Assembly (NCBI RefSeq): GCF_000383235.1
Contig: NZ_KB910945.1
Span: 1-64,000, forward strand
Source of the DNA: Bacillus sp. 123MFChir2
GTDB taxonomy: Bacteria; Bacillota; Bacilli; Bacillales; Bacillaceae_G
Length of the DNA stretch: 64,000 nt
Direction: 5' to 3'
Of this stretch, positions 1 to 64,000 are shown in pieces. Both the position numbers and the translations under genes were made by a program. Under the pieces are notes generated by a model. It was not told the DNA's origin and searched no databases. It saw only the letters and a list, made by a program, of their open reading frames with translations. Numbering within the stretch: position 1 is the first letter of the stretch; every line of letters starts with the position of its first letter.

Positions 1-81
1 TACGCTGTTCTACAATTGAGCGGAGTTTTGCCGATGCAAAAGAACTACATGGCTATCGATACGCTCGGTTCCGAGGGATGA
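1..81 (+). CDS. C-terminal end of an unidentified protein (partial)
   Basis: An open frame runs from the window edge to a TGA at 79-81 and ends in residues reading MAIDTLGSEG. A strong terminator follows about 55 bases later on the same strand, which fits the end of a transcription unit. I do not recognise the protein, and 26 residues are too few to exclude a chance frame. Confidence 0.3.
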   Translation, partial: YAVLQLSGVLPMQKNYMAIDTLGSEG

Positions 82-136
82 AGTCTGTCCAAATACAGGC
101 ATATCTCACCGCAGCCTGCCAAAACATGAAAAAAAT

Positions 137-180
137 AGCCCTTCATCTGACCAGAAAGGGTCAGTTGAAGGGCTGTTTTT
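137..180 (+). terminator. Rho-independent terminator
   Basis: An arm reading AGCCCTTC plus CTGACC pairs with GGTCAG plus GAAGGGCT and is followed by a T run. It probably ends the transcript whose 3' end lies at the left window edge. Confidence 0.8.
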
Positions 181-240
181 CTTATTTTTTATTGTTTCGT
201 ACAATTTTTTTATACATAGTTACAATAAAGGTCATCAGAG

Positions 241-310
241 GTTGGGAAACCCAAAGGGTTTCCCAACACTCTGAAGAACCGATTCAATGTGTTGAATCGG
301 TTCTTTTTTG
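241..310 (+). terminator. Tandem hairpins ending in a terminator
   Basis: The first hairpin is a perfect 12-bp stem (241-252 with 256-267, loop AAA). The second is a 14-bp stem (274-287 with 292-305, loop TGTG) followed by a T run. No gene lies between this pair and the previous terminator, so it is either a backup terminator or the 3' end of a small RNA. Confidence 0.6.
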
Positions 311-339
311 TCAGCATGTTTAAAGTTAGCCTATATAAA

Positions 340-540
340 TCCATATAGATTGCTGCGATGGAGAAAAAGGAAGCTGAAGTCGTTTGCCATCGCTGGTTTT
401 AACTGCGCATGTGGCAGAAAAAGGCCCTGACCGCTTCTATGCACGGCCAGATGCTCTCGCCCACTTAAAAAGAATAGTTCTATGTTGTTTTTTTCATTTG
501 CATTTATATAGATTTCACTTCATGTATATCTATATTTCCT
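340..540 (+). repeat. Interspersed repeat family 2, copy A
   Basis: Shares the core CTGACCGCTTCTATGCACGG and the following GCTCTCGCCCAC with about fifteen other intergenic stretches in this window. An AT-rich tail containing TTTGCATTTATATAGAT follows, as in other plus-oriented copies. It has no coding potential. Confidence 0.75.
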
Positions 541-549
541 AGTGCGGTG

Positions 550-762
550 TTAGCTCTCGGGATATTGCCTTTCCGTTTCTTCAAACTGTTTTTCATATTC
601 GTTGCTAAATGCTTTATGTGTTTTTTGATCTTTATCCCAAGGATTTGATTTTCCTAATTTTTTATTGGAGGCAGAACCGTAAGGCCCTTCAGGAAACTCC
701 TCAGGAATGACATATTGATGTCTAGCTTGAGCAGTAGTAACATCTGTATATTGTTCATCCAT
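550..762 (-). CDS. Small conserved-looking hypothetical protein
   Basis: The frame encodes 70 hydrophilic residues from an ATG at 762, starting MDEQYTDVTTAQARHQYVIP and rich in Pro, Gly and charged residues (EEFPEGPYG, NPWDKDQKTH). There is no signal peptide or membrane segment. The open frame extends upstream to an ATG at 894, but that extension is read from a short interspersed sequence (TTCGACACGAAATAAAGAC) whose near copy lies at about 26465-26495, so I prefer an internal start. The region just before it (GWFSSK) may also belong to the protein; no convincing ribosome site decides this. The function is unknown. Confidence 0.5.
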   Translation of the reverse strand: MDEQYTDVTTAQARHQYVIPEEFPEGPYGSASNKKLGKSNPWDKDQKTHKAFSNEYEKQFEETERQYPES

Positions 763-874
763 TTTGGAAGAGAACCATCCTTTCACATTTACTTGATTCT
801 TAATATGCCCCCAAAAATTTTTATTTTTTATCGGCGCTTCGACACGAAATAAAGACCCCTCGACAAAAAACGAG

Positions 875-907
875 CAAAAAACCAGAAGCTGCACCGAGCT
901 CCTGGTT
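875..907 (-). terminator. Terminator of the VWA/AAA operon
   Basis: On the minus strand AACCAGGAGCT pairs with AGCTTCTGGTT around a CGGTGC loop and is followed by TTTTTT. It starts directly after the stop codon of the VWA gene. Confidence 0.85.
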
Positions 908-908
908 C

Positions 909-2792
909 CTATTCAATCGTCTTCAATAGTAATTTCTTCAATAACGGTTTAATCTTCAATCGTAAATCTTCCGCATGATTCGCTACTAAGAAGTGGTGGT
1001 TGTATATATTTTTCATCAGTTGATAGGTTGCTTCTTTTGCTTCGCCTTCTTCGATAAAGATCCCGATGACTTCTATACCGCTTTTACGAGCAAGTTTTAC
1101 AGCTTCGTGTGTATCTAAAATGCCATCTTGTTGATAGTCTAACGCAGACGGTTCGCCATCTGTGAAGACAAGCAAAAATTTATGCTTTTCCTGACGTTTC
1201 GCAAGTTTTTCGGAAACGATACGAATAATGTATCCATCGCGGTTATCTTCTTCTTCACGAAGTTGCATCACTTCTGGACCAATGCTTGGCAGCGTTGAGT
1301 TTTGATAAGTTACGACTTCATGAACGACGTTTGGCTTATTCTCGGGTGTAGCACTAGAAGCATCTTCCCAAAATCCGCTAATAGCGTGCGGAATTTTTAA
1401 CGATTTTAAAGCTTCATGGAAAAGAACGACGCTTTTTTTCGTTTCTTCCATTTTGTTATACATCGAACCAGAGCAGTCAACCAATAGTTGAAAGACAACG
1501 TCAAGCTCTTGTGATTCTTGTCCTTTTTTATAAAACATACGTGGTTGTTTTTCTGTATAAATACGCAGGAACTTTTTACGAAGTCTTCCATAGTATTTAT
1601 CAGCATTTGCGTTCGTTTTATTTTCAATTGTTTTTTCGATGATTTTCTTTAGTTCTTTTACATCTTTATTTACGACAGATTTGATCGCTTGATAGTCTTT
1701 CTTTTCGTCAGGCTGCGGTTTGCGAGCTTCTTTAAAAATATGCGTGGCGCCGGCGTTATATTTACCGTATACACCTTCACTTTGGCTAGAAGCATGAGAG
1801 CCCCTTGTATCTTCAGTATCTGCACCGTCGAAGTTCGACTGCGTACTTTTTTGGGAAGTACCTTGCACAGAAGCAAGTGCTTGATCACTATCCTCAGATT
1901 CACGGGCCGTATCACCCATCATATTTGTTTTTGTACCGCTCTCTAATTCAAAGCGTAAGAAGTTTTCGTTTTCATTGTTTTTATTTTCACGATGCCAAGT
2001 TGAAAAACTTTCATTGATTTTACTTTTATTATCGTCATCATCAACAATTTGCACATCATCGTTTGCTAATTCATCTACTCGTTCTTCAATTTTGTCAAAA
2101 ATGACAGAAGTATTGAGCGGAGCAAGGCCGAAGTAGTTATTAATCATATCATGCTCTAAAAGCTCTTCTAAGCGATAGCGAATTTTTTCGACAACATACA
2201 TCGTATCTTCTGTTGTACGCGTTTGGAATGTTTCGTGTAAAATTGCTTCAATGTGCTCAAAGTAGTCGTTGTTAAACATTTCGTATTTGTCGCTCGTTAC
2301 TGTTAAGTAACATAAGCAAATAAGCATATCAGCATGATAATTACGGATCCGGTTAATTTCATATTGTGAGCTGAAATAATTTCGATACATTTCTTTGCGG
2401 CGTGCAAAAATTGGTTTTGTACCAGGACGCTCTCGCTTCACAATTTCTTCAACTCGTAAATCTTCTAATAGAACGAATAACTGCGTTAAAAAATTTTTAA
2501 GCGGTGATTGCTGTAATTCTTTTGCATAACTACGAATCAATTTCATATCGGAATGATGTTTGTAGCCAAGCGCTTTTAAATATACTTCACTTTTTAAGCC
2601 GATTACTTTATCCGCTTCGCTTCGATCATCCCAAAAATGACTGATGACAATTTTATTTTCGATTTCGTCATAATATGCTTTATATCCATATTCTAAATAC
2701 GCATTTTCTTCTTTTAAAAGGGCGTACATTAAATTTTCCATTTGCAGAAATAGAGACGCATCGATTTTCTTGTCGCTAAAAATTTGTCTCAT
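909..2792 (-). CDS. VWA-domain protein, CobT/YojO-like
   Basis: A 627-residue soluble protein. The C-terminal quarter holds a von Willebrand factor A domain with an intact MIDAS start (VDCSGS, near residue 435) and a later FTDGEPS segment, as in CobT-like and B. subtilis YojO-like proteins. The middle (about 245-360) is acidic, Ser/Asn-rich and probably disordered. The N-terminal half is helical with no recognised motif. It lies 3 bases downstream of a MoxR-type AAA ATPase on the same strand, the usual partnership in which the ATPase remodels a target recruited through the metal-dependent VWA site. The client is unknown. No other cobalamin genes are present, so a cobaltochelatase role is unlikely. 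Confidence 0.85.
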   Translation of the reverse strand: MRQIFSDKKIDASLFLQMENLMYALLKEENAYLEYGYKAYYDEIENKIVISHFWDDRSEADKVIGLKSEVYLKALGYKHHSDMKLIRSYAKELQQSPLKNFLTQLFVLLEDLRVEEIVKRERPGTKPIFARRKEMYRNYFSSQYEINRIRNYHADMLICLCYLTVTSDKYEMFNNDYFEHIEAILHETFQTRTTEDTMYVVEKIRYRLEELLEHDMINNYFGLAPLNTSVIFDKIEERVDELANDDVQIVDDDDNKSKINESFSTWHRENKNNENENFLRFELESGTKTNMMGDTARESEDSDQALASVQGTSQKSTQSNFDGADTEDTRGSHASSQSEGVYGKYNAGATHIFKEARKPQPDEKKDYQAIKSVVNKDVKELKKIIEKTIENKTNANADKYYGRLRKKFLRIYTEKQPRMFYKKGQESQELDVVFQLLVDCSGSMYNKMEETKKSVVLFHEALKSLKIPHAISGFWEDASSATPENKPNVVHEVVTYQNSTLPSIGPEVMQLREEEDNRDGYIIRIVSEKLAKRQEKHKFLLVFTDGEPSALDYQQDGILDTHEAVKLARKSGIEVIGIFIEEGEAKEATYQLMKNIYNHHFLVANHAEDLRLKIKPLLKKLLLKTIE

Positions 2793-2795
2793 GAA

Positions 2796-3689
2796 TTATC
2801 CCTCAAAGAAATAGCTTTCTGCTAATTCACGTACCGTCATTTGTTCCGTCTCATCGCTTAATTTTGCAATAATGCTTCGTTCAATTGCACGCATTACTGG
2901 AATATAGACACTTAAATCACACGCATCGATAATACCGCGAATACTTGCAGCTTCTTCACTTACACGACCATCGCGAGCTAGCGGCATTAAGTCGCTTGCG
3001 AATGCCACAAACTTTTCGATTGTTTCTGCATTCTGTAATTTTGATTCAGCTAATAACAGTTCTTTTAATGTTTCACCTTGAATATAAGGAACTTCAATAA
3101 TAACGAAACGGTTTTTTAACGCTTCATTTAGTTCGCTCGTTCCAACATACCCTTCGTTAATCGCAGCAATTACACGATATTCATCACTGCCATACACAAC
3201 TTCTTGTGTGAATGGATTTGTAATCATTTTTCGGTAGTCGAGTGCACCGTGAAGAAGTGGAAGTGTTTCTGGTTTTGCCATGTTAATTTCATCGATATAA
3301 AGAAAGTGACCATTTTTCATGGCCTTCATCAATGGACCATCCACGAAAGTAACTTCAGAGGCACCTTCTGTTGTTGTTAATGTGTTGTATCCTAAAATTC
3401 CTTCTACATCTAAATCAACAGAGCAGTTAATGCTATGCATTGGCTTTTGAAATAAATAAGATAGCGTTTCAGCAAGAACGGTTTTACCGCTTCCAGTAGG
3501 GCCTTTTAAGAGAACGTTTTTGCCAAGAAGTAAGGCAGTAATCGCATCTTCGATAATGCTGTTATCTGCTGCTTTGTACATTTTTGTTCCAATTAAAGTA
3601 GCAACATTGCCCGCTGCCTGTTTATTTGTTTCATGAATAGTTACAAGTTGCTCTTTTAATCCTTCATGTATATGAAATTGTTCTAACAT
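2796..3689 (-). CDS. MoxR-family AAA+ ATPase, YojN-like
   Basis: A AAA+ ATPase of 297 residues from the chosen start. Walker A is GPTGSGKT (about residues 63-70). Walker B is FLYIDEIN, followed by MAKPETLPLLHGALD, typical of the MoxR/CobS class. A sensor segment AAINEGY and an arginine-rich C-terminal lid follow. The ORF opens at 3716, but an AGGTGGG ribosome site sits 6-7 bases before the ATG at 3689, so I take MLEQFHIHEG as the true N-terminus. It is followed after 3 bases by the VWA gene. The pair corresponds to B. subtilis yojN/yojO; the chaperone role is inferred from the family. Confidence 0.88.
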   Translation of the reverse strand: MLEQFHIHEGLKEQLVTIHETNKQAAGNVATLIGTKMYKAADNSIIEDAITALLLGKNVLLKGPTGSGKTVLAETLSYLFQKPMHSINCSVDLDVEGILGYNTLTTTEGASEVTFVDGPLMKAMKNGHFLYIDEINMAKPETLPLLHGALDYRKMITNPFTQEVVYGSDEYRVIAAINEGYVGTSELNEALKNRFVIIEVPYIQGETLKELLLAESKLQNAETIEKFVAFASDLMPLARDGRVSEEAASIRGIIDACDLSVYIPVMRAIERSIIAKLSDETEQMTVRELAESYFFEG

Positions 3690-3764
3690 GTATTTCCCAC
3701 CTAACATTATTTTCATAAAGTAAACAATCCTTCTTATGATAACGTGTTTTCATAAGTGAAGCAA

Positions 3765-3795
3765 AGAAAAAACATCTTCCAATTTGGAAGATGTT
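3765..3795 (-). terminator. Terminator of cls
   Basis: A 12-bp perfect inverted repeat (3771-3782 with 3784-3795, AACATCTTCCAA arm) followed on the minus strand by a T-rich run. It lies 30 bases past the cls stop. Confidence 0.8.
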
Positions 3796-3812
3796 ACCTT
3801 ATGTGCGCTGAT

Positions 3813-3828
3813 AGAAGTTTCACTTTAT
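3813..3828. repeat. bcr1-like terminal remnant
   Basis: The sequence GAAGTTTCACTTTAT matches the terminus of the longer bcr1-like elements (10322-10602, 61322-61620), including the TTTAT end motif. It overlaps the cls stop codon. Only about 16 bases are present, so this may be a remnant or a chance match. Confidence 0.35.
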
Positions 3829-5351
3829 AAAAGCGGGGAAATAAGTCGCATCAGTGATTCGAGCATTCTTTTTCGAATGCTCCTTCTTTGAAATACTTCC
3901 CAACGAATTTCTGTAGAATCCTTAAAGTCTTGTTCAAAATCACGTTTAATATCAAGGACAGTCTGTGAATTATACAACATAGCAATTAATTCATAATTCA
4001 GTTCAAAACTACGAATGTCCATATTTGCTGTACCAATTGTTGCAACTTCATCATCAATTAAGACAATTTTAGCATGCATAAATCCATCTTTATAACGATA
4101 AATAGAAACACCTGCTTCTAATAATGGGGAAAAGTAAGACTGAGAAGCTTGGTCGCTTATCACGCTATCGCTTATGCCAGGGTATAGAATACGAACATCA
4201 ATTCCAGCAATTGCGCTTAAACGTAATAATGTTAATGTTTCTTGATCGGGAATAAAGTATGGTGTTGCAATCCAAATAGAACGTTTCGCTGATGTCATTG
4301 CTGCTAATAGGGCATTGCGAATTGTTTTGTCATTTGCACTTGGTCCACTTGCGACGATTTGAACAGCACCTTCTGCCTGGACTGTCGACCCTGGGAAATA
4401 TTCTTTCTTCATAAAAGGTTCCCAAGAATAGCTGTTTAATCCACTACGTGCGTATAACCAATCTTCTAAAAAGAGCGCTTGTAGTTTGTATAATGCTTTC
4501 CCTTCAAGTTTTAAATGACTATCTCGCCAAATTGGAAATTTCTTGGAACGCCCAAGGTATTCATCTCCAACATTCAATCCACCTGTAAAACCGATTTTCC
4601 CATCAATAATAATGCTTTTTCGGTGATTCCGGTAATTGACAGTTTCGATTAACCATGGAGAAAGAACAGGATCAAATTCTACCACCTCGATTCCTGCATC
4701 CTTCATCGGTTGCAAAAAGGTGCTTCGTAATGGATAGCTTCCGAGGTCATCAAATAAAAAGCGGACAATGACACCCTCTTTTGCTTTTTTGATTAAAGCA
4801 TCTCGAATCTTTGTTCCAATTTCATCAGCTCGATAAATGTAGTATTGAATATGAATATGGTGCTTTGCTTCTTGAATGGAAGACAAAATTTCTGCAAAGG
4901 TTTCTTCTCCATTTGTTAATAATTTTGCTCTAGTTTCATCAGCAATAGGGCCACCGCCAAATTTTTGAATGATTGTAGTTAAATGGACAGAGTGTTCATT
5001 TAGAGACGATGGTATTTCTTGTTTCAATCGTTTTCCTTCTAAAATTTCACGGAACAACTTTCTTTGTTCTTCGGAACGATGTAAATGTTTTCTTCGGCGC
5101 CATTTACTTCGGCCAAATAATAAATATAAAAATACGCCGAAAATGGGGAGAATTGCTAATACTAAAAACCAAGCTAACGTACTTTGTGGGGATCGATTTT
5201 CAATAAAGATGACGAAAGCAATACCGACAGCTGTAATAAAGAATACGGCTCCAGCGAAAGTATATAACGATATAGATGATCTGTTTAATAGCATGAGTAA
5301 AATAGTTGAAATGGAAATAACAAATAGTAATTGCAGAACACGATTTTTCAT
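3825..5351 (-). CDS. cls: Cardiolipin synthase
   Basis: Makes cardiolipin by condensing two phosphatidylglycerol molecules at the membrane. About 508 residues. Two N-terminal membrane helices (about 5-55, including the ENRSPQSTLAW motif of the cardiolipin synthase N-terminal domain) precede two phospholipase D modules. Both HKD motifs are complete: HRKSIIIDGKIGFTGG in the first half and HAKIVLIDDEVATIGTAN near the C-terminus. The ORF can begin at a GTG at 5366, which overlaps the probable AAGGTG ribosome site. I prefer the ATG at 5351, although its spacing of about 12 bases is long. It is a single gene with its own terminator. B. cereus group strains usually carry several cls paralogues, so a paralogue number cannot be assigned here. 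Confidence 0.93.
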   Translation of the reverse strand: MKNRVLQLLFVISISTILLMLLNRSSISLYTFAGAVFFITAVGIAFVIFIENRSPQSTLAWFLVLAILPIFGVFLYLLFGRSKWRRRKHLHRSEEQRKLFREILEGKRLKQEIPSSLNEHSVHLTTIIQKFGGGPIADETRAKLLTNGEETFAEILSSIQEAKHHIHIQYYIYRADEIGTKIRDALIKKAKEGVIVRFLFDDLGSYPLRSTFLQPMKDAGIEVVEFDPVLSPWLIETVNYRNHRKSIIIDGKIGFTGGLNVGDEYLGRSKKFPIWRDSHLKLEGKALYKLQALFLEDWLYARSGLNSYSWEPFMKKEYFPGSTVQAEGAVQIVASGPSANDKTIRNALLAAMTSAKRSIWIATPYFIPDQETLTLLRLSAIAGIDVRILYPGISDSVISDQASQSYFSPLLEAGVSIYRYKDGFMHAKIVLIDDEVATIGTANMDIRSFELNYELIAMLYNSQTVLDIKRDFEQDFKDSTEIRWEVFQRRSIRKRMLESLMRLISPLL

Positions 5352-5415
5352 TGGTAGGAATGTCACCTTTTTCTAATTAGTTATAGCTATAGCTTTATTA
5401 TAAAATGTTTTATTT

Positions 5416-5449
5416 ACATTAAACAAATGGGAGCAGACTTGTTTAATGT
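5416..5449. promoter_or_regulatory. Inverted repeat between cls and the XrtG cluster
   Basis: Arms ACATTAAACAA and TTGTTTAATGT (11 bp, perfect) are separated by 12 bases in the divergent intergenic region. They could be an operator for either side. No T run follows on either strand, so a terminator is unlikely. Confidence 0.4.
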
Positions 5450-5618
5450 TTTAGAAAAGAGATAAATTTACATAGGTCGAAAGGGAAATACTATTGTTGT
5501 AACTGCTCTAATGTAATGGGAGTTTGAGATTTAGTTTTTGCTACTTTGTGTTTCATTATATACTATGTACTCGTTCTGTATGAAGGGACGCTACAAAATG
5601 GTTGAAGGAGAAATTATA

Positions 5619-5978
5619 ATGATTACAAAATATCGTCTACATTTTTATTTGAACGCAAGGCATTATGTGTCTATTAATGGGAAAAAATCAGATGTACATC
5701 CCCATACATGGGAAATTACATTACTTATTTCACATAAAAGAGAAGAAGAGTTACATTTTGCTCATATTGAAAACGTCATTGGAGAATACTTAAATGAATA
5801 TCAAGGAATTTGTTTAAATGATTCTCCCAGGTTTTCAGGAAGAAATTGTACGATGGAACAAATTGGACGAGTCTTTTTTGAAGATTTGACAGAGCGTTTG
5901 CAGAAGCAGGATGTCCCGCTTGAGGAATTAACAATTAATGAGAATCCAATGCGGCAATATGTGATTCAGAGAGGATAG
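5619..5978 (+). CDS. Small 6-pyruvoyl-tetrahydropterin synthase-like protein, XrtG-associated
   Basis: 119 residues from the ATG at 5619, which is preceded by GAAGGAG at 5604-5610; the open frame runs further upstream, but those codons lack a ribosome site. The fold signature of the PTPS/QueD family is visible: an early NARHY and HPHTWEI, corresponding to the zinc-binding HxH of the family, and a late TINENPM. The catalytic Cys normally between these motifs is not obvious, so a different reaction or a non-catalytic role is possible. It is the first gene of a tight operon (4-base gap to the next) with an exosortase and a glycosyltransferase. A small PTPS-like protein is a known component of Gram-positive XrtG loci, with unknown role. 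Confidence 0.75.
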   Translation: MITKYRLHFYLNARHYVSINGKKSDVHPHTWEITLLISHKREEELHFAHIENVIGEYLNEYQGICLNDSPRFSGRNCTMEQIGRVFFEDLTERLQKQDVPLEELTINENPMRQYVIQRG

Positions 5979-5982
5979 GAGT

Positions 5983-8388
5983 ATGAAATTTGAACAACGA
6001 AAACAAGTTGGGTTGTTTCTTTTTCACCTTTTTTTATTAATAGTATGTGCGTTACTTATGTCATGGTATGTGAATCGTTTCGGGCGTTATCCGTGGGGGT
6101 CGGATACATATGGACACTTATATAAAGCAAATTTACTATATGAAGAATTTCAAAAAGGAAATTGGTATGTGAATTATAGTGCCGAGTGGTATAACGGATT
6201 TCAACCATTTCGATTCTGGGCACCTTTATCTTATTACATTTTAGCTGTATTACGAATGTTGACAACGGATATGATTTCGGCGTATCAACTATTTTATATG
6301 TTTCTGTTTATTGTAGGTGGACTTGGCTGGTTATTGTGGGGAGTGTATACAAAACGACAATGGTTAGCGTTTTGTATTAGTATACTATGGTTCTTCGTTC
6401 CAGAAAATCTTCGTATTTTATTTGCAGAAGGAAATGTTCCTTTTTGTACGATTACATCAATGATACCCTTTCTATTTTTACTATTTTACCGTGCAGTACG
6501 TGAAAAAAGACTTCACTTATATCTCCTTCTTTCTATCTTAATGGCAATCATAACACTCATTCATCCGATGTTAACAGCTATGGTCGGTCTTTCCTTCTTT
6601 TTATTTTGTCTTATCGATTCAATTGTAAATAAAGAGATGATTCATAAATTTATTGTACTGATGTATGCTGCATTAGGGATTTGTTTATCTGGATTTTGGC
6701 TATTTCCAGCATTAAATGGCGGCATTATTGGAATGGATCGAGAGGCTAATTTAGAAGTAATGGCACTACACTCGTATCCATTAAGTGTATCGCTGCATCC
6801 ATTTTTACGTTTTCAGGATATCGAAATTTATTATTTTGGCTGTTCATTTGCTGCTTTAGCTTTATTTGGTTTACTCTTTAGTTCTAAAAAACAGGTGACA
6901 GGTTTTTCAGTTGCGTTATTCATTATGATCGGCACAACAAAACTAGCATTACCCCTGCTGCAAAACATGCCTTTTGTTCAAGTGTTATGGATGCGCCGCT
7001 TTACGGCAATGGCGATGATAATGATTTTGTTCTCTTTTTTACTATGGAAAAATCTTCGTAAATCGTTCATGTGGCTGTTTATTTTGTTGTTAGCTGTTGA
7101 TTCGGGAGCTTCTTTTTATACAATTGGGTTTAACCGAGAATTTCCGAAAGGACAAGCTGAAGATTTAGATGTAGCAATTTCTGCAGCATCGCAGCGGATC
7201 GCGATGTTAGATAACTCCGAATACGGTTCGTTTCCAAGTTATTATTTATCCTATCATGGAATGCAAAATAAGGTGAAAGATCAAGTGTATGGCTGGGCAT
7301 GGCAAGGAGCAACAACGGCACAAAATTTAGTACAAATAAATACAGCATTAGAACATGAATATTATGACATTTTATTTGATCGTACGCTAGAAACAGGTGC
7401 GGATACATTCGTATTAAAGAAGAATTTTGTTAAGCATCCTGAGGAAATGAAGAACGCGGTCAAACGAGTAGGATATGAATTACGAAAGGAAACACCTAGC
7501 AACTATATTTATAAATATCCTATTGAAGGGAACTTTGGAACGAAAGTGCAATATGAGGGGATTGCAATTGGGAAATATGCACCCAATATTACGTATATGT
7601 TCCCGCAATTGTTAATAGGGGACAGAATGAAAGTTGATGACTACACGTTTAGCGAGTTGAAAAATTATAAAGTTGTTTACATTTCAGGATTAAATTACAA
7701 AGACAAACAAGCAGCAGAACAGTTAGTGAAAAAATTATCCGATCATCATGTGAGGGTGGTAATCGATACAGCTGGAATGATAGAACCATTTCTGCATGTA
7801 AATGTGCAACCAATTGCGCTGCAAAATCAGTATGGGGAATTATTTTATAAAGGTAAAAAAATGAAGACAAAACCGTTTCCTAAACAATCAAGTGATTGGA
7901 GAACGAATGTTATTAGTGATACAACTGATTTAGATTCACAGTTATATGTGAATAAGCAGATTTTTAATTACCTTTCGAAAAGCCAAAATGAAAATGTAAT
8001 GTTTATGGCATTAAATATTCCTTATTATACGTTTGTAACAAAAAATGTGGATACACTCCAAATTCTTGAGGATCTATTGCAATTAAAAGCTTACACATTA
8101 CCGAAGAGAGAAGTTGTACCAGTACGTTTAAAACGAAATCATAATGAAGTCATTGTTGATAGCGAACAAGTAAACGTACTTGTACCTGTTGCAGCAATTG
8201 ATGCTTTTCAAACAGTAGAAGGTACATATGAAAAAATGAATCAATTTATAAACATGAAGACGAAACATGTGAAAGTACATGTTGGCTATCCGTATATGAT
8301 GCAAGGTGCTGTTTTATCTGTGAGTGCTTTATGCATCATTTGTAGTTTATCGTATGGAATATATAGAAGAAGGGAGGGAGAAACATGA
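5983..8388 (+). CDS. Large polytopic PTPS-related membrane protein (GT-C-like), XrtG-associated
   Basis: 801 residues. The first half has about ten to twelve hydrophobic helices (starting about residues 9-28, then 80-395). After the first helix an extracytoplasmic loop carries GSDTYGHLYKANLL, a placement that resembles the acidic catalytic loop of GT-C glycosyltransferases using lipid-linked sugars. The second half (about 400-770) is a large extracytoplasmic domain, and a final helix (about 771-793) ends in RRREGE. It resembles the membrane family named PTPS-related, which co-occurs with XrtG. The ribosome site is GGATAGGAGT. The stop overlaps the next start by ATGA coupling. A glycan-transfer role is inference from topology and neighbours. 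Confidence 0.7.
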   Translation: MKFEQRKQVGLFLFHLFLLIVCALLMSWYVNRFGRYPWGSDTYGHLYKANLLYEEFQKGNWYVNYSAEWYNGFQPFRFWAPLSYYILAVLRMLTTDMISAYQLFYMFLFIVGGLGWLLWGVYTKRQWLAFCISILWFFVPENLRILFAEGNVPFCTITSMIPFLFLLFYRAVREKRLHLYLLLSILMAIITLIHPMLTAMVGLSFFLFCLIDSIVNKEMIHKFIVLMYAALGICLSGFWLFPALNGGIIGMDREANLEVMALHSYPLSVSLHPFLRFQDIEIYYFGCSFAALALFGLLFSSKKQVTGFSVALFIMIGTTKLALPLLQNMPFVQVLWMRRFTAMAMIMILFSFLLWKNLRKSFMWLFILLLAVDSGASFYTIGFNREFPKGQAEDLDVAISAASQRIAMLDNSEYGSFPSYYLSYHGMQNKVKDQVYGWAWQGATTAQNLVQINTALEHEYYDILFDRTLETGADTFVLKKNFVKHPEEMKNAVKRVGYELRKETPSNYIYKYPIEGNFGTKVQYEGIAIGKYAPNITYMFPQLLIGDRMKVDDYTFSELKNYKVVYISGLNYKDKQAAEQLVKKLSDHHVRVVIDTAGMIEPFLHVNVQPIALQNQYGELFYKGKKMKTKPFPKQSSDWRTNVISDTTDLDSQLYVNKQIFNYLSKSQNENVMFMALNIPYYTFVTKNVDTLQILEDLLQLKAYTLPKREVVPVRLKRNHNEVIVDSEQVNVLVPVAAIDAFQTVEGTYEKMNQFINMKTKHVKVHVGYPYMMQGAVLSVSALCIICSLSYGIYRRREGET

Positions 8389-8969
8389 GCTCCATTATCA
8401 TTGGTATGCTACTGATTGTACTTTGTATTTTCGGATATGTGATGATGCAACGGATTGAATTACGCTTCTTTGCTTTTATAGTAGGAAGCGTAGGTTTTTT
8501 TACAATTTGTATGCTGTACTTTCTGCCTTACGTTGAGAAATACGCAAACATTGTAAATTCCTATGTGTTAGAGTGGATTTCGGCCGTATTTCTAGTATTT
8601 AATGTGCATCGTGAATTTGCATTCGTAACAATTGAGACGGGGAAAGGAATTGTTACGATGGTATTGAATTATGAATGCTCCGGCGGTATTGAACTGCTCG
8701 TGTTTCTTTCTCTCGTTCTTTTTTTCCCATTTGGAAATATAAAAACAAAGGCATTATCAACTATTTTTGGTTTATTCTTTTTAATTGTCGCGAATATTTT
8801 GCGGCTACTATTCATTATTATTGTCACAAAGATATTTGGAGCGGACGCATACAAACTTGTTCATATGATATTCGCTCGCATTCTTTTCTTTGGTTTAACC
8901 GTATATCTTTATTATGTATTATTTACACTTGTTCAAATTCGCTATCAGAAAGTAGGTGAATTAAAGTGA
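8385..8969 (+). CDS. xrtG: Exosortase family protein XrtG
   Basis: A 194-residue integral membrane protein with about six to seven helices. The three residues that define exosortases are present in order and spacing: Cys98 in NYECSGGIE, Arg140 in ANILRLLF and His160 in KLVHMIFARI. Exosortases are thought to recognise a C-terminal tripartite sorting tail and cleave it, sometimes with transfer to another molecule. The start overlaps the upstream stop by 4 bases and follows AGGGAGGGAG. The glycosyltransferase start overlaps its stop by 4 bases. The presumed substrate is the protein at 10617-11339. XrtG is the Firmicutes branch; its biochemistry is poorly known. Confidence 0.85.
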   Translation: MSSIIIGMLLIVLCIFGYVMMQRIELRFFAFIVGSVGFFTICMLYFLPYVEKYANIVNSYVLEWISAVFLVFNVHREFAFVTIETGKGIVTMVLNYECSGGIELLVFLSLVLFFPFGNIKTKALSTIFGLFFLIVANILRLLFIIIVTKIFGADAYKLVHMIFARILFFGLTVYLYYVLFTLVQIRYQKVGELK

Positions 8970-10321
8970 CGATAGATGTTTTGTTACATGAATTCTTTTT
9001 TTGGACCGTGTGGCTCATTATTCCGTTACTAATTGACTTATTTACTGGCTTTGGAAGTGCTATTGTTGTCTGGCATGCTTATTTCAGAAAGAAAGAGACA
9101 GAATTAACTTTTTTTCCATATGTAACGATTCTGATTCCTGTTTATAATTCTGAAAAAACATTGAGAAATTGCTTACAGTCAATTGTAGATCAACAATATC
9201 CATTGCAAAATATACAGGTTATTTTGATTGATAATGGGTCAGAAGATGAATCTTTTGAAGTGTTTCAGCAATTTCAAATGGAGCAGCCGATTTTAAATAT
9301 TAGATATATAAAATCAAGGCAGGGAAAGGCACAGGCATTGAATCAAGGAATATACCTTTCACGAGGAAGATACATTTTAAATATTGATTCAGACGGTATG
9401 CTTGATGCAAGAGCTGTTTATAATACAGTAAGAAAATTTGAAGAAGATGTGAATATTGCAGCAATGACTGGTGTTGTCATGATCAATCCACAACTCATTC
9501 AAGAAAATTGTAAACCGTTATTTAAATTATTACAGCGCTGTGAGTTGTTTGAGTATGTAGAAGCATTTTTGGTAGGTAGAGGTTATCAATCAAATCGTAA
9601 TTCTATTTTCACATTAGCAGGAGCGTTTTCAGCATTCCGAAAAGAAGTAGTAACAAAAACACAAATGTATAATATTGAAACACTTGGAGAAGACACGCAT
9701 ATGACAACGCAAATTCGCCTTATGTACAATGGAAAAGTAGCATTATGCGAGGACGCTTTTTTCTATGTAGATCCAATCGAATCAGTAGACCGTTTATACA
9801 TGCAAAGGCAACGTTGGCAACGCGGGGGGATAGAAGTTACCGCTTTATTTAATACATTGTTAAGGAAAAAAATGCGAGGTAGTTTAGATGTCATTCGCTA
9901 TACAATGATTAAAGACCATACATTAATTTTTTCGAGAATGATTTGGATCTTTGCGCTCGTATATTTAATGTTTTTGGATTATCCATTGTATTTGATTGTA
10001 ACAGCAAATATCATTCTTTATTTCGCCTATGTAGCAAATTCGTTGTTGTTTTATCTTGTTTCAAAATTGTATTTGAAGTCACAGCCAAAGATAAAGAAAT
10101 ATATGCGTAAACATCTATATACAGTATTTCTACTTCCGTTTTATCGAATGTTTGTCTTCTTTTGCCGCATTGCTGGAACAATTAACGCAAAGGAAGAAAG
10201 AGCAAACTGGAATACACGCACATTAAGTGAAGAAATGCAGATGATTAGTGAGAGAATAAAGAAACGGTTTTCCTTCTATTTTAAATTGAAGAAATGGATG
10301 AATGGCGGCGATAGTAAATGA
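8966..10321 (+). CDS. Family 2 glycosyltransferase, XrtG-associated
   Basis: 451 residues. A membrane helix (about 12-35) precedes a GT-A catalytic domain with VTILIPVYNSEKTL near residue 52, the LIDNGSEDES segment, a DSDG in place of DxD, an ED (GEDTH) acid/base region and QRQRWQRGG, the product-binding QxxRW. Two or three helices follow (about 320-400). This is the processive or lipid-linked-sugar class of GT2. It starts with a GTG that overlaps the xrtG stop. A bcr1-like repeat begins at the base after its stop, separating it from the last gene of the cluster. Confidence 0.85.
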   Translation: MTIDVLLHEFFFWTVWLIIPLLIDLFTGFGSAIVVWHAYFRKKETELTFFPYVTILIPVYNSEKTLRNCLQSIVDQQYPLQNIQVILIDNGSEDESFEVFQQFQMEQPILNIRYIKSRQGKAQALNQGIYLSRGRYILNIDSDGMLDARAVYNTVRKFEEDVNIAAMTGVVMINPQLIQENCKPLFKLLQRCELFEYVEAFLVGRGYQSNRNSIFTLAGAFSAFRKEVVTKTQMYNIETLGEDTHMTTQIRLMYNGKVALCEDAFFYVDPIESVDRLYMQRQRWQRGGIEVTALFNTLLRKKMRGSLDVIRYTMIKDHTLIFSRMIWIFALVYLMFLDYPLYLIVTANIILYFAYVANSLLFYLVSKLYLKSQPKIKKYMRKHLYTVFLLPFYRMFVFFCRIAGTINAKEERANWNTRTLSEEMQMISERIKKRFSFYFKLKKWMNGGDSK

Positions 10322-10602
10322 TTTATCCCGCTATTCGTGGACAGTAAGACTCCCACCTCAAAATTCAGCGAAAGCATTGTCCAGCTCTAGCGGCTAGAAT
10401 CTCCGGTCGTTTCGCCCTCTCGGACGAGGAAAAAAGCGCCTCTCCGCCCTGTGCTCCAACGTCCTGCGATTCTAAGCGAGCCGCTTCCCCTTTTCTTAAG
10501 AAGTTAGGCGGGAGATAAACTGTCCGTAAAAGCCCGATTGGTGAGGGCTAATAATCAGTGGGGGATGAAGAAAACCCCCACTGATTAAAGTTTCACTTTT
10601 AT
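10322..10602 (-). repeat. bcr1-like element, 281 bp
   Basis: The element is bounded by TTTAT at 10322-10326 and 10598-10602. Its ends read TTTATCCCGCTATTCG and GATTAAAGTTTCACTTTTAT, the reverse complement of the ends at 21221-21338 and 61322-61620. Near the right end AATCAGTGGGGG pairs with CCCCCACTGATT as a hairpin. It starts right after the glycosyltransferase stop and ends next to the GGAGGAG ribosome site of the following gene. bcr1 of the B. cereus group is described as a mobile non-autonomous repeat with TTTAT borders; assignment to bcr1 itself is from memory. Confidence 0.8.
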
Positions 10603-10616
10603 GGAGGAGATTTACC

Positions 10617-11339
10617 ATGAAATATGGAAAACTACTTGTGTCATTTTTAGTAATTGTAAGTGTATTACATATCGCTAAGCTACAAGTACTCGCAGCTACT
10701 AGGAAACCTGCTATTACAATTGACGGAAATTTTTCCGATTGGACTAGTATGCCGTATGTTTCAGATATAAAAGGTGATGTGCCAAATGGAATGAATCATG
10801 AAGATATTACCGGTGTTAAATATTATTCTGATGGTGAATATTTATATTTATATGTAGAGAGGCAATCAGCAGGACATCATAAAGATAGCTGGACATTTCA
10901 TGTTGTATTTCCAGATGCCACGCAAGGTGGACAAGAGAAGCGGGAATATGTCGATATCGATGGGAAATGCCAAATGATGCAGTATCGCTATCCAATTGTA
11001 TGGGTAGGTAATGTTGGGAAAGGAAACCAATATGCTGTAAAGGTAATAGCGGGAAGTTATCAAGAACAAACTCTTTCCGTGAGTAGTAATAAGAAGCAAA
11101 TAGAATTTCGAGTCCCCTTAAAAGAATTTGGGTTAGATAAACAAAGGGAAATTCGCTTTGCTTTAAAATCAAACTTAAGTGGACAAGCTTGTCCAGCGAA
11201 AAATACAATCGATTGGGTTCCAGGCAGAGATGGATGGATCTATATTGATAATGGACCAACATTATGGCAATTCTCTGCAAGTGCTGGGTTTGGAATCGTT
11301 GGATTTGCAGCATATCGTATGTTAAAAGGGAAACACTAG
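10617..11339 (+). CDS. Secreted Firmicu-CTERM-type protein, probable XrtG substrate
   Basis: 240 residues. A signal peptide (about 1-26, ending LQVLAA) is followed by a beta-rich domain starting ITIDGNFSDWTSMP, a pattern typical of CBM9-like or DOMON-like sugar or haem binding folds. The C-terminus is a sorting-like tail: GPTLWQFSASAGFGIVGFAA, the end of the helix and the short basic end KGKH. That layout (short motif, helix, basic residues) is what exosortases recognise, and this gene closes the xrtG operon. The ribosome site GGAGGAG abuts the inserted repeat at 10322-10602. Whether it is glycosylated, cleaved or anchored cannot be seen. Confidence 0.8.
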   Translation: MKYGKLLVSFLVIVSVLHIAKLQVLAATRKPAITIDGNFSDWTSMPYVSDIKGDVPNGMNHEDITGVKYYSDGEYLYLYVERQSAGHHKDSWTFHVVFPDATQGGQEKREYVDIDGKCQMMQYRYPIVWVGNVGKGNQYAVKVIAGSYQEQTLSVSSNKKQIEFRVPLKEFGLDKQREIRFALKSNLSGQACPAKNTIDWVPGRDGWIYIDNGPTLWQFSASAGFGIVGFAAYRMLKGKH

Positions 11340-11355
11340 TTGGATATGTAGCTGA

Positions 11356-11391
11356 AAAAAACACTAGCTCCTGAATGAGCTAGTGTTTTTC
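11356..11391. terminator. Bidirectional terminator
   Basis: An AAACACTAGCTC arm pairs with GAGCTAGTGTTT around CTGAAT, with A and T runs on the two sides. It separates the XrtG cluster from the convergent permease gene. Confidence 0.88.
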
Positions 11392-11394
11392 GGT

Positions 11395-12819
11395 TTAACT
11401 GACTTTTGTATCAAGTGTATCTGATTTCTTTTCAATCGTATTTTTCATAATGAATGGATAAAGAACGAGTCCAACTACAAATAATCCGATTCCTAGTAAG
11501 AAAGTTTTCATATCAGCTGTTCCTGTTTTGATAACCCAAATGGAATAAATAAGAGCAAGTACTGTGATGAATCCGTCCAATTTGCGAGAGCCTTGCATGT
11601 TGTTATATGTTTCACCAGTAAGAACGAGTTTTAATTGATACATTGTTGAAACAAGATATGGAATTAAATAAGCAAGCGTAGCGACGACAATTGCAAAGTT
11701 ATACGCTTCTGATACTGACCCGGAAATGGTAGAGAATAAGAATATTTGTGTCATGATATTTGTTAATAACAATGAGTTTTTCGGACTTCCTTTTTTATTT
11801 GTTTTTCCAAAGAATGCAGGGAATAGTCCGCTTTTTGCTGCTTGATATGGAACTTCTGCACTTACAACGATCCAGCCTACTGTAGAACCGAATAGAGAAA
11901 CAAGTGCTAGAAAGGCCATAATGTATGCACCTTTATTACCAATCGCCATGTTTAATGCATCAACTAATGGTTTTTGCGATCCTTTTAGCGCTTCTTGTGG
12001 AAGAGCACCCATTGTTAACAATGTAATGGCTACATAAATAAGAAGAGCAATGACTAATCCAAAAATCGTTGCTTTTTTTACATCGCGCTGTGACTTTGCA
12101 CGGTTTGAAAGCATAACAGCTGATTCAATACCAATAAACGCCCAAAGTGTTGCGATAGCAGCAGCATTGATTTGTCCGCCTAATGGAATGGATCTTCCAG
12201 CCTCATTCATAAACGTTTGCCCATCGCCGAAATTCGCTGCATTAAAAATGAATAATGTAATGATAATAAACATCGTAAATCCAATAATTTTTGCAACAGT
12301 TGCAAGTAAGTTCATATTACCAGCACGATCAATATTTTGCGAAAGAATATATTGAATGCCCCATAGCATCACACTACATACAGCAAATGTTAAGGCTTTT
12401 CCTAGTTCTAACGAGAAACCATTTGTCGTGAACAAAACTTGTTTACTTTGCAGAACTGGGAAAAATGTAGATAAATATCCTGCAAATGAAATAATGACAG
12501 AAGCTGTTGCCGCCCAGTTTGCCGCCCAGTATCCCCACGCCATACTATAACCAGCAACTTTACCAGCTTTTGGTGAAGTGAACATTGCTTGTGCGTAACT
12601 TTGCGGACCTGCCTTTAAATTTGGTTTTCGCATTGCTAAGTTTCCAAACACGAGTGCGATCATAAATACACCTAGCCCGGTAATTGTCCATGCAAGTGTA
12701 GATCCCATTGGTCCTGATACTTGTGCTAAATTTGCCGGAAGCATAAACACGCCACCACCAACCATATTTCCAACAACGAATGCTGTTAAAACCCATAAAC
12801 CCCATTTTTTTGTTTCCAT
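11395..12819 (-). CDS. APC-family basic amino-acid antiporter-like permease
   Basis: 474 residues with twelve predicted helices. The N-terminus WGLWVLTAFVVGNMVGGGVF carries the first-helix GxGxG-type substrate loop of the APC superfamily. The sequence is of the basic amino acid/polyamine antiporter kind (arginine:ornithine antiporter-like, YvsH-like). The start ATG at 12819 has AAAAGGAG upstream. It is monocistronic, with a 3' terminator shared with the XrtG cluster. Its roughly 240-base leader encodes a peptide with four His codons and a terminator, so histidine or a related compound is a plausible substrate. That is inferred from the leader, not from the protein. Confidence 0.85.
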   Translation of the reverse strand: METKKWGLWVLTAFVVGNMVGGGVFMLPANLAQVSGPMGSTLAWTITGLGVFMIALVFGNLAMRKPNLKAGPQSYAQAMFTSPKAGKVAGYSMAWGYWAANWAATASVIISFAGYLSTFFPVLQSKQVLFTTNGFSLELGKALTFAVCSVMLWGIQYILSQNIDRAGNMNLLATVAKIIGFTMFIIITLFIFNAANFGDGQTFMNEAGRSIPLGGQINAAAIATLWAFIGIESAVMLSNRAKSQRDVKKATIFGLVIALLIYVAITLLTMGALPQEALKGSQKPLVDALNMAIGNKGAYIMAFLALVSLFGSTVGWIVVSAEVPYQAAKSGLFPAFFGKTNKKGSPKNSLLLTNIMTQIFLFSTISGSVSEAYNFAIVVATLAYLIPYLVSTMYQLKLVLTGETYNNMQGSRKLDGFITVLALIYSIWVIKTGTADMKTFLLGIGLFVVGLVLYPFIMKNTIEKKSDTLDTKVS

Positions 12820-12889
12820 GATTGTCTAACTCCTTTTGATGATAGTTTTTTTATTTTATGATTTATTGTACCTAGTGTTTTTTGGAAAT

Positions 12890-12999
12890 AAAAAAGAGCC
12901 ATGTAGATAAAAAATACCTACATGGCTCTTTGCCTAACGTAGGTACAACGGGAATAACCCTTGTACCTACGCGTGAATTTTTCCGCTAGGTTTCAAGGG
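12890..12999 (-). promoter_or_regulatory. Candidate translation-coupled attenuator of the permease gene
   Basis: Downstream of the leader peptide three mutually exclusive pairings can be drawn. (1) 12987-13001 with 12956-12969, about 13 bp, involving bases that begin at the leader stop codon. (2) 12938-12948 with 12961-12971, an 11-bp perfect stem. (3) A terminator, 12894-12906 with 12918-12930, 13-bp perfect stem followed by TTTTTT. A further 9-bp pairing (one G-U) links the second hairpin's 3' arm (12937-12945) to the 5' arm and loop edge of the terminator. Overlapping structures plus a regulatory peptide are the hallmark of ribosome-mediated attenuation. Confidence 0.75.
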
Positions 13000-13000
13000 T

Positions 13001-13057
13001 TTACGTATGATGATGATGTTTTTGTGCAAATGTAACTACAGTTGTATTAGTAAGCAT
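13001..13057 (-). CDS. His-rich leader peptide
   Basis: An 18-codon ORF, MLTNTTVVTFAQKHHHHT, starts at an ATG at 13057 with GAGGAGAAAGGGAG about 10 bases upstream and ends in TAA at 13001-13003. Four consecutive CAT codons lie two codons before the stop, exactly where a paused ribosome would cover the first pairing segment of the downstream hairpins. It is too short to be a typical protein and fits an attenuator leader sensing charged tRNA-His. Such leaders are classical in proteobacterial his operons; in Bacillus, T-boxes usually do this job. Confidence 0.75.
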   Translation of the reverse strand: MLTNTTVVTFAQKHHHHT

Positions 13058-13258
13058 AGTTCTTTGCTCCCTTTCTCCTCTGATTTTGAAGTAAGTATAC
13101 TACATGTTTTTTAGAAAGGGAAGAGAAAAAACATATTTTTATAAAAATTCATTTTATTGGTTAAATATTCGAGGTGAGTTTTCCTTCAATATTTTATAGA
13201 TTTTAGCAGTGATTTTAAGATTTATGGCGAATTATGTAGAGAAGAGAGGAGTGGTTAT

Positions 13259-14233
13259 ATGGAATTGGCGGTTGAAAAAGTGTTTACAAAAGAAATTTTA
13301 CACGAAGGAGCGAAGCGCTTCGGGGTAACCGTTATGGAAGAACCATTAGGGGACTTTGAAAATTATATTTTTCGTGCTGAGGGAGAAGATTGTACACCAT
13401 ATGTTTTACGGTTGACACATTCCTCTCATCGTACATATAAGCAAATTGAGGCGGAATTAGATTTTCTAGCATATCTCGGGAAAAATGGTGCAAAGGTAGC
13501 AGCGCCGCATCGCTCAAAAAGTGCCCTATTTGTAGAAAGTTTGCAAGCAACTGATGGAACATCTTTTTACGTTTCACTTTTTGACTATGCAAACGGAGAA
13601 AGCGTGAAAGACGAAGATTCTGATGTTTGGAATGATACGCTTTTTTACGCGTGGGGGAAAGCGATTGGCCAGTTACATCGACTTACGATGGATTATCCAA
13701 AGACGGAGAACCGTATTACATGGATAGACGATGAAATTACTGTTATTGATATGTTACAAGAAGATAAGGAATTGCAGGAAATTGGATATGGAGTTGTAGC
13801 AGAAATAAAAAAAATACCTGTGACAAATCGAACATTTGGATTGATTCACGGAGATATTCATCATGGGAATTTTCACTATGAAAATGGAGAGTTAACCATT
13901 TTTGATTTTGATGATGCCACGTACAATTATTTTGCGCATGATCTTGCGATGATTTTATATTACTCTGTTTTACGAAAAGAGTGGTCAGAAGAAGAAAAGG
14001 CAGCTTTTACTCGTCACCAGTTGCAAGTATTGCGGGAAGGATATGAGACAGAGCACATTCTTGATGATTCCGTATATGATATGATACCGCTTTTCATGCG
14101 CCTTCGAGACGTTGCTTTATATGGAACGATAATGAAAAAGTTTAACGGTAAAGAAATGCCAGAGCATTTTCAAACATTAGTCAATGGTATTTATAAGAGA
14201 ATTGTTGCGAGAAAAGCAGTTGTTGAATGGTAA
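13259..14233 (+). CDS. APH-fold phosphotransferase family protein
   Basis: 324 residues, soluble, of the aminoglycoside/choline kinase-like fold. The catalytic loop HGDIHHGNFH and the metal-binding IFDFDDA are present in the C-terminal half, with a small N-lobe carrying YVLRLTHSSHR. The ATG at 13259 follows GAGAGGAG. It is divergent from the permease leader. The substrate is unknown; related chromosomal genes in Bacillus act on small metabolites rather than antibiotics, so a resistance function should not be assumed. Confidence 0.8.
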   Translation: MELAVEKVFTKEILHEGAKRFGVTVMEEPLGDFENYIFRAEGEDCTPYVLRLTHSSHRTYKQIEAELDFLAYLGKNGAKVAAPHRSKSALFVESLQATDGTSFYVSLFDYANGESVKDEDSDVWNDTLFYAWGKAIGQLHRLTMDYPKTENRITWIDDEITVIDMLQEDKELQEIGYGVVAEIKKIPVTNRTFGLIHGDIHHGNFHYENGELTIFDFDDATYNYFAHDLAMILYYSVLRKEWSEEEKAAFTRHQLQVLREGYETEHILDDSVYDMIPLFMRLRDVALYGTIMKKFNGKEMPEHFQTLVNGIYKRIVARKAVVEW

Positions 14234-14240
14234 GGAAAGT

Positions 14241-14287
14241 GAGAACTGACTTAAAACACTGTTATGGTGGTTTGGGTCAGTTTTTTT
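14241..14287 (+). terminator. Probable terminator of the APH-fold gene
   Basis: AACTGAC pairs with GTCAGTT across an imperfect stem (ACAC with GTGGT) and is followed by seven T residues. Confidence 0.65.
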
Positions 14288-14289
14288 AC

Positions 14290-14405
14290 TATATAAACCC
14301 AAAGCCGAAAAAACCCCTTTCCTTTTAGGTGAACGAGAGCATCTGGCCATGCATAGCGCGGTCAGGGTCTTTTACAAAAGGAGAGAGCATTTACAGCCGC
14401 TTATA
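14290..14405 (-). repeat. Interspersed repeat family 2, copy B
   Basis: Minus-oriented copy: CGAGAGCATCTGGCCATGCA and GCGGTCAGGGTC are the reverse complement of the copy A core. The rest of the 350-base gap before the next gene is AT-rich and holds only a CodY-like site and the ribosome site. Confidence 0.7.
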
Positions 14406-14546
14406 TGACGAAAAACGAAACGAATTTGAGTACATATAATAGAACTCTTTGTTAATCCAAAATCACTTCTGTGTTTTTATACAAAAACATGTTTATTTTA
14501 TCAAAATAATATTGTATTTCACAAGGTGTATATCTTATAATTTTTA

Positions 14547-14561
14547 TATATTCTGAAAATT
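14547..14561. promoter_or_regulatory. CodY-like box upstream of the Na+/alanine symporter
   Basis: TATATTCTGAAAATT matches 13 of 15 positions of the CodY consensus AATTTTCWGAAAATT and lies 24 bases before the GTG start. CodY represses amino-acid uptake genes in rich medium, which suits the gene. AT-rich DNA gives chance matches. Confidence 0.4.
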
Positions 14562-14584
14562 CTTAATAAAGAGGAGGAGGATCC

Positions 14585-16045
14585 GTGGAAGCTTTCGTCA
14601 ATTGGTTAAATGGGATTGTATGGAGTCCTGCACTTGTTTACTTATGTTTAGGGGTAGGTTTATATTTTTCGGTTCGAACGAAATTTTTGCAAGTTCGATA
14701 TGTAGGTGAAATGGTAAAGCTTACATTTCAAGGGGAAAAGTCAGAAGCTGGTGTTTCTTCGTTCCAAGCGTTAGCACTTTCTTTATCAGGGCGAGTTGGA
14801 ACAGGAAATATTGCCGGAGTGGCGACAGCAATTGCCTTTGGGGGACCAGGAGCGGTCTTTTGGATGTGGCTTGTAGCCTTTTTAGGAGCTGGTTCTGCTT
14901 ATGTCGAATCAACACTTGCACAAATTTATAAGACTAAGTATAAAGGACAATTTCGTGGTGGTCCGGCGTATTATATTGAAAAGGGACTAGGGATTAAATG
15001 GTATGCGATTATTTTCGTGATGGCGACAATTCTTGCGACCGGAATGTTGCTTCCTGGTGTACAGGCAAACAGTATTGCAGTGAGCTTGGAAACAGCTTTT
15101 GGCATTAATACGTCTGTATCGGGAGCGATATTAGTTGTTGTATTAGGTCTTATTATTTTTGGTGGTGTAAAGCGGATTGTAAATGTAGCACAAGTTGTTG
15201 TACCGTTTATGGCAATTGGGTATATTCTTGTAGCTTGTTTAATTGTTGGGATGAACATTGATAAATTGCCAGATGCTTTTATGCTTATTATAAAAAGTGC
15301 ATTTGCGTTAGATGCTGCATTTGGAGGAATTATCGGTTTAGCAATCTCTTGGGGTGTAAAACGCGGTATTTATTCAAATGAAGCTGGTCAAGGAACAGGA
15401 CCTCATGCAGCAGCTGCTGCGGAAGTATCTCACCCGGTCAAGCAAGGACTTGTACAAGCATTTTCTGTTTACATTGATACATTATTCGTATGTTCTGCAA
15501 CGGCGTTTATGATGATTATTACGGGGATGTATAACGTATTTGATGTAAGTGGAAAAGGGTTTCTTGTGAATAATTTAAATGGTGCAGAACCAGGCCCTGG
15601 GTATACACAAGCTGCTGTTGAATCTGTTTTCCCTGGATTTGGAAGCGGTTTCGTTGCCATTTCTCTCTTCTTCTTCGCATTTACAACGATTATGGCATAC
15701 TACTACATTGCAGAAACAAATATTGCCTATTTAAATCGTGATAAAGACCGCCCTTGGATGATATTAATATTGAAGTTTATCTTCTTAGCAGTCGTATTTT
15801 ATGGATGTGTGAAAACGGCATCGACAGCATGGGCCCTTGGAGATATTGGTGTTGGTATTATGGCATGGGTAAATATTATTGCGATTATACTCTTACAAAA
15901 ACCAGCATTGTTAGCACTAAAAGACTATGAGAAGCAGAAGAAAGAAGGAAAAGATCCTGTATTTGATCCTCAAGAACTTGGGATTAAAAATGCTGATTTT
16001 TGGGAGCATGAATATAAAAAAGATAAACAAGAAGAGGTTTCGTAA
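14585..16045 (+). CDS. alsT: Sodium:alanine symporter (AGCS family)
   Basis: 486 residues with about ten helices. It imports alanine or glycine with Na+. Family hallmarks are seen: FQALALSLSGRVGTGNIAGV in the first half and WGVKRGIYSNEAGQGTGPHAAAAAEVSHPVKQG in the middle, followed by the AFTTIMAYYYIAETN helix. The start is GTG at 14585, directly after GAGGAGGAGG. The C-terminus is a charged cytoplasmic tail. It is a single gene with a good terminator and a CodY-like box in front. The alsT name follows B. subtilis usage; glutamine transport has also been reported for AlsT-type proteins, so the substrate is not fixed. Confidence 0.88.
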   Translation: MEAFVNWLNGIVWSPALVYLCLGVGLYFSVRTKFLQVRYVGEMVKLTFQGEKSEAGVSSFQALALSLSGRVGTGNIAGVATAIAFGGPGAVFWMWLVAFLGAGSAYVESTLAQIYKTKYKGQFRGGPAYYIEKGLGIKWYAIIFVMATILATGMLLPGVQANSIAVSLETAFGINTSVSGAILVVVLGLIIFGGVKRIVNVAQVVVPFMAIGYILVACLIVGMNIDKLPDAFMLIIKSAFALDAAFGGIIGLAISWGVKRGIYSNEAGQGTGPHAAAAAEVSHPVKQGLVQAFSVYIDTLFVCSATAFMMIITGMYNVFDVSGKGFLVNNLNGAEPGPGYTQAAVESVFPGFGSGFVAISLFFFAFTTIMAYYYIAETNIAYLNRDKDRPWMILILKFIFLAVVFYGCVKTASTAWALGDIGVGIMAWVNIIAIILLQKPALLALKDYEKQKKEGKDPVFDPQELGIKNADFWEHEYKKDKQEEVS

Positions 16046-16056
16046 ACGAAGTGAAA

Positions 16057-16090
16057 GAAGCAAAGAAAGCAATTTCTTTGCTTCTTTTTT
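16057..16090 (+). terminator. Terminator of the alanine symporter gene
   Basis: GAAGCAAAGAAA pairs with TTTCTTTGCTTC around a GCAA loop and is followed by a T run. Confidence 0.88.
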
Positions 16091-16178
16091 TGTCTAAAAG
16101 ATTACTAGTTATTTTTTTTAGTGTTTTCGAATATAAAAAACTATACAGGCCTTTTGGTAGATAAAGGAGGGGAGTAAA

Positions 16179-16907
16179 TTGATTGTTTTTCGCGATGTCA
16201 ACAAGTATTACGGCAGCTTTCAAGTTTTAAAAAATATTAATTTGCAAATTGAAAAAGGGGAAGTCGTTGTGGTTGTTGGACCATCGGGGTCAGGGAAAAG
16301 TACGTTGCTGCGCTGCATGAATCAATTAGAGATGATCACGAATGGTGAGTTGGTTGTAAATGGTGTAAACATACATGAGGGAAAGAAAGACATAAATCAA
16401 TTAAGACGAAGCATCGGTATGGTATTTCAACATTTTTATTTATATCCCCATAAAACGGTACTTCAAAATATTACATTTGCTCCGATAAAAGTACTTAAAA
16501 AGCCAAAAGAAGAAGCAGAAAAAATCGCCATGTTTTATTTAGAAAAAGTAGGGATTACGGATAAAGTAAATGCCTACCCGCACCAATTATCAGGCGGACA
16601 GCAACAGCGCGTTGCGATTGCAAGGGGGCTAGCAATGAAACCGGAGATTATGCTGTTTGATGAACCGACTTCAGCGCTTGATCCTGAAATGATTGGTGAG
16701 GTACTTGACGTGATGAAAACGTTAGCAAAAGAAGGCATGACGATGGTTGTTGTTACACATGAGATGGGATTTGCCCGCGAGGTAGCTGATCGCATTTTAT
16801 TTATGGACAAGGGTGAAATTGTGGAAGAGGCCTCACCTGCTGATTTCTTTGTAAATCCAAAGCAAGAACGAGCAAGGTTATTTTTAAGTCGTGTGCTGAA
16901 TCGTTAA
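16179..16907 (+). CDS. glnQ: Glutamine-type ABC transporter ATP-binding protein
   Basis: 242 residues. Walker A is GPSGSGKST, the Q-loop region is [18 protein letters not shown], the ABC signature is LSGGQQQR and Walker B is [13 protein letters not shown], then H in VVTHEM. It is the polar amino acid class and energises uptake of glutamine or glutamate. The start is TTG at 16181 minus 2 (16179), preceded by AAAGGAGGGG, with no in-frame ATG nearby. Gene order Q-H-M-P with the next three genes equals B. subtilis glnQHMP. The binding-protein gene starts 12 bases after its stop. Confidence 0.9.
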
Positions 16908-16919
16908 AGGAGGAATTTG

Positions 16920-17744
16920 ATGATTAACATGAAAAGGTGGTTTACACTTATCGTTTTTGCCTGTTTATTTGTACTGATTGTAGCTGGTTGTGGAAGTAAG
17001 AAAGAAAAAGAAGCTGTAAAAAATGAGAAAGAAACTGTTATTGATCAAATTAAAAAACGCGGGAAATTAGTTGTCGGTGTGAAGCATGATACGAATCTAT
17101 TTGGATTAAAGAACCCGGCAACGGGAAAGGTAGAAGGATTTGACATCGATGTTGCGAAAGCACTTGCGAAAAAGATTTTAGGCGATGAGAATAAATTAGA
17201 ATTAAAAGAAGTTACTTCTAAAACGCGCATCCCGATGTTAAAAAACGGTGATATTGACGCGATTATTGCGACAATGACAATTACTGAGGAACGTAAAAAA
17301 GAAGTTGATTTCTCGGATGTGTATTTTAAAGCTGGGCAATCTTTACTTGTGAAAAAAGGAAGCGGAATTAAAGATATAGCTGACGTGAAAAAGGGAGTAA
17401 AAGTATTGGCTGTAAAAGGTTCTACTTCTACGAACAATATTCGTGCCAAATCACCAGAAGCGACTGTGCTTGAATTTGAAAACTATAGTGAAGCATTTAC
17501 AGCATTGAAGGCAGGACAAGGAGATGTTTTAACAACAGATAATGCCATTTTATATGGTATGGAAAAGCAAGACGCAAATTATGAAGTGGTTGGAAAAAAA
17601 TTCACGGACGAACCATATGGCATTGCGGTGAGAAAAGGAGAAACGGAGCTTACGAAAGTAATTAATGAGTTACTAAAAGAGATGCAAGCGAACGGTGAAT
17701 ACAATAAGTTGTATGAAAAGTGGATCGGGAAAAAGCCAGAGTAA
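16920..17744 (+). CDS. glnH: Glutamine-type ABC transporter substrate-binding lipoprotein
   Basis: 274 residues. A lipoprotein signal with lipobox VAGC places Cys near residue 23, followed by a charged linker and a periplasmic-binding-protein type 2 domain (IKKRGKLVVGVKHDTNLFG, then GFDIDVAKALAKKI and TMTITEERKKEVDFS). It captures the amino acid outside the membrane and delivers it to the permeases downstream. ATG at 16920 is preferred over the TTG three bases earlier because AAAGGAGG lies at an ideal distance. A terminator-like hairpin and a repeat follow before the permease genes, which may raise its expression over theirs. Confidence 0.9.
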   Translation: MINMKRWFTLIVFACLFVLIVAGCGSKKEKEAVKNEKETVIDQIKKRGKLVVGVKHDTNLFGLKNPATGKVEGFDIDVAKALAKKILGDENKLELKEVTSKTRIPMLKNGDIDAIIATMTITEERKKEVDFSDVYFKAGQSLLVKKGSGIKDIADVKKGVKVLAVKGSTSTNNIRAKSPEATVLEFENYSEAFTALKAGQGDVLTTDNAILYGMEKQDANYEVVGKKFTDEPYGIAVRKGETELTKVINELLKEMQANGEYNKLYEKWIGKKPE

Positions 17745-17782
17745 AACTATAAGAGGGTGAGTAATACTCATCCTCTTATTAT
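17745..17782 (+). terminator. Intra-operon terminator-like hairpin after glnH
   Basis: ATAAGAGG and TGAGT pair with ACTCA and CCTCTTAT around AAT, followed by a short AT-rich run rather than a clean T run. It may act as an attenuator or 3' stabiliser within the gln operon. Confidence 0.65.
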
Positions 17783-17789
17783 ATAAATA

Positions 17790-17985
17790 CAAGTTGACTT
17801 TTTAACATCTAAGTCGCCGCTATGCAGAACAAAACATGGCCGCTACTTGCTGTCTATCTTTGTTTTAAACTTTGCACGTGGCAGGAAAAGGAACTGACCG
17901 CCTCTATGCATGGCCAGTTGCTCTCGCCCACCGAAAAAGAAGAGGGTTTTTATATTAGTTTTTCAATTTGCATCTATATATTAAG
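17790..17985 (+). repeat. Interspersed repeat family 2, copy C, inside the gln operon
   Basis: An almost complete copy: CGCCGCTATGCAGAACAAAA, TTGCACGTGGCAGG, CTGACCGCCTCTATGCATGG, GCTCTCGCCCACC and the tail TTTGCATCTATATA. It is nearly identical to copy N at 53270-53462. It sits between glnH and glnM. Confidence 0.8.
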
Positions 17986-18003
17986 AAAGAGGGGGGAGAG
18001 TTT

Positions 18004-18660
18004 GTGCCCGATTTTTCGATTCTCTCAAATAATCTAGATTTGTATTTAGAGGGATTCAAATATACGTTGCTGTCTAGTTTGATTGCGTTAATTGGTAGTT
18101 TTATTCTTGGTATCATCATCGCAGTGATGCGAATTGCACCAATTCGCGTTTTAAATTGGATTGGTGCAACGTATGTAGAGTTTATTCGGAATATCCCTTT
18201 AGTTCTCATTGCATTTGCTTTTTATTTTGCTTTTCCGGTAATTGGCGTTACATTAAGCGGCTTTGTTGCTGGAACAACTGCCCTTACGATATATACAGCG
18301 GCTTTTATTACAGAGGCGATTCGGGCGGGAATTTTATCAATTCCGAAAGGACAGATGGAAGCAGCTCGTTCTTCTGGCTTAACGTATGTACAAGCGATGT
18401 ATTATGTCATTTTGCCGCAAGCGATAAAAATTGTAATTCCGCCGCTAGGTAATCAATTTCTAAATTTAGTGAAGAACTCTTCTATACTAGGTATTATCGC
18501 AGGGGCGGACTTAATGTATCAAGGCGATTTAATCTCTACAAGAACATTTGTCACATTTGATGTTTATATCTTTGTTGGGATGTTTTATTTACTTTTAACA
18601 GTTCCGCTTAGCATGGGTGTTCGATACTTAGAGAAACACTTGGCGAAAGGAGCTGTGTAA
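18004..18660 (+). CDS. glnM: Glutamine-type ABC transporter permease 1
   Basis: 218 residues from a GTG at 18004 preceded by AAGAGGGGGGAGAG. An upstream ATG at 17968 is in frame but lies inside the inserted repeat. Five helices, with the HisM/GlnP-type permease loop EAARSSGLTYVQAMYYVILPQA that contacts the ATPase. It forms the channel with the next gene, whose start directly follows its stop. Confidence 0.88.
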   Translation: MPDFSILSNNLDLYLEGFKYTLLSSLIALIGSFILGIIIAVMRIAPIRVLNWIGATYVEFIRNIPLVLIAFAFYFAFPVIGVTLSGFVAGTTALTIYTAAFITEAIRAGILSIPKGQMEAARSSGLTYVQAMYYVILPQAIKIVIPPLGNQFLNLVKNSSILGIIAGADLMYQGDLISTRTFVTFDVYIFVGMFYLLLTVPLSMGVRYLEKHLAKGAV

Positions 18661-19305
18661 ATGGATTTTCGAGGTGCTTATACAGGGGATCATATTATTT
18701 TTTTATTAAAAGGATTACTTGTTACGTTAGAAATCGCCCTTATCGCAATCTTCCTTAGTTTTATCATTGGTAGCGTTATCGGTACGCTTAGATATGCGAA
18801 AATACCGGTTGTATCAACGATACTTGCGTTTATTGTGGAGCTCATTCGTAATTTACCGTTGTTATTAATTATATTCTTTACGTATTTTGCGCTCCCAGAA
18901 GCGGGGCTGAAATTAGAAATTACAACGGCGGCTATTGTGGCTTTGACAATATTTGAAGCAGCGATGATATCAGAAATTGTTCGCAGTGGTTTATTTTCAA
19001 TTGAGAAAGGGCAAATTGAAGCAGCGCGTGCGTCAGGGTTATCGTATGTCCAAACGCTGCAGCACATTATTTTACCCCAAGCATTGCGGCGTATGGTGCC
19101 GCCCCTTGTCAGTCAGTTCATATCTCTATTAAAAGATACATCGTTGGCAGTTGTCATTTCATTGCCAGAATTAATGCATAATGCTCAAATTATAAACGGT
19201 CAAAATGTAAATTATATGATTCCAACTTTCCTGCTAGTTGCCTGTATGTATTTTATTGTAAATTATAGTTTGTCTCTTTTTTCAAGGCGATTGGAAAGTA
19301 GATAA
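18661..19305 (+). CDS. glnP: Glutamine-type ABC transporter permease 2
   Basis: 214 residues with five helices and the ATPase-contact loop EAARASGLSYVQTLQHIILPQA. It is about as long as glnM and clearly homologous to it. The ATG follows the glnM stop without a gap, and the ribosome site GAAAGGAG lies inside the end of glnM. It ends the operon at a strong terminator. Confidence 0.9.
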   Translation: MDFRGAYTGDHIIFLLKGLLVTLEIALIAIFLSFIIGSVIGTLRYAKIPVVSTILAFIVELIRNLPLLLIIFFTYFALPEAGLKLEITTAAIVALTIFEAAMISEIVRSGLFSIEKGQIEAARASGLSYVQTLQHIILPQALRRMVPPLVSQFISLLKDTSLAVVISLPELMHNAQIINGQNVNYMIPTFLLVACMYFIVNYSLSLFSRRLESR

Positions 19306-19342
19306 CTCTTGCATTGTATTTTATGCAAGAGTTATTTTTTTA
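19303..19342 (+). terminator. Terminator of the gln operon
   Basis: TAACTCTTGCAT pairs with ATGCAAGAGTTA, loop TGTATTTT, then seven T residues. The stem begins with the glnP stop codon. Confidence 0.88.
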
Positions 19343-19368
19343 GAAAAATTTTAATTTTATATAGAAAT

Positions 19369-19408
19369 TGTAAACGCTTTATTGTATATTTTTTATTATC
19401 AGAAAATT
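19369..19408 (+). promoter_or_regulatory. cre-like and CodY-like sites before an APC permease
   Basis: TGTAAACGCTTTAT (19369-19382) matches the CcpA cre pattern except for its last two bases. TATTATCAGAAAATT (19394-19408) matches 13 of 15 bases of the CodY consensus. Both lie within 80 bases of the ATG at 19445. Carbon and nitrogen control of an amino-acid permease is plausible; no binding is shown. Confidence 0.4.
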
Positions 19409-19444
19409 TTAAAATTCAAAGGGGTATTCAAGGGGAGGAAGAAG

Positions 19445-20872
19445 ATGAATCAGACAACGAATGAGCAATTACATCGTACAATGAAGAGTAGACATTTATT
19501 TATGATTGCACTTGGAGGAGTAATCGGGACAGGTTTCTTTCTCGGATCAGGATATACAATTAATCAAGCAGGACCAGGAGGAGCGATCCTTTCGTACTTA
19601 GTCGGTGGTTTAATTATGTATTTAACGATGCTTTGCCTTGGTGAACTAACAGTTGCCATGCCCGTTTCGGGGTCATTTCAAAAATATGCGACGAAATTTA
19701 TCGGACCTGGAACAGGATTTATGATTGGCTGGCTGTATTGGTTAGGGTGGGCTGTAACGGTTGGTTTAGAATTAACGTCAATTGGTTTAATGATGAAGAG
19801 ATGGTTTCCAGATGTGAATGTTTGGGTATGGTGCCTTGTGTTCGGAGTACTTTTATTTATCTCAAATGCAGTATCAGCAAAAAGTTATGCAGAACTAGAA
19901 TTTTGGTTTTCAAGCATTAAAGTAATTACGATTCTTGCGTTTATAGTTCTTGGTGGAAGTGCATTGCTTGGGTTCTTACCATACGATGGAAAAGAAGCAG
20001 CACCGCTTTTTTCTAACTTCGTACATGATGGGGGACTATTTCCAAACGGTGTAGGAGCGGTATTGCTCACGATGATCACGGTAAATTTCTCTTTCCAAGG
20101 AACAGAGTTAATTGGGATTGCGGCAGGTGAAAGTAAGGAACCAGAAAAAACAATTCCACGTGCGATTCGTAATACAGTGTGGAGAATTATGTTGTTCTTT
20201 ATTTTAACAATCACAATTTTAGTAGGATTAATTTCTTGGAAAGAAGCAGGAGTGATTGAAAGTCCATTTGTTGTTGTTTTTGATAAAATTGGTATTCCAT
20301 ATGCAGCGGACATTATGAACTTTGTTATTATTACTGCTCTATTATCGGTAGCAAACTCTGGATTATATGCAGCAACACGTATATTATGGTCGCTAGCAAA
20401 TGAGGGAATGGCACCAGCTTCCTTTAAGAAGGTGAATAAAAGAGGGATCCCGATTACAGCATTGGCTGTGACGATGATTATTGCAGGGCTATCGTTATTA
20501 ACAAGCGTATTCGCAGAAAGTACTGTATACATGTATTTACTATCGATTGCCGGATTATCTGCGGTGGCGAGTTGGATTATTATCGCATTTTCACAAATTC
20601 GATTTAGACAGCAATATGTAAAGAACGGTGGAAAGCTAGAGGATTTAAAATATAAGACACCATTATATCCAATTGTTCCAATTGCGGCGCTTGTTTTAAA
20701 CAGCATTGTTGTGGTTAGCTTAGCTTTCATCCCAGAACAGCGCATGGCATTATATTGCGGTATTCCATTTATTATTTTTTGCTACATATATTATTATATA
20801 AATAAAAAGAGACAGCAAAAGGTAAAAATGGAAATGGAGAATACATATGCAACTAATAGTAAAGCGCGATAA
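19445..20872 (+). CDS. APC-superfamily amino-acid permease (AAT family, YbxG/YbgF-like)
   Basis: 475 residues and twelve helices. The N-terminus [20 protein letters not shown] has the substrate-binding loop of H+-coupled amino-acid transporters, and [19 protein letters not shown] is the conserved mid-protein segment. ATG at 19445 follows GGGGAGGAAG; the open frame extends 21 codons upstream without a ribosome site. It is very similar to the permease at 45630-47048, so one arose by duplication. The osmC-like gene overlaps its 3' end by 26 bases, so the two are translated from one mRNA. The substrate is unknown; an amino acid related to Thr, Ser or branched-chain types is possible. Confidence 0.85.
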
Positions 20873-21224
20873 AATTATAACGAAAGTTCCATATGGTGAA
20901 TTGCAAATTGGAAAAGAGAATGGGTATACACCATTAGAACTTCTTATTTCTTCAATTGCAGGGTGCAGTGCCATTGTATTTCGAACGATCTTAGAAAAAA
21001 AACGTATTACGTATCATGAATTTACAATGGAAACAGAAATAATAAGAAGTGAGACATTGTCAAAACCAGTAAAGAGTGTTCACATACACTATAAAATAAA
21101 GGCAGAAAGAATCACGCAAGAACAGTTAGAAAAGGCGTTAGAACTTGCGATGAAAAATTGTACAATTGTTCAATCTGTGAAGGACAGCATTGAAATTATT
21201 GAAACAATTGAATTGATTTCATAA
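20847..21224 (+). CDS. OsmC/Ohr-family protein
   Basis: 125 residues, soluble. Two cysteines fall at the family positions: IAGCSAIVF (about 47) and [13 protein letters not shown] (about 108), the pair that reduces organic peroxides in OsmC/Ohr proteins. It is of the shorter YhfA-like branch. It starts inside the upstream permease gene (26-base overlap), with GGAAATGGAG as ribosome site. A bcr1-like element is inserted at its stop codon: the TAA is part of the element's ATAAA border. Confidence 0.82.
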
Positions 21225-21338
21225 AGTGAAACTTTAATCAGTGGGGGCGAAACGACCAGAGATTTTAGCCGCTAGAGCTGGACAATGCTTTCGATGAATT
21301 TTGAGGTGGGAGTAACTGCCCACGAATAGCGGGATAAA
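21221..21338 (+). repeat. bcr1-like element, 118 bp short form
   Basis: Bounded by ATAAA at 21221-21225 and 21334-21338, with termini GTGAAACTTTAATCAGTGGG and CGAATAGCGGGATAAA shared with the 281-bp and 299-bp copies. The interior is deleted. The left border contains the osmC stop codon. Confidence 0.8.
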
Positions 21339-21344
21339 CAAGTA

Positions 21345-21394
21345 CAGACTACCATTGCTATGTTTTGGATACATAGCAATGGTAGTCTTTTTGT
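21345..21394 (+). terminator. Terminator of the permease-osmC operon
   Basis: AGACTACCATTGCTATG pairs with CATAGCAATGGTAGTCT (17 bp) and is followed by TTTTTG. The terminator lies beyond the inserted repeat, so the repeat is transcribed with osmC. Confidence 0.88.
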
Positions 21395-21424
21395 TATGGG
21401 AAAAATCATCCTAGTACTTCATTT

Positions 21425-21650
21425 ATATAAATTCATTTTCATTTCTCCACATCTTTGTTTAGCTCTGTCTTCTAAACAGTCGCTTTATAAGTCGCTGCTA
21501 TGCAAAATACAACATGCCCTCCTACTTGCTTGTTCTTTTTGTTTAAAACCCGGCATGTGGCAGGAAAAGGCCCTAACCGCTTCTGTGTATGGCCAGATGC
21601 TCTCGCCCCCACTAAAAAAGGGGGGGTTTTATGTAATTTTTTTACTGAAA
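21425..21650 (+). repeat. Interspersed repeat family 2, copy D
   Basis: Plus-oriented copy with AAGTCGCTGCTATGCAAAAT, CATGTGGCAGGAAAAGGCCC, CCGCTTCTGTGTATGGCCAG and GCTCTCGCCCCCAC. A short ORF across it (21360-21707) is only repeat sequence. Confidence 0.75.
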
Positions 21651-21681
21651 AAATTACGAAGTTTTGTAATAAACAAAATGA

Positions 21682-21728
21682 TTGACATTATTAGTTACGG
21701 ATATTAATATTTAAAGGCGTTAAATATT
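21682..21728 (+). promoter_or_regulatory. Promoter and palindromic operator of the MarR/drug-exporter operon
   Basis: TTGACA (21682-21687), a 17-base spacer and TAATAT (21705-21710) form a near-consensus sigma-A promoter. A perfect inverted repeat AATATTTAA-AGGCG-TTAAATATT (21706-21728) overlaps the -10 and continues into the start region, the position expected for an operator bound by the MarR product to autorepress the operon. Confidence 0.75.
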
Positions 21729-21755
21729 TCATTGTTTAAATAAGGGGTAGAAAAT

Positions 21756-22214
21756 ATGCAAAATGACATGACTCATATAGATAAAATTCAAGCTCTTGCA
21801 TTTTCTATTAGCAAGAAATTGCAAACGGAGTTATTAGCGAAATTACAGTCATCTGGATTAACACCACCGCAATTTTACATTTTAAAAATTTTAGATCATT
21901 ACGGTGCATCAAGAGCAACAACATTAGCGAGGAAAATGTATGTGAAACCGAGTGCAATTACAGTAATGATTGATCGTTTAATCGATCACGAATTGGTTTT
22001 GCGTTATCACGATGAAAATGATCGCCGCGTGGTTGTAATTGAGTTAACGGCAAAGGGGAAAGCTGTTCTAGAAGAGGCAATGATTGCTCGTAATCAACAT
22101 ATTGCCAAGTACTTTTCCGAATTAGAAGTACAAGAGAGAGAAGACTTGTTGCGATTATTTGAAAAACTAGAAGCAATTATTTGTCAATCATCAGAGAAGA
22201 AAGAGACAAACTAA
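21756..22214 (+). CDS. MarR-family transcriptional regulator
   Basis: 152 residues with a winged-helix DNA-binding domain: LTPPQFYILKILDHYGASRA, then ARKMYVKPSAITVMIDRLIDHELVLR as helix-turn-helix and HDENDRRVVVIELTAKG as wing. It is a dimeric repressor released by small lipophilic ligands in this family. The exporter gene starts 19 bases after its stop, so it most likely controls that gene and itself through the palindrome at 21706-21728. Confidence 0.88.
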   Translation: MQNDMTHIDKIQALAFSISKKLQTELLAKLQSSGLTPPQFYILKILDHYGASRATTLARKMYVKPSAITVMIDRLIDHELVLRYHDENDRRVVVIELTAKGKAVLEEAMIARNQHIAKYFSELEVQEREDLLRLFEKLEAIICQSSEKKETN

Positions 22215-22233
22215 AGAGAGTTGAGGAGATTAT

Positions 22234-23865
22234 ATGGAACAACAAGCAAATCAAAATAGAACGTTGTTGTTAATTGGTTTAGTTATCGCGATGCTATTTG
22301 CTGCATTAGACGGAACAATCGTTGGTACAGCAATGCCGCGTATTGTCGGTGAACTTGGCGGATTAAGTTTAATGACATGGTTAACAACAGCATATATGTT
22401 ATCATCAACAACGGTTGTACCAATCGCTGGTAAATTAGCCGATTTATTAGGTCGCCGCACTGTATATATGACAGGATTAATCGTCTTTATGATTGGTTCT
22501 GCGCTTTGTGGTATGGCAAATGGTATGACAGAATTAATTATTTTCCGTGCTATTCAAGGGCTTGGCGGCGGTATTATGATGCCGATGGCTATGATTATCA
22601 TCGGGGATATGTTTACAGGAAAAGAACGTGCGAAATGGCAAGGGGTTTTCGGAGCGCTTTATGGTCTTGCTTCTGTCATTGGTCCGCAAATTGGTGGTTG
22701 GATTGTTGATTCAATGAACTGGAGATGGGTATTCTACATTAACTTACCAGTTGGAATTTTAGCGACCATCTTTATCGCAATGGGCTTAAAAGGGACGAAA
22801 CAAACGGGGCCAATTCAAATTGACATCGCTGGTATTTTCACGATGATTGTCGGTGTTGTGAGCTTATTATTAGCATTAACATTTGGCGGAAAAGACTACG
22901 CCTGGGATTCTTGGCAAATTATTGGTTTATTTGCGCTTGCGATCATTGGCCTTGTAAGCTTTGTGATGGTTGAGCGAAAAGCGAAAGAACCGATTTTACC
23001 TGTCCATTTCTTTAAAAATCGTACATTTACAGTATTAAATGCAATTGGTTTCTTTATGAGTATTGGAATGTTCGGAGCAATCATGTTTGTTCCATTCTTT
23101 ATGCAAGGCATTGTCGGTGTAAGTGCTGCTGAATCAGGAACAATTATGACGCCAATGATGATTACGATGATTATCACAAGTATTATTGGCGGTCAGCTTG
23201 TGTTAAAAGTTGGAGTAAAACCACAAATTATTACTGGGATGCTAGTTATGGCTGGCGGATTTGGAATGTTAACGACAATGGATATGCATACAAGTAAGCT
23301 CGTTGCAACGTTGTATATGATGATTATTGGTTTTGGAATGGGTCTTGTAATGCCAACTTTAACATTAGCATTACAAGAAAGCTTCCCGAAAAAAGATCTT
23401 GGAGTTGTAACTTCATCAAGCCAATTCTTCCGTCAAATCGGTGGTACATTTGGAATTACGATTTTAGGTTCCATTATGAATAACACATCCGGTACAGTAT
23501 TAACAGAAAAATTAGTGCCAGTACTGAATACGTTCCCACCACAAGCAGGGCAAATCGTGACGAAGTTTAAAGATATGATTCATACAGATCCACAAGGGCT
23601 ATATTCAATGTTATTTAGTCCAGAAGCAATGAAGAAACTGCCAGAACCAATTGCAAATAGCATTGTGCCTGTATTGAAGACATCATTATTAGATTCTCTT
23701 CACCATGTATTTATAACTGGATTAGTATTTATTCTAGTTGGTGCTGTATTTACATTATTCTTGAAAAAAATTAATCTTTCTGATCGTAAAAAGGGAGCAG
23801 AAGAACAAAAGAGTGAAGTAGAAGAGAAAGAAGAAAAAGAGGCAAGTGTATCTTTTTCATCATAA
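22234..23865 (+). CDS. MFS multidrug exporter, DHA2 (EmrB/QacA) family
   Basis: 543 residues with fourteen helices. Visible are AALDGTIVGTAMPRIVGELG (motif D1 of the fourteen-helix group), ADLLGRRTVYMTG (motif A), the RAIQGLGGGIMMPMAMIIIG segment (motif B) and GPQIGGWIVDSMNWRWVFYINLPVG (motif C). It is a proton-coupled exporter of hydrophobic or cationic compounds. The charged C-terminal tail (EEQKSEVEEKEEKEA) is unusual only in being highly acidic. GAGTTGAGGAG precedes the ATG. It is cotranscribed with the MarR gene. Confidence 0.88.
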   Translation: MEQQANQNRTLLLIGLVIAMLFAALDGTIVGTAMPRIVGELGGLSLMTWLTTAYMLSSTTVVPIAGKLADLLGRRTVYMTGLIVFMIGSALCGMANGMTELIIFRAIQGLGGGIMMPMAMIIIGDMFTGKERAKWQGVFGALYGLASVIGPQIGGWIVDSMNWRWVFYINLPVGILATIFIAMGLKGTKQTGPIQIDIAGIFTMIVGVVSLLLALTFGGKDYAWDSWQIIGLFALAIIGLVSFVMVERKAKEPILPVHFFKNRTFTVLNAIGFFMSIGMFGAIMFVPFFMQGIVGVSAAESGTIMTPMMITMIITSIIGGQLVLKVGVKPQIITGMLVMAGGFGMLTTMDMHTSKLVATLYMMIIGFGMGLVMPTLTLALQESFPKKDLGVVTSSSQFFRQIGGTFGITILGSIMNNTSGTVLTEKLVPVLNTFPPQAGQIVTKFKDMIHTDPQGLYSMLFSPEAMKKLPEPIANSIVPVLKTSLLDSLHHVFITGLVFILVGAVFTLFLKKINLSDRKKGAEEQKSEVEEKEEKEASVSFSS

Positions 23866-23868
23866 AGA

Positions 23869-23902
23869 AGGGCATCGCCAGTAGTGGCGGTGCTTTTTAT
23901 AT
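23869..23902 (+). terminator. Terminator of the MarR/exporter operon
   Basis: GCATCGCCA pairs with TGGCGGTGC around GTAG, followed by TTTTTAT. Confidence 0.82.
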
Positions 23903-23910
23903 GTAAAAAA

Positions 23911-23957
23911 TTGACGGATTTTAGTGGATACGTTATATTATTTCCGTAAACGGTTAC
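23911..23957 (+). promoter_or_regulatory. Promoter and LacI-type operator of the decayed ribose operon
   Basis: TTGACG (23911-23916), 17 bases, TATATT (23934-23939). Seven bases later GTAAACGGTTAC (23946-23957) followed by A is a LacI/CcpA-family operator and matches the cre pattern well. The promoter looks intact although its first gene is destroyed. Confidence 0.7.
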
Positions 23958-23978
23958 ATATGATGAAGAGGGAAAAGA

Positions 23979-24259
23979 ATGTCTACGATAAAAGACGTCG
24001 CGAAACTAGCAGGTGTATCTGTTGCTTATGAATTGCTTGAGAAACATCCGAATATTGATGGGATTGTAGCAGGAAATGATTTGATGGAATTTCTTTAGCA
24101 GAAATGATGTATCTAGCTATCACTACTGTCGTCCAGCCTATACATGAGATGGGTAAAGTTGCAACACAGTTGTTAGTAAAGAAAATACAAGGGCATCAAT
24201 TAAAGGAAGAACATTATCGTTTACCAATTTCAATTATAGAGCGAAATACAACAAATTAA
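23979..24259 (+). pseudogene. rbsR: Ribose operon repressor rbsR, fragmentary
   Basis: A LacI-family gene reduced to about 280 bases from roughly 1 kb. It starts with an intact DNA-recognition helix region (MSTIKDVAKLAGVSV), jumps in frame to a later segment (AYELLEKHPNIDGIVAGNDL) and then changes frame to GISLAEMMYLAITTVVQPIH and RLPISIIERNTTN, the normal C-terminus. So at least two internal deletions and a frameshift exist, with a premature TAG at 24097-24099. It cannot make a functional repressor. It keeps its promoter and its spacing to rbsK. Confidence 0.9.
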
Positions 24260-24272
24260 GGAGGGAAAACAA

Positions 24273-25172
24273 TTGCCGAATATTGTGGTAGTTGGCAGTA
24301 TTTCCGTAGATTTAGTTGCCATCTCAAAAAAACGCCCGAAAGCCGGTGAAACAGTAATTGGAGAATCATTTCATACTGTTCCAGGTGGAAAAGGTGCAAA
24401 CCAAGCTGTCGCTGCAGCACGTTTAGGCGCAAATGTTGCGATGGTTGGAGCAATTGGAAATGATAATTACGGAAAATTTGTTCGAAACAACTTAGAGAAT
24501 GAGCATATTTTTATCGAATATGTAGAAACAGTAACAAGTGAAACAACAGGCATTGCTCATATCGTATTGGCTGAAGAAGATAATAGCATCATTGTTGTAC
24601 AAGGTGCAAATCGTTTTGTAAGCGAACAAACTGTAAATCGTGCAACAGATCTTCTTACGAAAGCAGATATGGTTGTTTTGCAGCTAGAAATTCCACTTGA
24701 GACAGTGAAATATGTACTAAATATTTGTGAAGAATATCAAATTCCCGTCATTTTAAATCCAGCACCAGCGCAAAAGTTGCCAGAGGAAGTACTGCAAAAA
24801 GCAACGTATATTACACCAAATGAGCATGAATGTCGAATTGTCCTAGATGACTTTACATCACCAATTGAATCACTTCTTGAAAAATATCCCAATAAATTGT
24901 TGATGACAGAAGGTGGAAACGGTGTTCGATTCCATAATGGCGCAGAACTGGTTCATGTACCAAGCATTTCTGTTGAAGTTATCGATACGACAGGAGCTGG
25001 AGATACATTTAACGGTGCATTAGCAGTTGCGATTGCAGAGGGAGAAGAATTGCAAAAAGCGATTCATTTTGCAAACATTGCAGCCGGGATTTCTGTAACA
25101 AAATTAGGAGCTCAAGGTGGTATGCCATCAAGAGATAAATTACGAGAAGTACAGATGATTGTAGGATGGTAA
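24273..25172 (+). CDS. rbsK: Ribokinase
   Basis: 299 residues of the PfkB family, phosphorylating D-ribose to ribose 5-phosphate with ATP. The first signature GGKGANQAVAAARLGA and the second DTTGAGDTFNGALAVAI, with the catalytic Asp of GAGD, are intact, as is the N-terminal GSISVDL. The start is TTG at 24273 after AAGGAGGG. It sits between an rbsR fragment and an rbsC fragment, the only whole rbs gene here. Without repressor control or transporter it may be expressed constitutively and serve ribose from nucleoside breakdown. Confidence 0.93.
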   Translation: MPNIVVVGSISVDLVAISKKRPKAGETVIGESFHTVPGGKGANQAVAAARLGANVAMVGAIGNDNYGKFVRNNLENEHIFIEYVETVTSETTGIAHIVLAEEDNSIIVVQGANRFVSEQTVNRATDLLTKADMVVLQLEIPLETVKYVLNICEEYQIPVILNPAPAQKLPEEVLQKATYITPNEHECRIVLDDFTSPIESLLEKYPNKLLMTEGGNGVRFHNGAELVHVPSISVEVIDTTGAGDTFNGALAVAIAEGEELQKAIHFANIAAGISVTKLGAQGGMPSRDKLREVQMIVGW

Positions 25173-25215
25173 GTTTTAATTAGCTTATATTGAACTGTCA
25201 AATGCATTTTAAATT

Positions 25216-25565
25216 ATGACTTTTAGCGTAATTTTGCTGTAGAGGTATTGACTTATCGGTACGTTCTATTTTAGCATTATGACGTACACTTATTGTTGGT
25301 ATGGATTCATTCTCTGCAATAAGAGTGGAATTATTTTCTGTTCTTACAATCGGAATTGTAAACGGTCTCATCATTGAGTAAGAAAAAGTAGAACCTTTTA
25401 TCGAAAATGATGTTTTGAGGAGTTTTACATTCTTTTTTATGGACAGACGTCTGACCATTCATTTTAGTTATTGCTTTGATATTTCTGTTCTTTACGGATA
25501 TTACCGTAAAACAATAGTAGTTAATGTACAAAATCTCGTTTTAAAGGCAATATGCAATCGGTAAC
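25216..25565 (+). pseudogene. rbsC: Ribose ABC transporter permease rbsC, decayed fragment
   Basis: No intact frame, but translated pieces in order follow an RbsC permease: MTFSVIL, then IDLSVRSILAL, a stop, LIVGMDSFSAI, GIVNGLIIE, a stop, EKVEPFI, remnants of the TDGRP segment (WTDV, stop, P), and YAIGN at 25551-25565. Several stops, shifts and internal deletions separate them. A minus-strand ORF over the region is a shadow. rbsD and rbsA, which normally lie between rbsK and rbsC, are gone. Confidence 0.8.
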
Positions 25566-25698
25566 ATTTCAACGATTCCAATGCAGTTACATCGGTAGTA
25601 AGTGTGGCAAAGGAAAAAAGTAAAAATTATTTTGGTTGAATTAGACCGTATTAAGAGAAAATAAACACATACTTATATTCAGAAAGGAAGAAAAAAAC

Positions 25699-26346
25699 AT
25701 GAAATTTTTTATTGATACAGCAAACATTGACGAAATTAAAGAGGCAAATGACCTTGGCGTATTAGCAGGTGTGACAACGAACCCATCTCTTGTTGCAAAA
25801 GAAGGCGTAGATTTCCATGAGCGTATTCGCGAAATTTGCGGCGTAGTAACAGGACCTGTAAGTGCAGAGGTTATTAGCTTAGAATCAGCTAAAATGATTG
25901 AAGAAGGAAAAGAATTAGCGAAAATCGCACCAAACGTTGTTGTAAAGGTACCGATGACAACAGAAGGTTTAAAAGCAGTAAAAGCGTTCTCTGATTTAGG
26001 AATTCGCACAAACGTAACATTAGTATTCTCAGCAGTACAAGCATTACTTGCAGCACGTGCTGGTGCAACGTACGTATCTCCATTCTTAGGTCGCTTAGAT
26101 GATATCGGTCATAACGGCATGGACTTAATTCGTCAAATTGCTGATATCTTTGCGATTCACGGTATTCCAACAGAAATCATTGCAGCATCTGTACGCCACT
26201 CTGTTCACGTAACAGAAGCAGCGTTAAACGGTGCACATATCGCAACAATTCCAGCAAATGTTATCGCTTCATTAGTGAAACATCCATTAACAGATCAAGG
26301 AATTGAGAAATTCTTAGCTGACTGGGAAAAAACACAAGGAAAATAA
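25699..26346 (+). CDS. Transaldolase/fructose-6-phosphate aldolase family protein
   Basis: 215 residues, the short (TalC/FSA-like) type of transaldolase. It begins [20 protein letters not shown], has [14 protein letters not shown] and the Schiff-base Lys in [15 protein letters not shown], and ends near QFLADWEK-like LADWEKTQG. It interconverts sugar phosphates of the pentose pathway or cleaves fructose 6-phosphate; the sequence alone does not separate these. AGAAAGGAAG precedes the ATG. Its position after the rbs remnants suggests the pentose pathway step linked to ribose use, and it has survived the decay upstream. Codon use looks like a highly expressed gene. Confidence 0.9.
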
Positions 26347-26351
26347 TATAA

Positions 26352-26390
26352 AAAAAGTGGTTCAACGGATACGTTGAACCACTTTTTTTG
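26352..26390 (+). terminator. Terminator of the transaldolase gene
   Basis: AAAGTGGTTCAACG pairs with CGTTGAACCACTTT around GATA, followed by TTTTG. Confidence 0.9.
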
Positions 26391-26399
26391 TTAATGAGA

Positions 26400-26505
26400 T
26401 TGAAATATCGGCGCTTTTTTCGATATACCAGCGCAAATGCATCATTTATCAGCGAATTTTACAATATATCGGCGATTCGACACAAAATAAAGACTCTTTG
26501 ACGGA
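26400..26505. repeat. Short TATCGGCG-type repeats
   Basis: The motif ATCGGCG or its variants ACCAGCG and ATCAGCG occurs four times at intervals of about 20-35 bases, ending in CGGCGATTCGACACAAAATA. A near copy of that last block lies at 825-875 next to the small ORF at 550. No gene is seen here. Confidence 0.5.
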
Positions 26506-26699
26506 ATTCAACAACTTAGAAACATTAAAGAGAACAGACAAACGTTTTTTCTACTAATAATTAGTAGGGGAATTAACATAATGTAAATTAAATATTTTAT
26601 CGAGTTATGCAGAGAGAAAAAATATTTCCGGGGGAATTGTCGAAAGTTATTCCGTTTATGAACAGCAATAACGGCTCCTGTTGTTATAGATAGCCAGTT

Positions 26700-26800
26700 T
26701 GAGTTTTCAGTATGTAAGTTGTCACTACGCAAAATACAGCATGATCACGACTTTTTGGTTTAAACCTTGCATGGGCCCACCTAAAAAATCGGGATATGCT
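26700..26800 (+). repeat. Interspersed repeat family 2, copy E, internally deleted
   Basis: AAGTTGTCACTACGCAAAAT and TTTAAACCTTGCATGG match the left part of other copies, then the sequence jumps to GCCCACCTAAAAAA, so the GACCGC core is missing. The stretch 26505-26700 before it holds nothing recognisable. Confidence 0.5.
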
Positions 26801-26810
26801 TCTTAAAATG

Positions 26811-26850
26811 AAAAGACAATGATGGGGGCTATCCTATCATTGTCTTTTTT
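26811..26850 (-). terminator. Terminator at the 3' end of the MFS gene
   Basis: AAAGACAATGAT pairs with ATCATTGTCTTT, with the stop codon of the MFS gene inside the loop and T runs on both strands. Confidence 0.8.
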
Positions 26851-27983
26851 AATCTGCCACGCACATAAATTGTTGAAGCAAAGGTAAGCAAGAAAGCTGT
26901 TCCTGTTATAAAGCTTACGCTCGGTGAGGCGCCGATTGCTCCAATTGTAAATGAACCAGCAACAACACCTAATGAGAAGAATGCATAAAATAATCCAAAT
27001 GCTTTTCCACGATTGTCTTCGGTTGTATTTTCAACAAGTAAGGCATTAATAGAAGGAAAGAGAATGGCAAATCCAATTCCGTAAATTATCATGACAATAA
27101 AAAGCATGCCCTTTGATGTAAATATACCAAGCAATGAAAGTGCAAATGCCATCACGGCAATACCAATAATCATCATTTTTTGACGGTTAAACAAATCATA
27201 TATACGATTTGTTGGTAGTAAGAAGAAGAGGATAGCAGTAATTCCAAAGCTACTCAGCATCATTCCAGTTGTAGATGATTTTAGTCCTAAGGCTGCTATT
27301 TTTACAGGTAACATATATGTGACGATTCCTTGTGAAAACATTAAGGTGAAAGCACCGATATATGCTTGTAATAGTGGTTCGAATTTCAATAATTCAAGTA
27401 GCTCTTCTTTGTTCATCATTTGCATCCGTGATGTTTTTGTTCTTGTTATATGGTTTGGGAGTAAGCAAAGTGAGATCACTGTACCTACTATCATTAAAAT
27501 AGAAATTGTAATGAAGACCCAGTGTATACCAGCTTTCGCTTTCATAATCCCGCTAAAAGCAGGACCGATGATAGCAGCTGCTCCAACAGCTGCACCAGAT
27601 AAAGCCATTGCTTTCCCCTGTTTTTTTGATTTTGACTGTTTGGATAAGAAAGTGAAAGCAGCTGGTATTAAGAAGCCGTCACTAAATCCGTGCAGAAAAC
27701 GAACGATAATCAGTTGTTCTCCGCTTTGAACAAAGATATACAATAAAACTATGAAACTTGTAATGCCCATACTAACATAAAGAACTTTTTTTGCTCCATA
27801 TTTATCAACAGATGCACCTGCAATAATATTGCCAATCATATTAGCAAACGAGTACATTCCAACAACAAGACCAATAATAAGCGGAGTTCCCCCAAGGTTT
27901 TGTGCATATGTGCTCATAATTGGTAACTGTGAAAATGTATCGAAAAATGCGATGATAACGATAAAATAAATAAAGTATTTCAA
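26829..27983 (-). CDS. MFS transporter, twelve-helix drug-exporter type
   Basis: 384 residues from a TTG at 27983 preceded by AGAGAGGTG; the open frame runs 17 codons further but those are hydrophilic and lack a ribosome site. Motif A is visible as GASVDKYGAKKVLYVSM, motif B as RFLHGFSDGFLIPAAFTFL and motif C as AAAIIGPAFSG. Twelve helices. It resembles YfkF/YttB-type exporters of Bacillus. The substrate is unknown and no regulator is adjacent on this strand. Confidence 0.83.
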   Translation of the reverse strand: MKYFIYFIVIIAFFDTFSQLPIMSTYAQNLGGTPLIIGLVVGMYSFANMIGNIIAGASVDKYGAKKVLYVSMGITSFIVLLYIFVQSGEQLIIVRFLHGFSDGFLIPAAFTFLSKQSKSKKQGKAMALSGAAVGAAAIIGPAFSGIMKAKAGIHWVFITISILMIVGTVISLCLLPNHITRTKTSRMQMMNKEELLELLKFEPLLQAYIGAFTLMFSQGIVTYMLPVKIAALGLKSSTTGMMLSSFGITAILFFLLPTNRIYDLFNRQKMMIIGIAVMAFALSLLGIFTSKGMLFIVMIIYGIGFAILFPSINALLVENTTEDNRGKAFGLFYAFFSLGVVAGSFTIGAIGASPSVSFITGTAFLLTFASTIYVRGRLKKTMIG

Positions 27984-28234
27984 CTCTTTCACCTCTCTTG
28001 TGCTATTATGACATAATGCTAATTTTCTCCGCAATGAAATTGATTGGCATGTTTGGAAATTTGCACATGTATAGAGGGAGGGGGCAGTGCCTTTTCATGC
28101 CCTGTTTGCATAACAGTAGTCTATATGCCAAAAAATGAATTTATAAGTAATAGAGAGACACATTTTCACTAGAATCATACTCTTTTCTAAAAGGTATAGC
28201 TGAGTAGTTACAAAAATAGAAGATAAATCAAAAT

Positions 28235-28271
28235 AAAAGGGTCTGCAACAGATCGTTGCAGACCCTTTTAT
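28235..28271 (+). terminator. Orphan terminator
   Basis: AAAAGGGTCTGCAAC pairs with GTTGCAGACCCTTTT around AGATC. No plus-strand gene lies between it and the divergent MFS gene. The 200 bases upstream contain an imperfect GGGGCAGTGCC/TGCCCTG pairing and a GCTGAGTAGTTACAAA block seen at other repeat copies. Confidence 0.75.
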
Positions 28272-28341
28272 TGTAATGCTACGACCCGTTTCTTACTATT
28301 TAATATTAGAATGAATTAGAGTAATTAAAGGAGGTACAAAC

Positions 28342-29025
28342 ATGAATATTGGAAAGAAGATAAAACATTTAAGATTAATAAATAAAATGACGCAAGAAGA
28401 TGTAGCCAACCAATTATTTATTTCAAGACAAGTTATATCTAAATGGGAACTAGGAAAAAGTCTTCCTGATCTAACAAATTTATTAGCCTTAAGCAAACTA
28501 TTTAATGTTTCAATTGATTCTTTATTAAAGGAGGATTCAAATTTGCAGAATCAAATAATAAAACAAAGTAATTACAAAAAATATTTAATGATGACCTATA
28601 TATACATATATTCTTTGTTTGCTATTGTTGTTATATTTTGTTGTCTTGTTGCTTTTTTACTTATACCAAAAGACATAAAAACATCAGATCTAGAAGTTAT
28701 TAATTCACACTTTTATAAAGAAGCCGATAATAAGGAAACCCTATATATTTATAGTAAATTAAAACCTTTTTTCTCCAGTTATTCAGGAAATCATGGCTTC
28801 AAAATAAAAGAACATGAAATAGAGATTCATGCTAATCGAAATTCAATTCCTTTTAAAAATAAAGATGTTTTATTTTCTATTAAAAAAGATATAGCCCATG
28901 GAATAGACTGGGAAGAAAAAGATGTTTATATTGTAGACGAAAACAATAACAAAATACTTATATATAACCATAAAAATAAACAACTATATTATCAAATAAA
29001 AAAAGGTGACAAAGTAGATGATTAA
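28342..29025 (+). CDS. XRE-family regulator with membrane and extracellular domains
   Basis: 227 residues. The N-terminal helix-turn-helix (about 5-60: KIKHLRLINKMTQEDVANQL and SRQVISKWELGKSLPDLTNL) is followed by a membrane helix (about 84-107) and a C-terminal domain of about 115 residues, presumably outside the cell. This one-component layout could link an outer signal to transcription. AAAGGAGG lies 8 bases before the ATG. The next gene overlaps by 8 bases. The pair is clearly more AT-rich than its neighbours and lies between an orphan terminator and an IS3 remnant, which suggests acquisition by transfer. Confidence 0.8.
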   Translation: MNIGKKIKHLRLINKMTQEDVANQLFISRQVISKWELGKSLPDLTNLLALSKLFNVSIDSLLKEDSNLQNQIIKQSNYKKYLMMTYIYIYSLFAIVVIFCCLVAFLLIPKDIKTSDLEVINSHFYKEADNKETLYIYSKLKPFFSSYSGNHGFKIKEHEIEIHANRNSIPFKNKDVLFSIKKDIAHGIDWEEKDVYIVDENNNKILIYNHKNKQLYYQIKKGDKVDD

Positions 29026-29314
29026 AATCAAAAACGTTTATAAGTATATTTTTATAGTAACTACATTTATTCTTAATGTAATTAGTTGTTTACTTATTGC
29101 AAATACCTTATTTCTATCAAATGTATTGTTTTCTACCATATTTATATTTTTTACTATTTTATTTCAATCAACTACAATTCTATTTATTATATATATGATT
29201 AGAAATGATAAATCTAAAAAAATAAAAGTAATATCATATATTTTTTTAACACTAGATATATTTATCTTTTTATCCTTACTATTTATAGCATATACATTAG
29301 TAACATCATGTTAA
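29018..29314 (+). CDS. Small integral membrane protein paired with an XRE regulator
   Basis: 98 residues with three hydrophobic helices (about 8-28, 36-62, 72-95) separated by short loops; RNDKSKKIKV is the main basic loop. It starts within the last codons of the XRE gene (8-base overlap), so translation is coupled. The family is not recognised. It may modulate the upstream membrane-bound regulator or be its target, for example a bacteriocin or immunity-like protein; this is speculation. Confidence 0.65.
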   Translation: MIKIKNVYKYIFIVTTFILNVISCLLIANTLFLSNVLFSTIFIFFTILFQSTTILFIIYMIRNDKSKKIKVISYIFLTLDIFIFLSLLFIAYTLVTSC

Positions 29315-29424
29315 TAAAATATCATTAGCATCTTATCTGATTTATCCAACTTTTCTATAGTTCTTTTCAATATGAAAAGTATATGTTTGTAATTCCTTAT
29401 AAACAAAAGAACATCCTCTAAACT

Positions 29425-29512
29425 TGAACTGGGCCACTGATGTGAGACAGGAATAAAACACCTATACTACCTGTTCCCTATACTCAACCGGGGGCAGGTA
29501 GTTTAATTTTTT
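29425..29512 (-). mobile_element. 3' remnant of an IS3-family (IS150-type) element
   Basis: The minus-strand frame reads KKLNYLPPVEYREQVV and a stop (29462-29464), the typical C-terminus of IS3-family OrfB transposases. About 35 bases later comes a terminus-like TCACATCAGTGGCCCAGTTC. The rest of the transposase is missing: repeat copy F abuts the truncation point. Confidence 0.75.
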
Positions 29513-29595
29513 TAACCTTGCATGTGATAGGAAAAGGGATTGACTGCTTCTATGCATGGCCAGATGCTCTCGCTTACCTAAAAAGAAGGAGAGAT
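29512..29595 (+). repeat. Interspersed repeat family 2, copy F
   Basis: AACCTTGCATGTGATAGGAA, CTGCTTCTATGCATGGCCAG and GCTCTCGCTTACC match the right two thirds of the family. It is fused directly to the IS3 remnant. Confidence 0.65.
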
Positions 29596-29606
29596 TCATG
29601 AGTTAT

Positions 29607-30041
29607 TTACAAAGTGTAGGTGGGGAATATAGAAGCTTGCAATAATAAAACAGAAGCCATTCGTAAAAATGACTTCTGTTGTTCTAACTTAATGAAAATA
29701 GGTTCTTTCTGTACTTCGGTAGAATCTCTATTATTCTCATTTTGAGGTAAATCACTAATGCGATCTGTCTCAATTGATTGTTCCGGAATACTACTTTCAT
29801 TTTCTGGATTCGAGGGCTCTTCTTTTAGTGGTTGGTTAGAAAAACTATTTTCAACCTTTACTTTAGAAGGGTCGCTCTTACTGGGATTTTTAGAATCTTT
29901 ATCCCTATGTACATCCGCTACATAATCATTAGACTTATTCGAACTTGTTTTCTTCTTTTGCAAAGTAACGCATATGAATATTGCAACTAGCACAACAGTT
30001 AGGAAGAATATTAAGCGTTTTTGTTGTTTACTTATCTGCAT
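29607..30041 (-). CDS. Membrane-anchored hydrophilic protein, probably frameshifted at its 3' end
   Basis: 144 residues. A basic N-terminus and one helix (about 10-27) are followed by a long Ser/Asn/Glu/Pro/Lys-rich, probably disordered stretch, as in small cell-surface or spore-associated proteins. The last 20 or so codons run through a terminator hairpin (AACAGAAGTCAT with ATGGCTTCTGTT, about 29645-29690), which real genes do not normally encode. So the original stop was probably near 29700 and was lost by a small indel. No family is recognised. Confidence 0.5.
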   Translation of the reverse strand: MQISKQQKRLIFFLTVVLVAIFICVTLQKKKTSSNKSNDYVADVHRDKDSKNPSKSDPSKVKVENSFSNQPLKEEPSNPENESSIPEQSIETDRISDLPQNENNRDSTEVQKEPIFIKLEQQKSFLRMASVLLLQASIFPTYTL

Positions 30042-30176
30042 AAATTACCCCCAACGCTCAAATTTGAGCTTTTTTCCGCACAATATCTACCATAATAAAA
30101 TTGTCAAAAGAAGTCTAGCATTTTCAAAAAGAATGGAAAACATACGTGATACCACTAAAAATAAGGTTTCAGTTTA

Positions 30177-30235
30177 TTCAGTGAAGGTCTTGCTGCCAGC
30201 GAATTAGGAAACAAATATGTATATAAACGCAAATT
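30177..30235 (+). pseudogene. Possible WG-repeat fragment
   Basis: One frame reads FSEGLAASELGNKYVYKRKF, close to the FSEGLA...GKYGYIDK pattern of WG (KWG) repeats. There is no start codon and no second repeat. The remainder of 30041-30418 is AT-rich with an imperfect hairpin near 30262-30292. Confidence 0.3.
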
Positions 30236-30377
30236 CAGTTCTTTTCAAAAAAGAAAGCTTTCCCCCAAGGTTTTTTGGGAGAATTTGCTATTTCTCTTTT
30301 TACATTTTGCATCTCTCTAAGTAATTGTGTTTAAGAAGAAACTTTTTTCTTTTGAAAAGGAAAATTTCATTTTCTTT

Positions 30378-30402
30378 CCCATATATATAAGAAATATATG
30401 GG
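30378..30402 (+). promoter_or_regulatory. Inverted repeat overlapping the ribosome site region of the PLP enzyme gene
   Basis: CCCATATATATAAGAAATATATGGG has 8-bp arms and ends at the GGGAGGGGAGAGGGAG purine tract before the GTG start at 30418. It could act as a DNA operator or as an RNA hairpin affecting initiation. Confidence 0.35.
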
Positions 30403-30417
30403 AGGGGAGAGGGAGAT

Positions 30418-31590
30418 GTGGATCGGAGAACATTTCAAGGAATTTCAATGCCGTGTGCATTTCTTAATGAAGATGCATTAGAGAGAAATATTCAATCTAT
30501 CATTCAGCTTCATAAGGGAAAACGTGTTCGAATTGCGAGTAAATCATTGCGTTCTGTTTCAGTAATGAAGAAAATTTTACAATCTCATTCTTGTTTTCAA
30601 GGAATTATGTGTTACTCACCAGCGGAAGTTCTATTTTTAATCGAACAGGGATTTGATGATTTATTGCTTGGATATCCAGTTTGGGATGAAGAGGCTTTGC
30701 AGAAAATAAGTATACTTACAAAACAAGGATACAAGATTACTTGTATGGTAGATTGTGAAGAGCACATTCTGTATTTGGAGCAGATTGCATTACAAGTAGA
30801 AGGAACGTTTCGTATTTGTTTTGATATTGATATGAGTAGTCGTTTTTTTGGTTTTCATTTTGGAGTAAAACGCTCTCCTTTGCGTACCGCAGAACAAGTA
30901 CTACAAGTAGCAGATAGAGTTTTACAATCATCTTGTTTGAAAATAGATGGTGTTATGGGTTATGAAGCACAGATCGCAGGTGTAGGGGATAATGTACCAA
31001 AACAAACCTTACAAAACAAAGTGGTTTCTTATTTAAAAAGACGATCAGTAAGAGAAGTTACAAAAAGACGAGGGTTCATTGTACAAGCATTAAGGCAAAA
31101 AGGAATTTCATTACGTTTTGTAAATGGCGGAGGAACAGGGAGTATAAAGACAACTGTTCAAGATGAGTCTGTTACAGAAATTACGGTTGGGTCCGCTTTT
31201 TATTCTCCGTTGCTTTTTGATTATTATAAAGACATTGCATTTGATCCAGCAGTTGGATTTGTATTACCAATTGTTCGCCAGCCAGAACCTTATGTTTATA
31301 CATGTTTAGGTGGAGGATATATTGCATCGGGAACGACTGGAAAGGACAAGCAACCGCAACCGTATATGCCAAACGGAGCAAAATTACTTCCATTAGAAGG
31401 AGCTGGTGAAGTGCAGACACCTGTTTACTATGAGGGAACAGACCAATTAGAAATTGGGGAGGGGATTGTGTTTCGGCATAGTAAAGCAGGAGAGTTGTGT
31501 GAAAGGTTTTCTTCTTTATATCGTATTTCTGATGGTGAAGTAGTAGGAGAGTATCGAACATATCGGGGGGACGGGGAATGCTTTCTATAA
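30418..31590 (+). CDS. PLP-dependent alanine racemase N-terminal-like/D-threonine aldolase-like enzyme
   Basis: 390 residues. The N-terminal TIM barrel starts near FLNEDALERNIQSI, with the PLP-binding Lys in RIASKSLRSV. A barrel segment reads FVNGGGTGSIKTT, matching the GGGTGS phosphate-binding loop of the D-threonine aldolase/amino acid deaminase type, and a C-terminal beta domain follows. The family acts on D-amino acids or beta-hydroxy amino acids. GTG at 30418 follows a long purine-rich ribosome site. The FAD-oxidase gene overlaps its end by 13 bases, so both proteins probably serve one pathway. The substrate is unknown. Confidence 0.75.
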   Translation: MDRRTFQGISMPCAFLNEDALERNIQSIIQLHKGKRVRIASKSLRSVSVMKKILQSHSCFQGIMCYSPAEVLFLIEQGFDDLLLGYPVWDEEALQKISILTKQGYKITCMVDCEEHILYLEQIALQVEGTFRICFDIDMSSRFFGFHFGVKRSPLRTAEQVLQVADRVLQSSCLKIDGVMGYEAQIAGVGDNVPKQTLQNKVVSYLKRRSVREVTKRRGFIVQALRQKGISLRFVNGGGTGSIKTTVQDESVTEITVGSAFYSPLLFDYYKDIAFDPAVGFVLPIVRQPEPYVYTCLGGGYIASGTTGKDKQPQPYMPNGAKLLPLEGAGEVQTPVYYEGTDQLEIGEGIVFRHSKAGELCERFSSLYRISDGEVVGEYRTYRGDGECFL

Positions 31591-32864
31591 AGGGCCAGAG
31601 GTGGAGGAATTGGACAGGAAATGTACAGGGAGTGCCGCAGTATACGATGTATCCGAAAAGCATTGAAGAGGTTACCCAGGCTGTAGAATTTGCAAAAGAA
31701 GCTGGAAAGCGTATTCGTGTGGTTGGTTCAGGTCATTCATTTACATCGCTTGTTCAAACAGATGAGATTTTAATTTCTTTGGATAAATTACAAGGGATGA
31801 TTGAGATTAATTCACAGACATTAATCGTAGAAGTATGGGCAGGTACAAAGTTGTTTCAGTTAGGTGAAATATTACAAGAGAATTTAGGGGATATTGATGC
31901 ACAGTCTATTGCTGGAGCGATTAGTACAGGAACGCATGGAACGGGGATTTCATTTGGAAATTTAGCGACACAAGTTGTGGAAGTAACGGCTGTTCTGGCA
32001 TCAGGAGAAGTGATTACGTGTTCTGAAAAAGAATATCCACAATATTGGAAGGGTTTTCAATTGTCGCTTGGCATGCTGGGGATTATTGTGAAAGTTAAAC
32101 TAAAAGTCATTCCAGCATATTCACTTGCTTATGAAAGTAAAAAAGAATCATTTGCTACTGTTATGAGTAAATTGGAAGAATATAAGAAAAATCGTCATTT
32201 TGAGTTTTTTATCTTTCCATATTCTGACGATGTTCAAGTAAAAATTACAAACGTAACAGAGGAAGTAGGAGGAGAGTTAAAGTGGCATAAACTCAAAACA
32301 GCCCTAATAGAAAATATGGCCTTTTCATTGTTATCAGAGGGTTGTCGTTTTTTTCCTTCTATTAGTAAGAGTGTTAGTCAATTATCAGCAAAGGGAGTAC
32401 CAAATACCAAAATCGTAGGCCAAAGTTATAAGGTGTTTGCAACAGCCCGCAATGTCCGTTTCTATGAGATGGAATATAGTATTCCAGCAGAATATATGAA
32501 AGAAGCAGTAGAAGAAATTTATAATCTCATTTACGAAAAAAAATTTCAAGTACATTTTCCTATTGAATGTCGCTACGCAAAAGAAGATGATATTTGGTTG
32601 AGTCCGTCATACGGAAGAGATTCTGCGTATATTGCAGTTCACATGTACAAAGGGATGCAGTACACATCATATTTTCAAGCAGTAGAACGTATTTTTCAAA
32701 AGTATGAAGGACGTCCGCATTGGGGCAAAATGCATACAATGAAATATGATACGTTGCAACAAGTATACCCTAAATTGCCTCATTTTCTAGAGTTGAGACA
32801 AACAGTAGATCCAACAGCAATGTTTTTAAATCCGTATTTAGCGAAAATGTTTTTGGTTGAATGA
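31578..32864 (+). CDS. FAD-linked oxidase of the sugar-1,4-lactone oxidase type
   Basis: 428 residues. The N-terminal FAD-binding PCMH-type domain has YPKSIEEVTQAVEFA and RIRVVGSGHSFTSLV, in which the His before Ser corresponds to the flavin-linking position of gulonolactone/arabinonolactone oxidases. DAQSIAGAISTGTHGTG is the second FAD contact, and HWGKMHTM near the C-terminus is the HWxK motif of the same family. It likely oxidises an aldonolactone or polyol with O2. It begins inside the upstream PLP-enzyme gene. Combination with a PLP enzyme is unusual and suggests a dedicated small pathway. Confidence 0.82.
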   Translation: MLSIKGQRWRNWTGNVQGVPQYTMYPKSIEEVTQAVEFAKEAGKRIRVVGSGHSFTSLVQTDEILISLDKLQGMIEINSQTLIVEVWAGTKLFQLGEILQENLGDIDAQSIAGAISTGTHGTGISFGNLATQVVEVTAVLASGEVITCSEKEYPQYWKGFQLSLGMLGIIVKVKLKVIPAYSLAYESKKESFATVMSKLEEYKKNRHFEFFIFPYSDDVQVKITNVTEEVGGELKWHKLKTALIENMAFSLLSEGCRFFPSISKSVSQLSAKGVPNTKIVGQSYKVFATARNVRFYEMEYSIPAEYMKEAVEEIYNLIYEKKFQVHFPIECRYAKEDDIWLSPSYGRDSAYIAVHMYKGMQYTSYFQAVERIFQKYEGRPHWGKMHTMKYDTLQQVYPKLPHFLELRQTVDPTAMFLNPYLAKMFLVE

Positions 32865-33009
32865 AAGAATAAAGTGATACTTCCATAAGAACTAAAGTTA
32901 CCTTACTTAATGTTTAGAATTATATTGAATTCTCCTTTAAACGGCTTATAATCTAGATATGGCATGAGTTTAATTTTAAGAATTAATTCGGGATAAGGGG
33001 GAATCACAA

Positions 33010-33219
33010 ATGATGAAATATGAGCTGTTTCTAGTAAATGGAGAGTATGTAACAACGTTTAATAGTGCATGGCAATTTAAAGAAGGCGAACAAGTCTTTT
33101 TTAAAGACGAGAAAGAGCAAGAAAAACGTAATTTTAGCATTGTTAATATAACACATGATGTGTTTCAGAAAAATGAACATGTGATTCACTTATACTGTCA
33201 GGAAAAGAAAGTATATTAA
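33010..33219 (+). CDS. Small hypothetical protein
   Basis: 69 residues, MMKYELFLVNGEYVTTFNSA to QEKKVY, mixed beta-strand character, no signal or helix. AAGGGGGAAT precedes the ATG, and a bidirectional terminator follows, so it looks like a real monocistronic gene. The family and function are unknown to me. Confidence 0.7.
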   Translation: MMKYELFLVNGEYVTTFNSAWQFKEGEQVFFKDEKEQEKRNFSIVNITHDVFQKNEHVIHLYCQEKKVY

Positions 33220-33233
33220 TTTTAAAAAGCATG

Positions 33234-33260
33234 GAAGCTATATGACTTCCATGCTTTTTT
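33234..33260. terminator. Bidirectional terminator
   Basis: AAAAAGCATGGAAG pairs with CTTCCATGCTTTTTT around CTATATGA between convergent genes. Confidence 0.85.
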
Positions 33261-33261
33261 G

Positions 33262-34209
33262 TTATTTCTTTGTTCCGATTAGTGCTTCTAGGCTTGTAGA
33301 TAATTTTGTATCTACTTTTTGAGAGTCATTGATATGTTTTACCATCGTATCATTTACTTTTTTGAACATCTGTTGTGTTCTTGTAAACTCACGTAATACG
33401 TCTTCGTTACAATGTTTTTGCTGTTCGATTGATTCAATCACATTTGTAGCGCCTGTTTGTAGTGTTTGTACCATTGTTAAGATGTTTTCGATTTTTGCAT
33501 TTGTATCTGCGCTTACTTCAACACCTTCATCAACAAGGTGAAGATTATCTTTTGTATTTTCATATGCTTTTTCAATTTCTTCTTGAATTTTCTTTGTTAA
33601 ATCTCCAATGTTTTTTGTACTTTCAGCAGTGCTTTCAGCAAGCTTTCGAACTTCATTCGCAACGACTGCAAATCCTTTTCCATGTTCACCAGCACGAGCA
33701 GCTTCAATACTTGCATTTAAAGCAAGTAAGTTCGTTTGAGCAGCGATATTTTGAATCACTTCAACAATTTGTTCAATTTCTTTTGAACGCTCACTTAAGT
33801 GATTCATACTATTAGATGTACGTTGTGACTGCTCACCTAACTTGTTAATAACAGTAAGTAACCCATGAACGGAATTTTTTCCTTCATTTGAACATGTTAC
33901 AATTTCTTCAATAGCTTGAATAAGCCCTTGTTCTTTGTGAAGCATATCATTGTTCAGCTCGTTGGAACGGTTTGTACTTGTTGTTACGCTGCTAAAACAG
34001 TCACTTAACTGTTGAACTAAATTCTGTAGCGTATGATGTTGGCGATTGACTTCTTCATGTTCACTGACAATAGCTAATACATTTCCATGTAATGAAGTGA
34101 TGATCTTTTGGTGTTCTTGTTCTTTCTCATGTAACTGATGTTCTAATTCCTGTACCTGATTTTGTAACTGAGCAATTTCTTTTTCTAGTAATTTGCTTTT
34201 TGTAAACAT
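33262..34209 (-). CDS. Soluble methyl-accepting chemotaxis-type signalling protein
   Basis: 315 residues without membrane segments. An N-terminal coiled coil (about 5-60, heptads of Leu/Gln/Glu) leads to a C-terminal signalling domain with the conserved hairpin tip [20 protein letters not shown] and [16 protein letters not shown]. This is the part that contacts CheA and CheW. No sensory domain is recognisable. The start ATG at 34209 has TTGGAGAGAAG upstream. A cytoplasmic receptor sensing an internal state is the likely role. Confidence 0.85.
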
Positions 34210-34311
34210 AGTCTTCTCTCCAAGCTTTTATAATTTTCTTTTCATCTCGCTATTTGCGGGTTGTGGTGAAAAAATACCAAAATTAAGATAAATAAAAAGG
34301 AACAAGTAGAA

Positions 34312-34395
34312 AACTGCCCGTAAAAGCCCGATTGGTGATGGCTAATAATCAGTAGGGGATGAAGAAAAACCTCGCTGATTAAAGTTTCACTTTAT
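34312..34395 (-). repeat. bcr1-like element, right-end fragment
   Basis: CTGCCCGTAAAAGCCCGATT through ATTAAAGTTTCACTTTAT matches the right third of the copy at 10322-10602 and ends in TTTAT at 34391-34395. The left part is absent. Confidence 0.7.
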
Positions 34396-34521
34396 AATGA
34401 AATTGTAGCACTATTTTTAAATATATCTATATAAAAATTAAAAAATATTAAATAAGTTCATTACAATTTTTTCATAATTCGTTATATTTAGTCATAAAAA
34501 ATAAACTGTATTTAATGAGTT

Positions 34522-34554
34522 TGTAAACAAACTGTAAAACAAATCATGTATAAA
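34522..34554 (+). promoter_or_regulatory. WalR-type box and -10 element before a murein hydrolase gene
   Basis: TGTAAA-CAAAC-TGTAAA (34522-34538) fits exactly the WalR (YycF) consensus TGTWAH-N5-TGTWAH. It is followed by a TATAAA at 34549-34554 suitable as -10, so the box would cover the -35 region. Cell-wall hydrolases such as yocH are known WalR targets in B. subtilis, and the gene downstream is of that kind. Confidence 0.7.
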
Positions 34555-34576
34555 TGTAAGAGAAGGGAGTCGGATT

Positions 34577-35737
34577 ATGAACTATTTTAAGCGTATCAGT
34601 AGTCTTGTATTAGCTGGATTTATTTGTTTCAGTGGTACAGTTGCTGTAAAAGCTGAGTCAAACGACGAGAAATTAAACAACATGCAGCAGCAATTGCAAA
34701 ATAATAATAATGACATGCAGCAAAAAGAACAAGAAAAACAAGCTGTAATGAAAGATATTGAAGGCATTCAAAAGGAATTAACAGACTTAAATAATACAAT
34801 TACAAAAAATAAAGAAGAACAAGATGCAATTCAGCGTAAAATTGATGAAACGCGTAAACAAATTGAGCAAAAAAAGACCGAGATTATTAATTTAGAAGAA
34901 AAAGTACTTATGCGTAAAGATATTATGAGAAAACGTATAGTCTCTGTTCAAGACAGCTCAAATGTAAGTTTAGTAGTAGAAGTAATTGTAGATTCAAAAA
35001 ACATTGCAGATTTTCTGCAACGTATGACTGCAGTTTCTACGATTATGGATGCCGATAAAGAGATTCTTCGTTTACAAGAACAAGATCTTCGTCAAATTGA
35101 AGCCGATAAAAAGGTAATTGATGAAAAAGAAAAATCTTTAGAAGGCGATAAACAAAAATTAGCAAAAGCACAAGCTGATTTACAAGAAAACTTAAAGAAA
35201 CGTCAAGATAATCTACAAGCTGTACAAGCAAAATATAATCAAATTTCTAGTCAGCTTACACTTGCTGCGCAAGAAAAATCAAAGATTGAAGCAGATATGA
35301 AGGGCGTACAAGATGCAATTGCTCGTGAACAACAAGCAGCTGCAGATCGTGAAAAAGCGCAGAAAGAACAGTCACAAGCGCAGGCAGTAAACAATATAGT
35401 TCCAGAAAAGCCAGCAAAAGGCGGAGGACGTGAAATTTTCGTAACAGCTACAGCTTATACGAACGATCCAGCAGAAAATGGGAAACAGCCAGGAGAGCAT
35501 GTATTCTCCAGATATGGAGGATATGATTTAACAGCAAATCCAAATCTAAAATTAATTGCAGTTGATCCAGCAGTTATTCCGCCATTATCACGTGTATGGG
35601 TTGAAGGATATGGAGAAGCTATTGCTGCTGATACAGGTGGCGCTATTAAAGGATATAAAATTGATGTTTTCAAGCCAGATAAAGCGTCTTCTAGTGCTTG
35701 GGGTGTAAGAAAAGTTCGTGTTGTCATTTTAGATTAA
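34577..35737 (+). CDS. Secreted coiled-coil murein hydrolase with 3D domain
   Basis: 386 residues. Signal peptide (about 1-26, ending VAVKAES). A long coiled coil (about 30-265, Gln/Lys/Glu-rich) resembles the regulatory arm of CwlO/EnvC-type proteins. The C-terminal 3D domain (about 285-385) carries VTATAYTNDPAENGKQ and VDPAVIPPLSRVWVEGYGEA, then AADTGGAIKGYKIDVF, with the three conserved Asp residues expected for a lytic transglycosylase-like fold. It likely trims peptidoglycan during growth or germination. GAAGGGAG precedes the ATG. A WalR-type box lies upstream and a terminator directly after. Confidence 0.88.
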   Translation: MNYFKRISSLVLAGFICFSGTVAVKAESNDEKLNNMQQQLQNNNNDMQQKEQEKQAVMKDIEGIQKELTDLNNTITKNKEEQDAIQRKIDETRKQIEQKKTEIINLEEKVLMRKDIMRKRIVSVQDSSNVSLVVEVIVDSKNIADFLQRMTAVSTIMDADKEILRLQEQDLRQIEADKKVIDEKEKSLEGDKQKLAKAQADLQENLKKRQDNLQAVQAKYNQISSQLTLAAQEKSKIEADMKGVQDAIAREQQAAADREKAQKEQSQAQAVNNIVPEKPAKGGGREIFVTATAYTNDPAENGKQPGEHVFSRYGGYDLTANPNLKLIAVDPAVIPPLSRVWVEGYGEAIAADTGGAIKGYKIDVFKPDKASSSAWGVRKVRVVILD

Positions 35738-35740
35738 AGT

Positions 35741-35778
35741 AAAAATCTACTTTGCAAAAGCAAAGTAGATTTTTTTAT
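35741..35778 (+). terminator. Terminator of the 3D-domain hydrolase gene
   Basis: AAAAATCTACTTTGC pairs with GCAAAGTAGATTTTT around AAAA and is followed by T residues. Confidence 0.9.
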
Positions 35779-35846
35779 GATTAAATGTTAAGTTGAGTTT
35801 ACATTTTGTGAAGTTTAGCATACAATAATGGTAAGAGGTGGTAAAA

Positions 35847-36065
35847 TTGACCATTTACAATCGAGTAAAAGAACTGCGAGCCCGTTTTCATTTTTCACAA
35901 AGTGTATTGGCTGAAAAGGTGGGGGTAACGAGACAAACAATCGCTGCTATTGAAAAGGGGGATTATGTACCATCATTATTACTAGCGCTTATGATTTGTG
36001 ATGTATTTGGTTTGCAGATGGAAGAGGTATTTGTATTACAAAAGGAGGAGAGAGAAAATGAATAG
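35847..36065 (+). CDS. Small XRE-family (Cro/CI) regulator
   Basis: 72 residues consisting of one helix-turn-helix domain: NRVKELRARFHFSQSVLAEK and GVTRQTIAAIEKGDYVPSLL. TTG at 35847 is preferred because GAGGTGG lies 4 bases upstream; a GTG at 35838 is inside that ribosome site. The next gene, a membrane protein, overlaps by 8 bases. Such pairs usually have the regulator controlling its own operon. Confidence 0.82.
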   Translation: MTIYNRVKELRARFHFSQSVLAEKVGVTRQTIAAIEKGDYVPSLLLALMICDVFGLQMEEVFVLQKEERENE

Positions 36066-36531
36066 AATTTGTCTTTCTTATATCATAAATATAGGTATAC
36101 TTGTTCTAGGAGGATGGGGGTTTGTTGAGTATTTTCATCTCATGACGGAACTTGCAAACATCATCCGTACTGAAAAGCAGACGTGGTATGTGACGATGAA
36201 TATAACGCCAATCGCAGTAATGCTGATTGTAGGAGTTGTGATACCCATTGCTTACAAAGTACAAAAAAAGAAATATAAGAAATTATCATTTTGGATATTT
36301 CCGTTATTATTTCCAAGTGAAGATGAGCGAGAAGAAATATTGACGGCGAAAGCGTGCCGCACTACCCTTCTTTCATTATGGTTTATTATACCTTGTGCAG
36401 CTGCCACGTTAGTTTTTTATCCACTACTTAATCGAAACATCCCAGAATATCCGCTATACCTATTATTTTTCGTTTTATTAATCCAAATAACAATATTTCA
36501 TATTTCTTTATATCGTAACAAGGTTGTGTAA
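36058..36531 (+). CDS. Membrane protein cotranscribed with an XRE regulator
   Basis: 157 residues from the ATG at 36058 after AAAGGAGGAGAG; the open frame extends into the XRE gene. Four helices (about 6-25, 50-70, 101-122, 128-150), with a basic loop KVQKKKYKKL. Function and family are unknown. The same layout of XRE gene plus overlapping membrane gene occurs at 28342-29314. Confidence 0.7.
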   Translation: MNRICLSYIINIGILVLGGWGFVEYFHLMTELANIIRTEKQTWYVTMNITPIAVMLIVGVVIPIAYKVQKKKYKKLSFWIFPLLFPSEDEREEILTAKACRTTLLSLWFIIPCAAATLVFYPLLNRNIPEYPLYLLFFVLLIQITIFHISLYRNKVV

Positions 36532-36679
36532 AAGGTGTGCCAAAGAGCACATCTTTTTTTCATACTTAAAACTCGGGGGAATTTTCCGCATTTTTACAAA
36601 AGCTTAATGAAATGCTATAGAGAGAGTTTACAAATCCTTTTTACAATAGAAGAAGTATTGAAATTGGGGGGATTAGAGA

Positions 36680-38128
36680 ATGAAAAAGATTTTGCTATCT
36701 GGGGGAATTATAGCAAGTGTCTTATGGACAGGCAGTAATGTGAACGCAGAAATAAATCAAGAAACGAAACAATTTGTTAATAAAATAGAAAATTTACCAA
36801 AAGGGAGTATTTCAAATCCGGCATTTCGTGGGCAAATAGAGGAAATGGTAAATAAATTTATTAGTAATAAACATAAGGATACAAAGTTAGAAAGAACGGC
36901 TATTTTCCAAATGCCAAGTGGAAAAGCGGAAATCGCTGCATCTTCATCGGACGGTAAGACGTTAGTCGTGACAGAAGCAGATTTAGGACAAATTAGTATC
37001 CTTTCAATAGAAAATTTACAGGATATTCAATTGAAAGGAACTGTTAGTTTGAAAGGGATTCATCCGGAAGCAGAGGTAACGAGTGCGACAATTACACCAG
37101 ATGGTAAGTATGCATTCGTTGCTTTTCGTACAGGCGATAACTTGTACAATGCAAATAAAGGGAAGATAGCGGTTGTAGAACTATCATCGAAAAATATTGT
37201 GAAGACATATGAGGTTGGTGTAGGACCGGATTCTATTTCTTTATCAAAAGATGGTACAAAGCTCGTTGTTTGTAATGAGGATGAAGAAGGGGATCCAAAT
37301 GACGGAAATGAAGTCAATATGAAAAAAACGAAGCGTCCGGGTACGATTTCTATCATTACGTTCCCAAGTGGAGATGTATTGCAAGGAATTCACCATGAGC
37401 TATCAATTGATATAAGTCAAATTGGAAACGGAACAGTTTACAAACATGATCCTCAGCCAGAATATGTTGCAATTAGTCCAAATGGAGAAAAAGCAGCTGT
37501 TACGTTACAAGAGAATAATGCAGTTGCTATCGTAGATTTACAAGGACAATACATTGAAACTATATTTGGTCTTGGAACAACAAAGCATAAAGCGGATTTG
37601 CAAAATGATGGTGTTGTTTCTTTTCAAGATGAAATAATTGCAAGGCCAGAACCAGATGGTGTAACGTGGGATCCATCCGGGCGTTTTTTAATTACAGCGA
37701 ATGAAGGGGACCTAGGAAAAAATGAATTTAAAGACGGTGTAAAATCAGGGGGGCGAAATATTTCTGTATGGAGCCGGGGAGGTTCGTTTGTGTATGATAG
37801 CATGAACCTTATTGATGAGAAAGTTGCAGCTGCAGGTTTATATCCAGATAGTCGTAGCAATAGTCGTGGCAGTGAAGTGGAGAATGTTGCGGCAGGAACG
37901 ATACAAGGAAGCCCTATTATGGCTGTTGCTGCTGAAAGAGCGAATGCAGTTCTCTTTTTTGATTTAACGCTTCCGATGTTTCCTGTTTATATTGGTCTTG
38001 TTCCATCAGGAGGAAAAGCACCTGAAGGTATCCATAAAATTAACAACCGTAATATATTCGTAAGTGCAGATGAAGCAGATGGAGTATTAAGTTTTTATTC
38101 TTTACAGAAATATATAAATCAAAATTAA
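36680..38128 (+). CDS. Secreted beta-propeller protein, choice-of-anchor I-like
   Basis: 482 residues. A signal peptide (about 1-23, ending NVNAE) precedes a seven-bladed-propeller type domain: repeated blades such as VTSATITPDGKYAFVAFRTG, GPDSISLSKDGTKLVVCNED, QPEYVAISPNGEKAAVTLQE and DGVTWDPSGRFLITANEGD. The C-terminal part has SRNSRGSEVENV-like NSRGSEVENVAAG and KAPEGIHKI, characteristic of the choice-of-anchor I family. There is no LPxTG or other anchor at the C-terminus (ends YINQN), so it is probably released or held by binding. Metal or phosphate-related functions reported for relatives cannot be judged here. Confidence 0.78.
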   Translation: MKKILLSGGIIASVLWTGSNVNAEINQETKQFVNKIENLPKGSISNPAFRGQIEEMVNKFISNKHKDTKLERTAIFQMPSGKAEIAASSSDGKTLVVTEADLGQISILSIENLQDIQLKGTVSLKGIHPEAEVTSATITPDGKYAFVAFRTGDNLYNANKGKIAVVELSSKNIVKTYEVGVGPDSISLSKDGTKLVVCNEDEEGDPNDGNEVNMKKTKRPGTISIITFPSGDVLQGIHHELSIDISQIGNGTVYKHDPQPEYVAISPNGEKAAVTLQENNAVAIVDLQGQYIETIFGLGTTKHKADLQNDGVVSFQDEIIARPEPDGVTWDPSGRFLITANEGDLGKNEFKDGVKSGGRNISVWSRGGSFVYDSMNLIDEKVAAAGLYPDSRSNSRGSEVENVAAGTIQGSPIMAVAAERANAVLFFDLTLPMFPVYIGLVPSGGKAPEGIHKINNRNIFVSADEADGVLSFYSLQKYINQN

Positions 38129-38134
38129 AAAAAC

Positions 38135-38310
38135 GACATAAAACCATCTTTTTTAAGTGGTCGAGAGCAACTGCCATGCATAGAAGCGGTCAGGGACCTT
38201 TTCCTGCCACGTGCGACGTTTTAAAACAAAGAAAGATAACGAGGTGTAGGTCCATTTTTATCTTCATGGCTGGGATTATGCCGCTTACTAAACTTCTAAA
38301 TGAAATGTAT
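38135..38310 (-). repeat. Interspersed repeat family 2, copy G
   Basis: Minus-oriented: CGAGAGCAACTGCCATGCAT, GAAGCGGTCAGGGACC, CTGCCACGTGCGACG, ending in GCTGAGTAGTTACAAA. Confidence 0.72.
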
Positions 38311-38329
38311 GGCTGAGTAGTTACAAATA

Positions 38330-38370
38330 ATAAAGTGAAACTTCCATCAGTGGGGGTTTTACTGCCTGTT
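38330..38370 (+). repeat. bcr1-like element, left-end fragment
   Basis: ATAAAGTGAAACTTCCATCA then GTGGGGGTTTTACTGCC matches the ATAAA end of the bcr1-like elements. It abuts repeat copy G, so two families are nested or adjacent here. Confidence 0.6.
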
Positions 38371-38384
38371 AATGTGAGATAAAA

Positions 38385-38420
38385 ACGGCACTTCTCATTT
38401 TGTTTTGGGAGTGCCATTTA
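38385..38420. terminator. Terminator-like hairpin before srtA
   Basis: GGCACTTCTC pairs with GGGAGTGCC across a TTTTGTTTT loop. The following run is weak, so it may only be a hairpin. Confidence 0.45.
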
Positions 38421-38509
38421 CTTTGTCTTACGTATGTTACTTGTATATCTAGCATTCTTACTTTATCATTTTATATAAGAGTAATTTTGTAAAGGAAAGG
38501 AATTGGAGC

Positions 38510-39142
38510 ATGAATAAGAAAAAGATTTATAGTATACTGGCACTTCTTTTATTTATTGTAGGTGGCGTTTTAATTGCAAAACCATTTTATGATGGTTACA
38601 AAGCCGGAAAGACGCAAGATCAAAACGTACAAGCTATTAAGAAAATAAAGTATGAAAAACAAGAAACGAAATTTGTTGATGCTTCTAAAATAAACCAACC
38701 AGATTTAGCTGATGTAGCAAATGCTTCATTAGACAAAAAACAAGTGATTGGGCATATGTCGATTCCGAGTATTGAATTAGAACTACCGATTTTAAATGGT
38801 TCAACTGAGAAAAATTTATTATCAGGTGCAGCAACAGTAAAAGAAAAACAAGAGATGGGAAAAGGAAATTATGCGTTAGCAGGACATAACATGTCGAAAA
38901 AAGGTGTGTTATTTAGCGATATTTCGAAAGTGAAAAAGAATGATAAAGTATACTTATATGATAGTGAAAATGAATATGAGTATGCCGTAGAACAAATAAC
39001 ACAAGTTACACCGGATAAATGGGAAGTCGTTGAAGATCACGGGAAAAATGAAGTAACCCTTATTACATGTACGTCTGTGCTTGATAATTCCAAGCGATAC
39101 GTAGTATCAGGGAATTTGGTGCAAACGAAAAAAATGAAATAA
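38510..39142 (+). CDS. srtA: Sortase A
   Basis: 210-residue transpeptidase that cleaves LPxTG-type surface proteins and links them to peptidoglycan. N-terminal signal anchor (about 7-25). The catalytic triad is present: His in YALAGHNMSKKG, Cys in TLITCTSV and Arg in NSKRYVVSG. I recognise the sequence (ASLDKKQVIG, STEKNLLSGAATVKE, KWEVVEDHGK) as the SrtA known from B. anthracis and B. cereus. GAAAGGAATTGGAGC precedes the ATG. It is monocistronic. The neighbouring propeller gene lacks a sorting signal and is not an obvious substrate. Confidence 0.93.
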   Translation: MNKKKIYSILALLLFIVGGVLIAKPFYDGYKAGKTQDQNVQAIKKIKYEKQETKFVDASKINQPDLADVANASLDKKQVIGHMSIPSIELELPILNGSTEKNLLSGAATVKEKQEMGKGNYALAGHNMSKKGVLFSDISKVKKNDKVYLYDSENEYEYAVEQITQVTPDKWEVVEDHGKNEVTLITCTSVLDNSKRYVVSGNLVQTKKMK

Positions 39143-39149
39143 TAAAAGT

Positions 39150-39362
39150 AACTACTTAGTTACTTTATGAAAAAAAGGCAGAAAAGCATTTTTTTAAATG
39201 GGCGAGAGGGACTGGTGATGGATAGGAGCGGTCAGGGCCTTTTTCTACCACATGCGATGTTCAAACAAAGAGGCAAGAATGTTGCAGGATACCTTCTGTT
39301 CAGCATGGCGGTGACTTGTATGTTGGAAAGTCAAATTGAATTTATATATAAGCAAGCAATAG
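39150..39362 (-). repeat. Interspersed repeat family 2, copy H
   Basis: Minus-oriented long copy with GGCAGAAAAGCATTTTTTTA, GGGCGAGAGGGACTGG, GGAGCGGTCAGGGCC and an extra AGCATGGCGGTGACTTGTAT block also found in copy L (51622-51800). H and L form a subfamily. Confidence 0.75.
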
Positions 39363-39380
39363 AAAAAGGAGCAAATGCGT

Positions 39381-39414
39381 AAAAAAAGATGAGGGGCAAC
39401 CCCTCATCTTTTTT
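39381..39414. terminator. Bidirectional terminator
   Basis: AAAGATGAGGGG pairs with CCCCTCATCTTT around CAA, flanked by A and T runs, between convergent transcription units. Confidence 0.88.
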
Positions 39415-40798
39415 AGTCCATCCACTTTACTAATCTTTTGGAAATCAATAGTAAGATACATCCTAAGAAAATAGCGACAGCTCCAATAACAGCGAATACT
39501 TCTGAATATCCTAATGAAGTTGTAAAGTTTGCTAACTGTCCACCTAAAATATTGGCAATACCTGTACTTGACAACCAAACGCCCATTAATAAAGATGCGA
39601 GTTTGACAGGGGCAAGGGAACTTACCATTGATAGTCCGACTGGGGATAAGAATAATTCCCCTAATGTATGGAACAGGTAAGTAAAGACAATAAAGAGCAG
39701 ATTTGCTTTTTCGGCAATTTGGTGTTCGTTACTTCCTGTTTTTAACGTAGCGACAAGAAGAACCATATATCCAATTCCAAGTAAGATCATCCCAAGACCC
39801 ATTTTCGTTGGGATTTTTAAATCACCGTGTTCTGTAGAAGCGAGCTTTGTCCAAAGTGTTGAAATAGCTGGTGCTAATAAAATAATGAACAGCGGGTTTA
39901 CAGATTGAAACCAAGATGTTGGAATTTCCCAACCGAATATAGAGCGATCTACAAAGCTATTTGTATATAAAGTTAAAGAACTACCAGCCTGTTCAAATCC
40001 AGCCCAGAAGAAAACAACAAAACACGTTAAAATGACAATCACCGCTGTATGCTGTTTTTCTTTTTTCGTTAATGGTGTATTGCCAGCTGTTTTGTTGCCT
40101 GTTCCTGTTTGTAAAGCCGCTGTTGGTTTTTTACCAATATCACCAAGAAAACGATTTGATAATGTTGTAAATAAAATTTGTCCGATGATCATCCCGATAG
40201 ACGCAGCTAAAAATCCATAGCGGAAACCGTAATGCATAACGCCATCTACTGTTGTTTTGAATAAATCTTCTGATAAATATCCGCAAACGAGTGGAGCAAG
40301 GAATGAACCGACGTTAATCCCCATATAAAAAATTGTAAAGGCACCATCACGGCGTGGATCATTTTCTTTATATAATTCTCCGACAAGGGTAGAAATATTT
40401 GGTTTGAAGAAACCGTTCCCGATAATAATGAGCGCTAATCCGAGGTATAGTCCTAATTGGCTTTGCAGTGCAAATAACGTAAGGTTACCAATTGCAATTG
40501 TTATACCGCCAATTGTAATCGCTAATCGTCTACCAAGATAGCGATCCGTTAAAAATCCACCAATCAATGGGGTGAAATAACAAGCGCCTGTATAAAATCC
40601 ATAAATCGTAAGTGCCCAGCTCTTACTAAAACCAAGGCCACCGTTTATTAAAGCTGTTGTTAAATATAATGTTAATAATCCTCGTAATCCGTAATAGCTA
40701 AATCGTTCCCACATTTCTGTGAAAAAGAGTAAGTACAAACCTGGAGGATGTTTCTTTTTTGGCTGTTGTTTTTTATCAAACTGTAGCGCAGCTTCCAT
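39413..40798 (-). CDS. dtpT: Proton-dependent di/tripeptide transporter (POT/PTR family)
   Basis: 461 residues, fourteen helices. The POT signatures are clear: the N-terminal EMWERFSYYGLRGLLTLYL (ExxER motif), GGFLTDRYLGRRLAI and FTIFYMGINVGSFLAPLVCG. It couples import of di- and tripeptides to protons. The ATG at 40798 has AGGAGGAATCAC upstream. Own promoter and terminators. Confidence 0.92.
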   Translation of the reverse strand: MEAALQFDKKQQPKKKHPPGLYLLFFTEMWERFSYYGLRGLLTLYLTTALINGGLGFSKSWALTIYGFYTGACYFTPLIGGFLTDRYLGRRLAITIGGITIAIGNLTLFALQSQLGLYLGLALIIIGNGFFKPNISTLVGELYKENDPRRDGAFTIFYMGINVGSFLAPLVCGYLSEDLFKTTVDGVMHYGFRYGFLAASIGMIIGQILFTTLSNRFLGDIGKKPTAALQTGTGNKTAGNTPLTKKEKQHTAVIVILTCFVVFFWAGFEQAGSSLTLYTNSFVDRSIFGWEIPTSWFQSVNPLFIILLAPAISTLWTKLASTEHGDLKIPTKMGLGMILLGIGYMVLLVATLKTGSNEHQIAEKANLLFIVFTYLFHTLGELFLSPVGLSMVSSLAPVKLASLLMGVWLSSTGIANILGGQLANFTTSLGYSEVFAVIGAVAIFLGCILLLISKRLVKWMD

Positions 40799-40944
40799 AT
40801 GTGATTCCTCCTAACCTAAAAAAACATAGTTAATAGTTTTATATATTTAATAGTTTATTTTATTAACTTTTCAAAGTCAATAAAGGTCACTTTATTGTAA
40901 AAAATTATTCTTATATAGTGATGGGCTAGTTATGCACAAAAGAA

Positions 40945-40972
40945 ATCCCCTCTCTATTGAAAGGGGATTTCT
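40945..40972 (-). terminator. Terminator of the secreted GATase-like gene
   Basis: GAAATCCCCT pairs with AGGGGATTTC on the minus strand, followed by TTTTG, right after the stop. Confidence 0.85.
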
Positions 40973-40973
40973 T

Positions 40974-42551
40974 TTATCGAATAGCAGATGTTCCAATTAC
41001 AACCGTTTTATTTTCTTTTACAGTCGTATTTTGACGAAGGCGTAACGTAGCTTGCCCTGTTGTATTAGGGGCAATTTGTACATTCACGACTTTTTCAGCG
41101 ACACCTAGGCTATTTGTCGTAAAGGAAAATGAATTACTATAACCGTAAGAAGAAGGCCAAATACCATTTTCGTTTTGAACTTTTGCTACTTGTGTACCAC
41201 CACTTGTATAAATACCTAGGGAGTAATTATTGTAAGTAGTGTTTGGTAATAAATGATTTGCTTGTATTTTTATTTGAAATACACTGCTGTTTGGAAGAAT
41301 ACTAGGGTGAATAAAGTTATAATCGCTTGTTGAGACGTTTCCATCATCATTATTATTGCTAGTATTATAGCCGTAAGCACCAGGCTTAAATGTATTGGAA
41401 TTAAACCATTGATATCCTTGGTTAGGAGCGCTCCATGGTTCTGGTTGCGGCTCAGTTGATGCACTTGGTTGTTCAAATGTTTTTAATGGTGTTGGTTTGT
41501 CTAATTGTAATCCGTTTACTTGATTTAAGCTTGTATATGTTTCTTTTGTAGAAAGCCATGTTACGATATTTGTTAATAAAGTAGCGTCGCTTTCTTCTTT
41601 ATATCCATCGTATGTTTTTTTAGACTGTCCTGTATCTTCACGGACATATTTTGGCGTCGCATCTTCAACTGGCGAAGAGTCACCAATAAAGGCTGCTTTC
41701 CCTAAACCAACCTTTGAAACTGCAACGTAAGGGCCTTCAGCGATGCCCCCGCCGTTATATACACCACTATCGACAGCGTTATTCCACTTAGGTAAACCTT
41801 CTGGTAAGTAAACAATCCCTTTTGCTAAACTAGGGTTTACAATTGCGATTGTTGATCCGGCATGCATAGCAACAGATGAAACACCTGTAGTAATTCCGAA
41901 TGATTGATCAGGCGCTACAATTTTATTTGTAGAAACATCACCAATTGCATTATAGCGAAAACGTACACCAAAGTTGTCTGATAGCCAATCAGAACTTTCT
42001 ACACCTTGCATAGCTTGTGAAGATGCTTCTTCAGAAGACATTCCTTTTACTGGAGTTTCCCATGCTCCGCGGCGATACCCATTGAAAACTTCAGAGGAAT
42101 CCCAGCGATTTTTATTACGGTCAGCGTTATAATGATCGGCTATAAAGAAAATACTGCCACCATTTTTTACATATTGCAGCATAGCGTCTTGTTCTGATTT
42201 TTTATAAGGAATGTTTGCTTCTGGAACGATGAACACATTGTAATCTTTTAAGTCATCATATGTAATAGGTGTTGATTTACGTAGTTCTTTTACAAAGTAT
42301 CCTTTGTTTGCAATGCCGTTTCCAAAATCAGAAAATCCCCCATCAATAACCCAATCAGCTGTCCCTGCTGTTTGCCCATGTGTATTATCAAATAATACTT
42401 TTTTCCCAGCGTTTTCGTTCACAATTTTTGCTGCAATTTGTGGAGCTGGATCTAAAGCGCTTTCAGCAAAAGTCGTTGAACTAAACATGGTAGCCATACT
42501 TAAAGTCATTCCTGTTGCGAGTGTGAGTTTTAGCCATTTTTGTTTCTTCAT
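40974..42551 (-). CDS. Secreted protein with GATase-like N-domain and C-terminal beta domain
   Basis: 525 residues. Signal peptide with cleavage probably after TTFAES (about 30). The region 45-340 looks like a class I glutamine-amidotransferase/DUF4350-type fold: KKVLFDNTHGQTAGTADWVI, YNVFIVPEANIPYKKSEQDA and YVKNGGSIFFIADHYNADRN. It has no Cys nucleophile, so amidotransferase chemistry is not expected. A Pro/Ser-rich linker (about 350-380) leads to a C-terminal beta-sandwich (about 385-525). Relatives are sometimes annotated as secreted nucleases or DNA-binding proteins; I cannot confirm this. The start has TAGGGGGATTA upstream. Confidence 0.65.
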   Translation of the reverse strand: MKKQKWLKLTLATGMTLSMATMFSSTTFAESALDPAPQIAAKIVNENAGKKVLFDNTHGQTAGTADWVIDGGFSDFGNGIANKGYFVKELRKSTPITYDDLKDYNVFIVPEANIPYKKSEQDAMLQYVKNGGSIFFIADHYNADRNKNRWDSSEVFNGYRRGAWETPVKGMSSEEASSQAMQGVESSDWLSDNFGVRFRYNAIGDVSTNKIVAPDQSFGITTGVSSVAMHAGSTIAIVNPSLAKGIVYLPEGLPKWNNAVDSGVYNGGGIAEGPYVAVSKVGLGKAAFIGDSSPVEDATPKYVREDTGQSKKTYDGYKEESDATLLTNIVTWLSTKETYTSLNQVNGLQLDKPTPLKTFEQPSASTEPQPEPWSAPNQGYQWFNSNTFKPGAYGYNTSNNNDDGNVSTSDYNFIHPSILPNSSVFQIKIQANHLLPNTTYNNYSLGIYTSGGTQVAKVQNENGIWPSSYGYSNSFSFTTNSLGVAEKVVNVQIAPNTTGQATLRLRQNTTVKENKTVVIGTSAIR

Positions 42552-42742
42552 AAATAATCCCCCTAAAGTAAGTGAAGTAAGAGTGCGATTTGCTCAACTA
42601 ACTATCAAATGCCCCTATGAATAAAAGTGTCCCTGTATTACTTTACCGAAATATAACGGAAGAAAAAAGGGGGGATTCATAAAATTTTGTAAAATTAAGA
42701 TGAATTTTGTTGAGAAATATTTTTTTGCAGCAATGGAAAAGA

Positions 42743-42776
42743 AAAACCCCTTCCTCATATCAAGGAAGGGATTAGC
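42743..42776 (-). terminator. Terminator of the ProY-like permease gene
   Basis: CCCTTCCT pairs with AGGAAGGG around TGATATG and is followed by GTTTTTC on the minus strand. Confidence 0.8.
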
Positions 42777-42777
42777 A

Positions 42778-44175
42778 TTACCCGATTTGCGAAGAAGATT
42801 TCGCTGTTTTGTCTGTTGTATGAAAGCCATTTGCATAATAAACAACTACTAAAGCGATGAGCCAAATTGGTCCAACGATTAATGCGATGCGTGTATCAGC
42901 AGAATATGCCATAATTCCTAATACTAAAACAAGGAAAGCGAGCGTAAAATAGGAGCTAAGTGGGTACAATGGCAGTTTGTACGTTAATTTGCCTTGCGCC
43001 TCCTGTGATAGTCCCTTGCGGAAACGAAGCTGTGCAACTAAAATGACGCCCCAAGTCCAAATTGCTCCGAACGTGGAAATACTTGTTAGCCATGTAAATA
43101 CTTTTGCCGGAACAATGTAGTTTAATACAACGCCTATTAATAATACGAAAGCTGTTGCTAAAATTCCTTTGCTTGGAATTCCATGTTTATTTAATTGACC
43201 AAATTTTTCTGGTGCTTGTTTTTGCTGTGCTAATGTAAAGAGCATACGGCCTGTACTAAAGAGACCACCATTACAAGAAGAAAGAGCAGCTGTTAAGACA
43301 ACAAAGTTAATAATTCCTGCTGCTTTCGCAATGCCGATTTGTTCAAACGTTAGTACAAATGGGCTTCCTTTTTCACCAATCTCATTCCATGGATAAATTG
43401 CCATCATAACGAATAAGGCACCTACATAGAAGATTAAGATGCGCCAAAAAACGTTATCAATCGCTTTAGATAATGTTTTTTTCGGGTTTTCCGCTTCTCC
43501 AGCTGTTACCCCAATTAACTCTACTCCTAAGTAAGCAAATAGTACCATCTGTAATGACAGAAGAAGGCCAGAAAATCCATTTGGGAACCAACCGCCGTGT
43601 GACCAAAGATTTGAAATTCCAGTCGCTACGCCGCCGTTTCCAAAACCGAATAAAATAATACCGGTGCCAATTATAATCATACAGATAATTGTGACAATTT
43701 TAATTAAAGCAAACCAAAACTCAAGTTCTCCATACACTTTAACCGATAAAAAGTTTAATGCGGTCATTAATACAAGAGCAATTAACGCCCAAACCCAACG
43801 TTCAGTTCCTGGGAACCAATATTCCATATAAATTCCTGCCGCTGTAATTTCGGCCATACAAGTTACAACCCATAAGAACCAATAGTTCCAGCCCGTTATA
43901 TAACCTGCTAGCGGACCTAAATAGTCATGTGCATATTTACTGAATGAACCTGCAACAGGTTGTTCAATTGCCATTTCTCCAAGCGCTCGCATAATGAAAA
44001 AAATCGCAAGGCCTGCAATAATATAACCGAATAAAATAGACGGTCCTGCTAGTTTAATAGCGGAAGCTGATCCTAAAAATAGTCCAACCCCAATAGCAGA
44101 CCCAAGCGACATAAGGGTAATATGTCGTTGCTTTAAGCCACGGTTTAAGTTTTCTGTTTTGTTTGTGTGCTGCAT
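42778..44175 (-). CDS. APC-superfamily amino-acid permease (AAT family, ProY/AlaP-like)
   Basis: 465 residues and twelve helices. RGLKQRHITLMSLGSAIGVG is the first-helix substrate loop, and YLGVELIGVTAGEAENPKKT the conserved middle segment. It belongs to the proline/alanine-type branch and is more distant from the two YbxG-like permeases in this window. Ribosome site AAGGAGGTTT before the ATG at 44175. The substrate is uncertain. Confidence 0.85.
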   Translation of the reverse strand: MQHTNKTENLNRGLKQRHITLMSLGSAIGVGLFLGSASAIKLAGPSILFGYIIAGLAIFFIMRALGEMAIEQPVAGSFSKYAHDYLGPLAGYITGWNYWFLWVVTCMAEITAAGIYMEYWFPGTERWVWALIALVLMTALNFLSVKVYGELEFWFALIKIVTIICMIIIGTGIILFGFGNGGVATGISNLWSHGGWFPNGFSGLLLSLQMVLFAYLGVELIGVTAGEAENPKKTLSKAIDNVFWRILIFYVGALFVMMAIYPWNEIGEKGSPFVLTFEQIGIAKAAGIINFVVLTAALSSCNGGLFSTGRMLFTLAQQKQAPEKFGQLNKHGIPSKGILATAFVLLIGVVLNYIVPAKVFTWLTSISTFGAIWTWGVILVAQLRFRKGLSQEAQGKLTYKLPLYPLSSYFTLAFLVLVLGIMAYSADTRIALIVGPIWLIALVVVYYANGFHTTDKTAKSSSQIG

Positions 44176-44324
44176 AATAAACCTCCTTAACTAATAAGAA
44201 AAATACTGTATCCGCTTACAAAACTATTTAACTATTTAAAATTATAAAACATTTCCAACTGTTATGCTACAAAAAAAAGACAATGTTTTCTGTACTATAT
44301 AAATATGTTTTCATGTTTTACCAC

Positions 44325-44468
44325 ATAAGTCGCTGCTATGCAGAATACATCCTGCTCGTTACTTGCTTGCTCCTTGTGTTTTAAAACATGGCAAGTGGCA
44401 AAAAAAAGCCCTGACCGCTACTACACACGGTCAGGTGCTCTCGCCCTCCCATAAAAAAAGGGGTTTTG
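44325..44468 (+). repeat. Interspersed repeat family 2, copy I
   Basis: Plus-oriented: AAGTCGCTGCTATGCAGAAT, GGCAAGTGGCAAAAAAAAGC, CCTGACCGCTAC and GCTCTCGCCCTCCC. Here CCTGACCG pairs with CGGTCAGG (about 44410-44435), making a small perfect hairpin at the core. Confidence 0.72.
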
Positions 44469-44482
44469 ATAGCTTTTCATCG

Positions 44483-45226
44483 TTACAAAACAGTAATTGC
44501 TTGTTTACCCATTTGTTCCCACGCTTTTTCAAATTCAGCACGTGGAATACTTTTACGCGGACCATCGGCAAGTGGATCATTTATATATACAGAGTTTTGA
44601 TCGTAACCAACAATAACGGCACTATGTTCATAATATGTAACCATTAATTCCCCAGCATTTGTATTCCACTTTTCAAAGTTGCCCTCATCTAGCGGTTTAA
44701 AGGTTGTATTTGCAATAATCCATACTGGAGAACCAGCACTAAGTACTTTATATAAATCCTTCACGTCTCTTCCAGATAAATCAACTGCTTTATTTGGAAC
44801 GTATTTTTGTACTAATTGAAAAATTGGCTGATGGTATACTCCATAACCTGATTCAGATTTTGTGTAAATATTCCCAACAAACCCTTCGTGTGGATTTCCT
44901 CGCACACCGTTCGCTTCAAATGGGACATGAGCAATTTCATTCGCAAGTGTCATTTTGTCCACTTTAATTCCTTTATATTGCAGTAACATTGCTAAGCTCG
45001 TCACTTCACAACCACGTTCTAATTCAGGAAGTTGTTTTATAAATGGAACATTTTCAATCATCACTTTGTCTTTCATTTCAAATGAAAAATCCACCCGAAG
45101 TTCCTGGGTTTTTTGAAAAATTTTATTTTTCCCTGTTTCAATCACACCCATAACTTGCGTATTACAAGCTACACCCAAAACAACACCAATACCTAAAATA
45201 CATACGTATTTGACAATCCTACCCAT
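44483..45226 (-). CDS. C39-like cysteine peptidase family protein
   Basis: 247 residues. N-terminal signal anchor or signal peptide (about 5-22; a Cys at 21 could be a lipobox, VVLGVAC). The papain-like C39 domain has the Cys in ELERGCEVTSLAMLLQYKG, the His in YYEHSAVIVGYDQ and an Asp in YINDPLADGPRKS. It resembles B. subtilis YvpB. A surface-exposed protease or amidase is likely; the target is unknown. No ABC transporter or bacteriocin gene is adjacent, so the leader-peptidase role of classical C39 proteins does not apply. Confidence 0.8.
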   Translation of the reverse strand: MGRIVKYVCILGIGVVLGVACNTQVMGVIETGKNKIFQKTQELRVDFSFEMKDKVMIENVPFIKQLPELERGCEVTSLAMLLQYKGIKVDKMTLANEIAHVPFEANGVRGNPHEGFVGNIYTKSESGYGVYHQPIFQLVQKYVPNKAVDLSGRDVKDLYKVLSAGSPVWIIANTTFKPLDEGNFEKWNTNAGELMVTYYEHSAVIVGYDQNSVYINDPLADGPRKSIPRAEFEKAWEQMGKQAITVL

Positions 45227-45364
45227 TTCTCTAACTCCATTACATAATTATTTTCTTACATTTCGAAAAGTAACACACTTTCCATTGTACATTTGTTTTC
45301 GTTAGTTTACTAGAAGGTTTATGTGAATATTATTCTAATATCCATATAAATAAAAATAATTATA

Positions 45365-45485
45365 AGGTCCCTTTTTATTGAGAGGGGCCGTACATACGTA
45401 GTGATCAAGGCCTTTTCCAGCCATATGCAATGCAGATCAGAACATTTTCTGCATAGCGACAATTTGTATGTCGAAATATCAATGA
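45365..45485 (-). repeat. Interspersed repeat family 2, copy J, divergent
   Basis: Minus-oriented and degenerate: CCCTTTTTATTGAGAGGGGC, GTGATCAAGGCCTTTTCCAG, CATATGCAATGCAGATC. The GCGGTCAGGG core is partly lost. Confidence 0.5.
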
Positions 45486-45542
45486 ATTAACTCATTAATA
45501 TTATAATTCTGACTTTTTAAAATAAAGGGAAAAATAAATATA

Positions 45543-45557
45543 CATTTTTAGAATATT
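45543..45557. promoter_or_regulatory. Weak CodY-like box before the second YbxG-like permease
   Basis: CATTTTTAGAATATT matches 12 of 15 bases of the CodY consensus, 73 bases before the ATG at 45630. Only notable because the paralogous gene at 19445 has a better match in a similar place. Confidence 0.25.
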
Positions 45558-45629
45558 TTGTTAAAATAAAATATGCTTAACTTAGTTAAATTTCTACTAA
45601 TCAAGATGAAAATATGGGGTGAGGGGTAT

Positions 45630-47048
45630 ATGATCCAAAAGGAGAAGCAGTCAAATGAACTAAAACGTACGATGCAAAGCAGACACCTCTTCATGATTGC
45701 TCTAGGAGGCGTTATCGGAACTGGATTATTTATGGGGTCTGGGCAAATTGTTCACAATGCTGGACCGGGCGGAGCTATTCTTGCCTATTTAGTCGGCGGG
45801 TTTGTTATGTATTTAACTATGCTGTGTCTTGGCGAGCTAACAGTTGCAATGCCTGAAGCAGGTTCTTTTCAAAGTTATGCTAGCAAATTTATTTCACCTG
45901 GTTTTGGATTTGTCGTTGGATGGATGTATTGGCTAAACTGGGCTGTGACTGTCGGGGTTGAATTAACGACTGTCAGCATTTTAATGAAGCGCTGGTTTCC
46001 TGATGTTTCATCTTGGATATGGTGTGTCGTATTTGCTGCTATACTCTTTATTGTAAACGCTTCCTCCGCACGTGCATATGCGGAAGCTGAGTTTTGGTTT
46101 GCAGGTGTTAAAGTAATGACAATTATTGTTTTTATTTTACTCGGCGGCGCTGTTATGCTTGGTTTATTAGACTTTAACGGTAAGCCCGCACCACTGTTCC
46201 ATAACTTCACAGAAAATGGCGGATTATTTCCAAACGGACTTCCAGCTGTTCTTCTTACAATGATTACCGTTAATTTTGCGTTCCAAGGAACAGAATTAAT
46301 TGGTATTGCTTCAGGTGAAAGTAAGCAGCCAGAAATAACAATACCACGCGCTATAAAAAATACAATTTGGCGAACACTTTTCTTTTTCGTTCTTGCAATT
46401 ACTGTAGTCGTAGGATTACTACCATGGCAAGAAGCAAATCTTGTAGAAAGCCCGTTCGTACTCGTTTTTGATACAGTTGGAATTCCTTATGCAGCAGATA
46501 TTATGAACTTTGTTATTATTACAGCTGTATTATCGGTGGCAAACTCTGGGCTATATGCAAACTCTCGTATGCTTTGGGCGATGTCGAAACAAGGAATGGG
46601 AAGTCCACGCTTCACAAAATTAACGAAAAAAGGGGTACCAATCAATGCCTTAATTTTCAGTTTAATCTTTGCTGGTCTTTCTCTTCTAACAAGTGTATTT
46701 GCCGCTGATACGGTCTTTTTAGTGCTAACATCGATTGCGGCTATGGCAGCTGTTGTTGTTTGGATGTCCATTGCTGCATCGCAATTTTTCTTTAGAAGAG
46801 AATTTATTAAGAACGGCGGGGATATACGAGATTTAAAATACCGTACGCCGCTGTACCCGCTTGTTCCTATTGCAGCGTTCTCTTTAAACTTTGTTACATT
46901 TATAAGCTTAGCGTTTATTCCCGACCAGCGCATTGCTTTATATTGTGGCATTCCATTCATGATTATTTGTTACATTTTCTATAAAGTAAAATATAAAAAA
47001 GTTGTCACATTTGAACAGCAAAAAAACGTCTCACGAATGATAAACTGA
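45630..47048 (+). CDS. APC-superfamily amino-acid permease (AAT family), paralogue of 19445-20872
   Basis: 472 residues from the ATG at 45630 preceded by GGTGAGGGG; upstream in-frame codons lack a ribosome site. Twelve helices. It aligns throughout with the permease at 19445 ([56 protein letters not shown]), showing a duplication with clear divergence. Unlike the paralogue it has no osmC-like partner and ends at its own terminator. The substrate is unknown. Confidence 0.85.
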   Translation: MIQKEKQSNELKRTMQSRHLFMIALGGVIGTGLFMGSGQIVHNAGPGGAILAYLVGGFVMYLTMLCLGELTVAMPEAGSFQSYASKFISPGFGFVVGWMYWLNWAVTVGVELTTVSILMKRWFPDVSSWIWCVVFAAILFIVNASSARAYAEAEFWFAGVKVMTIIVFILLGGAVMLGLLDFNGKPAPLFHNFTENGGLFPNGLPAVLLTMITVNFAFQGTELIGIASGESKQPEITIPRAIKNTIWRTLFFFVLAITVVVGLLPWQEANLVESPFVLVFDTVGIPYAADIMNFVIITAVLSVANSGLYANSRMLWAMSKQGMGSPRFTKLTKKGVPINALIFSLIFAGLSLLTSVFAADTVFLVLTSIAAMAAVVVWMSIAASQFFFRREFIKNGGDIRDLKYRTPLYPLVPIAAFSLNFVTFISLAFIPDQRIALYCGIPFMIICYIFYKVKYKKVVTFEQQKNVSRMIN

Positions 47049-47063
47049 ATATATAGAATTTTT

Positions 47064-47098
47064 TGTTATCTCATTCTATTATGAGATAACTTTTTTCT
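47064..47098 (+). terminator. Terminator of the second YbxG-like permease
   Basis: GTTATCTCAT pairs with ATGAGATAAC around TCTATT, followed by TTTTTTC. The 230 bases from here to qoxA form a long AT-rich leader with no gene. Confidence 0.88.
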
Positions 47099-47331
47099 AG
47101 TTATTGGATATTTTGGTATAACTTTATTTATCTTAAAATTTTAAAAATCGAGTTATGAGTTAAAAAATAGTTTACAATATGAGCAAGTTACAAATGTTTT
47201 TCAACGTAAAAACATTGCATTTGTGTCTATTTTTTAACAATATCTCAAAAACTATTGCTAACTATAAATTAATAGGTTTATATTGTTTTATTGGCATAGT
47301 TTCAATCCAAGGAGAAAGGAGATTTTCAATC

Positions 47332-48201
47332 GTGCAACTGAAAAAAAGAATTTGGAAGTTGGCTTCACTTCTTCCACTATCATTACTCTTGTTCCTCGGT
47401 GGATGCGAAAAAATCGCTGTATTAAATCCACAAGGACCTGTTGCAAAAACGCAGTATGATTTAATTATTTGGTCGCTCATACTGATGTCAGTAATCATTG
47501 TAGTCGTATTCGTCCTGTTTACAATTATTTTAATTCGTTACCGTGAAAAACCAGAAAATATGGACTATGAGCCACCTGATATACACGGCAATACTCTTTT
47601 AGAAGTTATCTGGACTATTTTCCCTGTTATCATCGTGATTGCATTGTCAATCCCGACAGTAAAAGCAACGTATGCGACGGAAAAGCAACCGGAGCAAACA
47701 AAAGATATTAAACCTGTTGAAATTTACGTTACATCTGCTAACTGGAAATGGTTATTCAGTTATCCTGAGGAAGGAATTGAAACCGTTAACTATTTAAATG
47801 TACCAGCAGGTGTACCAATTCAATTTAAATTAACTTCTGTTGGTCCAATGAATGCTTTCTGGGTTCCTGAACTTGGTGGAATGAAGTATACAATGGATGG
47901 CATGATTATGGATTTATTCTTACAAGCTGATAAACCAGGTTCTTACACTGGACGTAGTGCAAACTTCTCCGGTGAAGGATTTACTCACATGGAGTTTGAA
48001 CTTGAAGCAAAAACAAAAGAAGAGTATGACAAATGGGTAAAGGAAGCAAAAGGTGCTCCTCCGTTATCCGAAAACAAATATAAAGAGATTATCCAACCAG
48101 GTGTAGTAGGGCGTATGACATACTCTAATACACATTTAAAATATGTAGATCCAAAATCACTTGAATATTGTGATTACAACTACTACAAAAACAAAAAGTA
48201 A
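47332..48201 (+). CDS. qoxA: Cytochrome aa3 quinol oxidase subunit II
   Basis: 289 residues from a GTG at 47332 after AAGGAGAAAGGAG; the longer frame from 47179 is not supported by a ribosome site. Lipoprotein signal with LFLGGC, then two helices (about 40-65 and 85-105) and an outer cupredoxin domain. The CuA ligands of cytochrome c oxidases are absent: the segment corresponding to the CuA Cys pair reads SANFSGEGFTHMEF, which identifies a quinol rather than cytochrome c oxidase. First gene of the qoxABCD operon, with a 33-base gap to qoxB. Confidence 0.92.
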   Translation: MQLKKRIWKLASLLPLSLLLFLGGCEKIAVLNPQGPVAKTQYDLIIWSLILMSVIIVVVFVLFTIILIRYREKPENMDYEPPDIHGNTLLEVIWTIFPVIIVIALSIPTVKATYATEKQPEQTKDIKPVEIYVTSANWKWLFSYPEEGIETVNYLNVPAGVPIQFKLTSVGPMNAFWVPELGGMKYTMDGMIMDLFLQADKPGSYTGRSANFSGEGFTHMEFELEAKTKEEYDKWVKEAKGAPPLSENKYKEIIQPGVVGRMTYSNTHLKYVDPKSLEYCDYNYYKNKK

Positions 48202-48234
48202 TAACGATTATTCCAACAGATTGGAGTGAATATA

Positions 48235-50169
48235 GTGAAGCTTGATGAATTTTTTGTCACAGGCGATCCGATTATCTACGGTGCGGACGTATCTATTGTT
48301 CTTGTGACGTTAGGAATCATTTTTGTGCTGACAAAGTACAAAAAGTGGAGATGGCTTTGGGATGAGTGGTTAACTTCTGTTGACCATAAGAAAATTGGAT
48401 TAATGTATATCATTTCAGCAATTGTAATGATGTTCCGCGGCGGTATGGACGGATTAATGATTCGTGCTCAGTTAACGTTTCCTGACACAACATATTTAAA
48501 CGCTGAACATTATAATGGTATCTTTACAACACACGGTACAGTTATGATTCTCTTCATGGCAATGCCGTTTGTTATGGGACTTATGAACGTTGTTGTTCCT
48601 CTTCAAATTGGGGCACGTGACGTTGCATATCCTTTCTTAAATGCATTGAGTTTTTGGTTATTCTTCGTCGGTGCTATGTTATTTAACATCGCCTTCGTTA
48701 TCGGTGGTTCTCCAGACGCTGGGTGGACATCGTACTTCCCAATGGCTGGTACAGAATTTAGCCCTGGTGTAGGAAATAACTACTATGCAATTGCATTGCA
48801 GATTTCAGGTCTCGGGACGCTGATGACAGGGATTAACTTCATGGTAACAATCTTAAAAATGCGTGCACCAGGCATGAAGTTAATGCAAATGCCAATGTTT
48901 ACATGGTCTATTTTAATTACATGTGTAATCATTATCTTTGCTTTCCCAGTATTAACAGTTGCTCTTGCATTAATGTCATTTGACCGTCTATTTGACGCTC
49001 ACTTCTTTACAATGGCGAGTGGCGGTATGCCAATGCTTTGGGCGAACTTGTTCTGGGTATGGGGTCACCCTGAAGTATATATCGTTATTTTACCGGCATT
49101 CGGTATTTTCTCTGAAATCGTAAGTACGTTCTCACGTAAACGATTATTTGGATATACAGCAATGGTTTACTCAATGGTTGCAATCGCAACTCTAAGTGGT
49201 CTTGTATGGCTGCATCACTTCTTTACAATGGGTGCAGGACCAGCAGTTAACTCATTCTTCTCGATTTCGACAATGGCGATTTCGATTCCAACGGGTGTTA
49301 AGATCTTTAACTGGCTGTTTACGCTGTATAAAGGTCGTATCCGTTTTACAGTTCCAATGCTTTGGTCATTGGCGTTTATTCCAAACTTCGTAATTGGTGG
49401 GGTTACGGGGGTTATGCTTGCGATGGCAGCAGCTGATTATCAATACCATAACAGCTACTTCCTAATCGCTCACTTCCACTACGTATTAATCGCAGGTACA
49501 GTATTTGCGATGCTTGCTGGATTTACATTCTGGTATCCAAAGATGACTGGTCATATGTTAAATGAGCGTCTTGGTAAATGGACATTCTGGATCTTTATGA
49601 TCGGATTTAACATCTGTTTCTTCCCAATGTACTTCCTAGGTTTAGATGGTATGACTCGTCGTATGTACACTTACTCTGCAAACCTTGGATGGGGTGGATT
49701 AAACATAATCGCATCTGTCGGTGCAGTAATGATGGCAGTTGGTTTCGCCTTATTATGCTACAACGTAATCTATAGCATTCGTCATGGTGAGCGCGATTTA
49801 ACTGGGGATCCTTGGGATGCTCGTACACTTGAGTGGGCGACACAATCTCCAGTACAACATTACAACTTCGCAAAATTACCAGAAATTAAGCATAGCGATG
49901 TATTCTGGGAAATGAAGAAAAACGGTGAGTCTATTATACCAAAACCTGAAGAATTAAAACCAATTCATATGCCAAGCAATTCAGGTGTTCCAATTATTAT
50001 GTCTTGTTTTATTGGTCTTGCAGGTTTTGCATTAGTATTTAGTTGGTTCTGGTTAGCAATTGTCGGTGGTATTGGTATGTTAGGTTGTATGATCTGGCGT
50101 TCGTTTGATTACGACGACGGATATTACGTTAGCGTAGATGAAATTAAAAAGACAGAACATGTTGCATGA
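48235..50169 (+). CDS. qoxB: Cytochrome aa3 quinol oxidase subunit I
   Basis: 644 residues. The catalytic haem-copper subunit, reducing O2 to water while pumping protons. Seen are the haem-binding [34 protein letters not shown] with the CuB His and the cross-linked Tyr, HHFFTMG for the other CuB ligands, and HFHYVLIAG with the haem ligands. GTG at 48235 is preferred: TTGGAG lies 9 bases before, and the protein then begins [12 protein letters not shown] as in B. subtilis. About fourteen helices. Confidence 0.95.
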
Positions 50170-50182
50170 GAGGTGAAACGAA

Positions 50183-50785
50183 ATGGCGGCTTTAGATAAA
50201 AGCTTACCTCTAGAATATCAATCTGAACAAAGCAGATTGAATATTTTAGGGTTTTGGATTTTCCTTGGGGCTGAAATCGTGCTATTTGCAACACTTTTCG
50301 CCTCTTACCTAGTATTAGCTGGTCGTACGGCAGACGGGCCAACACCAGCACAAATTTTCGAAGTAAAGCCTGTTATGATTGAAACACTACTACTTTTAAC
50401 AAGTAGTTTCACATGCGGGATTGCAATTCATGAAATGCGTAAAGAAAACAAAAATGGTATGCTCCTATGGTTTATCATTACGTTACTATTAGGTGCTGGC
50501 TTCCTTTACATGGAAATTGAAGAGTTTATGATGTATGTTGGCCAAGGTGCTACACTACAAACAAGCGGATTCTTATCTGGATTCTTCGTTCTTCTTGGAA
50601 CGCATGGTGCCCACGTAACAGGTGGTATCATTTGGGCAACTTGTGTTATTATCCAAATTTTAAAACGAGGATTGACACCAGTTACAGCTCGTAAAGTATT
50701 CATTATCAGCTTATACTGGCATTTCCTTGATGTTGTTTGGATCTTCATTTACACACTAGTTTACTTGAACGGGATGGTGGCGTAA
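50183..50785 (+). CDS. qoxC: Cytochrome aa3 quinol oxidase subunit III
   Basis: 200 residues, five helices. It carries the subunit III segments NILGFWIFLGAEIVLFATLF, GTHGAHVTGGIIWA and YWHFLDVVWIFIYTLVYL. It stabilises the catalytic subunit. GAGAGGTGAAACG precedes the ATG, 13 bases after qoxB. Confidence 0.95.
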   Translation: MAALDKSLPLEYQSEQSRLNILGFWIFLGAEIVLFATLFASYLVLAGRTADGPTPAQIFEVKPVMIETLLLLTSSFTCGIAIHEMRKENKNGMLLWFIITLLLGAGFLYMEIEEFMMYVGQGATLQTSGFLSGFFVLLGTHGAHVTGGIIWATCVIIQILKRGLTPVTARKVFIISLYWHFLDVVWIFIYTLVYLNGMVA

Positions 50786-50787
50786 TA

Positions 50788-51099
50788 ATGGGACAAAACA
50801 ATACACAAGCAAAAGCACATGCTCATAGCGGATTTCCGTGGTCACACGTTTTCGGATTTATTTTATCGCTTGCGTTAACGTTCTTAGCTTTATATGTAAC
50901 GTTAGAGACAAGCTTGCCACTTTCAACAATCTTAACAAGCATTCTTGTAATGGCAGTGGCACAAGCAGCATTGCAATTAGTTATGTTTATGCACATGACA
51001 GAAGGAGAGGGAGTAATACAAACACTTACAATCGTATTCCACTTTTTCATTGCGGCAGTAACGGTTGTTGGTACAGTTTGGATTTTCTTCTCTATGTAA
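50788..51099 (+). CDS. qoxD: Cytochrome aa3 quinol oxidase subunit IV
   Basis: 103 residues from the ATG at 50788, two bases after the qoxC stop. Three helices, with LALTFLALYVTL and LQLVMFMHMTEGEG, the family's conserved FMHM. His-rich N-terminus (AHAHSG). It closes the operon. Confidence 0.93.
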   Translation: MGQNNTQAKAHAHSGFPWSHVFGFILSLALTFLALYVTLETSLPLSTILTSILVMAVAQAALQLVMFMHMTEGEGVIQTLTIVFHFFIAAVTVVGTVWIFFSM

Positions 51100-51105
51100 T
51101 ATGCT

Positions 51106-51146
51106 TTCAAAAACCTGTTGGGACATTGTCTCAGCGGGTTTTTTTG
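51106..51146 (+). terminator. Terminator of qoxABCD
   Basis: AAAACCTGTTGGGACA pairs imperfectly with TGTCTCAGCGGGTTTT and is followed by T residues. Confidence 0.8.
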
Positions 51147-51197
51147 TAATTATTTCTTAAGGTTCACTTCCATGTATGGTAAAATATTACTATTATA

Positions 51198-51362
51198 TAT
51201 AGATGCATAAAAATCCTTTTCTTTTTCGGTGGGCGAGAGCAACTGGCCATGCATAGAAACGGTCAGGGCCTATTTTTGCCACATGCGCAGCGAAAACCAA
51301 AAAGAGTAAACAAGTGTAGGTTCCTTTTTTCATAGTAGCAATCTATATGTAAAAAAATAAAT
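51198..51362 (-). repeat. Interspersed repeat family 2, copy K
   Basis: Minus-oriented: TATATAGATGCATAAAAATC, GGTGGGCGAGAGCAACTGGC, GAAACGGTCAGGGCC, CCACATGCGCAGCG. Confidence 0.78.
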
Positions 51363-51391
51363 TTTATATATAACTAAGGAAGTGTCAATAC

Positions 51392-51613
51392 ATGTCAATC
51401 TCAACTTTAGCCCTTTTATTAATCGGGGAAGTACTTGTTGCAATTATACTAATTGGCTTAAGCATTGAAATTTGGAGTTATGGGTGGAAAAAAACAAAGG
51501 CAGTAAAATATTCTTGTCTCTTATTTTCTCTTATTATGGGAACGTGTAGTGTATTAGGACTTTGTGTCGCACCTGCTTATTTCTTTTTACAACTTATAGA
51601 TAAGAACCTTTGA
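51392..51613 (+). CDS. Small two-helix membrane protein
   Basis: 73 residues with helices at about 6-28 and 42-66 joined by WSYGWKKTKAVKYS. AAGGAAG precedes the ATG by about 10 bases. It is flanked on both sides by repeat copies K and L and has no operon partner. The function is unknown. Confidence 0.6.
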   Translation: MSISTLALLLIGEVLVAIILIGLSIEIWSYGWKKTKAVKYSCLLFSLIMGTCSVLGLCVAPAYFFLQLIDKNL

Positions 51614-51621
51614 GTATATAA

Positions 51622-51800
51622 AAAAGGCGGAAAAGCATTTTTTAAAATGGGAGAGAGGGACTGCCGATGCATAGAAATGGTCAGGGCCTTTTTCTTCCGC
51701 GCGCGAAGTTCAAACAAAGAGAGAACGAAAGTAGCAGGTTATTTTTTGTTTAGCATGGCGGCGACTTGTGTGTTGGAAAGTCGAGTTTGATTTATATATA
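51622..51800 (-). repeat. Interspersed repeat family 2, copy L
   Basis: Minus-oriented long form, same subfamily as copy H: GGCGGAAAAGCATTTTTTAA, GAGAGAGGGACTGCCGATGC, AATGGTCAGGGCC and AGCATGGCGGCGACTTGTGT. Confidence 0.78.
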
Positions 51801-51887
51801 ATAACTATAACTATCAGAATAATTTTTATTTTCATTAGTATACAAGTTATAATAACAGTTAATCTCATGAAGAAAGGATGATTGTGT

Positions 51888-53063
51888 ATGGACCTGATCC
51901 AAGGAGCAGCTATTTCAAAGGAACAGCTTATTCAGTGGAGAAGATATTTTCATATGTACCCAGAGCTTTCTTATTCTGAGGAAAAAACATCTCAAATGGT
52001 TTATGATATACTGCGAACATTTCCTCATCTAGAAGTTTCGCGTCCAGCGCGTTATAGTGTAATGGCGCGATTGATTGGTAAGCGACCGGGACGAACAATT
52101 GCGCTTCGTGCTGATATGGATGCATTGCCGATTGAAGAGGAAAACCAGTTTGATTTTGTTTCCTGTTATAAAGGAGTTATGCATGCGTGCGGACATGATG
52201 GACATATGGCGATGTTACTGGGAACAGCATACACACTTTCAAAAAAATATGATCAAATCGAAGGGGAAATTCGCTTTTTATTTCAACATGCTGAGGAAAA
52301 TTTTCCGGGTGGTGCACAGGAAATGGTGGACGCTGGTGTGATGGAGGGTGTTGATTGCATTATTGGTGCACACCTTTGGTCACCGCTGGAGGTTGGGAAA
52401 ATTGGCGTGATATATGGTCCGGCGATGGCTGCTCCAGATGCATTTTCAATTACGATTATCGGGAAAGGTGGACATGCTGGTATTCCGCATGAAACAATTG
52501 ATAGCATTGCGATTGGTACACAAGTTGTTTCTCAATTACAACAAATTGTCTCCAGATTCACGAATCCGTTAGATTCATTGGTGTTATCGGTAACGCAGTT
52601 TCATGCAGGGACAACCCATAATGTAATTCCTGATAGTGCGACAATTGGCGGGACGGTGAGAAGCTTACGAAATGAGCTTCGAAAGCAAACAGCAGAGCGC
52701 ATTGAGAAAATCGTAAAAAGTATTACAGAGGCATACGGTGCAAACTATACATTTACATACGAATATGGATATCGCCCAGTTGTAAATGAAGAAGCTGTAA
52801 CAAGTCATGTAGAAAATACGGCATTGCGGCTTTTAGGAAAAGAATGTGTTGTTCGTTTACAGCCGACAATGGCTGGAGAAGATTTTTCAGCATTTTTACA
52901 AAAAGCTCCAGGTACATTTTTCTTTATAGGGGCTGGAAATGAAGAAAAAGGGATTATATATCCCCATCATCATCCACGTTTTACAATTGATGAAGATGCC
53001 TTGCCGATTGGCGTGGATATATTTGTTTCTTCCGTTTTGAACTTCATGAAAAATAGAACATAA
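51888..53063 (+). CDS. M20-family amidohydrolase (N-acyl amino acid type)
   Basis: 391 residues. Metal-binding segments of the M20D family: MHACGHDGHMAMLLG, the catalytic FQHAEENFPGGAQEMVDAGV (Glu pair), IIGAHLWSP and near the end AGEDFSAFLQKAPGTFFFIG. The dimerisation domain sits in the middle (SITIIGKGGHAGIPHETIDS). It removes acyl groups from amino acids or hydrolyses related amides. ATG at 51888 follows GAAAGGATG. Single gene with terminator. Confidence 0.9.
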   Translation: MDLIQGAAISKEQLIQWRRYFHMYPELSYSEEKTSQMVYDILRTFPHLEVSRPARYSVMARLIGKRPGRTIALRADMDALPIEEENQFDFVSCYKGVMHACGHDGHMAMLLGTAYTLSKKYDQIEGEIRFLFQHAEENFPGGAQEMVDAGVMEGVDCIIGAHLWSPLEVGKIGVIYGPAMAAPDAFSITIIGKGGHAGIPHETIDSIAIGTQVVSQLQQIVSRFTNPLDSLVLSVTQFHAGTTHNVIPDSATIGGTVRSLRNELRKQTAERIEKIVKSITEAYGANYTFTYEYGYRPVVNEEAVTSHVENTALRLLGKECVVRLQPTMAGEDFSAFLQKAPGTFFFIGAGNEEKGIIYPHHHPRFTIDEDALPIGVDIFVSSVLNFMKNRT

Positions 53064-53069
53064 GATAGT

Positions 53070-53116
53070 GTTTTATTAGAGTTATCCTGTTACTATGGGA
53101 TAACTCTTTTTGTATA
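53070..53116 (+). terminator. Terminator of the M20 gene
   Basis: AGAGTTATCC pairs with GGATAACTCT around TGTTACTAT and is followed by TTTTTG. Confidence 0.87.
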
Positions 53117-53159
53117 TATTTTCTTTAAATAGAGAAATCTAACTATGTAAATTCATTTT

Positions 53160-53262
53160 ACATTTTCGAGATCTGAGCCGCTGCTATGCAAAATATAACA
53201 GACTGCTACTGGCTTTCTATGCACGGCCAGATGCTCTCATTTCCCTCAAAAAGAAAGGGATT
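53160..53262 (+). repeat. Interspersed repeat family 2, copy M, partial
   Basis: GAGCCGCTGCTATGCAAAAT and TCTATGCACGGCCAGATGCT are joined with loss of the sequence between them (GTGGCAGG and GACCGC missing). Copy N follows in tandem. Confidence 0.65.
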
Positions 53263-53269
53263 TTTATGT

Positions 53270-53462
53270 CGCTTTTTTAACATTTAAGCCGCTGCTATGC
53301 AGAACAAAACATGGCAGCTACTTGCTGTCTTATCTTTGTTTTAAACTTTGCACGTGGCAGGAAGAGGAACTGACCGCCTCTATGCATGGCCAGTTGCTCT
53401 CGCCTACCGAAAAAGAAAAGGGTTTTTATGTTAATTTTTCAAATTGCATCTATATATATAAC
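53270..53462 (+). repeat. Interspersed repeat family 2, copy N
   Basis: Complete copy: AAGCCGCTGCTATGCAGAAC, TTTGCACGTGGCAGGAAGAG, CTGACCGCCTCTATGCATGG, GCTCTCGCCTACCG and TTGCATCTATATATA. It is close to copy C at 17790. It ends about 10 bases before the ribosome site region of the germination operon. Confidence 0.8.
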
Positions 53463-53491
53463 ATTTTGAAACAGAAAGTTAGGTGATATAT

Positions 53492-54961
53492 ATGATTGAA
53501 TTAGATACTAACTTATCGAAAGTAACAAATGAAATTCGAAATAAGTTAGATTCACCTAATGATTTAACTGTGCGTGAAATTTCTCTTTCGGGGACAAATG
53601 ATCGATGTGCAGTTATATTTTTATGCGGGCTAAGTAATAAAGATATGATTTATCGTTTTGTTATTCGACCATTGCAGTATGAAGAAATTCCTAAACAAGC
53701 TCCAATTATTCAAACATTAACGGATCAATTTTTGGCAGTTGGAGAAGTGAGTATCGTTAAGACATTTCCGGATGTTATGAATGCACTTTTAGCAGGCGAT
53801 ACAATTGTGCTACTGGATGGCATTCCTTCTGCAATAATTGTAAATTTTCGCGAATGGGAGAGGAGGAGCCTCAATTCACCGGTTACAGAGACAATAATTC
53901 GAGGGCCTAATCTAGGTTTTAATGAAGATGTGAATATAAACAAAATGTTAATTCGGCGTCACATACGTGACCCGCAACTGCGTTTCCGTTCTTATATTAT
54001 GGGGAAGCGCTCACAGAAAGAAGTAACCTTAGTTTACATTGAAGATATTATTAATCCTTATATTGTAGAGGAGTTACATAAGAGAATTCAATCGATTGAA
54101 ACTGATATTATTTTTGAAACAGGAACGATTGAACAACTGATACAAGATAATAATTTATCTCCGTTTCCTCAATTTTTAAATACAGAAAGACCAGATAATG
54201 TCGTAGCATCACTAGCAAAAGGAAAAGCAGCTATTTTAGTAGATGGTTCTCCATTTGCATTAATTGCTCCGATGGTGATGATTGATATGTTTCAATCACC
54301 AGAAGATCATTATGAACGTTGGGTAATTGGAATGTTGTTAAGAGGACTTCGAATATTAGCGGGCATGATTGCGATTTTATTGCCAGCTATGTATGTAGCT
54401 CTTGTTTCTTATCATCAAGGACTTATTCCCTCTACTCTTGCCTATTCAATTGCTGGAGCAAGAGAAGGTGTCCCATTCCCAGCGTATATCGAGACGCTCA
54501 TCATGGCGTTCACAATGGAACTGATTCGCGAAGCTGGAATTCGTCTTCCTAAGCCAATGGGGCAAACGATTGGAATTGTAGGAGGTCTTGTTATTGGAGA
54601 GGCTGCTGTAAGTGCTGGGATTGTAAATCCATTTCTTGTCATCATTATTGCCGTCACAGCGATAGCTACATTTTCGTTGCCAGTATATAGCATTACGATT
54701 ACTTTTCGTATTTTACTATTTGCATTTATTTTAGCTGCTACAGTCTTTGGGTTGTATGGAATTATTTTAGGGCTAATTGCATTAGCGATTCATATCGTCA
54801 ATTTAACGAGTGTTGGAGTGCCATATTCTGCACCGCTTGCACCTGCTTTTTATAAGGATTGGAAGGAGGATGTGGCTCGTTTGCCTAAAGCGATGTTAAA
54901 AGAAAGACCTGAGTATTTACAACCGAAAGATAATACAGTGCGTTCGAAGGAGAGAGAATAA
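53492..54961 (+). CDS. Germinant receptor subunit A (GerAA/GerKA family)
   Basis: 489 residues. The N-terminal cytoplasmic half (about 1-265, two subdomains) carries NKMLIRRHIRDPQLRFRSYI and ends with FQSPEDHYERW. The C-terminal half has four to six membrane segments including GMLLRGLRILAGMIAILLPA and PFPAYIETLIMAFTMELIRE, then AGIRLPKPMGQTIGIVGGLV. It forms, with the B and C subunits, the receptor in the spore inner membrane that starts germination. TTAGGTGATAT precedes ATG at 53492. By map position it may be gerL of the B. cereus group, but I do not assign a name. Forespore (sigma-G) control is expected. Confidence 0.92.
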   Translation: MIELDTNLSKVTNEIRNKLDSPNDLTVREISLSGTNDRCAVIFLCGLSNKDMIYRFVIRPLQYEEIPKQAPIIQTLTDQFLAVGEVSIVKTFPDVMNALLAGDTIVLLDGIPSAIIVNFREWERRSLNSPVTETIIRGPNLGFNEDVNINKMLIRRHIRDPQLRFRSYIMGKRSQKEVTLVYIEDIINPYIVEELHKRIQSIETDIIFETGTIEQLIQDNNLSPFPQFLNTERPDNVVASLAKGKAAILVDGSPFALIAPMVMIDMFQSPEDHYERWVIGMLLRGLRILAGMIAILLPAMYVALVSYHQGLIPSTLAYSIAGAREGVPFPAYIETLIMAFTMELIREAGIRLPKPMGQTIGIVGGLVIGEAAVSAGIVNPFLVIIIAVTAIATFSLPVYSITITFRILLFAFILAATVFGLYGIILGLIALAIHIVNLTSVGVPYSAPLAPAFYKDWKEDVARLPKAMLKERPEYLQPKDNTVRSKERE

Positions 54962-54962
54962 A

Positions 54963-56078
54963 GTGAAACCATTTGAGTATGGAGATGAAGAAATTGGTAC
55001 TCGTGAACTCGGTTTTGCTGTTTCTTCTACTATTATTGGTACAGGTGCACTTTCGATGCCGCGCGTTATGGCAACCCATGCCCTTTTTGCAGATGGATGG
55101 ATTCTTCTACTCATAGGTGGATTAACAAGTGCTTGTTTTGCATGGTTTATTATGAAGGTCGCCACTTTATTTCCGAAACAAAATTTTGTTCAATATGCGA
55201 GCGCATATATAACGAAGCCGATCACTTATATGTTAAGTATGATTTTAATCCTAACATTTACAGGAATTACGGCTTATGAAGCGCGAACAATTTCTATTAT
55301 TTCGCAAACATATTTATTTAGCGATACACCTGTTCAGCTGTTGTCTTTTTTTTATTTGCTAGTCGTTGTTTATGGGGTTTGTGGATCTAGGGCAGGATTA
55401 TTAAGGCTTAGTGTTCTGTTTTTACCGATTGTTTTTATTGCTATTATTTTGTTATCACTGCTAAATGTTAATTTAATGGAATTTGAAAATGTATCCCCAT
55501 TTTTCCAAACTACAATGAGTAAATATATAGGAGGAATTAGAGAAACAGCCTTCACGTTTATTGGATTTGAGGTGGGATTTTTCTATGCAGCTATACTAAA
55601 ATCAACGAAAAAGGCCCCACTGGCAGCAGTAAAAGGGGTTATGGTTACTGTTTTATCCTATATATTAATTTATGTTACTTGTATAAGTGTATTTACGTAT
55701 TTAACAACTAGCACTTTAACATATCCAACAATTGAACTTGGAAAAGAGATTGAAGTAGGAGGGTTTTTAGAAAGGTTTGATGCTATCTTTTTTGTCACAT
55801 GGATTATTACTATTTTTAATACAACTGCATTGTATTATGATGTTGCTATTTTTTTATTCTGTTCCATGTTTCCTGCAATAAAAAAACAAACATTTATTTT
55901 TATTAGTGCTCCTATCATTTATGTTATAAATATGATTCCAGGTAATTTGGACGTGATAAATAAGTACGGTACATATTTAGCTTGGGTTGATATGGCTGTT
56001 ATGTTTGTTGTTACGTTTCTTATTTTTATTCTTTATAAAATAAAAGGAGGGGGAACGAAAAATGAAACCTCTTCTTAG
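54963..56078 (+). CDS. Germinant receptor subunit B (GerAB family)
   Basis: 371 residues, ten helices, of the spore-specific APC superfamily branch. GTRELGFAVSSTIIGTGALS is the first-helix loop. The B subunit is thought to bind the germinant amino acid. GTG at 54963 follows GAAGGAGAGAG inside the end of the A gene region. The C gene overlaps by 17 bases. Confidence 0.92.
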   Translation: MKPFEYGDEEIGTRELGFAVSSTIIGTGALSMPRVMATHALFADGWILLLIGGLTSACFAWFIMKVATLFPKQNFVQYASAYITKPITYMLSMILILTFTGITAYEARTISIISQTYLFSDTPVQLLSFFYLLVVVYGVCGSRAGLLRLSVLFLPIVFIAIILLSLLNVNLMEFENVSPFFQTTMSKYIGGIRETAFTFIGFEVGFFYAAILKSTKKAPLAAVKGVMVTVLSYILIYVTCISVFTYLTTSTLTYPTIELGKEIEVGGFLERFDAIFFVTWIITIFNTTALYYDVAIFLFCSMFPAIKKQTFIFISAPIIYVINMIPGNLDVINKYGTYLAWVDMAVMFVVTFLIFILYKIKGGGTKNETSS

Positions 56079-57240
56079 CGTAATGAGTTGTATATTTCTT
56101 GTTTTCGTTATAAGCGGCTGCTCAGAACGGCAGGAAATTGAAGAAAGAGGATTTGTTGTTGGGGTCGCCTTAGATAAGGAGACTAAAAAAGGTGAAACAA
56201 CAACTACTAGTCGTTCGCCTCTTGTAAAAGGAACCTATCAAATTGTGTTACCTAGCTCTTTAACGCAGCAGGAAATGAAAGACGGTGAGAAAAACTATAT
56301 TAATATTAATGCAACGGCTGATAGTGTATTTGCTCAAATTCGGATTATTTCTAAGAAAATAAGTCGTTCTTTATTTTTTCCTCATATAGAAGCGCTCATC
56401 CTTTCTGAGGACTTATTAAAAAAACCTTTCGTTTTAGAAGATACATTAGATGTGTTTTTTCGTGATCATGAGATGCGCAGGAACATTCGCATTTTCGTTT
56501 CAAAAGGAAGAGCGGAAGAAATATTAAAACAGAGTGCGAAGCCAGAAAATTTACCGGCTAAATATGTAAGTATGATATCAGATCATGCCCGGAAAAATGC
56601 CCAAATGCTAGAAGCGGTTCGAATTGGTGATTTACAACAGAAAATGTCTGCTAGCAGAAGTTTTGTTCTTCCAGTCTTAGGACTAACGCGTCAGGGGATT
56701 AAAATGGAAGGAGCAGCTGTATTTCGCGGGAAAGACAAAAAGCTTGTAGGTAGACTAAATGGGATGGAAACATTAGGACTCAACTATATGATTGGGAAAA
56801 AAGTAGGAGGTTTTTTTAAAATCCAAAGAGGCAATCAACATATTGTATTTGAAGTTCGTGAGATGCGCCGAAAAATTCATGCATTCTTAACGGATCCTAC
56901 AAAGCCTAAATTTGTAATTGATGTATATTTAGCTGGGACATTAGCAGAAGTTTATTTAAGAAAAGATCATAAGGCGATGAATGACAAGGAAATTAGCAAA
57001 TACCTTGCAAAGGAAATAGAAAAACAGCTACAAAAAACAGTTAAAGTTGCTCAAAAAGATTTGAAAGTAGATGTACTTGGGATAGGAGAGTATTACAAGC
57101 GCAAAAATTATAAACAATGGATAAAAGTTAAAAAAAATTGGGATCAAGGCCAAAATTATTTTAGTACTAGTGATATCACTGTTCGTGTACATCCAAATAT
57201 TGAACATACAGGGTCTGTGTTACCGATAAGACATGAGTAA
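56062..57240 (+). CDS. Germinant receptor subunit C (GerAC family lipoprotein)
   Basis: 392 residues. Lipobox ISGC at about 19-22 anchors it to the outer face of the spore inner membrane. The N-terminal domain begins REIEERGFVVG-like EIEERGFVVGVALDK, the family's opening, and three domains typical of GerBC follow. The ATG lies inside the B gene after AAAGGAGGGGG. A tiny ORF follows 12 bases later. Confidence 0.92.
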   Translation: MKPLLSVMSCIFLVFVISGCSERQEIEERGFVVGVALDKETKKGETTTTSRSPLVKGTYQIVLPSSLTQQEMKDGEKNYININATADSVFAQIRIISKKISRSLFFPHIEALILSEDLLKKPFVLEDTLDVFFRDHEMRRNIRIFVSKGRAEEILKQSAKPENLPAKYVSMISDHARKNAQMLEAVRIGDLQQKMSASRSFVLPVLGLTRQGIKMEGAAVFRGKDKKLVGRLNGMETLGLNYMIGKKVGGFFKIQRGNQHIVFEVREMRRKIHAFLTDPTKPKFVIDVYLAGTLAEVYLRKDHKAMNDKEISKYLAKEIEKQLQKTVKVAQKDLKVDVLGIGEYYKRKNYKQWIKVKKNWDQGQNYFSTSDITVRVHPNIEHTGSVLPIRHE

Positions 57241-57252
57241 AGGAGTAGTGTC

Positions 57253-57393
57253 ATGTTTACAAATTTAGGGATTATATGTACGGTTTTAATGGCAACTCTC
57301 CCGTATACAGCGTATTTCCTTCATAAGAAAATACAAGAATATGGTGCGCAACCTTGGCAAAAACAAATGCAGCAAAAAAAGGAACCTGAGTAA
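57253..57393 (+). CDS. 46-residue membrane protein at the end of the germination operon (possible D subunit)
   Basis: Encodes MFTNLGIICTVLMATLPYTA, then FLHKKIQEYGAQPWQKQ and a basic/acidic end. One helix (about 4-23). AAAGGAG lies 8 bases before the ATG, and it starts 12 bases after the C subunit, so it is very likely translated. Small fourth (D) subunits with two helices are known in some germinant receptor operons; this one is shorter with one helix. It is below most gene-finder length limits. Confidence 0.65.
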   Translation: MFTNLGIICTVLMATLPYTAYFLHKKIQEYGAQPWQKQMQQKKEPE

Positions 57394-57428
57394 GGCGGAG
57401 GGGACTGAAAAAGTCCGTTTCAAACTAA

Positions 57429-57470
57429 ACAGAAGATAACCATCTATTTTGTGTTGGTTATCTTCTGTTG
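57429..57470. terminator. Bidirectional terminator
   Basis: AACAGAAGATAACCA pairs with TGGTTATCTTCTGTT around a 12-base AT-rich loop, between the converging germination and feo operons. Confidence 0.85.
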
Positions 57471-57475
57471 GTGTT

Positions 57476-58876
57476 CTATATGAGCCCTAACCAGTTTATG
57501 AGTTGTGCAGAAAGGAATGTAATAACAATGGCAATTACAGTAGGAATTGCAAAGGAAAGAAATGTCCATTTTGCACTTTTTGTTTCTTTATATATATTCA
57601 CTAACGTTGTGCCGCACGGGAAATGAAGAAGAGAGAACAGCATCATATTTAATGCAGTTAGCCAAGTCCAACCGTGATCGAGAAATAACTGTTTAATTTG
57701 TGTTAAATCTTCTGATTCTGTTAATGAACCCGTTGATAAATAAGCCATTAATAAAATGGGAACAACAATTTCGTTTGCCGGTAAGCCAAGAATAAATGCA
57801 GCTAAAATATATCCATCAAGTCCGAGTAATTTTGCAAACGGATCTAAAAAGTTCACGATATACATAAGAAGACTTGTGTCTCCTATAAATACGTTTGCTA
57901 ATATCCATGTTAATACCGCTGCAGGTGCTGCGACGATAACGGCACGTTTTAAAACGTATATGGATTTATCAAGTGTTGCACGTACAATCGTATCCCAAAT
58001 TTTAGGCTTTCTATAAGGTGGTAATTCTAGTGTGTAGTGGGTCGGGACACCTTTTAAAGCTGTTTTTGAGAGTACCCATGATACGGTTAAAGTTACAATA
58101 ATACCAATTACAACCATGGCGACAACAACACCGGACGTTACAAGTGTTTGCATACCACCTGTATATCCAGCAGCCATGAATAAAGATGCTAATAAAATAA
58201 GTGTTGGCCACCTGCCATTACAAGGAACAAAGTTATTTGTTAAGATTGCGAGCATACGTTCACGTGGCGATTCGATAATACGCGTTGACATAATTGCAGC
58301 TGCGTTACATCCGAATCCCATTGCCATTGTTAACGATTGCTTCCCATGTGCCCCGGCACGTTTAAAGAGGCGATCCATGTTGAAAGCAACGCGCGGTAAG
58401 TAACCGTAGTTTTCCAATAAAGCAAACATTGGAAAGAAAATAGCCATTGGCGGTAACATAACACTAATAACAGCTCCTGTTCCGCGGAATAAACCGAGAA
58501 TAAGAATACCATGTAGCCATTTTGGGGCATTCATTGCTTGGAACCAAGCTGTTAAATAACCTTCTGCCCATCCGAAAAATTCAGCAATCATATCAGAAGG
58601 AACGTTAGCTCCTGCAATTGTAAGGTAAAAAATAATAGATAAAATAGCAATCATAATCGGGAAGCCGAATATAGGAGAAGTAAAAATTTTATCGAGCTTC
58701 TCGGAACGATATAATTTATTTTTATCCGTATATTGAACAGAATCCTTACAAATATGAGCTGAAGCACGATATATATCACTGACAATTTCATCACGAATGT
58801 CTTCTTTAACAAGTGTTTGTGCATGTTGCACGATATAGTCTAACGGAAGAGCTTTACTAGTTGACTGAGATTCCAT
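57476..58876 (-). CDS. feoB: FeoB membrane part (ferrous iron transporter, split gene)
   Basis: 466 residues. It begins with the helical linker normally between G domain and membrane part (DYIVQHAQTLVKEDIRDEIV), then eight to ten helices with two Gate domains: GLFRGTGAVISVMLPPMAIF and GFGCNAAAIMSTRIIESPRERM, then FVPCNGRWPTLILL, which has the Cys/Asn region important for Fe2+ transport, and FPCGTTLVNI near the end. The gene overlaps the GTPase-part gene by 20 bases in another frame, and its ATG at 58876 follows GGGAGGTCGTA. It therefore appears to be made as a separate chain. Confidence 0.88.
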   Translation of the reverse strand: MESQSTSKALPLDYIVQHAQTLVKEDIRDEIVSDIYRASAHICKDSVQYTDKNKLYRSEKLDKIFTSPIFGFPIMIAILSIIFYLTIAGANVPSDMIAEFFGWAEGYLTAWFQAMNAPKWLHGILILGLFRGTGAVISVMLPPMAIFFPMFALLENYGYLPRVAFNMDRLFKRAGAHGKQSLTMAMGFGCNAAAIMSTRIIESPRERMLAILTNNFVPCNGRWPTLILLASLFMAAGYTGGMQTLVTSGVVVAMVVIGIIVTLTVSWVLSKTALKGVPTHYTLELPPYRKPKIWDTIVRATLDKSIYVLKRAVIVAAPAAVLTWILANVFIGDTSLLMYIVNFLDPFAKLLGLDGYILAAFILGLPANEIVVPILLMAYLSTGSLTESEDLTQIKQLFLDHGWTWLTALNMMLFSLLHFPCGTTLVNIYKETKSAKWTFLSFAIPTVIAIVITFLSAQLINWLGLI

Positions 58877-59576
58877 TCATTACGACCTCCCTTACAAGTG
58901 GTTCTTCATGATGTTTTTGAAGAGATGCTAGGAAATTGTTGTCTCCATCTAAAATGCGAAGTGCAACCCAGCGAGTAGGATAAGAGTCTCCAAACACTTT
59001 ATATATTTGCGGTTCGAGTTCCTGGATCATCTTTTCTATTTTCTCGTTATAAGTAATTTGAAAAGGAGTAGGAATTAATTTTCTATCTACTACTTTTTCA
59101 ATTGCATTTAGCAACTGACCGATTCCGATTTTGTTGCGGGCAGAAATTTTCACAACAGGAACTCCAAGTGATTTTGCTAATTTTTTCTCATCGATTATAA
59201 TGCCTTTTTTTTCTGCTTCATCAATTAAATTCACACATATAATTACTTCTCTTGTCATTTCCATTACTTGCAAGGCTAAGTTCAAATTTCTTTCCATTGC
59301 AGTAGCATCAACAACAACAACTGTTACCTCTGGTTTTTCAAAAATAATATAGTCACGTGCCACTTCTTCATCAGTAGAATTTGAGTATAAGGAATATGTT
59401 CCTGGCAAATCGATTACAGTATAGAGGTTTCCACGATGTTCATATTCACCTTCAGCTTTTAATACCGTTTTCCCTGTCCAGTTTCCGGTATGCTGTTTTA
59501 ATCCGGTTAACGTATTAAATAATGTGCTTTTTCCTGTGTTTGGATTCCCGGCTAATGCGATGCGATATTTCTTCAT
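58857..59576 (-). CDS. feoB: FeoB GTPase part (split gene)
   Basis: 239 residues, soluble. G1 is GNPNTGKSTLF, the G2 Thr lies in HTGNWTGKTV, G3 is DLPGTYSL, G4 is NLID (a variant of NKxD, usual in FeoB being NxxD) and G5 is near ISARNKIG. The GDI helical domain follows (about 165-235). It ends with a stop just after the ribosome site of the membrane part. Together the two chains equal one FeoB in length (about 705). It overlaps feoA by 4 bases. Confidence 0.88.
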   Translation of the reverse strand: MKKYRIALAGNPNTGKSTLFNTLTGLKQHTGNWTGKTVLKAEGEYEHRGNLYTVIDLPGTYSLYSNSTDEEVARDYIIFEKPEVTVVVVDATAMERNLNLALQVMEMTREVIICVNLIDEAEKKGIIIDEKKLAKSLGVPVVKISARNKIGIGQLLNAIEKVVDRKLIPTPFQITYNEKIEKMIQELEPQIYKVFGDSYPTRWVALRILDGDNNFLASLQKHHEEPLVREVVMNGISVN

Positions 59577-59830
59577 TGCGAATCATCTCCTATTAAGTTT
59601 CCTAATATGAGAGAGCTCTCTTCATTTCGAAGCGCGATTGTTGTATTGCTTACTTGATATGCAGTGGGATCACCAAGTGGGCTCTTTTGTAATACCTTAA
59701 TTGTTGCACCTGGAATGAACCCTAAATCTAGTAGACGGCGTTTCATCGTTCCTTCTAATTTGATTTTTTCAATTTGTACGAGCTGACCTGTTTTAAAAGT
59801 AGAAAGTGGTTGAGTTTTAACCAATGTCAT
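59573..59830 (-). CDS. feoA: FeoA, ferrous iron transport accessory protein
   Basis: 85 residues with an SH3-like fold: KTGQLVQIEKIKLEGTMKRR, LLDLGFIPGATIKVLQKSPL and GDPTAYQVSNTTIALRNEES are the family segments. It helps FeoB function, probably by binding the G domain. It is the first gene of feoA-feoB1-feoB2. GAGGTGAGGTAACTCTT precedes the ATG. A palindrome (59868-59893) in the leader suggests metal-dependent control. Confidence 0.9.
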   Translation of the reverse strand: MTLVKTQPLSTFKTGQLVQIEKIKLEGTMKRRLLDLGFIPGATIKVLQKSPLGDPTAYQVSNTTIALRNEESSLILGNLIGDDSQ

Positions 59831-59867
59831 AAGAGTTACCTCACCTCTATTTTTTTAGTACGAGTTC

Positions 59868-59893
59868 AAAAAGTTTCCCTAAGGAAACTTTTT
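59868..59893 (-). promoter_or_regulatory. Palindrome in the feoA leader, possible metalloregulator operator
   Basis: AAAAAGTTTCC-TTAG-GGAAACTTTTT has perfect 11-bp arms. Its centre GTTTCCTTAGGGAAAC resembles the MntR/DtxR-family operator TTTGCCTTAAGGAAAC as I recall it, rather than a Fur box. A TATAAT sits 15 bases upstream on the minus strand, so the site covers the transcription start region. It could instead act as an RNA hairpin. Confidence 0.5.
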
Positions 59894-59989
59894 ATTAATA
59901 TTATACTAGATGATGGGGAATGCTGTTGTCAATTATTACTTTAGAAATATTCAATTATTTCTTTAATTGTTCCAATTGAACATGTTATT

Positions 59990-60175
59990 TGTGGGCAGAA
60001 CATACTCGAATCTCAAGAAGGTAATATATAAATGCAAATTGAGAAACCGATATAAAAACCCTTTTCTTTTTCGGTGGGGGAGAGCAACTGACCGCTACTA
60101 TACATGGCCATTCCCTCTCGCCCACTTAAAAAAATGCATTTCTGCCTTTTTTCATAAAGTAACTGAGTAGTTATG
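59990..60175. repeat. Interspersed repeat family 2, copy O, head-to-head hybrid
   Basis: The left part is minus-oriented (CTTTTTCGGTGGGGGAGAGC), then the core ACCGCTACTATACATGGCC is plus-oriented and is followed by CCCTCTCGCCCACTT and a plus-oriented H/L-type tail. The two flanks form an inverted repeat (GTGGGGGAGAG with CTCTCGCCCAC). Confidence 0.65.
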
Positions 60176-60178
60176 GAA

Positions 60179-60195
60179 TTTACATTCAATTTACA
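60179..60195 (+). promoter_or_regulatory. Distal PhoP-type repeat
   Basis: TTTACA-TTCAA-TTTACA, an exact 11-base period as required for PhoP direct repeats TT(A/T/C)ACA-N5. A third TTTACA at 60210 is out of phase. It lies about 230 bases before pstS. Confidence 0.45.
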
Positions 60196-60298
60196 TTATT
60201 AAAAATAAATTTACAATGGATGATGTTTCTTAAGGTTTTTCACTTTTTTTTATAGAAAAACAATGAATATATATAGCTTTTTCTAAAGATATATTGTC

Positions 60299-60340
60299 TT
60301 TACTTAAAATTAAAAAACGCTTAACACTGACATAATATTA
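60299..60340 (+). promoter_or_regulatory. Proximal PhoP-type repeats and pstS promoter region
   Basis: TTTACT (60299), TTAAAA (60310) and TTAACA (60321) follow each other with exact 11-base spacing, then CATAAT (60331-60336) is a possible -10. Repeats directly upstream of the -10 are the arrangement of PhoP-activated pst promoters in Bacillus. Confidence 0.6.
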
Positions 60341-60423
60341 GTATTCTACAATGAATTTGTATTACGGATTATACACATAATAACGTGGAAATGAAAAGTG
60401 ATAATTAAATGGGGGTACAAAAC

Positions 60424-61320
60424 ATGGTTATGAAAAAAGGATTGAAATTTTCTTTAGCGGCATTAGTAGTTGCTGGTGCTTTAGTAGGGTGCGGGAAATC
60501 AGAAAGCACAAAGGAAACTGCTAAAGGTGGTAATGAAGCAAAGCAAGAATTATCAGGTACAATTACAGCGGCTGGTTCTACGGCACTTCAACCACTTGCA
60601 GAAGAGGCAGCTAAAGAATTTATGGGGAAAAATTCAAAAGTATCAATTACAGTTCAAGGCGGCGGTAGTGGAACTGGAATTAACCAAGTAGCCTCTGGTG
60701 CTGTTCAAGTTGGTAATTCCGATGTTCCTGCTGCGGATAAAATAAAAGAAGCAGATAAAGCGAAAGAATTAGTAGATAACAAAGTTGCAGGTATCGCATT
60801 TGCGTTAGTAGTAAATAAAGATGTAAAGGTTGATAACTTAACAGTAAAACAAGTGCAAGATATTTTCTCTGGTAAAGTTACAAACTGGAAAGATGTTGGC
60901 GGAAAAGATGAAAAAATTAATATAGTTAACCGTCCAGCAGCTTCTGGTACGCGTGCTACATTTGAAAAAACAGTTATGAAAGATGTGAAAATTAACGATG
61001 CTACAGGTACAACACAAGATTCAAATGGTGCAGTAGAGCAAGCGATTAACTCTACACCAGGATCTGTTAGCTACTTAGCTATGTCTTACATGACTGGTGA
61101 CAAAAAAGGATCGCTAAAAACATTAAAAATTGATGGTGTAGAACCAAAAACTGAAAATATTTCTGCTGGTAAATATCCGTTCTGGTCTTATGAATATATG
61201 ATTACAAAAGGTGAAGCAAAAGAGGCAACAAAAGGCTACATTGATTATGTAAAAGGTAAAGACTTTGAAAAGAAAGTAGAAGAGATGGGTTACATCCCAA
61301 TGTCTAAATTAAAGCAATAA
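60424..61320 (+). CDS. pstS: Phosphate-binding lipoprotein PstS
   Basis: 298 residues from the ATG at 60424, 7 bases after GGGGGT; the ATG at 60409 overlaps this ribosome site. Lipobox LVGC near residue 22. Phosphate-binding segments: ITAAGSTALQPLAEEAAKEF, GGGSGTGINQVASG, and NRPAASGTRATFE near the middle. It captures phosphate for PstCA. A bcr1-like element is inserted right after the stop, and hairpins follow before pstC, which may keep PstS in excess. Confidence 0.93.
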   Translation: MVMKKGLKFSLAALVVAGALVGCGKSESTKETAKGGNEAKQELSGTITAAGSTALQPLAEEAAKEFMGKNSKVSITVQGGGSGTGINQVASGAVQVGNSDVPAADKIKEADKAKELVDNKVAGIAFALVVNKDVKVDNLTVKQVQDIFSGKVTNWKDVGGKDEKINIVNRPAASGTRATFEKTVMKDVKINDATGTTQDSNGAVEQAINSTPGSVSYLAMSYMTGDKKGSLKTLKIDGVEPKTENISAGKYPFWSYEYMITKGEAKEATKGYIDYVKGKDFEKKVEEMGYIPMSKLKQ

Positions 61321-61321
61321 T

Positions 61322-61620
61322 ATAAAGTGAAACTTTAATCAGTGGGGGACTCTTTATTCCCCACTGATTATTAGTTGAACCAATCGGACGTATGCCAGCG
61401 GTTTATCTCCCACCGAACATTCTAGCCACTGGAACTGGACAACAAAGAAAAGTGGAAGTGGCTCGTCCAGAATGTGAGGGGGATGGAGGTTCTGACGTAG
61501 AGGTGTATTTTACCTCGTAGGAAGAAGTGAAGCCACCGAACATTCTAGCCACTGGAACTGGACAATGTTTTCGCTGAATTTTGAGGTGGGAGTATTACTG
61601 CTCGCGAATAGCGGGATAAA
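61322..61620 (+). repeat. bcr1-like element, 299 bp, with internal duplication
   Basis: Bounded by ATAAA at 61322-61326 and 61616-61620, with the same termini as the copies at 10322 (reverse) and 21221. A 33-base block beginning CCACCGAACATTCTAGCCAC occurs twice (61410-61442 and 61533-61565). AATCAGTGGGG pairs with CCCCACTGATT near the left end. It separates pstS and pstC. Confidence 0.8.
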
Positions 61621-61621
61621 G

Positions 61622-61652
61622 CAGGGCTGGCTGTTTAGCCAGTCCTGTTCAT
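61622..61652 (+). terminator. Hairpin between pstS and pstC
   Basis: CAGGGCTGGCT pairs with AGCCAGTCCTG around GTTT. The T content after it is low, so partial termination or mRNA stabilisation is more likely than full termination. Confidence 0.5.
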
Positions 61653-61684
61653 TTCAATATATGGAGTGAGGTTGTGGTCTTGTG

Positions 61685-62575
61685 ATGAAGGGGAAAAAAC
61701 AAATTAACTACGTAAAAAGTGAATATATTGGAAGAACACTTGTAACGCTTTGTGGTTTATTAATTGTCGCTATTACATTAGCTATTATCGTATTCATTTG
61801 TGCAAAAGGAATTCAATCATTTACACAAAGTAATATCTCAATCTCAGAAGTGTTTACATCAACAAAATGGGCGCCGAATGAAGGAAATGGAAGTTTTGGA
61901 GCTGTTATTTTCATAGTTGGATCTACGCTAGTGTCGCTTGGGGCAGTAATCATTAGTGCGCCAATCGCGATTGCACTTGCAGTGTTTATGAATTTAATTT
62001 CTCCGAAGTTTGGAAACAAGGTGTTAAAACCAGTTTTAGAATTATTGGTAGGGATCCCATCTGTTGTATATGGTTTACTAGGGGTTACGATTTTAATTCC
62101 GATTTTACGAGATTCATTTGGTGGTGTAGGATTTAGTTTAATTGCCGGTATTATTGTATTAAGTATTATGATTTTGCCAACGATTGCAAGTATTGCTTCT
62201 GATGCAATTCGTTCGGTTCCTTTTGAGTATTTAGAAGCCTCTTATGGTTTAGGATCGACGAAGTGGCAAGCGATTAGTCGTATTATTGTTCCTGCTGCCA
62301 AACAAGGTATTTTAACAGGGGTTGTTCTTGGAGTAGCTCGAGCTTTCGGGGAAGCATTAGCAGTACAAATGGTAATAGGAAATACAATAAAATTACCGGA
62401 AGGAATCTATGGTCCAACTTCAACTTTAACGGGTATTTTGACAATGGATATGACAAATACGTTAAATGGAACAGCCTGGAATAATGCGCTATGGACGTTA
62501 GCGATGATACTACTTTTGATTTCTTTCTTATTTATTGTAGTAATTCGAGCGATTGGCCAAAGAGGTGAAAGATAA
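61685..62575 (+). CDS. pstC: Phosphate ABC transporter permease PstC
   Basis: 296 residues, six helices. Family segments: an N-terminal cytoplasmic start, PIAIALAVFMNLISP, the loop EASYGLGSTKWQAISRIIVPAAKQG that contacts PstB, and ARAFGEALAVQMVIGN. Start ATG 61685 or GTG 61682 cannot be separated; GAGTGAGG is 10-13 bases upstream. pstA begins two bases after its stop. Confidence 0.92.
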   Translation: MKGKKQINYVKSEYIGRTLVTLCGLLIVAITLAIIVFICAKGIQSFTQSNISISEVFTSTKWAPNEGNGSFGAVIFIVGSTLVSLGAVIISAPIAIALAVFMNLISPKFGNKVLKPVLELLVGIPSVVYGLLGVTILIPILRDSFGGVGFSLIAGIIVLSIMILPTIASIASDAIRSVPFEYLEASYGLGSTKWQAISRIIVPAAKQGILTGVVLGVARAFGEALAVQMVIGNTIKLPEGIYGPTSTLTGILTMDMTNTLNGTAWNNALWTLAMILLLISFLFIVVIRAIGQRGER

Positions 62576-62577
62576 CG

Positions 62578-63495
62578 ATGAATGCTAGAACAGTTAATAG
62601 TATATGGACAGGTATTTTATATGCAGTTGCTTTCTTTATAGTTACTTTACTTGTTTTTCTTGTATATGAAATTTTACAAAAAGGTTGGGGATTTTGGGAT
62701 CCGAGTTTTTTATTTGGAGAGTCGAGTAATACAAGAGCAGGAGGAGGAATTGGACCTCAATTATTTAACTCCTTTTACATGCTTGTTATTACATTGATTA
62801 TCTCAATTCCTTTAGGCCTTGGTGCAGGAATTTACTTGGCGGAATATGCAAAGCAAGGTCGTTTTTTAAATTTTGTGCGCTTATGCATTGAGACAATGGC
62901 TTCTTTACCTTCTATTGTAGTTGGTCTATTTGGATTGCTTGTGTTCGTTACAACGGCAGGTTGGGGATATACTGTTATGGGCGGAGCTTTAGCCTTAACA
63001 ATTTTAAATTTACCAGGTTTAACACGCGTTTGTGAAAATGCAATGACAGAAATTCCAACAAATGTGAAAGAAGCAAGTCTTGGATTAGGTGCAACAAAGT
63101 GGCAAACAATTGTAAGAATTATGCTTCCAACTGCATTGCCGCAAATTATTACAGGTGTAATTTTAGCGGCTGGACGTATTTTTGGTGAAGCGGCAGCACT
63201 CATTTACACAGCTGGATTAACATCACCAATTTTAAACTCGGCAGCGGAATTTTCAAGCCCTTCACATCCATTAAATCCATTTCGACCAGCAGAAACATTA
63301 GCTGTGCATATTTGGAAGTTAAATTCTGAAGGAATTATTCCTGACGCGAAACTAATTGCAACAAAATCAGCAGCAGTATTAATTATTATGGTATTACTAT
63401 TTAATATTATTGCACGCTTTACAGCATCTATACTCCATAAGCGCTTTACTGGTACGAAAAAAACTCGCAAAAGTAGTAAAGTAAAAGCAGCTTAA
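62578..63495 (+). CDS. pstA: Phosphate ABC transporter permease PstA
   Basis: 305 residues, six helices. Segments IPLGLGAGIYLAEYAKQGR, MASLPSIVVGLFGLLVFV, the ATPase-contact loop KEASLGLGATKWQTIVRIML and GRIFGEAAALIYTAGLTS. It pairs with PstC. AAAGAGGTGAAAG precedes the ATG. No pstB follows: the next sequence is a repeat copy and a convergent gene. Confidence 0.93.
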   Translation: MNARTVNSIWTGILYAVAFFIVTLLVFLVYEILQKGWGFWDPSFLFGESSNTRAGGGIGPQLFNSFYMLVITLIISIPLGLGAGIYLAEYAKQGRFLNFVRLCIETMASLPSIVVGLFGLLVFVTTAGWGYTVMGGALALTILNLPGLTRVCENAMTEIPTNVKEASLGLGATKWQTIVRIMLPTALPQIITGVILAAGRIFGEAAALIYTAGLTSPILNSAAEFSSPSHPLNPFRPAETLAVHIWKLNSEGIIPDAKLIATKSAAVLIIMVLLFNIIARFTASILHKRFTGTKKTRKSSKVKAA

Positions 63496-63534
63496 CTTAC
63501 TATATATAAAGTGAATAACAGACATAAAAAACAT

Positions 63535-63645
63535 AAAAATCCCTTTCTTTTAGGTGGGTGAGAGCTGTATAGAAGCGGTCAGTGCCTTTTCCTGCCACGT
63601 GCGAGGTTTAAACTAAAGTGAGGAAGCGAGTTGGGAATCACTTTT
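63535..63645 (-). repeat. Interspersed repeat family 2, copy P
   Basis: Minus-oriented: TCCCTTTCTTTTAGGTGGGT, GAAGCGGTCAGTGCC, CTGCCACGTGCGAGG. A short part of the centre (ACTGGCCATGCA) is deleted. Confidence 0.7.
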
Positions 63646-63671
63646 ATTTTGTGAAATTTTGATAGAAAAAA

Positions 63672-63710
63672 CAACAGCCGTATTCAGACTTCTGAATACG
63701 GCTGTTGTAG
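63672..63710. terminator. Bidirectional terminator
   Basis: ACAACAGCCGTATTCAGA pairs with TCTGAATACGGCTGTTGT (18 bp) around CT, with an A run on the left that is a T run on the minus strand. It ends the RND gene and possibly the pst operon. Confidence 0.9.
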
Positions 63711-63712
63711 TG

Positions 63713-64000
63713 TTAAGATTTAGGAACATCTATATAAGATTTATGTCTGTTTTTACGTTTTTTTCTACTACCGATTTGATCTAGTAATTCGTACATAACG
63801 GGTACGACAACTAGTGTTAGTAATGTAGAAACTAATAAACCGCCAATGACTACAACAGCTAAGCTTTTAGATACCATACTTCCAGCTTGTGCATCACCGA
63901 ATAGTAGAGGAAGCATTGCGAAGATGGTTGTAATAGCTGTCATAATAATTGGGCGCAACCGTACAGAACCAGCTTCTAATAGTGCTTCTCTTGTTGCTAT
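63713..64000 (-). CDS. RND-family efflux transporter, C-terminal end (partial)
   Basis: The frame continues beyond the right window edge. Visible are 95 C-terminal residues: TREALLEAGSVRLRPIIMTA, FAMLPLLFGDAQAGSMVSKS and LAVVVIGGLLVSTLLTLVVV, the last helices of AcrB/SwrC-type pumps, then a basic tail (SRKKRKNRHK). Such pumps in Bacillus export lipophilic compounds such as surfactin (SwrC). The 5' part is outside the window. Confidence 0.85.
   Translation of the reverse strand: MATREALLEAGSVRLRPIIMTAITTIFAMLPLLFGDAQAGSMVSKSLAVVVIGGLLVSTLLTLVVVPVMYELLDQIGSRKKRKNRHKSYIDVPKS

What the first reader, a model, noticed from the sequence alone, without database searches (positions are those of the whole stretch)
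12890..13057. Histidine-codon leader peptide and attenuator before an amino-acid antiporter in a Bacillus
A leader ORF with its own ribosome site encodes MLTNTTVVTFAQKHHHHT, and the downstream RNA offers overlapping alternative stems and a clean terminator with 13-bp stem. The first pairing segment starts at the stop codon just after the four His codons. Known: translation-coupled his attenuation is a proteobacterial hallmark; Bacillus mostly uses T-boxes for amino-acid genes. Inference: the permease is controlled by charged tRNA-His, so its substrate is histidine-related. The pairings seen do not give an unambiguous sign: a ribosome stalled at His would block the first stem and favour the second, which leaves the terminator free, so regulation could be opposite to the classical scheme.
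Basis: partly seen in the sequence, partly recalled or inferred. Interest (0 to 1): 0.8.

Follow-up and report, generated by a model that had tools for sequence, protein, structure and literature searches.

The report
Histidine leader switch before histidine permease
A short messenger-RNA switch, read by a ribosome that pauses when histidine runs short, most likely turns on a histidine-uptake gene; the kind of switch is known in these bacteria, but its use on this transporter appears new and helps to name the transporter's cargo.

Summary
On the minus strand, an ORF with its own ribosome site (13057-13001, MLTNTTVVTFAQKHHHHT) precedes overlapping stems and a 17-bp terminator, upstream of an APC permease (11395-12819). 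The same element stands before orthologous permeases in Ectobacillus and Bacillus sp. 165, and relatives stand before hisZ, hisS-like, yuiF-like and hisD genes (25 elements with the window's). All four alternative stems show paired changes, 3:4 most weakly.

The likely sign is the normal one, not the opposite. Five segments pair as 1:2 with 3:4 (ON) or 2:3 with 4:5 (OFF). Segment 1 lies beyond the modelled front edge of a ribosome waiting at the first His codon, so a stalled ribosome leaves it free and the antiterminator forms; a ribosome at or past the stop covers it and the terminator forms.

In 42 of 50 permease relatives a HisR-type operator is found instead, and the genomes of the two attenuator relatives lack hisR. 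So an RNA switch has replaced a repressor site at a permease that two independent controls tie to histidine. His-leader attenuators are published for his, hisZ and hisS* in this group: a new member of a known kind. No wet-lab evidence.

The parts
13094..13099 (-). candidate -10 box TATACT of the leader promoter
   Evidence: read from sequence; resembles boxes after the HisR operators of relatives by eye; not tested
13067..13074 (-). ribosome-binding site of the leader ORF (AAAGGGAG)
13001..13057 (-). leader peptide ORF MLTNTTVVTFAQKHHHHT, four CAT codons at 13018-13007
   Evidence: His codons kept in relatives
12984..13001 (-). segment 1 (AACCCUUG + ACCUAGCG), pairs with segment 2
   Evidence: (hairpin 1:2, -21.2 kcal/mol)
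12956..12973 (-). segment 2 (CGCGUAGGUACAAGGGUU), pairs with 1 or 3
12932..12952 (-). segment 3 (CCCGUUGUACCUACGUUAGGC), pairs with 2 (-21.0) or with 4 (antiterminator, -13.9)
12915..12931 (-). segment 4, 5' arm of the terminator (AAAGAGCCAUGUAGGUA)
12893..12909 (-). segment 5, 3' arm of the terminator, running into the U tract; hairpin 4:5 -25.2 kcal/mol
11395..12819 (-). APC-superfamily amino-acid permease (474 aa), predicted histidine uptake permease
   Evidence: HisR operators at orthologues

Best explanation
This is a translation-coupled histidine attenuator of five pairing segments in front of a histidine-uptake permease. Shown by computation: the parts, their conservation with the His codons at two orthologous permeases, paired changes in the four stems, and segment 1 lying just past the His codons. 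Inferred: when tRNA-His is uncharged the ribosome waits at the first His codons, its front edge stops short of segment 1, 1:2 forms, segment 3 is left to pair with segment 4, and the terminator is pre-empted (permease ON). When histidine is plentiful the ribosome runs to the stop and covers segment 1, 2:3 forms, 4:5 forms and transcription ends (OFF). In HisR-bearing relatives the same permease is instead under a HisR operator; the attenuator stands in for it where hisR is gone.
For: Same element at orthologous permeases, with MFNVTLFAQLHHHT (L048) and MFNTTMFVQLHHHT (L021). Covariation on an 11-sequence alignment (10 distinct rows): pairs with changes on both sides 7 (1:2), 4 (2:3), 2 (3:4), 4 (4:5); the covariation score is reached by 0, 0, 1 and 0 of 500 shuffles and exceeds every slid version. 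The outermost 1:2 pair, just after the first two bases of the stop region, is standard in 10 of 10 rows. Ribosome-mask folding: P(segment 4 paired upstream) in the window is 0.98 at His1, 0.71 at the stop, 0.31 one codon past; the drop, taking the lower of stop and stop+3 as OFF, is matched by 5 of 300 shuffles in the window and by at most 6 of 300 in 10 of the 11 elements tested. E. coli his and thr controls come out ON at their early stalling codons. HisR core in 43 of 50 permease loci, 42 without the chance match at L021; 2.67 per kb against 0.071 elsewhere in the same loci. hisR model TIGR02531 in 46 of 65 genomes, not found in those of L048 and L021. Related elements stand before hisZ (14 of 14 checked by tblastn), hisS-like, hisD and yuiF-like genes.
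Against: No experiment. The mask folding is a thermodynamic snapshot, not kinetics, and the OFF value depends on the exact footprint: 0.71 (window) and 0.82 (L102) at the stop, falling to 0.31 and 0.21 three nt further. By a second definition of segment 4 the window's values are 0.74 at His1, 0.45 at the stop, 0.19 past it. Two elements behave poorly: L089 (drop matched by 87 of 300 shuffles) and L109 (fold with the ribosome at His1 is not 1:2 plus 3:4). The number of pairs changed on both sides is itself not above shuffles for 3:4 (251 of 500) and only moderately for the others (39, 11, 34 of 500). The 14-18 nt spacing was measured with everything before position 13 removed, so its lower bound is built in; unmasked, most leaders also pair bases further upstream. 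E. coli his gave 0.35 at its last His codon and 0.66 at its stop. hisR and a His leader coexist in G002, G101 and G258. One relative stands before an alpha/beta hydrolase (L102), two before no recognisable gene (L087, L088), and the genes behind L104 and L109 start some 430-590 nt downstream. No B. cereus-group genome was compared.
Confidence: 0.82

Rival explanations
1. Reversed sign: a ribosome stalled at His blocks segment 1, so the terminator forms under starvation and the permease (for instance an exporter or exchanger) is on when histidine is plentiful.
For: Masking segment 1 fully does favour the terminator side.
Against: Segment 1 starts 17 nt after the first nt of His1 in the window, beyond a recalled front edge of about 12 nt; even with His4 in the A site the window stays at 0.74. 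Targets of related elements such as the his operon would be expected ON under starvation. HisR-type control of the orthologues implies derepression when histidine is low (PMC9413887, passages).
Confidence: 0.06
2. The leader ORF is only a translated element; the structures act through another signal (a protein, or general translation slowdown), and histidine specificity is accidental.
For: No experiment shows His dependence; the no-ribosome state is also predicted ON (0.98, 0.72 by the measure), so any block of leader translation would raise expression.
Against: The rest of the peptide changes freely while the His codons stay, and targets are mostly histidine genes.
Confidence: 0.07
3. A plain terminator with a chance His ORF.
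For: Terminator-like sites occur at about chance rate in the region.
Against: Conserved ORF, stems and layout across lineages.
Confidence: 0.02

Closest known systems
His leader peptides of hisZ and hisS* in bacilli (PMC2965389; passages and section 10 read)
   Same: Short ORF with a His run plus attenuator in Bacillus, proposed from comparison; our models also find elements before hisZ and hisS-like genes.
   Different: Target here is an APC permease, which the parts read do not mention. Their sequences were not compared directly.
B. cereus-group his-operon RNA attenuator (PMC9413887; passages and sections 6 and 8 read)
   Same: Three to five His codons directly before attenuator, antiterminator and terminator stems, in genomes without HisR.
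   Different: They report only the his operon for this group; the transporters named in the parts read are HisXYZ and YuiF. Their alignments (Additional file 6) were not read, so segment logic could not be compared.
Enterobacterial his attenuator (His_leader, RF00514)
   Same: Works alike: His codons, mutually exclusive stems, terminator (recalled; E. coli copy used as control).
   Different: No Rfam match. Without a ribosome E. coli his reads OFF (0.00) and the window ON (0.72) in the same computation, but E. coli thr also reads 0.74.
HisR (YerC) operator at the orthologous permease
   Same: Same gene, same amino acid, by repression.
   Different: DNA operator next to the promoter instead of an RNA switch; no core in 600 nt upstream of the window's gene, none at L048, and at L021 only a chance match in the terminator tail.
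trpB ncRNA motif (RF04312)
   Same: Hairpin plus terminator of similar layout; 34.7 bits in the window and 39.5 in L109.
   Different: Below its gathering score of 59.

Membership tests
Leader-peptide transcription attenuators | short ORF rich in codons of the regulating amino acid | tested here: met
   ribosome site, four His codons, His codons in relatives; translation itself not shown
Leader-peptide transcription attenuators | mutually exclusive RNA stems ending in an intrinsic terminator before the gene | tested here: met
Leader-peptide transcription attenuators | ribosome position decides between the stems | tested here: inconclusive
   in silico only; 10 of 11 elements tested switch beyond shuffles, L089 does not, L109 folds otherwise; footprint-sensitive
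Leader-peptide transcription attenuators | read-through responds to charged tRNA-His in the cell | not testable with these tools
   needs a reporter
Leader-peptide transcription attenuators | regulated gene belongs to the pathway of the same amino acid | tested here: met
   indirect: HisR operators at orthologues, histidine genes behind related elements; transport not assayed
Enterobacterial His_leader RF00514 | match to the Rfam covariance model | tested here: not met
T-box riboswitch | Rfam T-box match in the leader | tested here: not met
HisR regulon | TTTA-N6-TAAA operator upstream of the permease | tested here: not met
   none within 600 nt upstream in the window; present at 42 of 50 relatives
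TIGR00905 basic amino acid/polyamine antiporter | score above curated cut-off | tested here: not met
   352.8 against 409.05 bits

The most novel reading that the evidence does not exclude
The His elements form one five-segment class, moved among histidine genes, in which the stalled ribosome acts by not reaching the first segment, so the untranslated RNA is ON by default and termination needs a completed leader. It has replaced a HisR operator at a so far unnamed APC-family histidine permease, beside YuiF and HisXYZ.
Probability: 0.5. Interest if true: 0.62.

Novelty: new member of a known kind. Interest (0 to 1): 0.5.

Why it matters
It assigns a likely substrate (histidine) to an APC permease found in many Bacillaceae that general models place near basic-amino-acid antiporters, by two unrelated controls on the same gene. 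It also gives a clear case of a repressor operator and an RNA attenuator exchanged at one gene, and a ribosome-spacing prediction that can be tested at the bench.

Tried and rejected
Rejected: T-box or other Rfam family at gathering score in the window and in 15 permease loci. Reversed sign. Spread on plasmids or viruses: no match in the plasmid collection or to one pattern in viral contigs. A His leader before hisG in four hisR-less genomes (G001, G005, G007, G020): none in the stretches examined. Single origin of the attenuator at the permease: the protein tree neither shows nor excludes it. L002 and L006 carry a different His-rich leader with a HisR site and no terminator; I first took it for a translational attenuator, but the opening of the ribosome site gave no clear sign, so it is left open.

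Of 21 loci inspected, 17 were set aside as chance matches because they had no His-rich leader ORF of this kind; some further weak or antisense hits were not inspected. Three antisense rows (L086, L087, L088) sit in alignment A3; the pair count made on it is not used. My count of 43 of 50 HisR cores includes L021, whose match lies in its terminator tail; I use 42 (checked). My first reading of the segment spacing as a free measurement was corrected: the mask sets its lower bound.

Full report
What is there. On the minus strand the permease gene 11395-12819 is preceded by an ORF with its own ribosome site, MLTNTTVVTFAQKHHHHT (13057-13001), and a 17-pair terminator at 12931-12893. The leader folds more stably than all of 200 shuffles. 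No Rfam family matches at its gathering score. The permease belongs to the APC superfamily (Pfam AA_permease_2), scores below cut-off for the basic amino acid/polyamine antiporter model and has AdiC-type solved relatives.

Relatives of the permease. A scan of genome contigs gave 52 loci, of which 50 are clear permease relatives (52-79% identity) and none has a B. cereus-group title. Two carry the same leader RNA: L048 (Ectobacillus panaciterrae, MFNVTLFAQLHHHT) and L021 (Bacillus sp. 165, MFNTTMFVQLHHHT). R1 finds no other strong match in the 53 sources. L002 and L006 carry a different His-rich leader.

A class of elements. A covariance model from the three (R1) was searched in 19 genomes of one family, and one from nine (R2) in 397 genomes of the order with stricter filters and in 11 genomes with looser ones. 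At E <= 0.001, 31 of 397 genomes rang, but many matches are terminator-like only. I accept elements with a His-rich leader ORF: 24 in 20 genomes, 25 with the window's. L110 (HHNR), L109 (HHT) and L094 (HDHH) have shorter or broken runs. They precede this permease (3, window included), hisZ of the his operon (14; all 14 by tblastn with the L092 protein, 48-100% identity, directly downstream on the same strand), histidyl-tRNA-synthetase-like genes (2; in L109 about 590 nt downstream), a PF03553 permease that I take for YuiF from recall (2; L104 by 94.7% identity to L103, starting some 430 nt or more downstream), hisD (1), an alpha/beta hydrolase (1), and no recognisable gene (2).

Structure. Five segments give four pairings. 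On alignment A5 (11 sequences, 10 distinct) the share of standard pairs is 86.6% (1:2), 81.6% (2:3), 92.2% (3:4) and 97.7% (4:5). Pairs with changes on both sides number 7, 4, 2 and 4; shuffles reach these counts in 39, 11, 251 and 34 of 500, but reach the covariation score in only 0, 0, 1 and 0 of 500, and every slid control scores lower. Shuffles do not keep relatedness. The inner part of 1:2 is poorly kept. By eye, the window's GUAGG/CCUAC/UGUAGG/CUACA becomes GCAGG/CCUGC/UGCAGG/CUGCA in L088, a change carried through segments 2 to 5 together. In the window, hairpins 1:2 and 2:3 are about equally stable (-21.2 and -21.0 kcal/mol), 3:4 is -13.9 and 4:5 -25.2.

Mechanism. Using a recalled ribosome front edge of 12 nt past the first nt of the A-site codon, I folded the leader up to the end of segment 4 with the covered part removed (21 of the 25 elements). 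P(segment 4 paired upstream) with the ribosome at the first His codon was 0.73-0.98. At the stop it was 0.71 in the window, 0.47-0.61 in L085-L089, 0.82 in L102, 0.10-0.14 in the yuiF-type and 0.18-0.29 in the hisZ-type; one codon further it was 0.31 in the window and 0.21 in L102. In 11 elements tested against 300 shuffles each, the drop (OFF = lower of stop and stop+3) was matched by at most 6 shuffles in 10 and by 87 in L089. With that mask, the first paired nt lies 14-18 nt after the first nt of the first His codon in 24 of 24 elements, while the stop begins 9-24 nt after it; the lower bound of 13 is set by the mask, and unmasked folds of many leaders pair bases further upstream too. Independently of the mask, the outermost aligned 1:2 pair is standard in 10 of 10 rows and lies 17 nt after His1 in the window. 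With the ribosome at His1, L109 clearly does not fold as 1:2 with 3:4. Controls: E. coli his is ON (0.68-0.69) at His8-13, 0.35 at His14, 0.66 at the stop and 0.00 without a ribosome; E. coli thr is 0.90 at most Thr codons, 0.00 at the stop and 0.74 without a ribosome; in the same script the window reads 0.74 at His1, 0.45 at the stop, 0.19 past it and 0.72 without a ribosome. The method is crude, and an ON default without translation is not unique to this class.

Exchange with HisR. The HisR core TTTA-N6-TAAA (consensus from PMC9413887) lies within 350 nt upstream of 43 of 50 permease loci, 2.67 per kb against 0.071 elsewhere in the same loci; one of the 43, L021, is a chance match in the terminator tail, leaving 42, which are listed, most with a -10-like box a few bases after it by eye. 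Many of the 50 are close relatives, so they are not independent. L001, L004, L005, L040, L044, L045 and L048 have no core. The window has none in 600 nt upstream. The hisR model TIGR02531 matches 46 of 65 genomes searched (L001 not held); the 19 without a match are those of L048 and L021, G005-G020, and G059, a metagenome assembly whose permease has the operator. PMC9413887 reports that the B. cereus group lacks HisR. The exchange is not absolute: G002, G101 and G258 have both hisR and a His leader at another gene. G004 (L021) shows no hisG, so it may depend on uptake.

Known and new. His leader peptides in bacilli were proposed for hisZ and hisS* (PMC2965389) and for the his operon of the B. 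cereus group (PMC9413887); I read passages and named sections, not the supplements. Five searches of the paper library listed no paper that I recognised as placing such a leader before this permease; apart from these two and passages of PMC2494555 I saw only the listings. So the element is a new member of a known kind; its target and the operator-for-attenuator exchange are what appears new.

Noticed in passing
L002 and L006, about 75-165 nt upstream of the permease: A second, unrelated His-rich leader ORF (HHHRYHHHSC / HHHQNHHHSC) lies between a HisR site and the permease, with no terminator; a stem next to the ribosome site suggests control of translation.
   Followed up: partly
L102 (G001:C13:27405-27530): A close relative of the element, leader MIAKKIQFMTTAHHHF, precedes an alpha/beta hydrolase gene with no evident link to histidine.
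   Followed up: partly
L087 and L088: Orphan copies of the element (leaders MLRLLIVAQLHHHT, MLRLLIIAQLHHHT) with no recognisable gene behind them, as if the regulated gene had been lost.
   Followed up: partly
L110 (G101:C26): A histidinol dehydrogenase gene behind an HHNR leader in a genome that also has hisR.
   Followed up: partly
G004 (genome of L021): No hisG found by TIGR00070, so perhaps a histidine auxotroph relying on uptake.
   Followed up: no
window 13120-13094: The window's promoter keeps GTAGTATACT, like boxes after HisR operators in relatives, with CCCTTTCTAAAAAACA before it, possibly a decayed operator.
   Followed up: no
window 12887-12973; L109 1543-1633: Sub-threshold resemblance to Rfam RF04312 (trpB ncRNA motif), which may be a Trp counterpart of similar layout.
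   Followed up: partly
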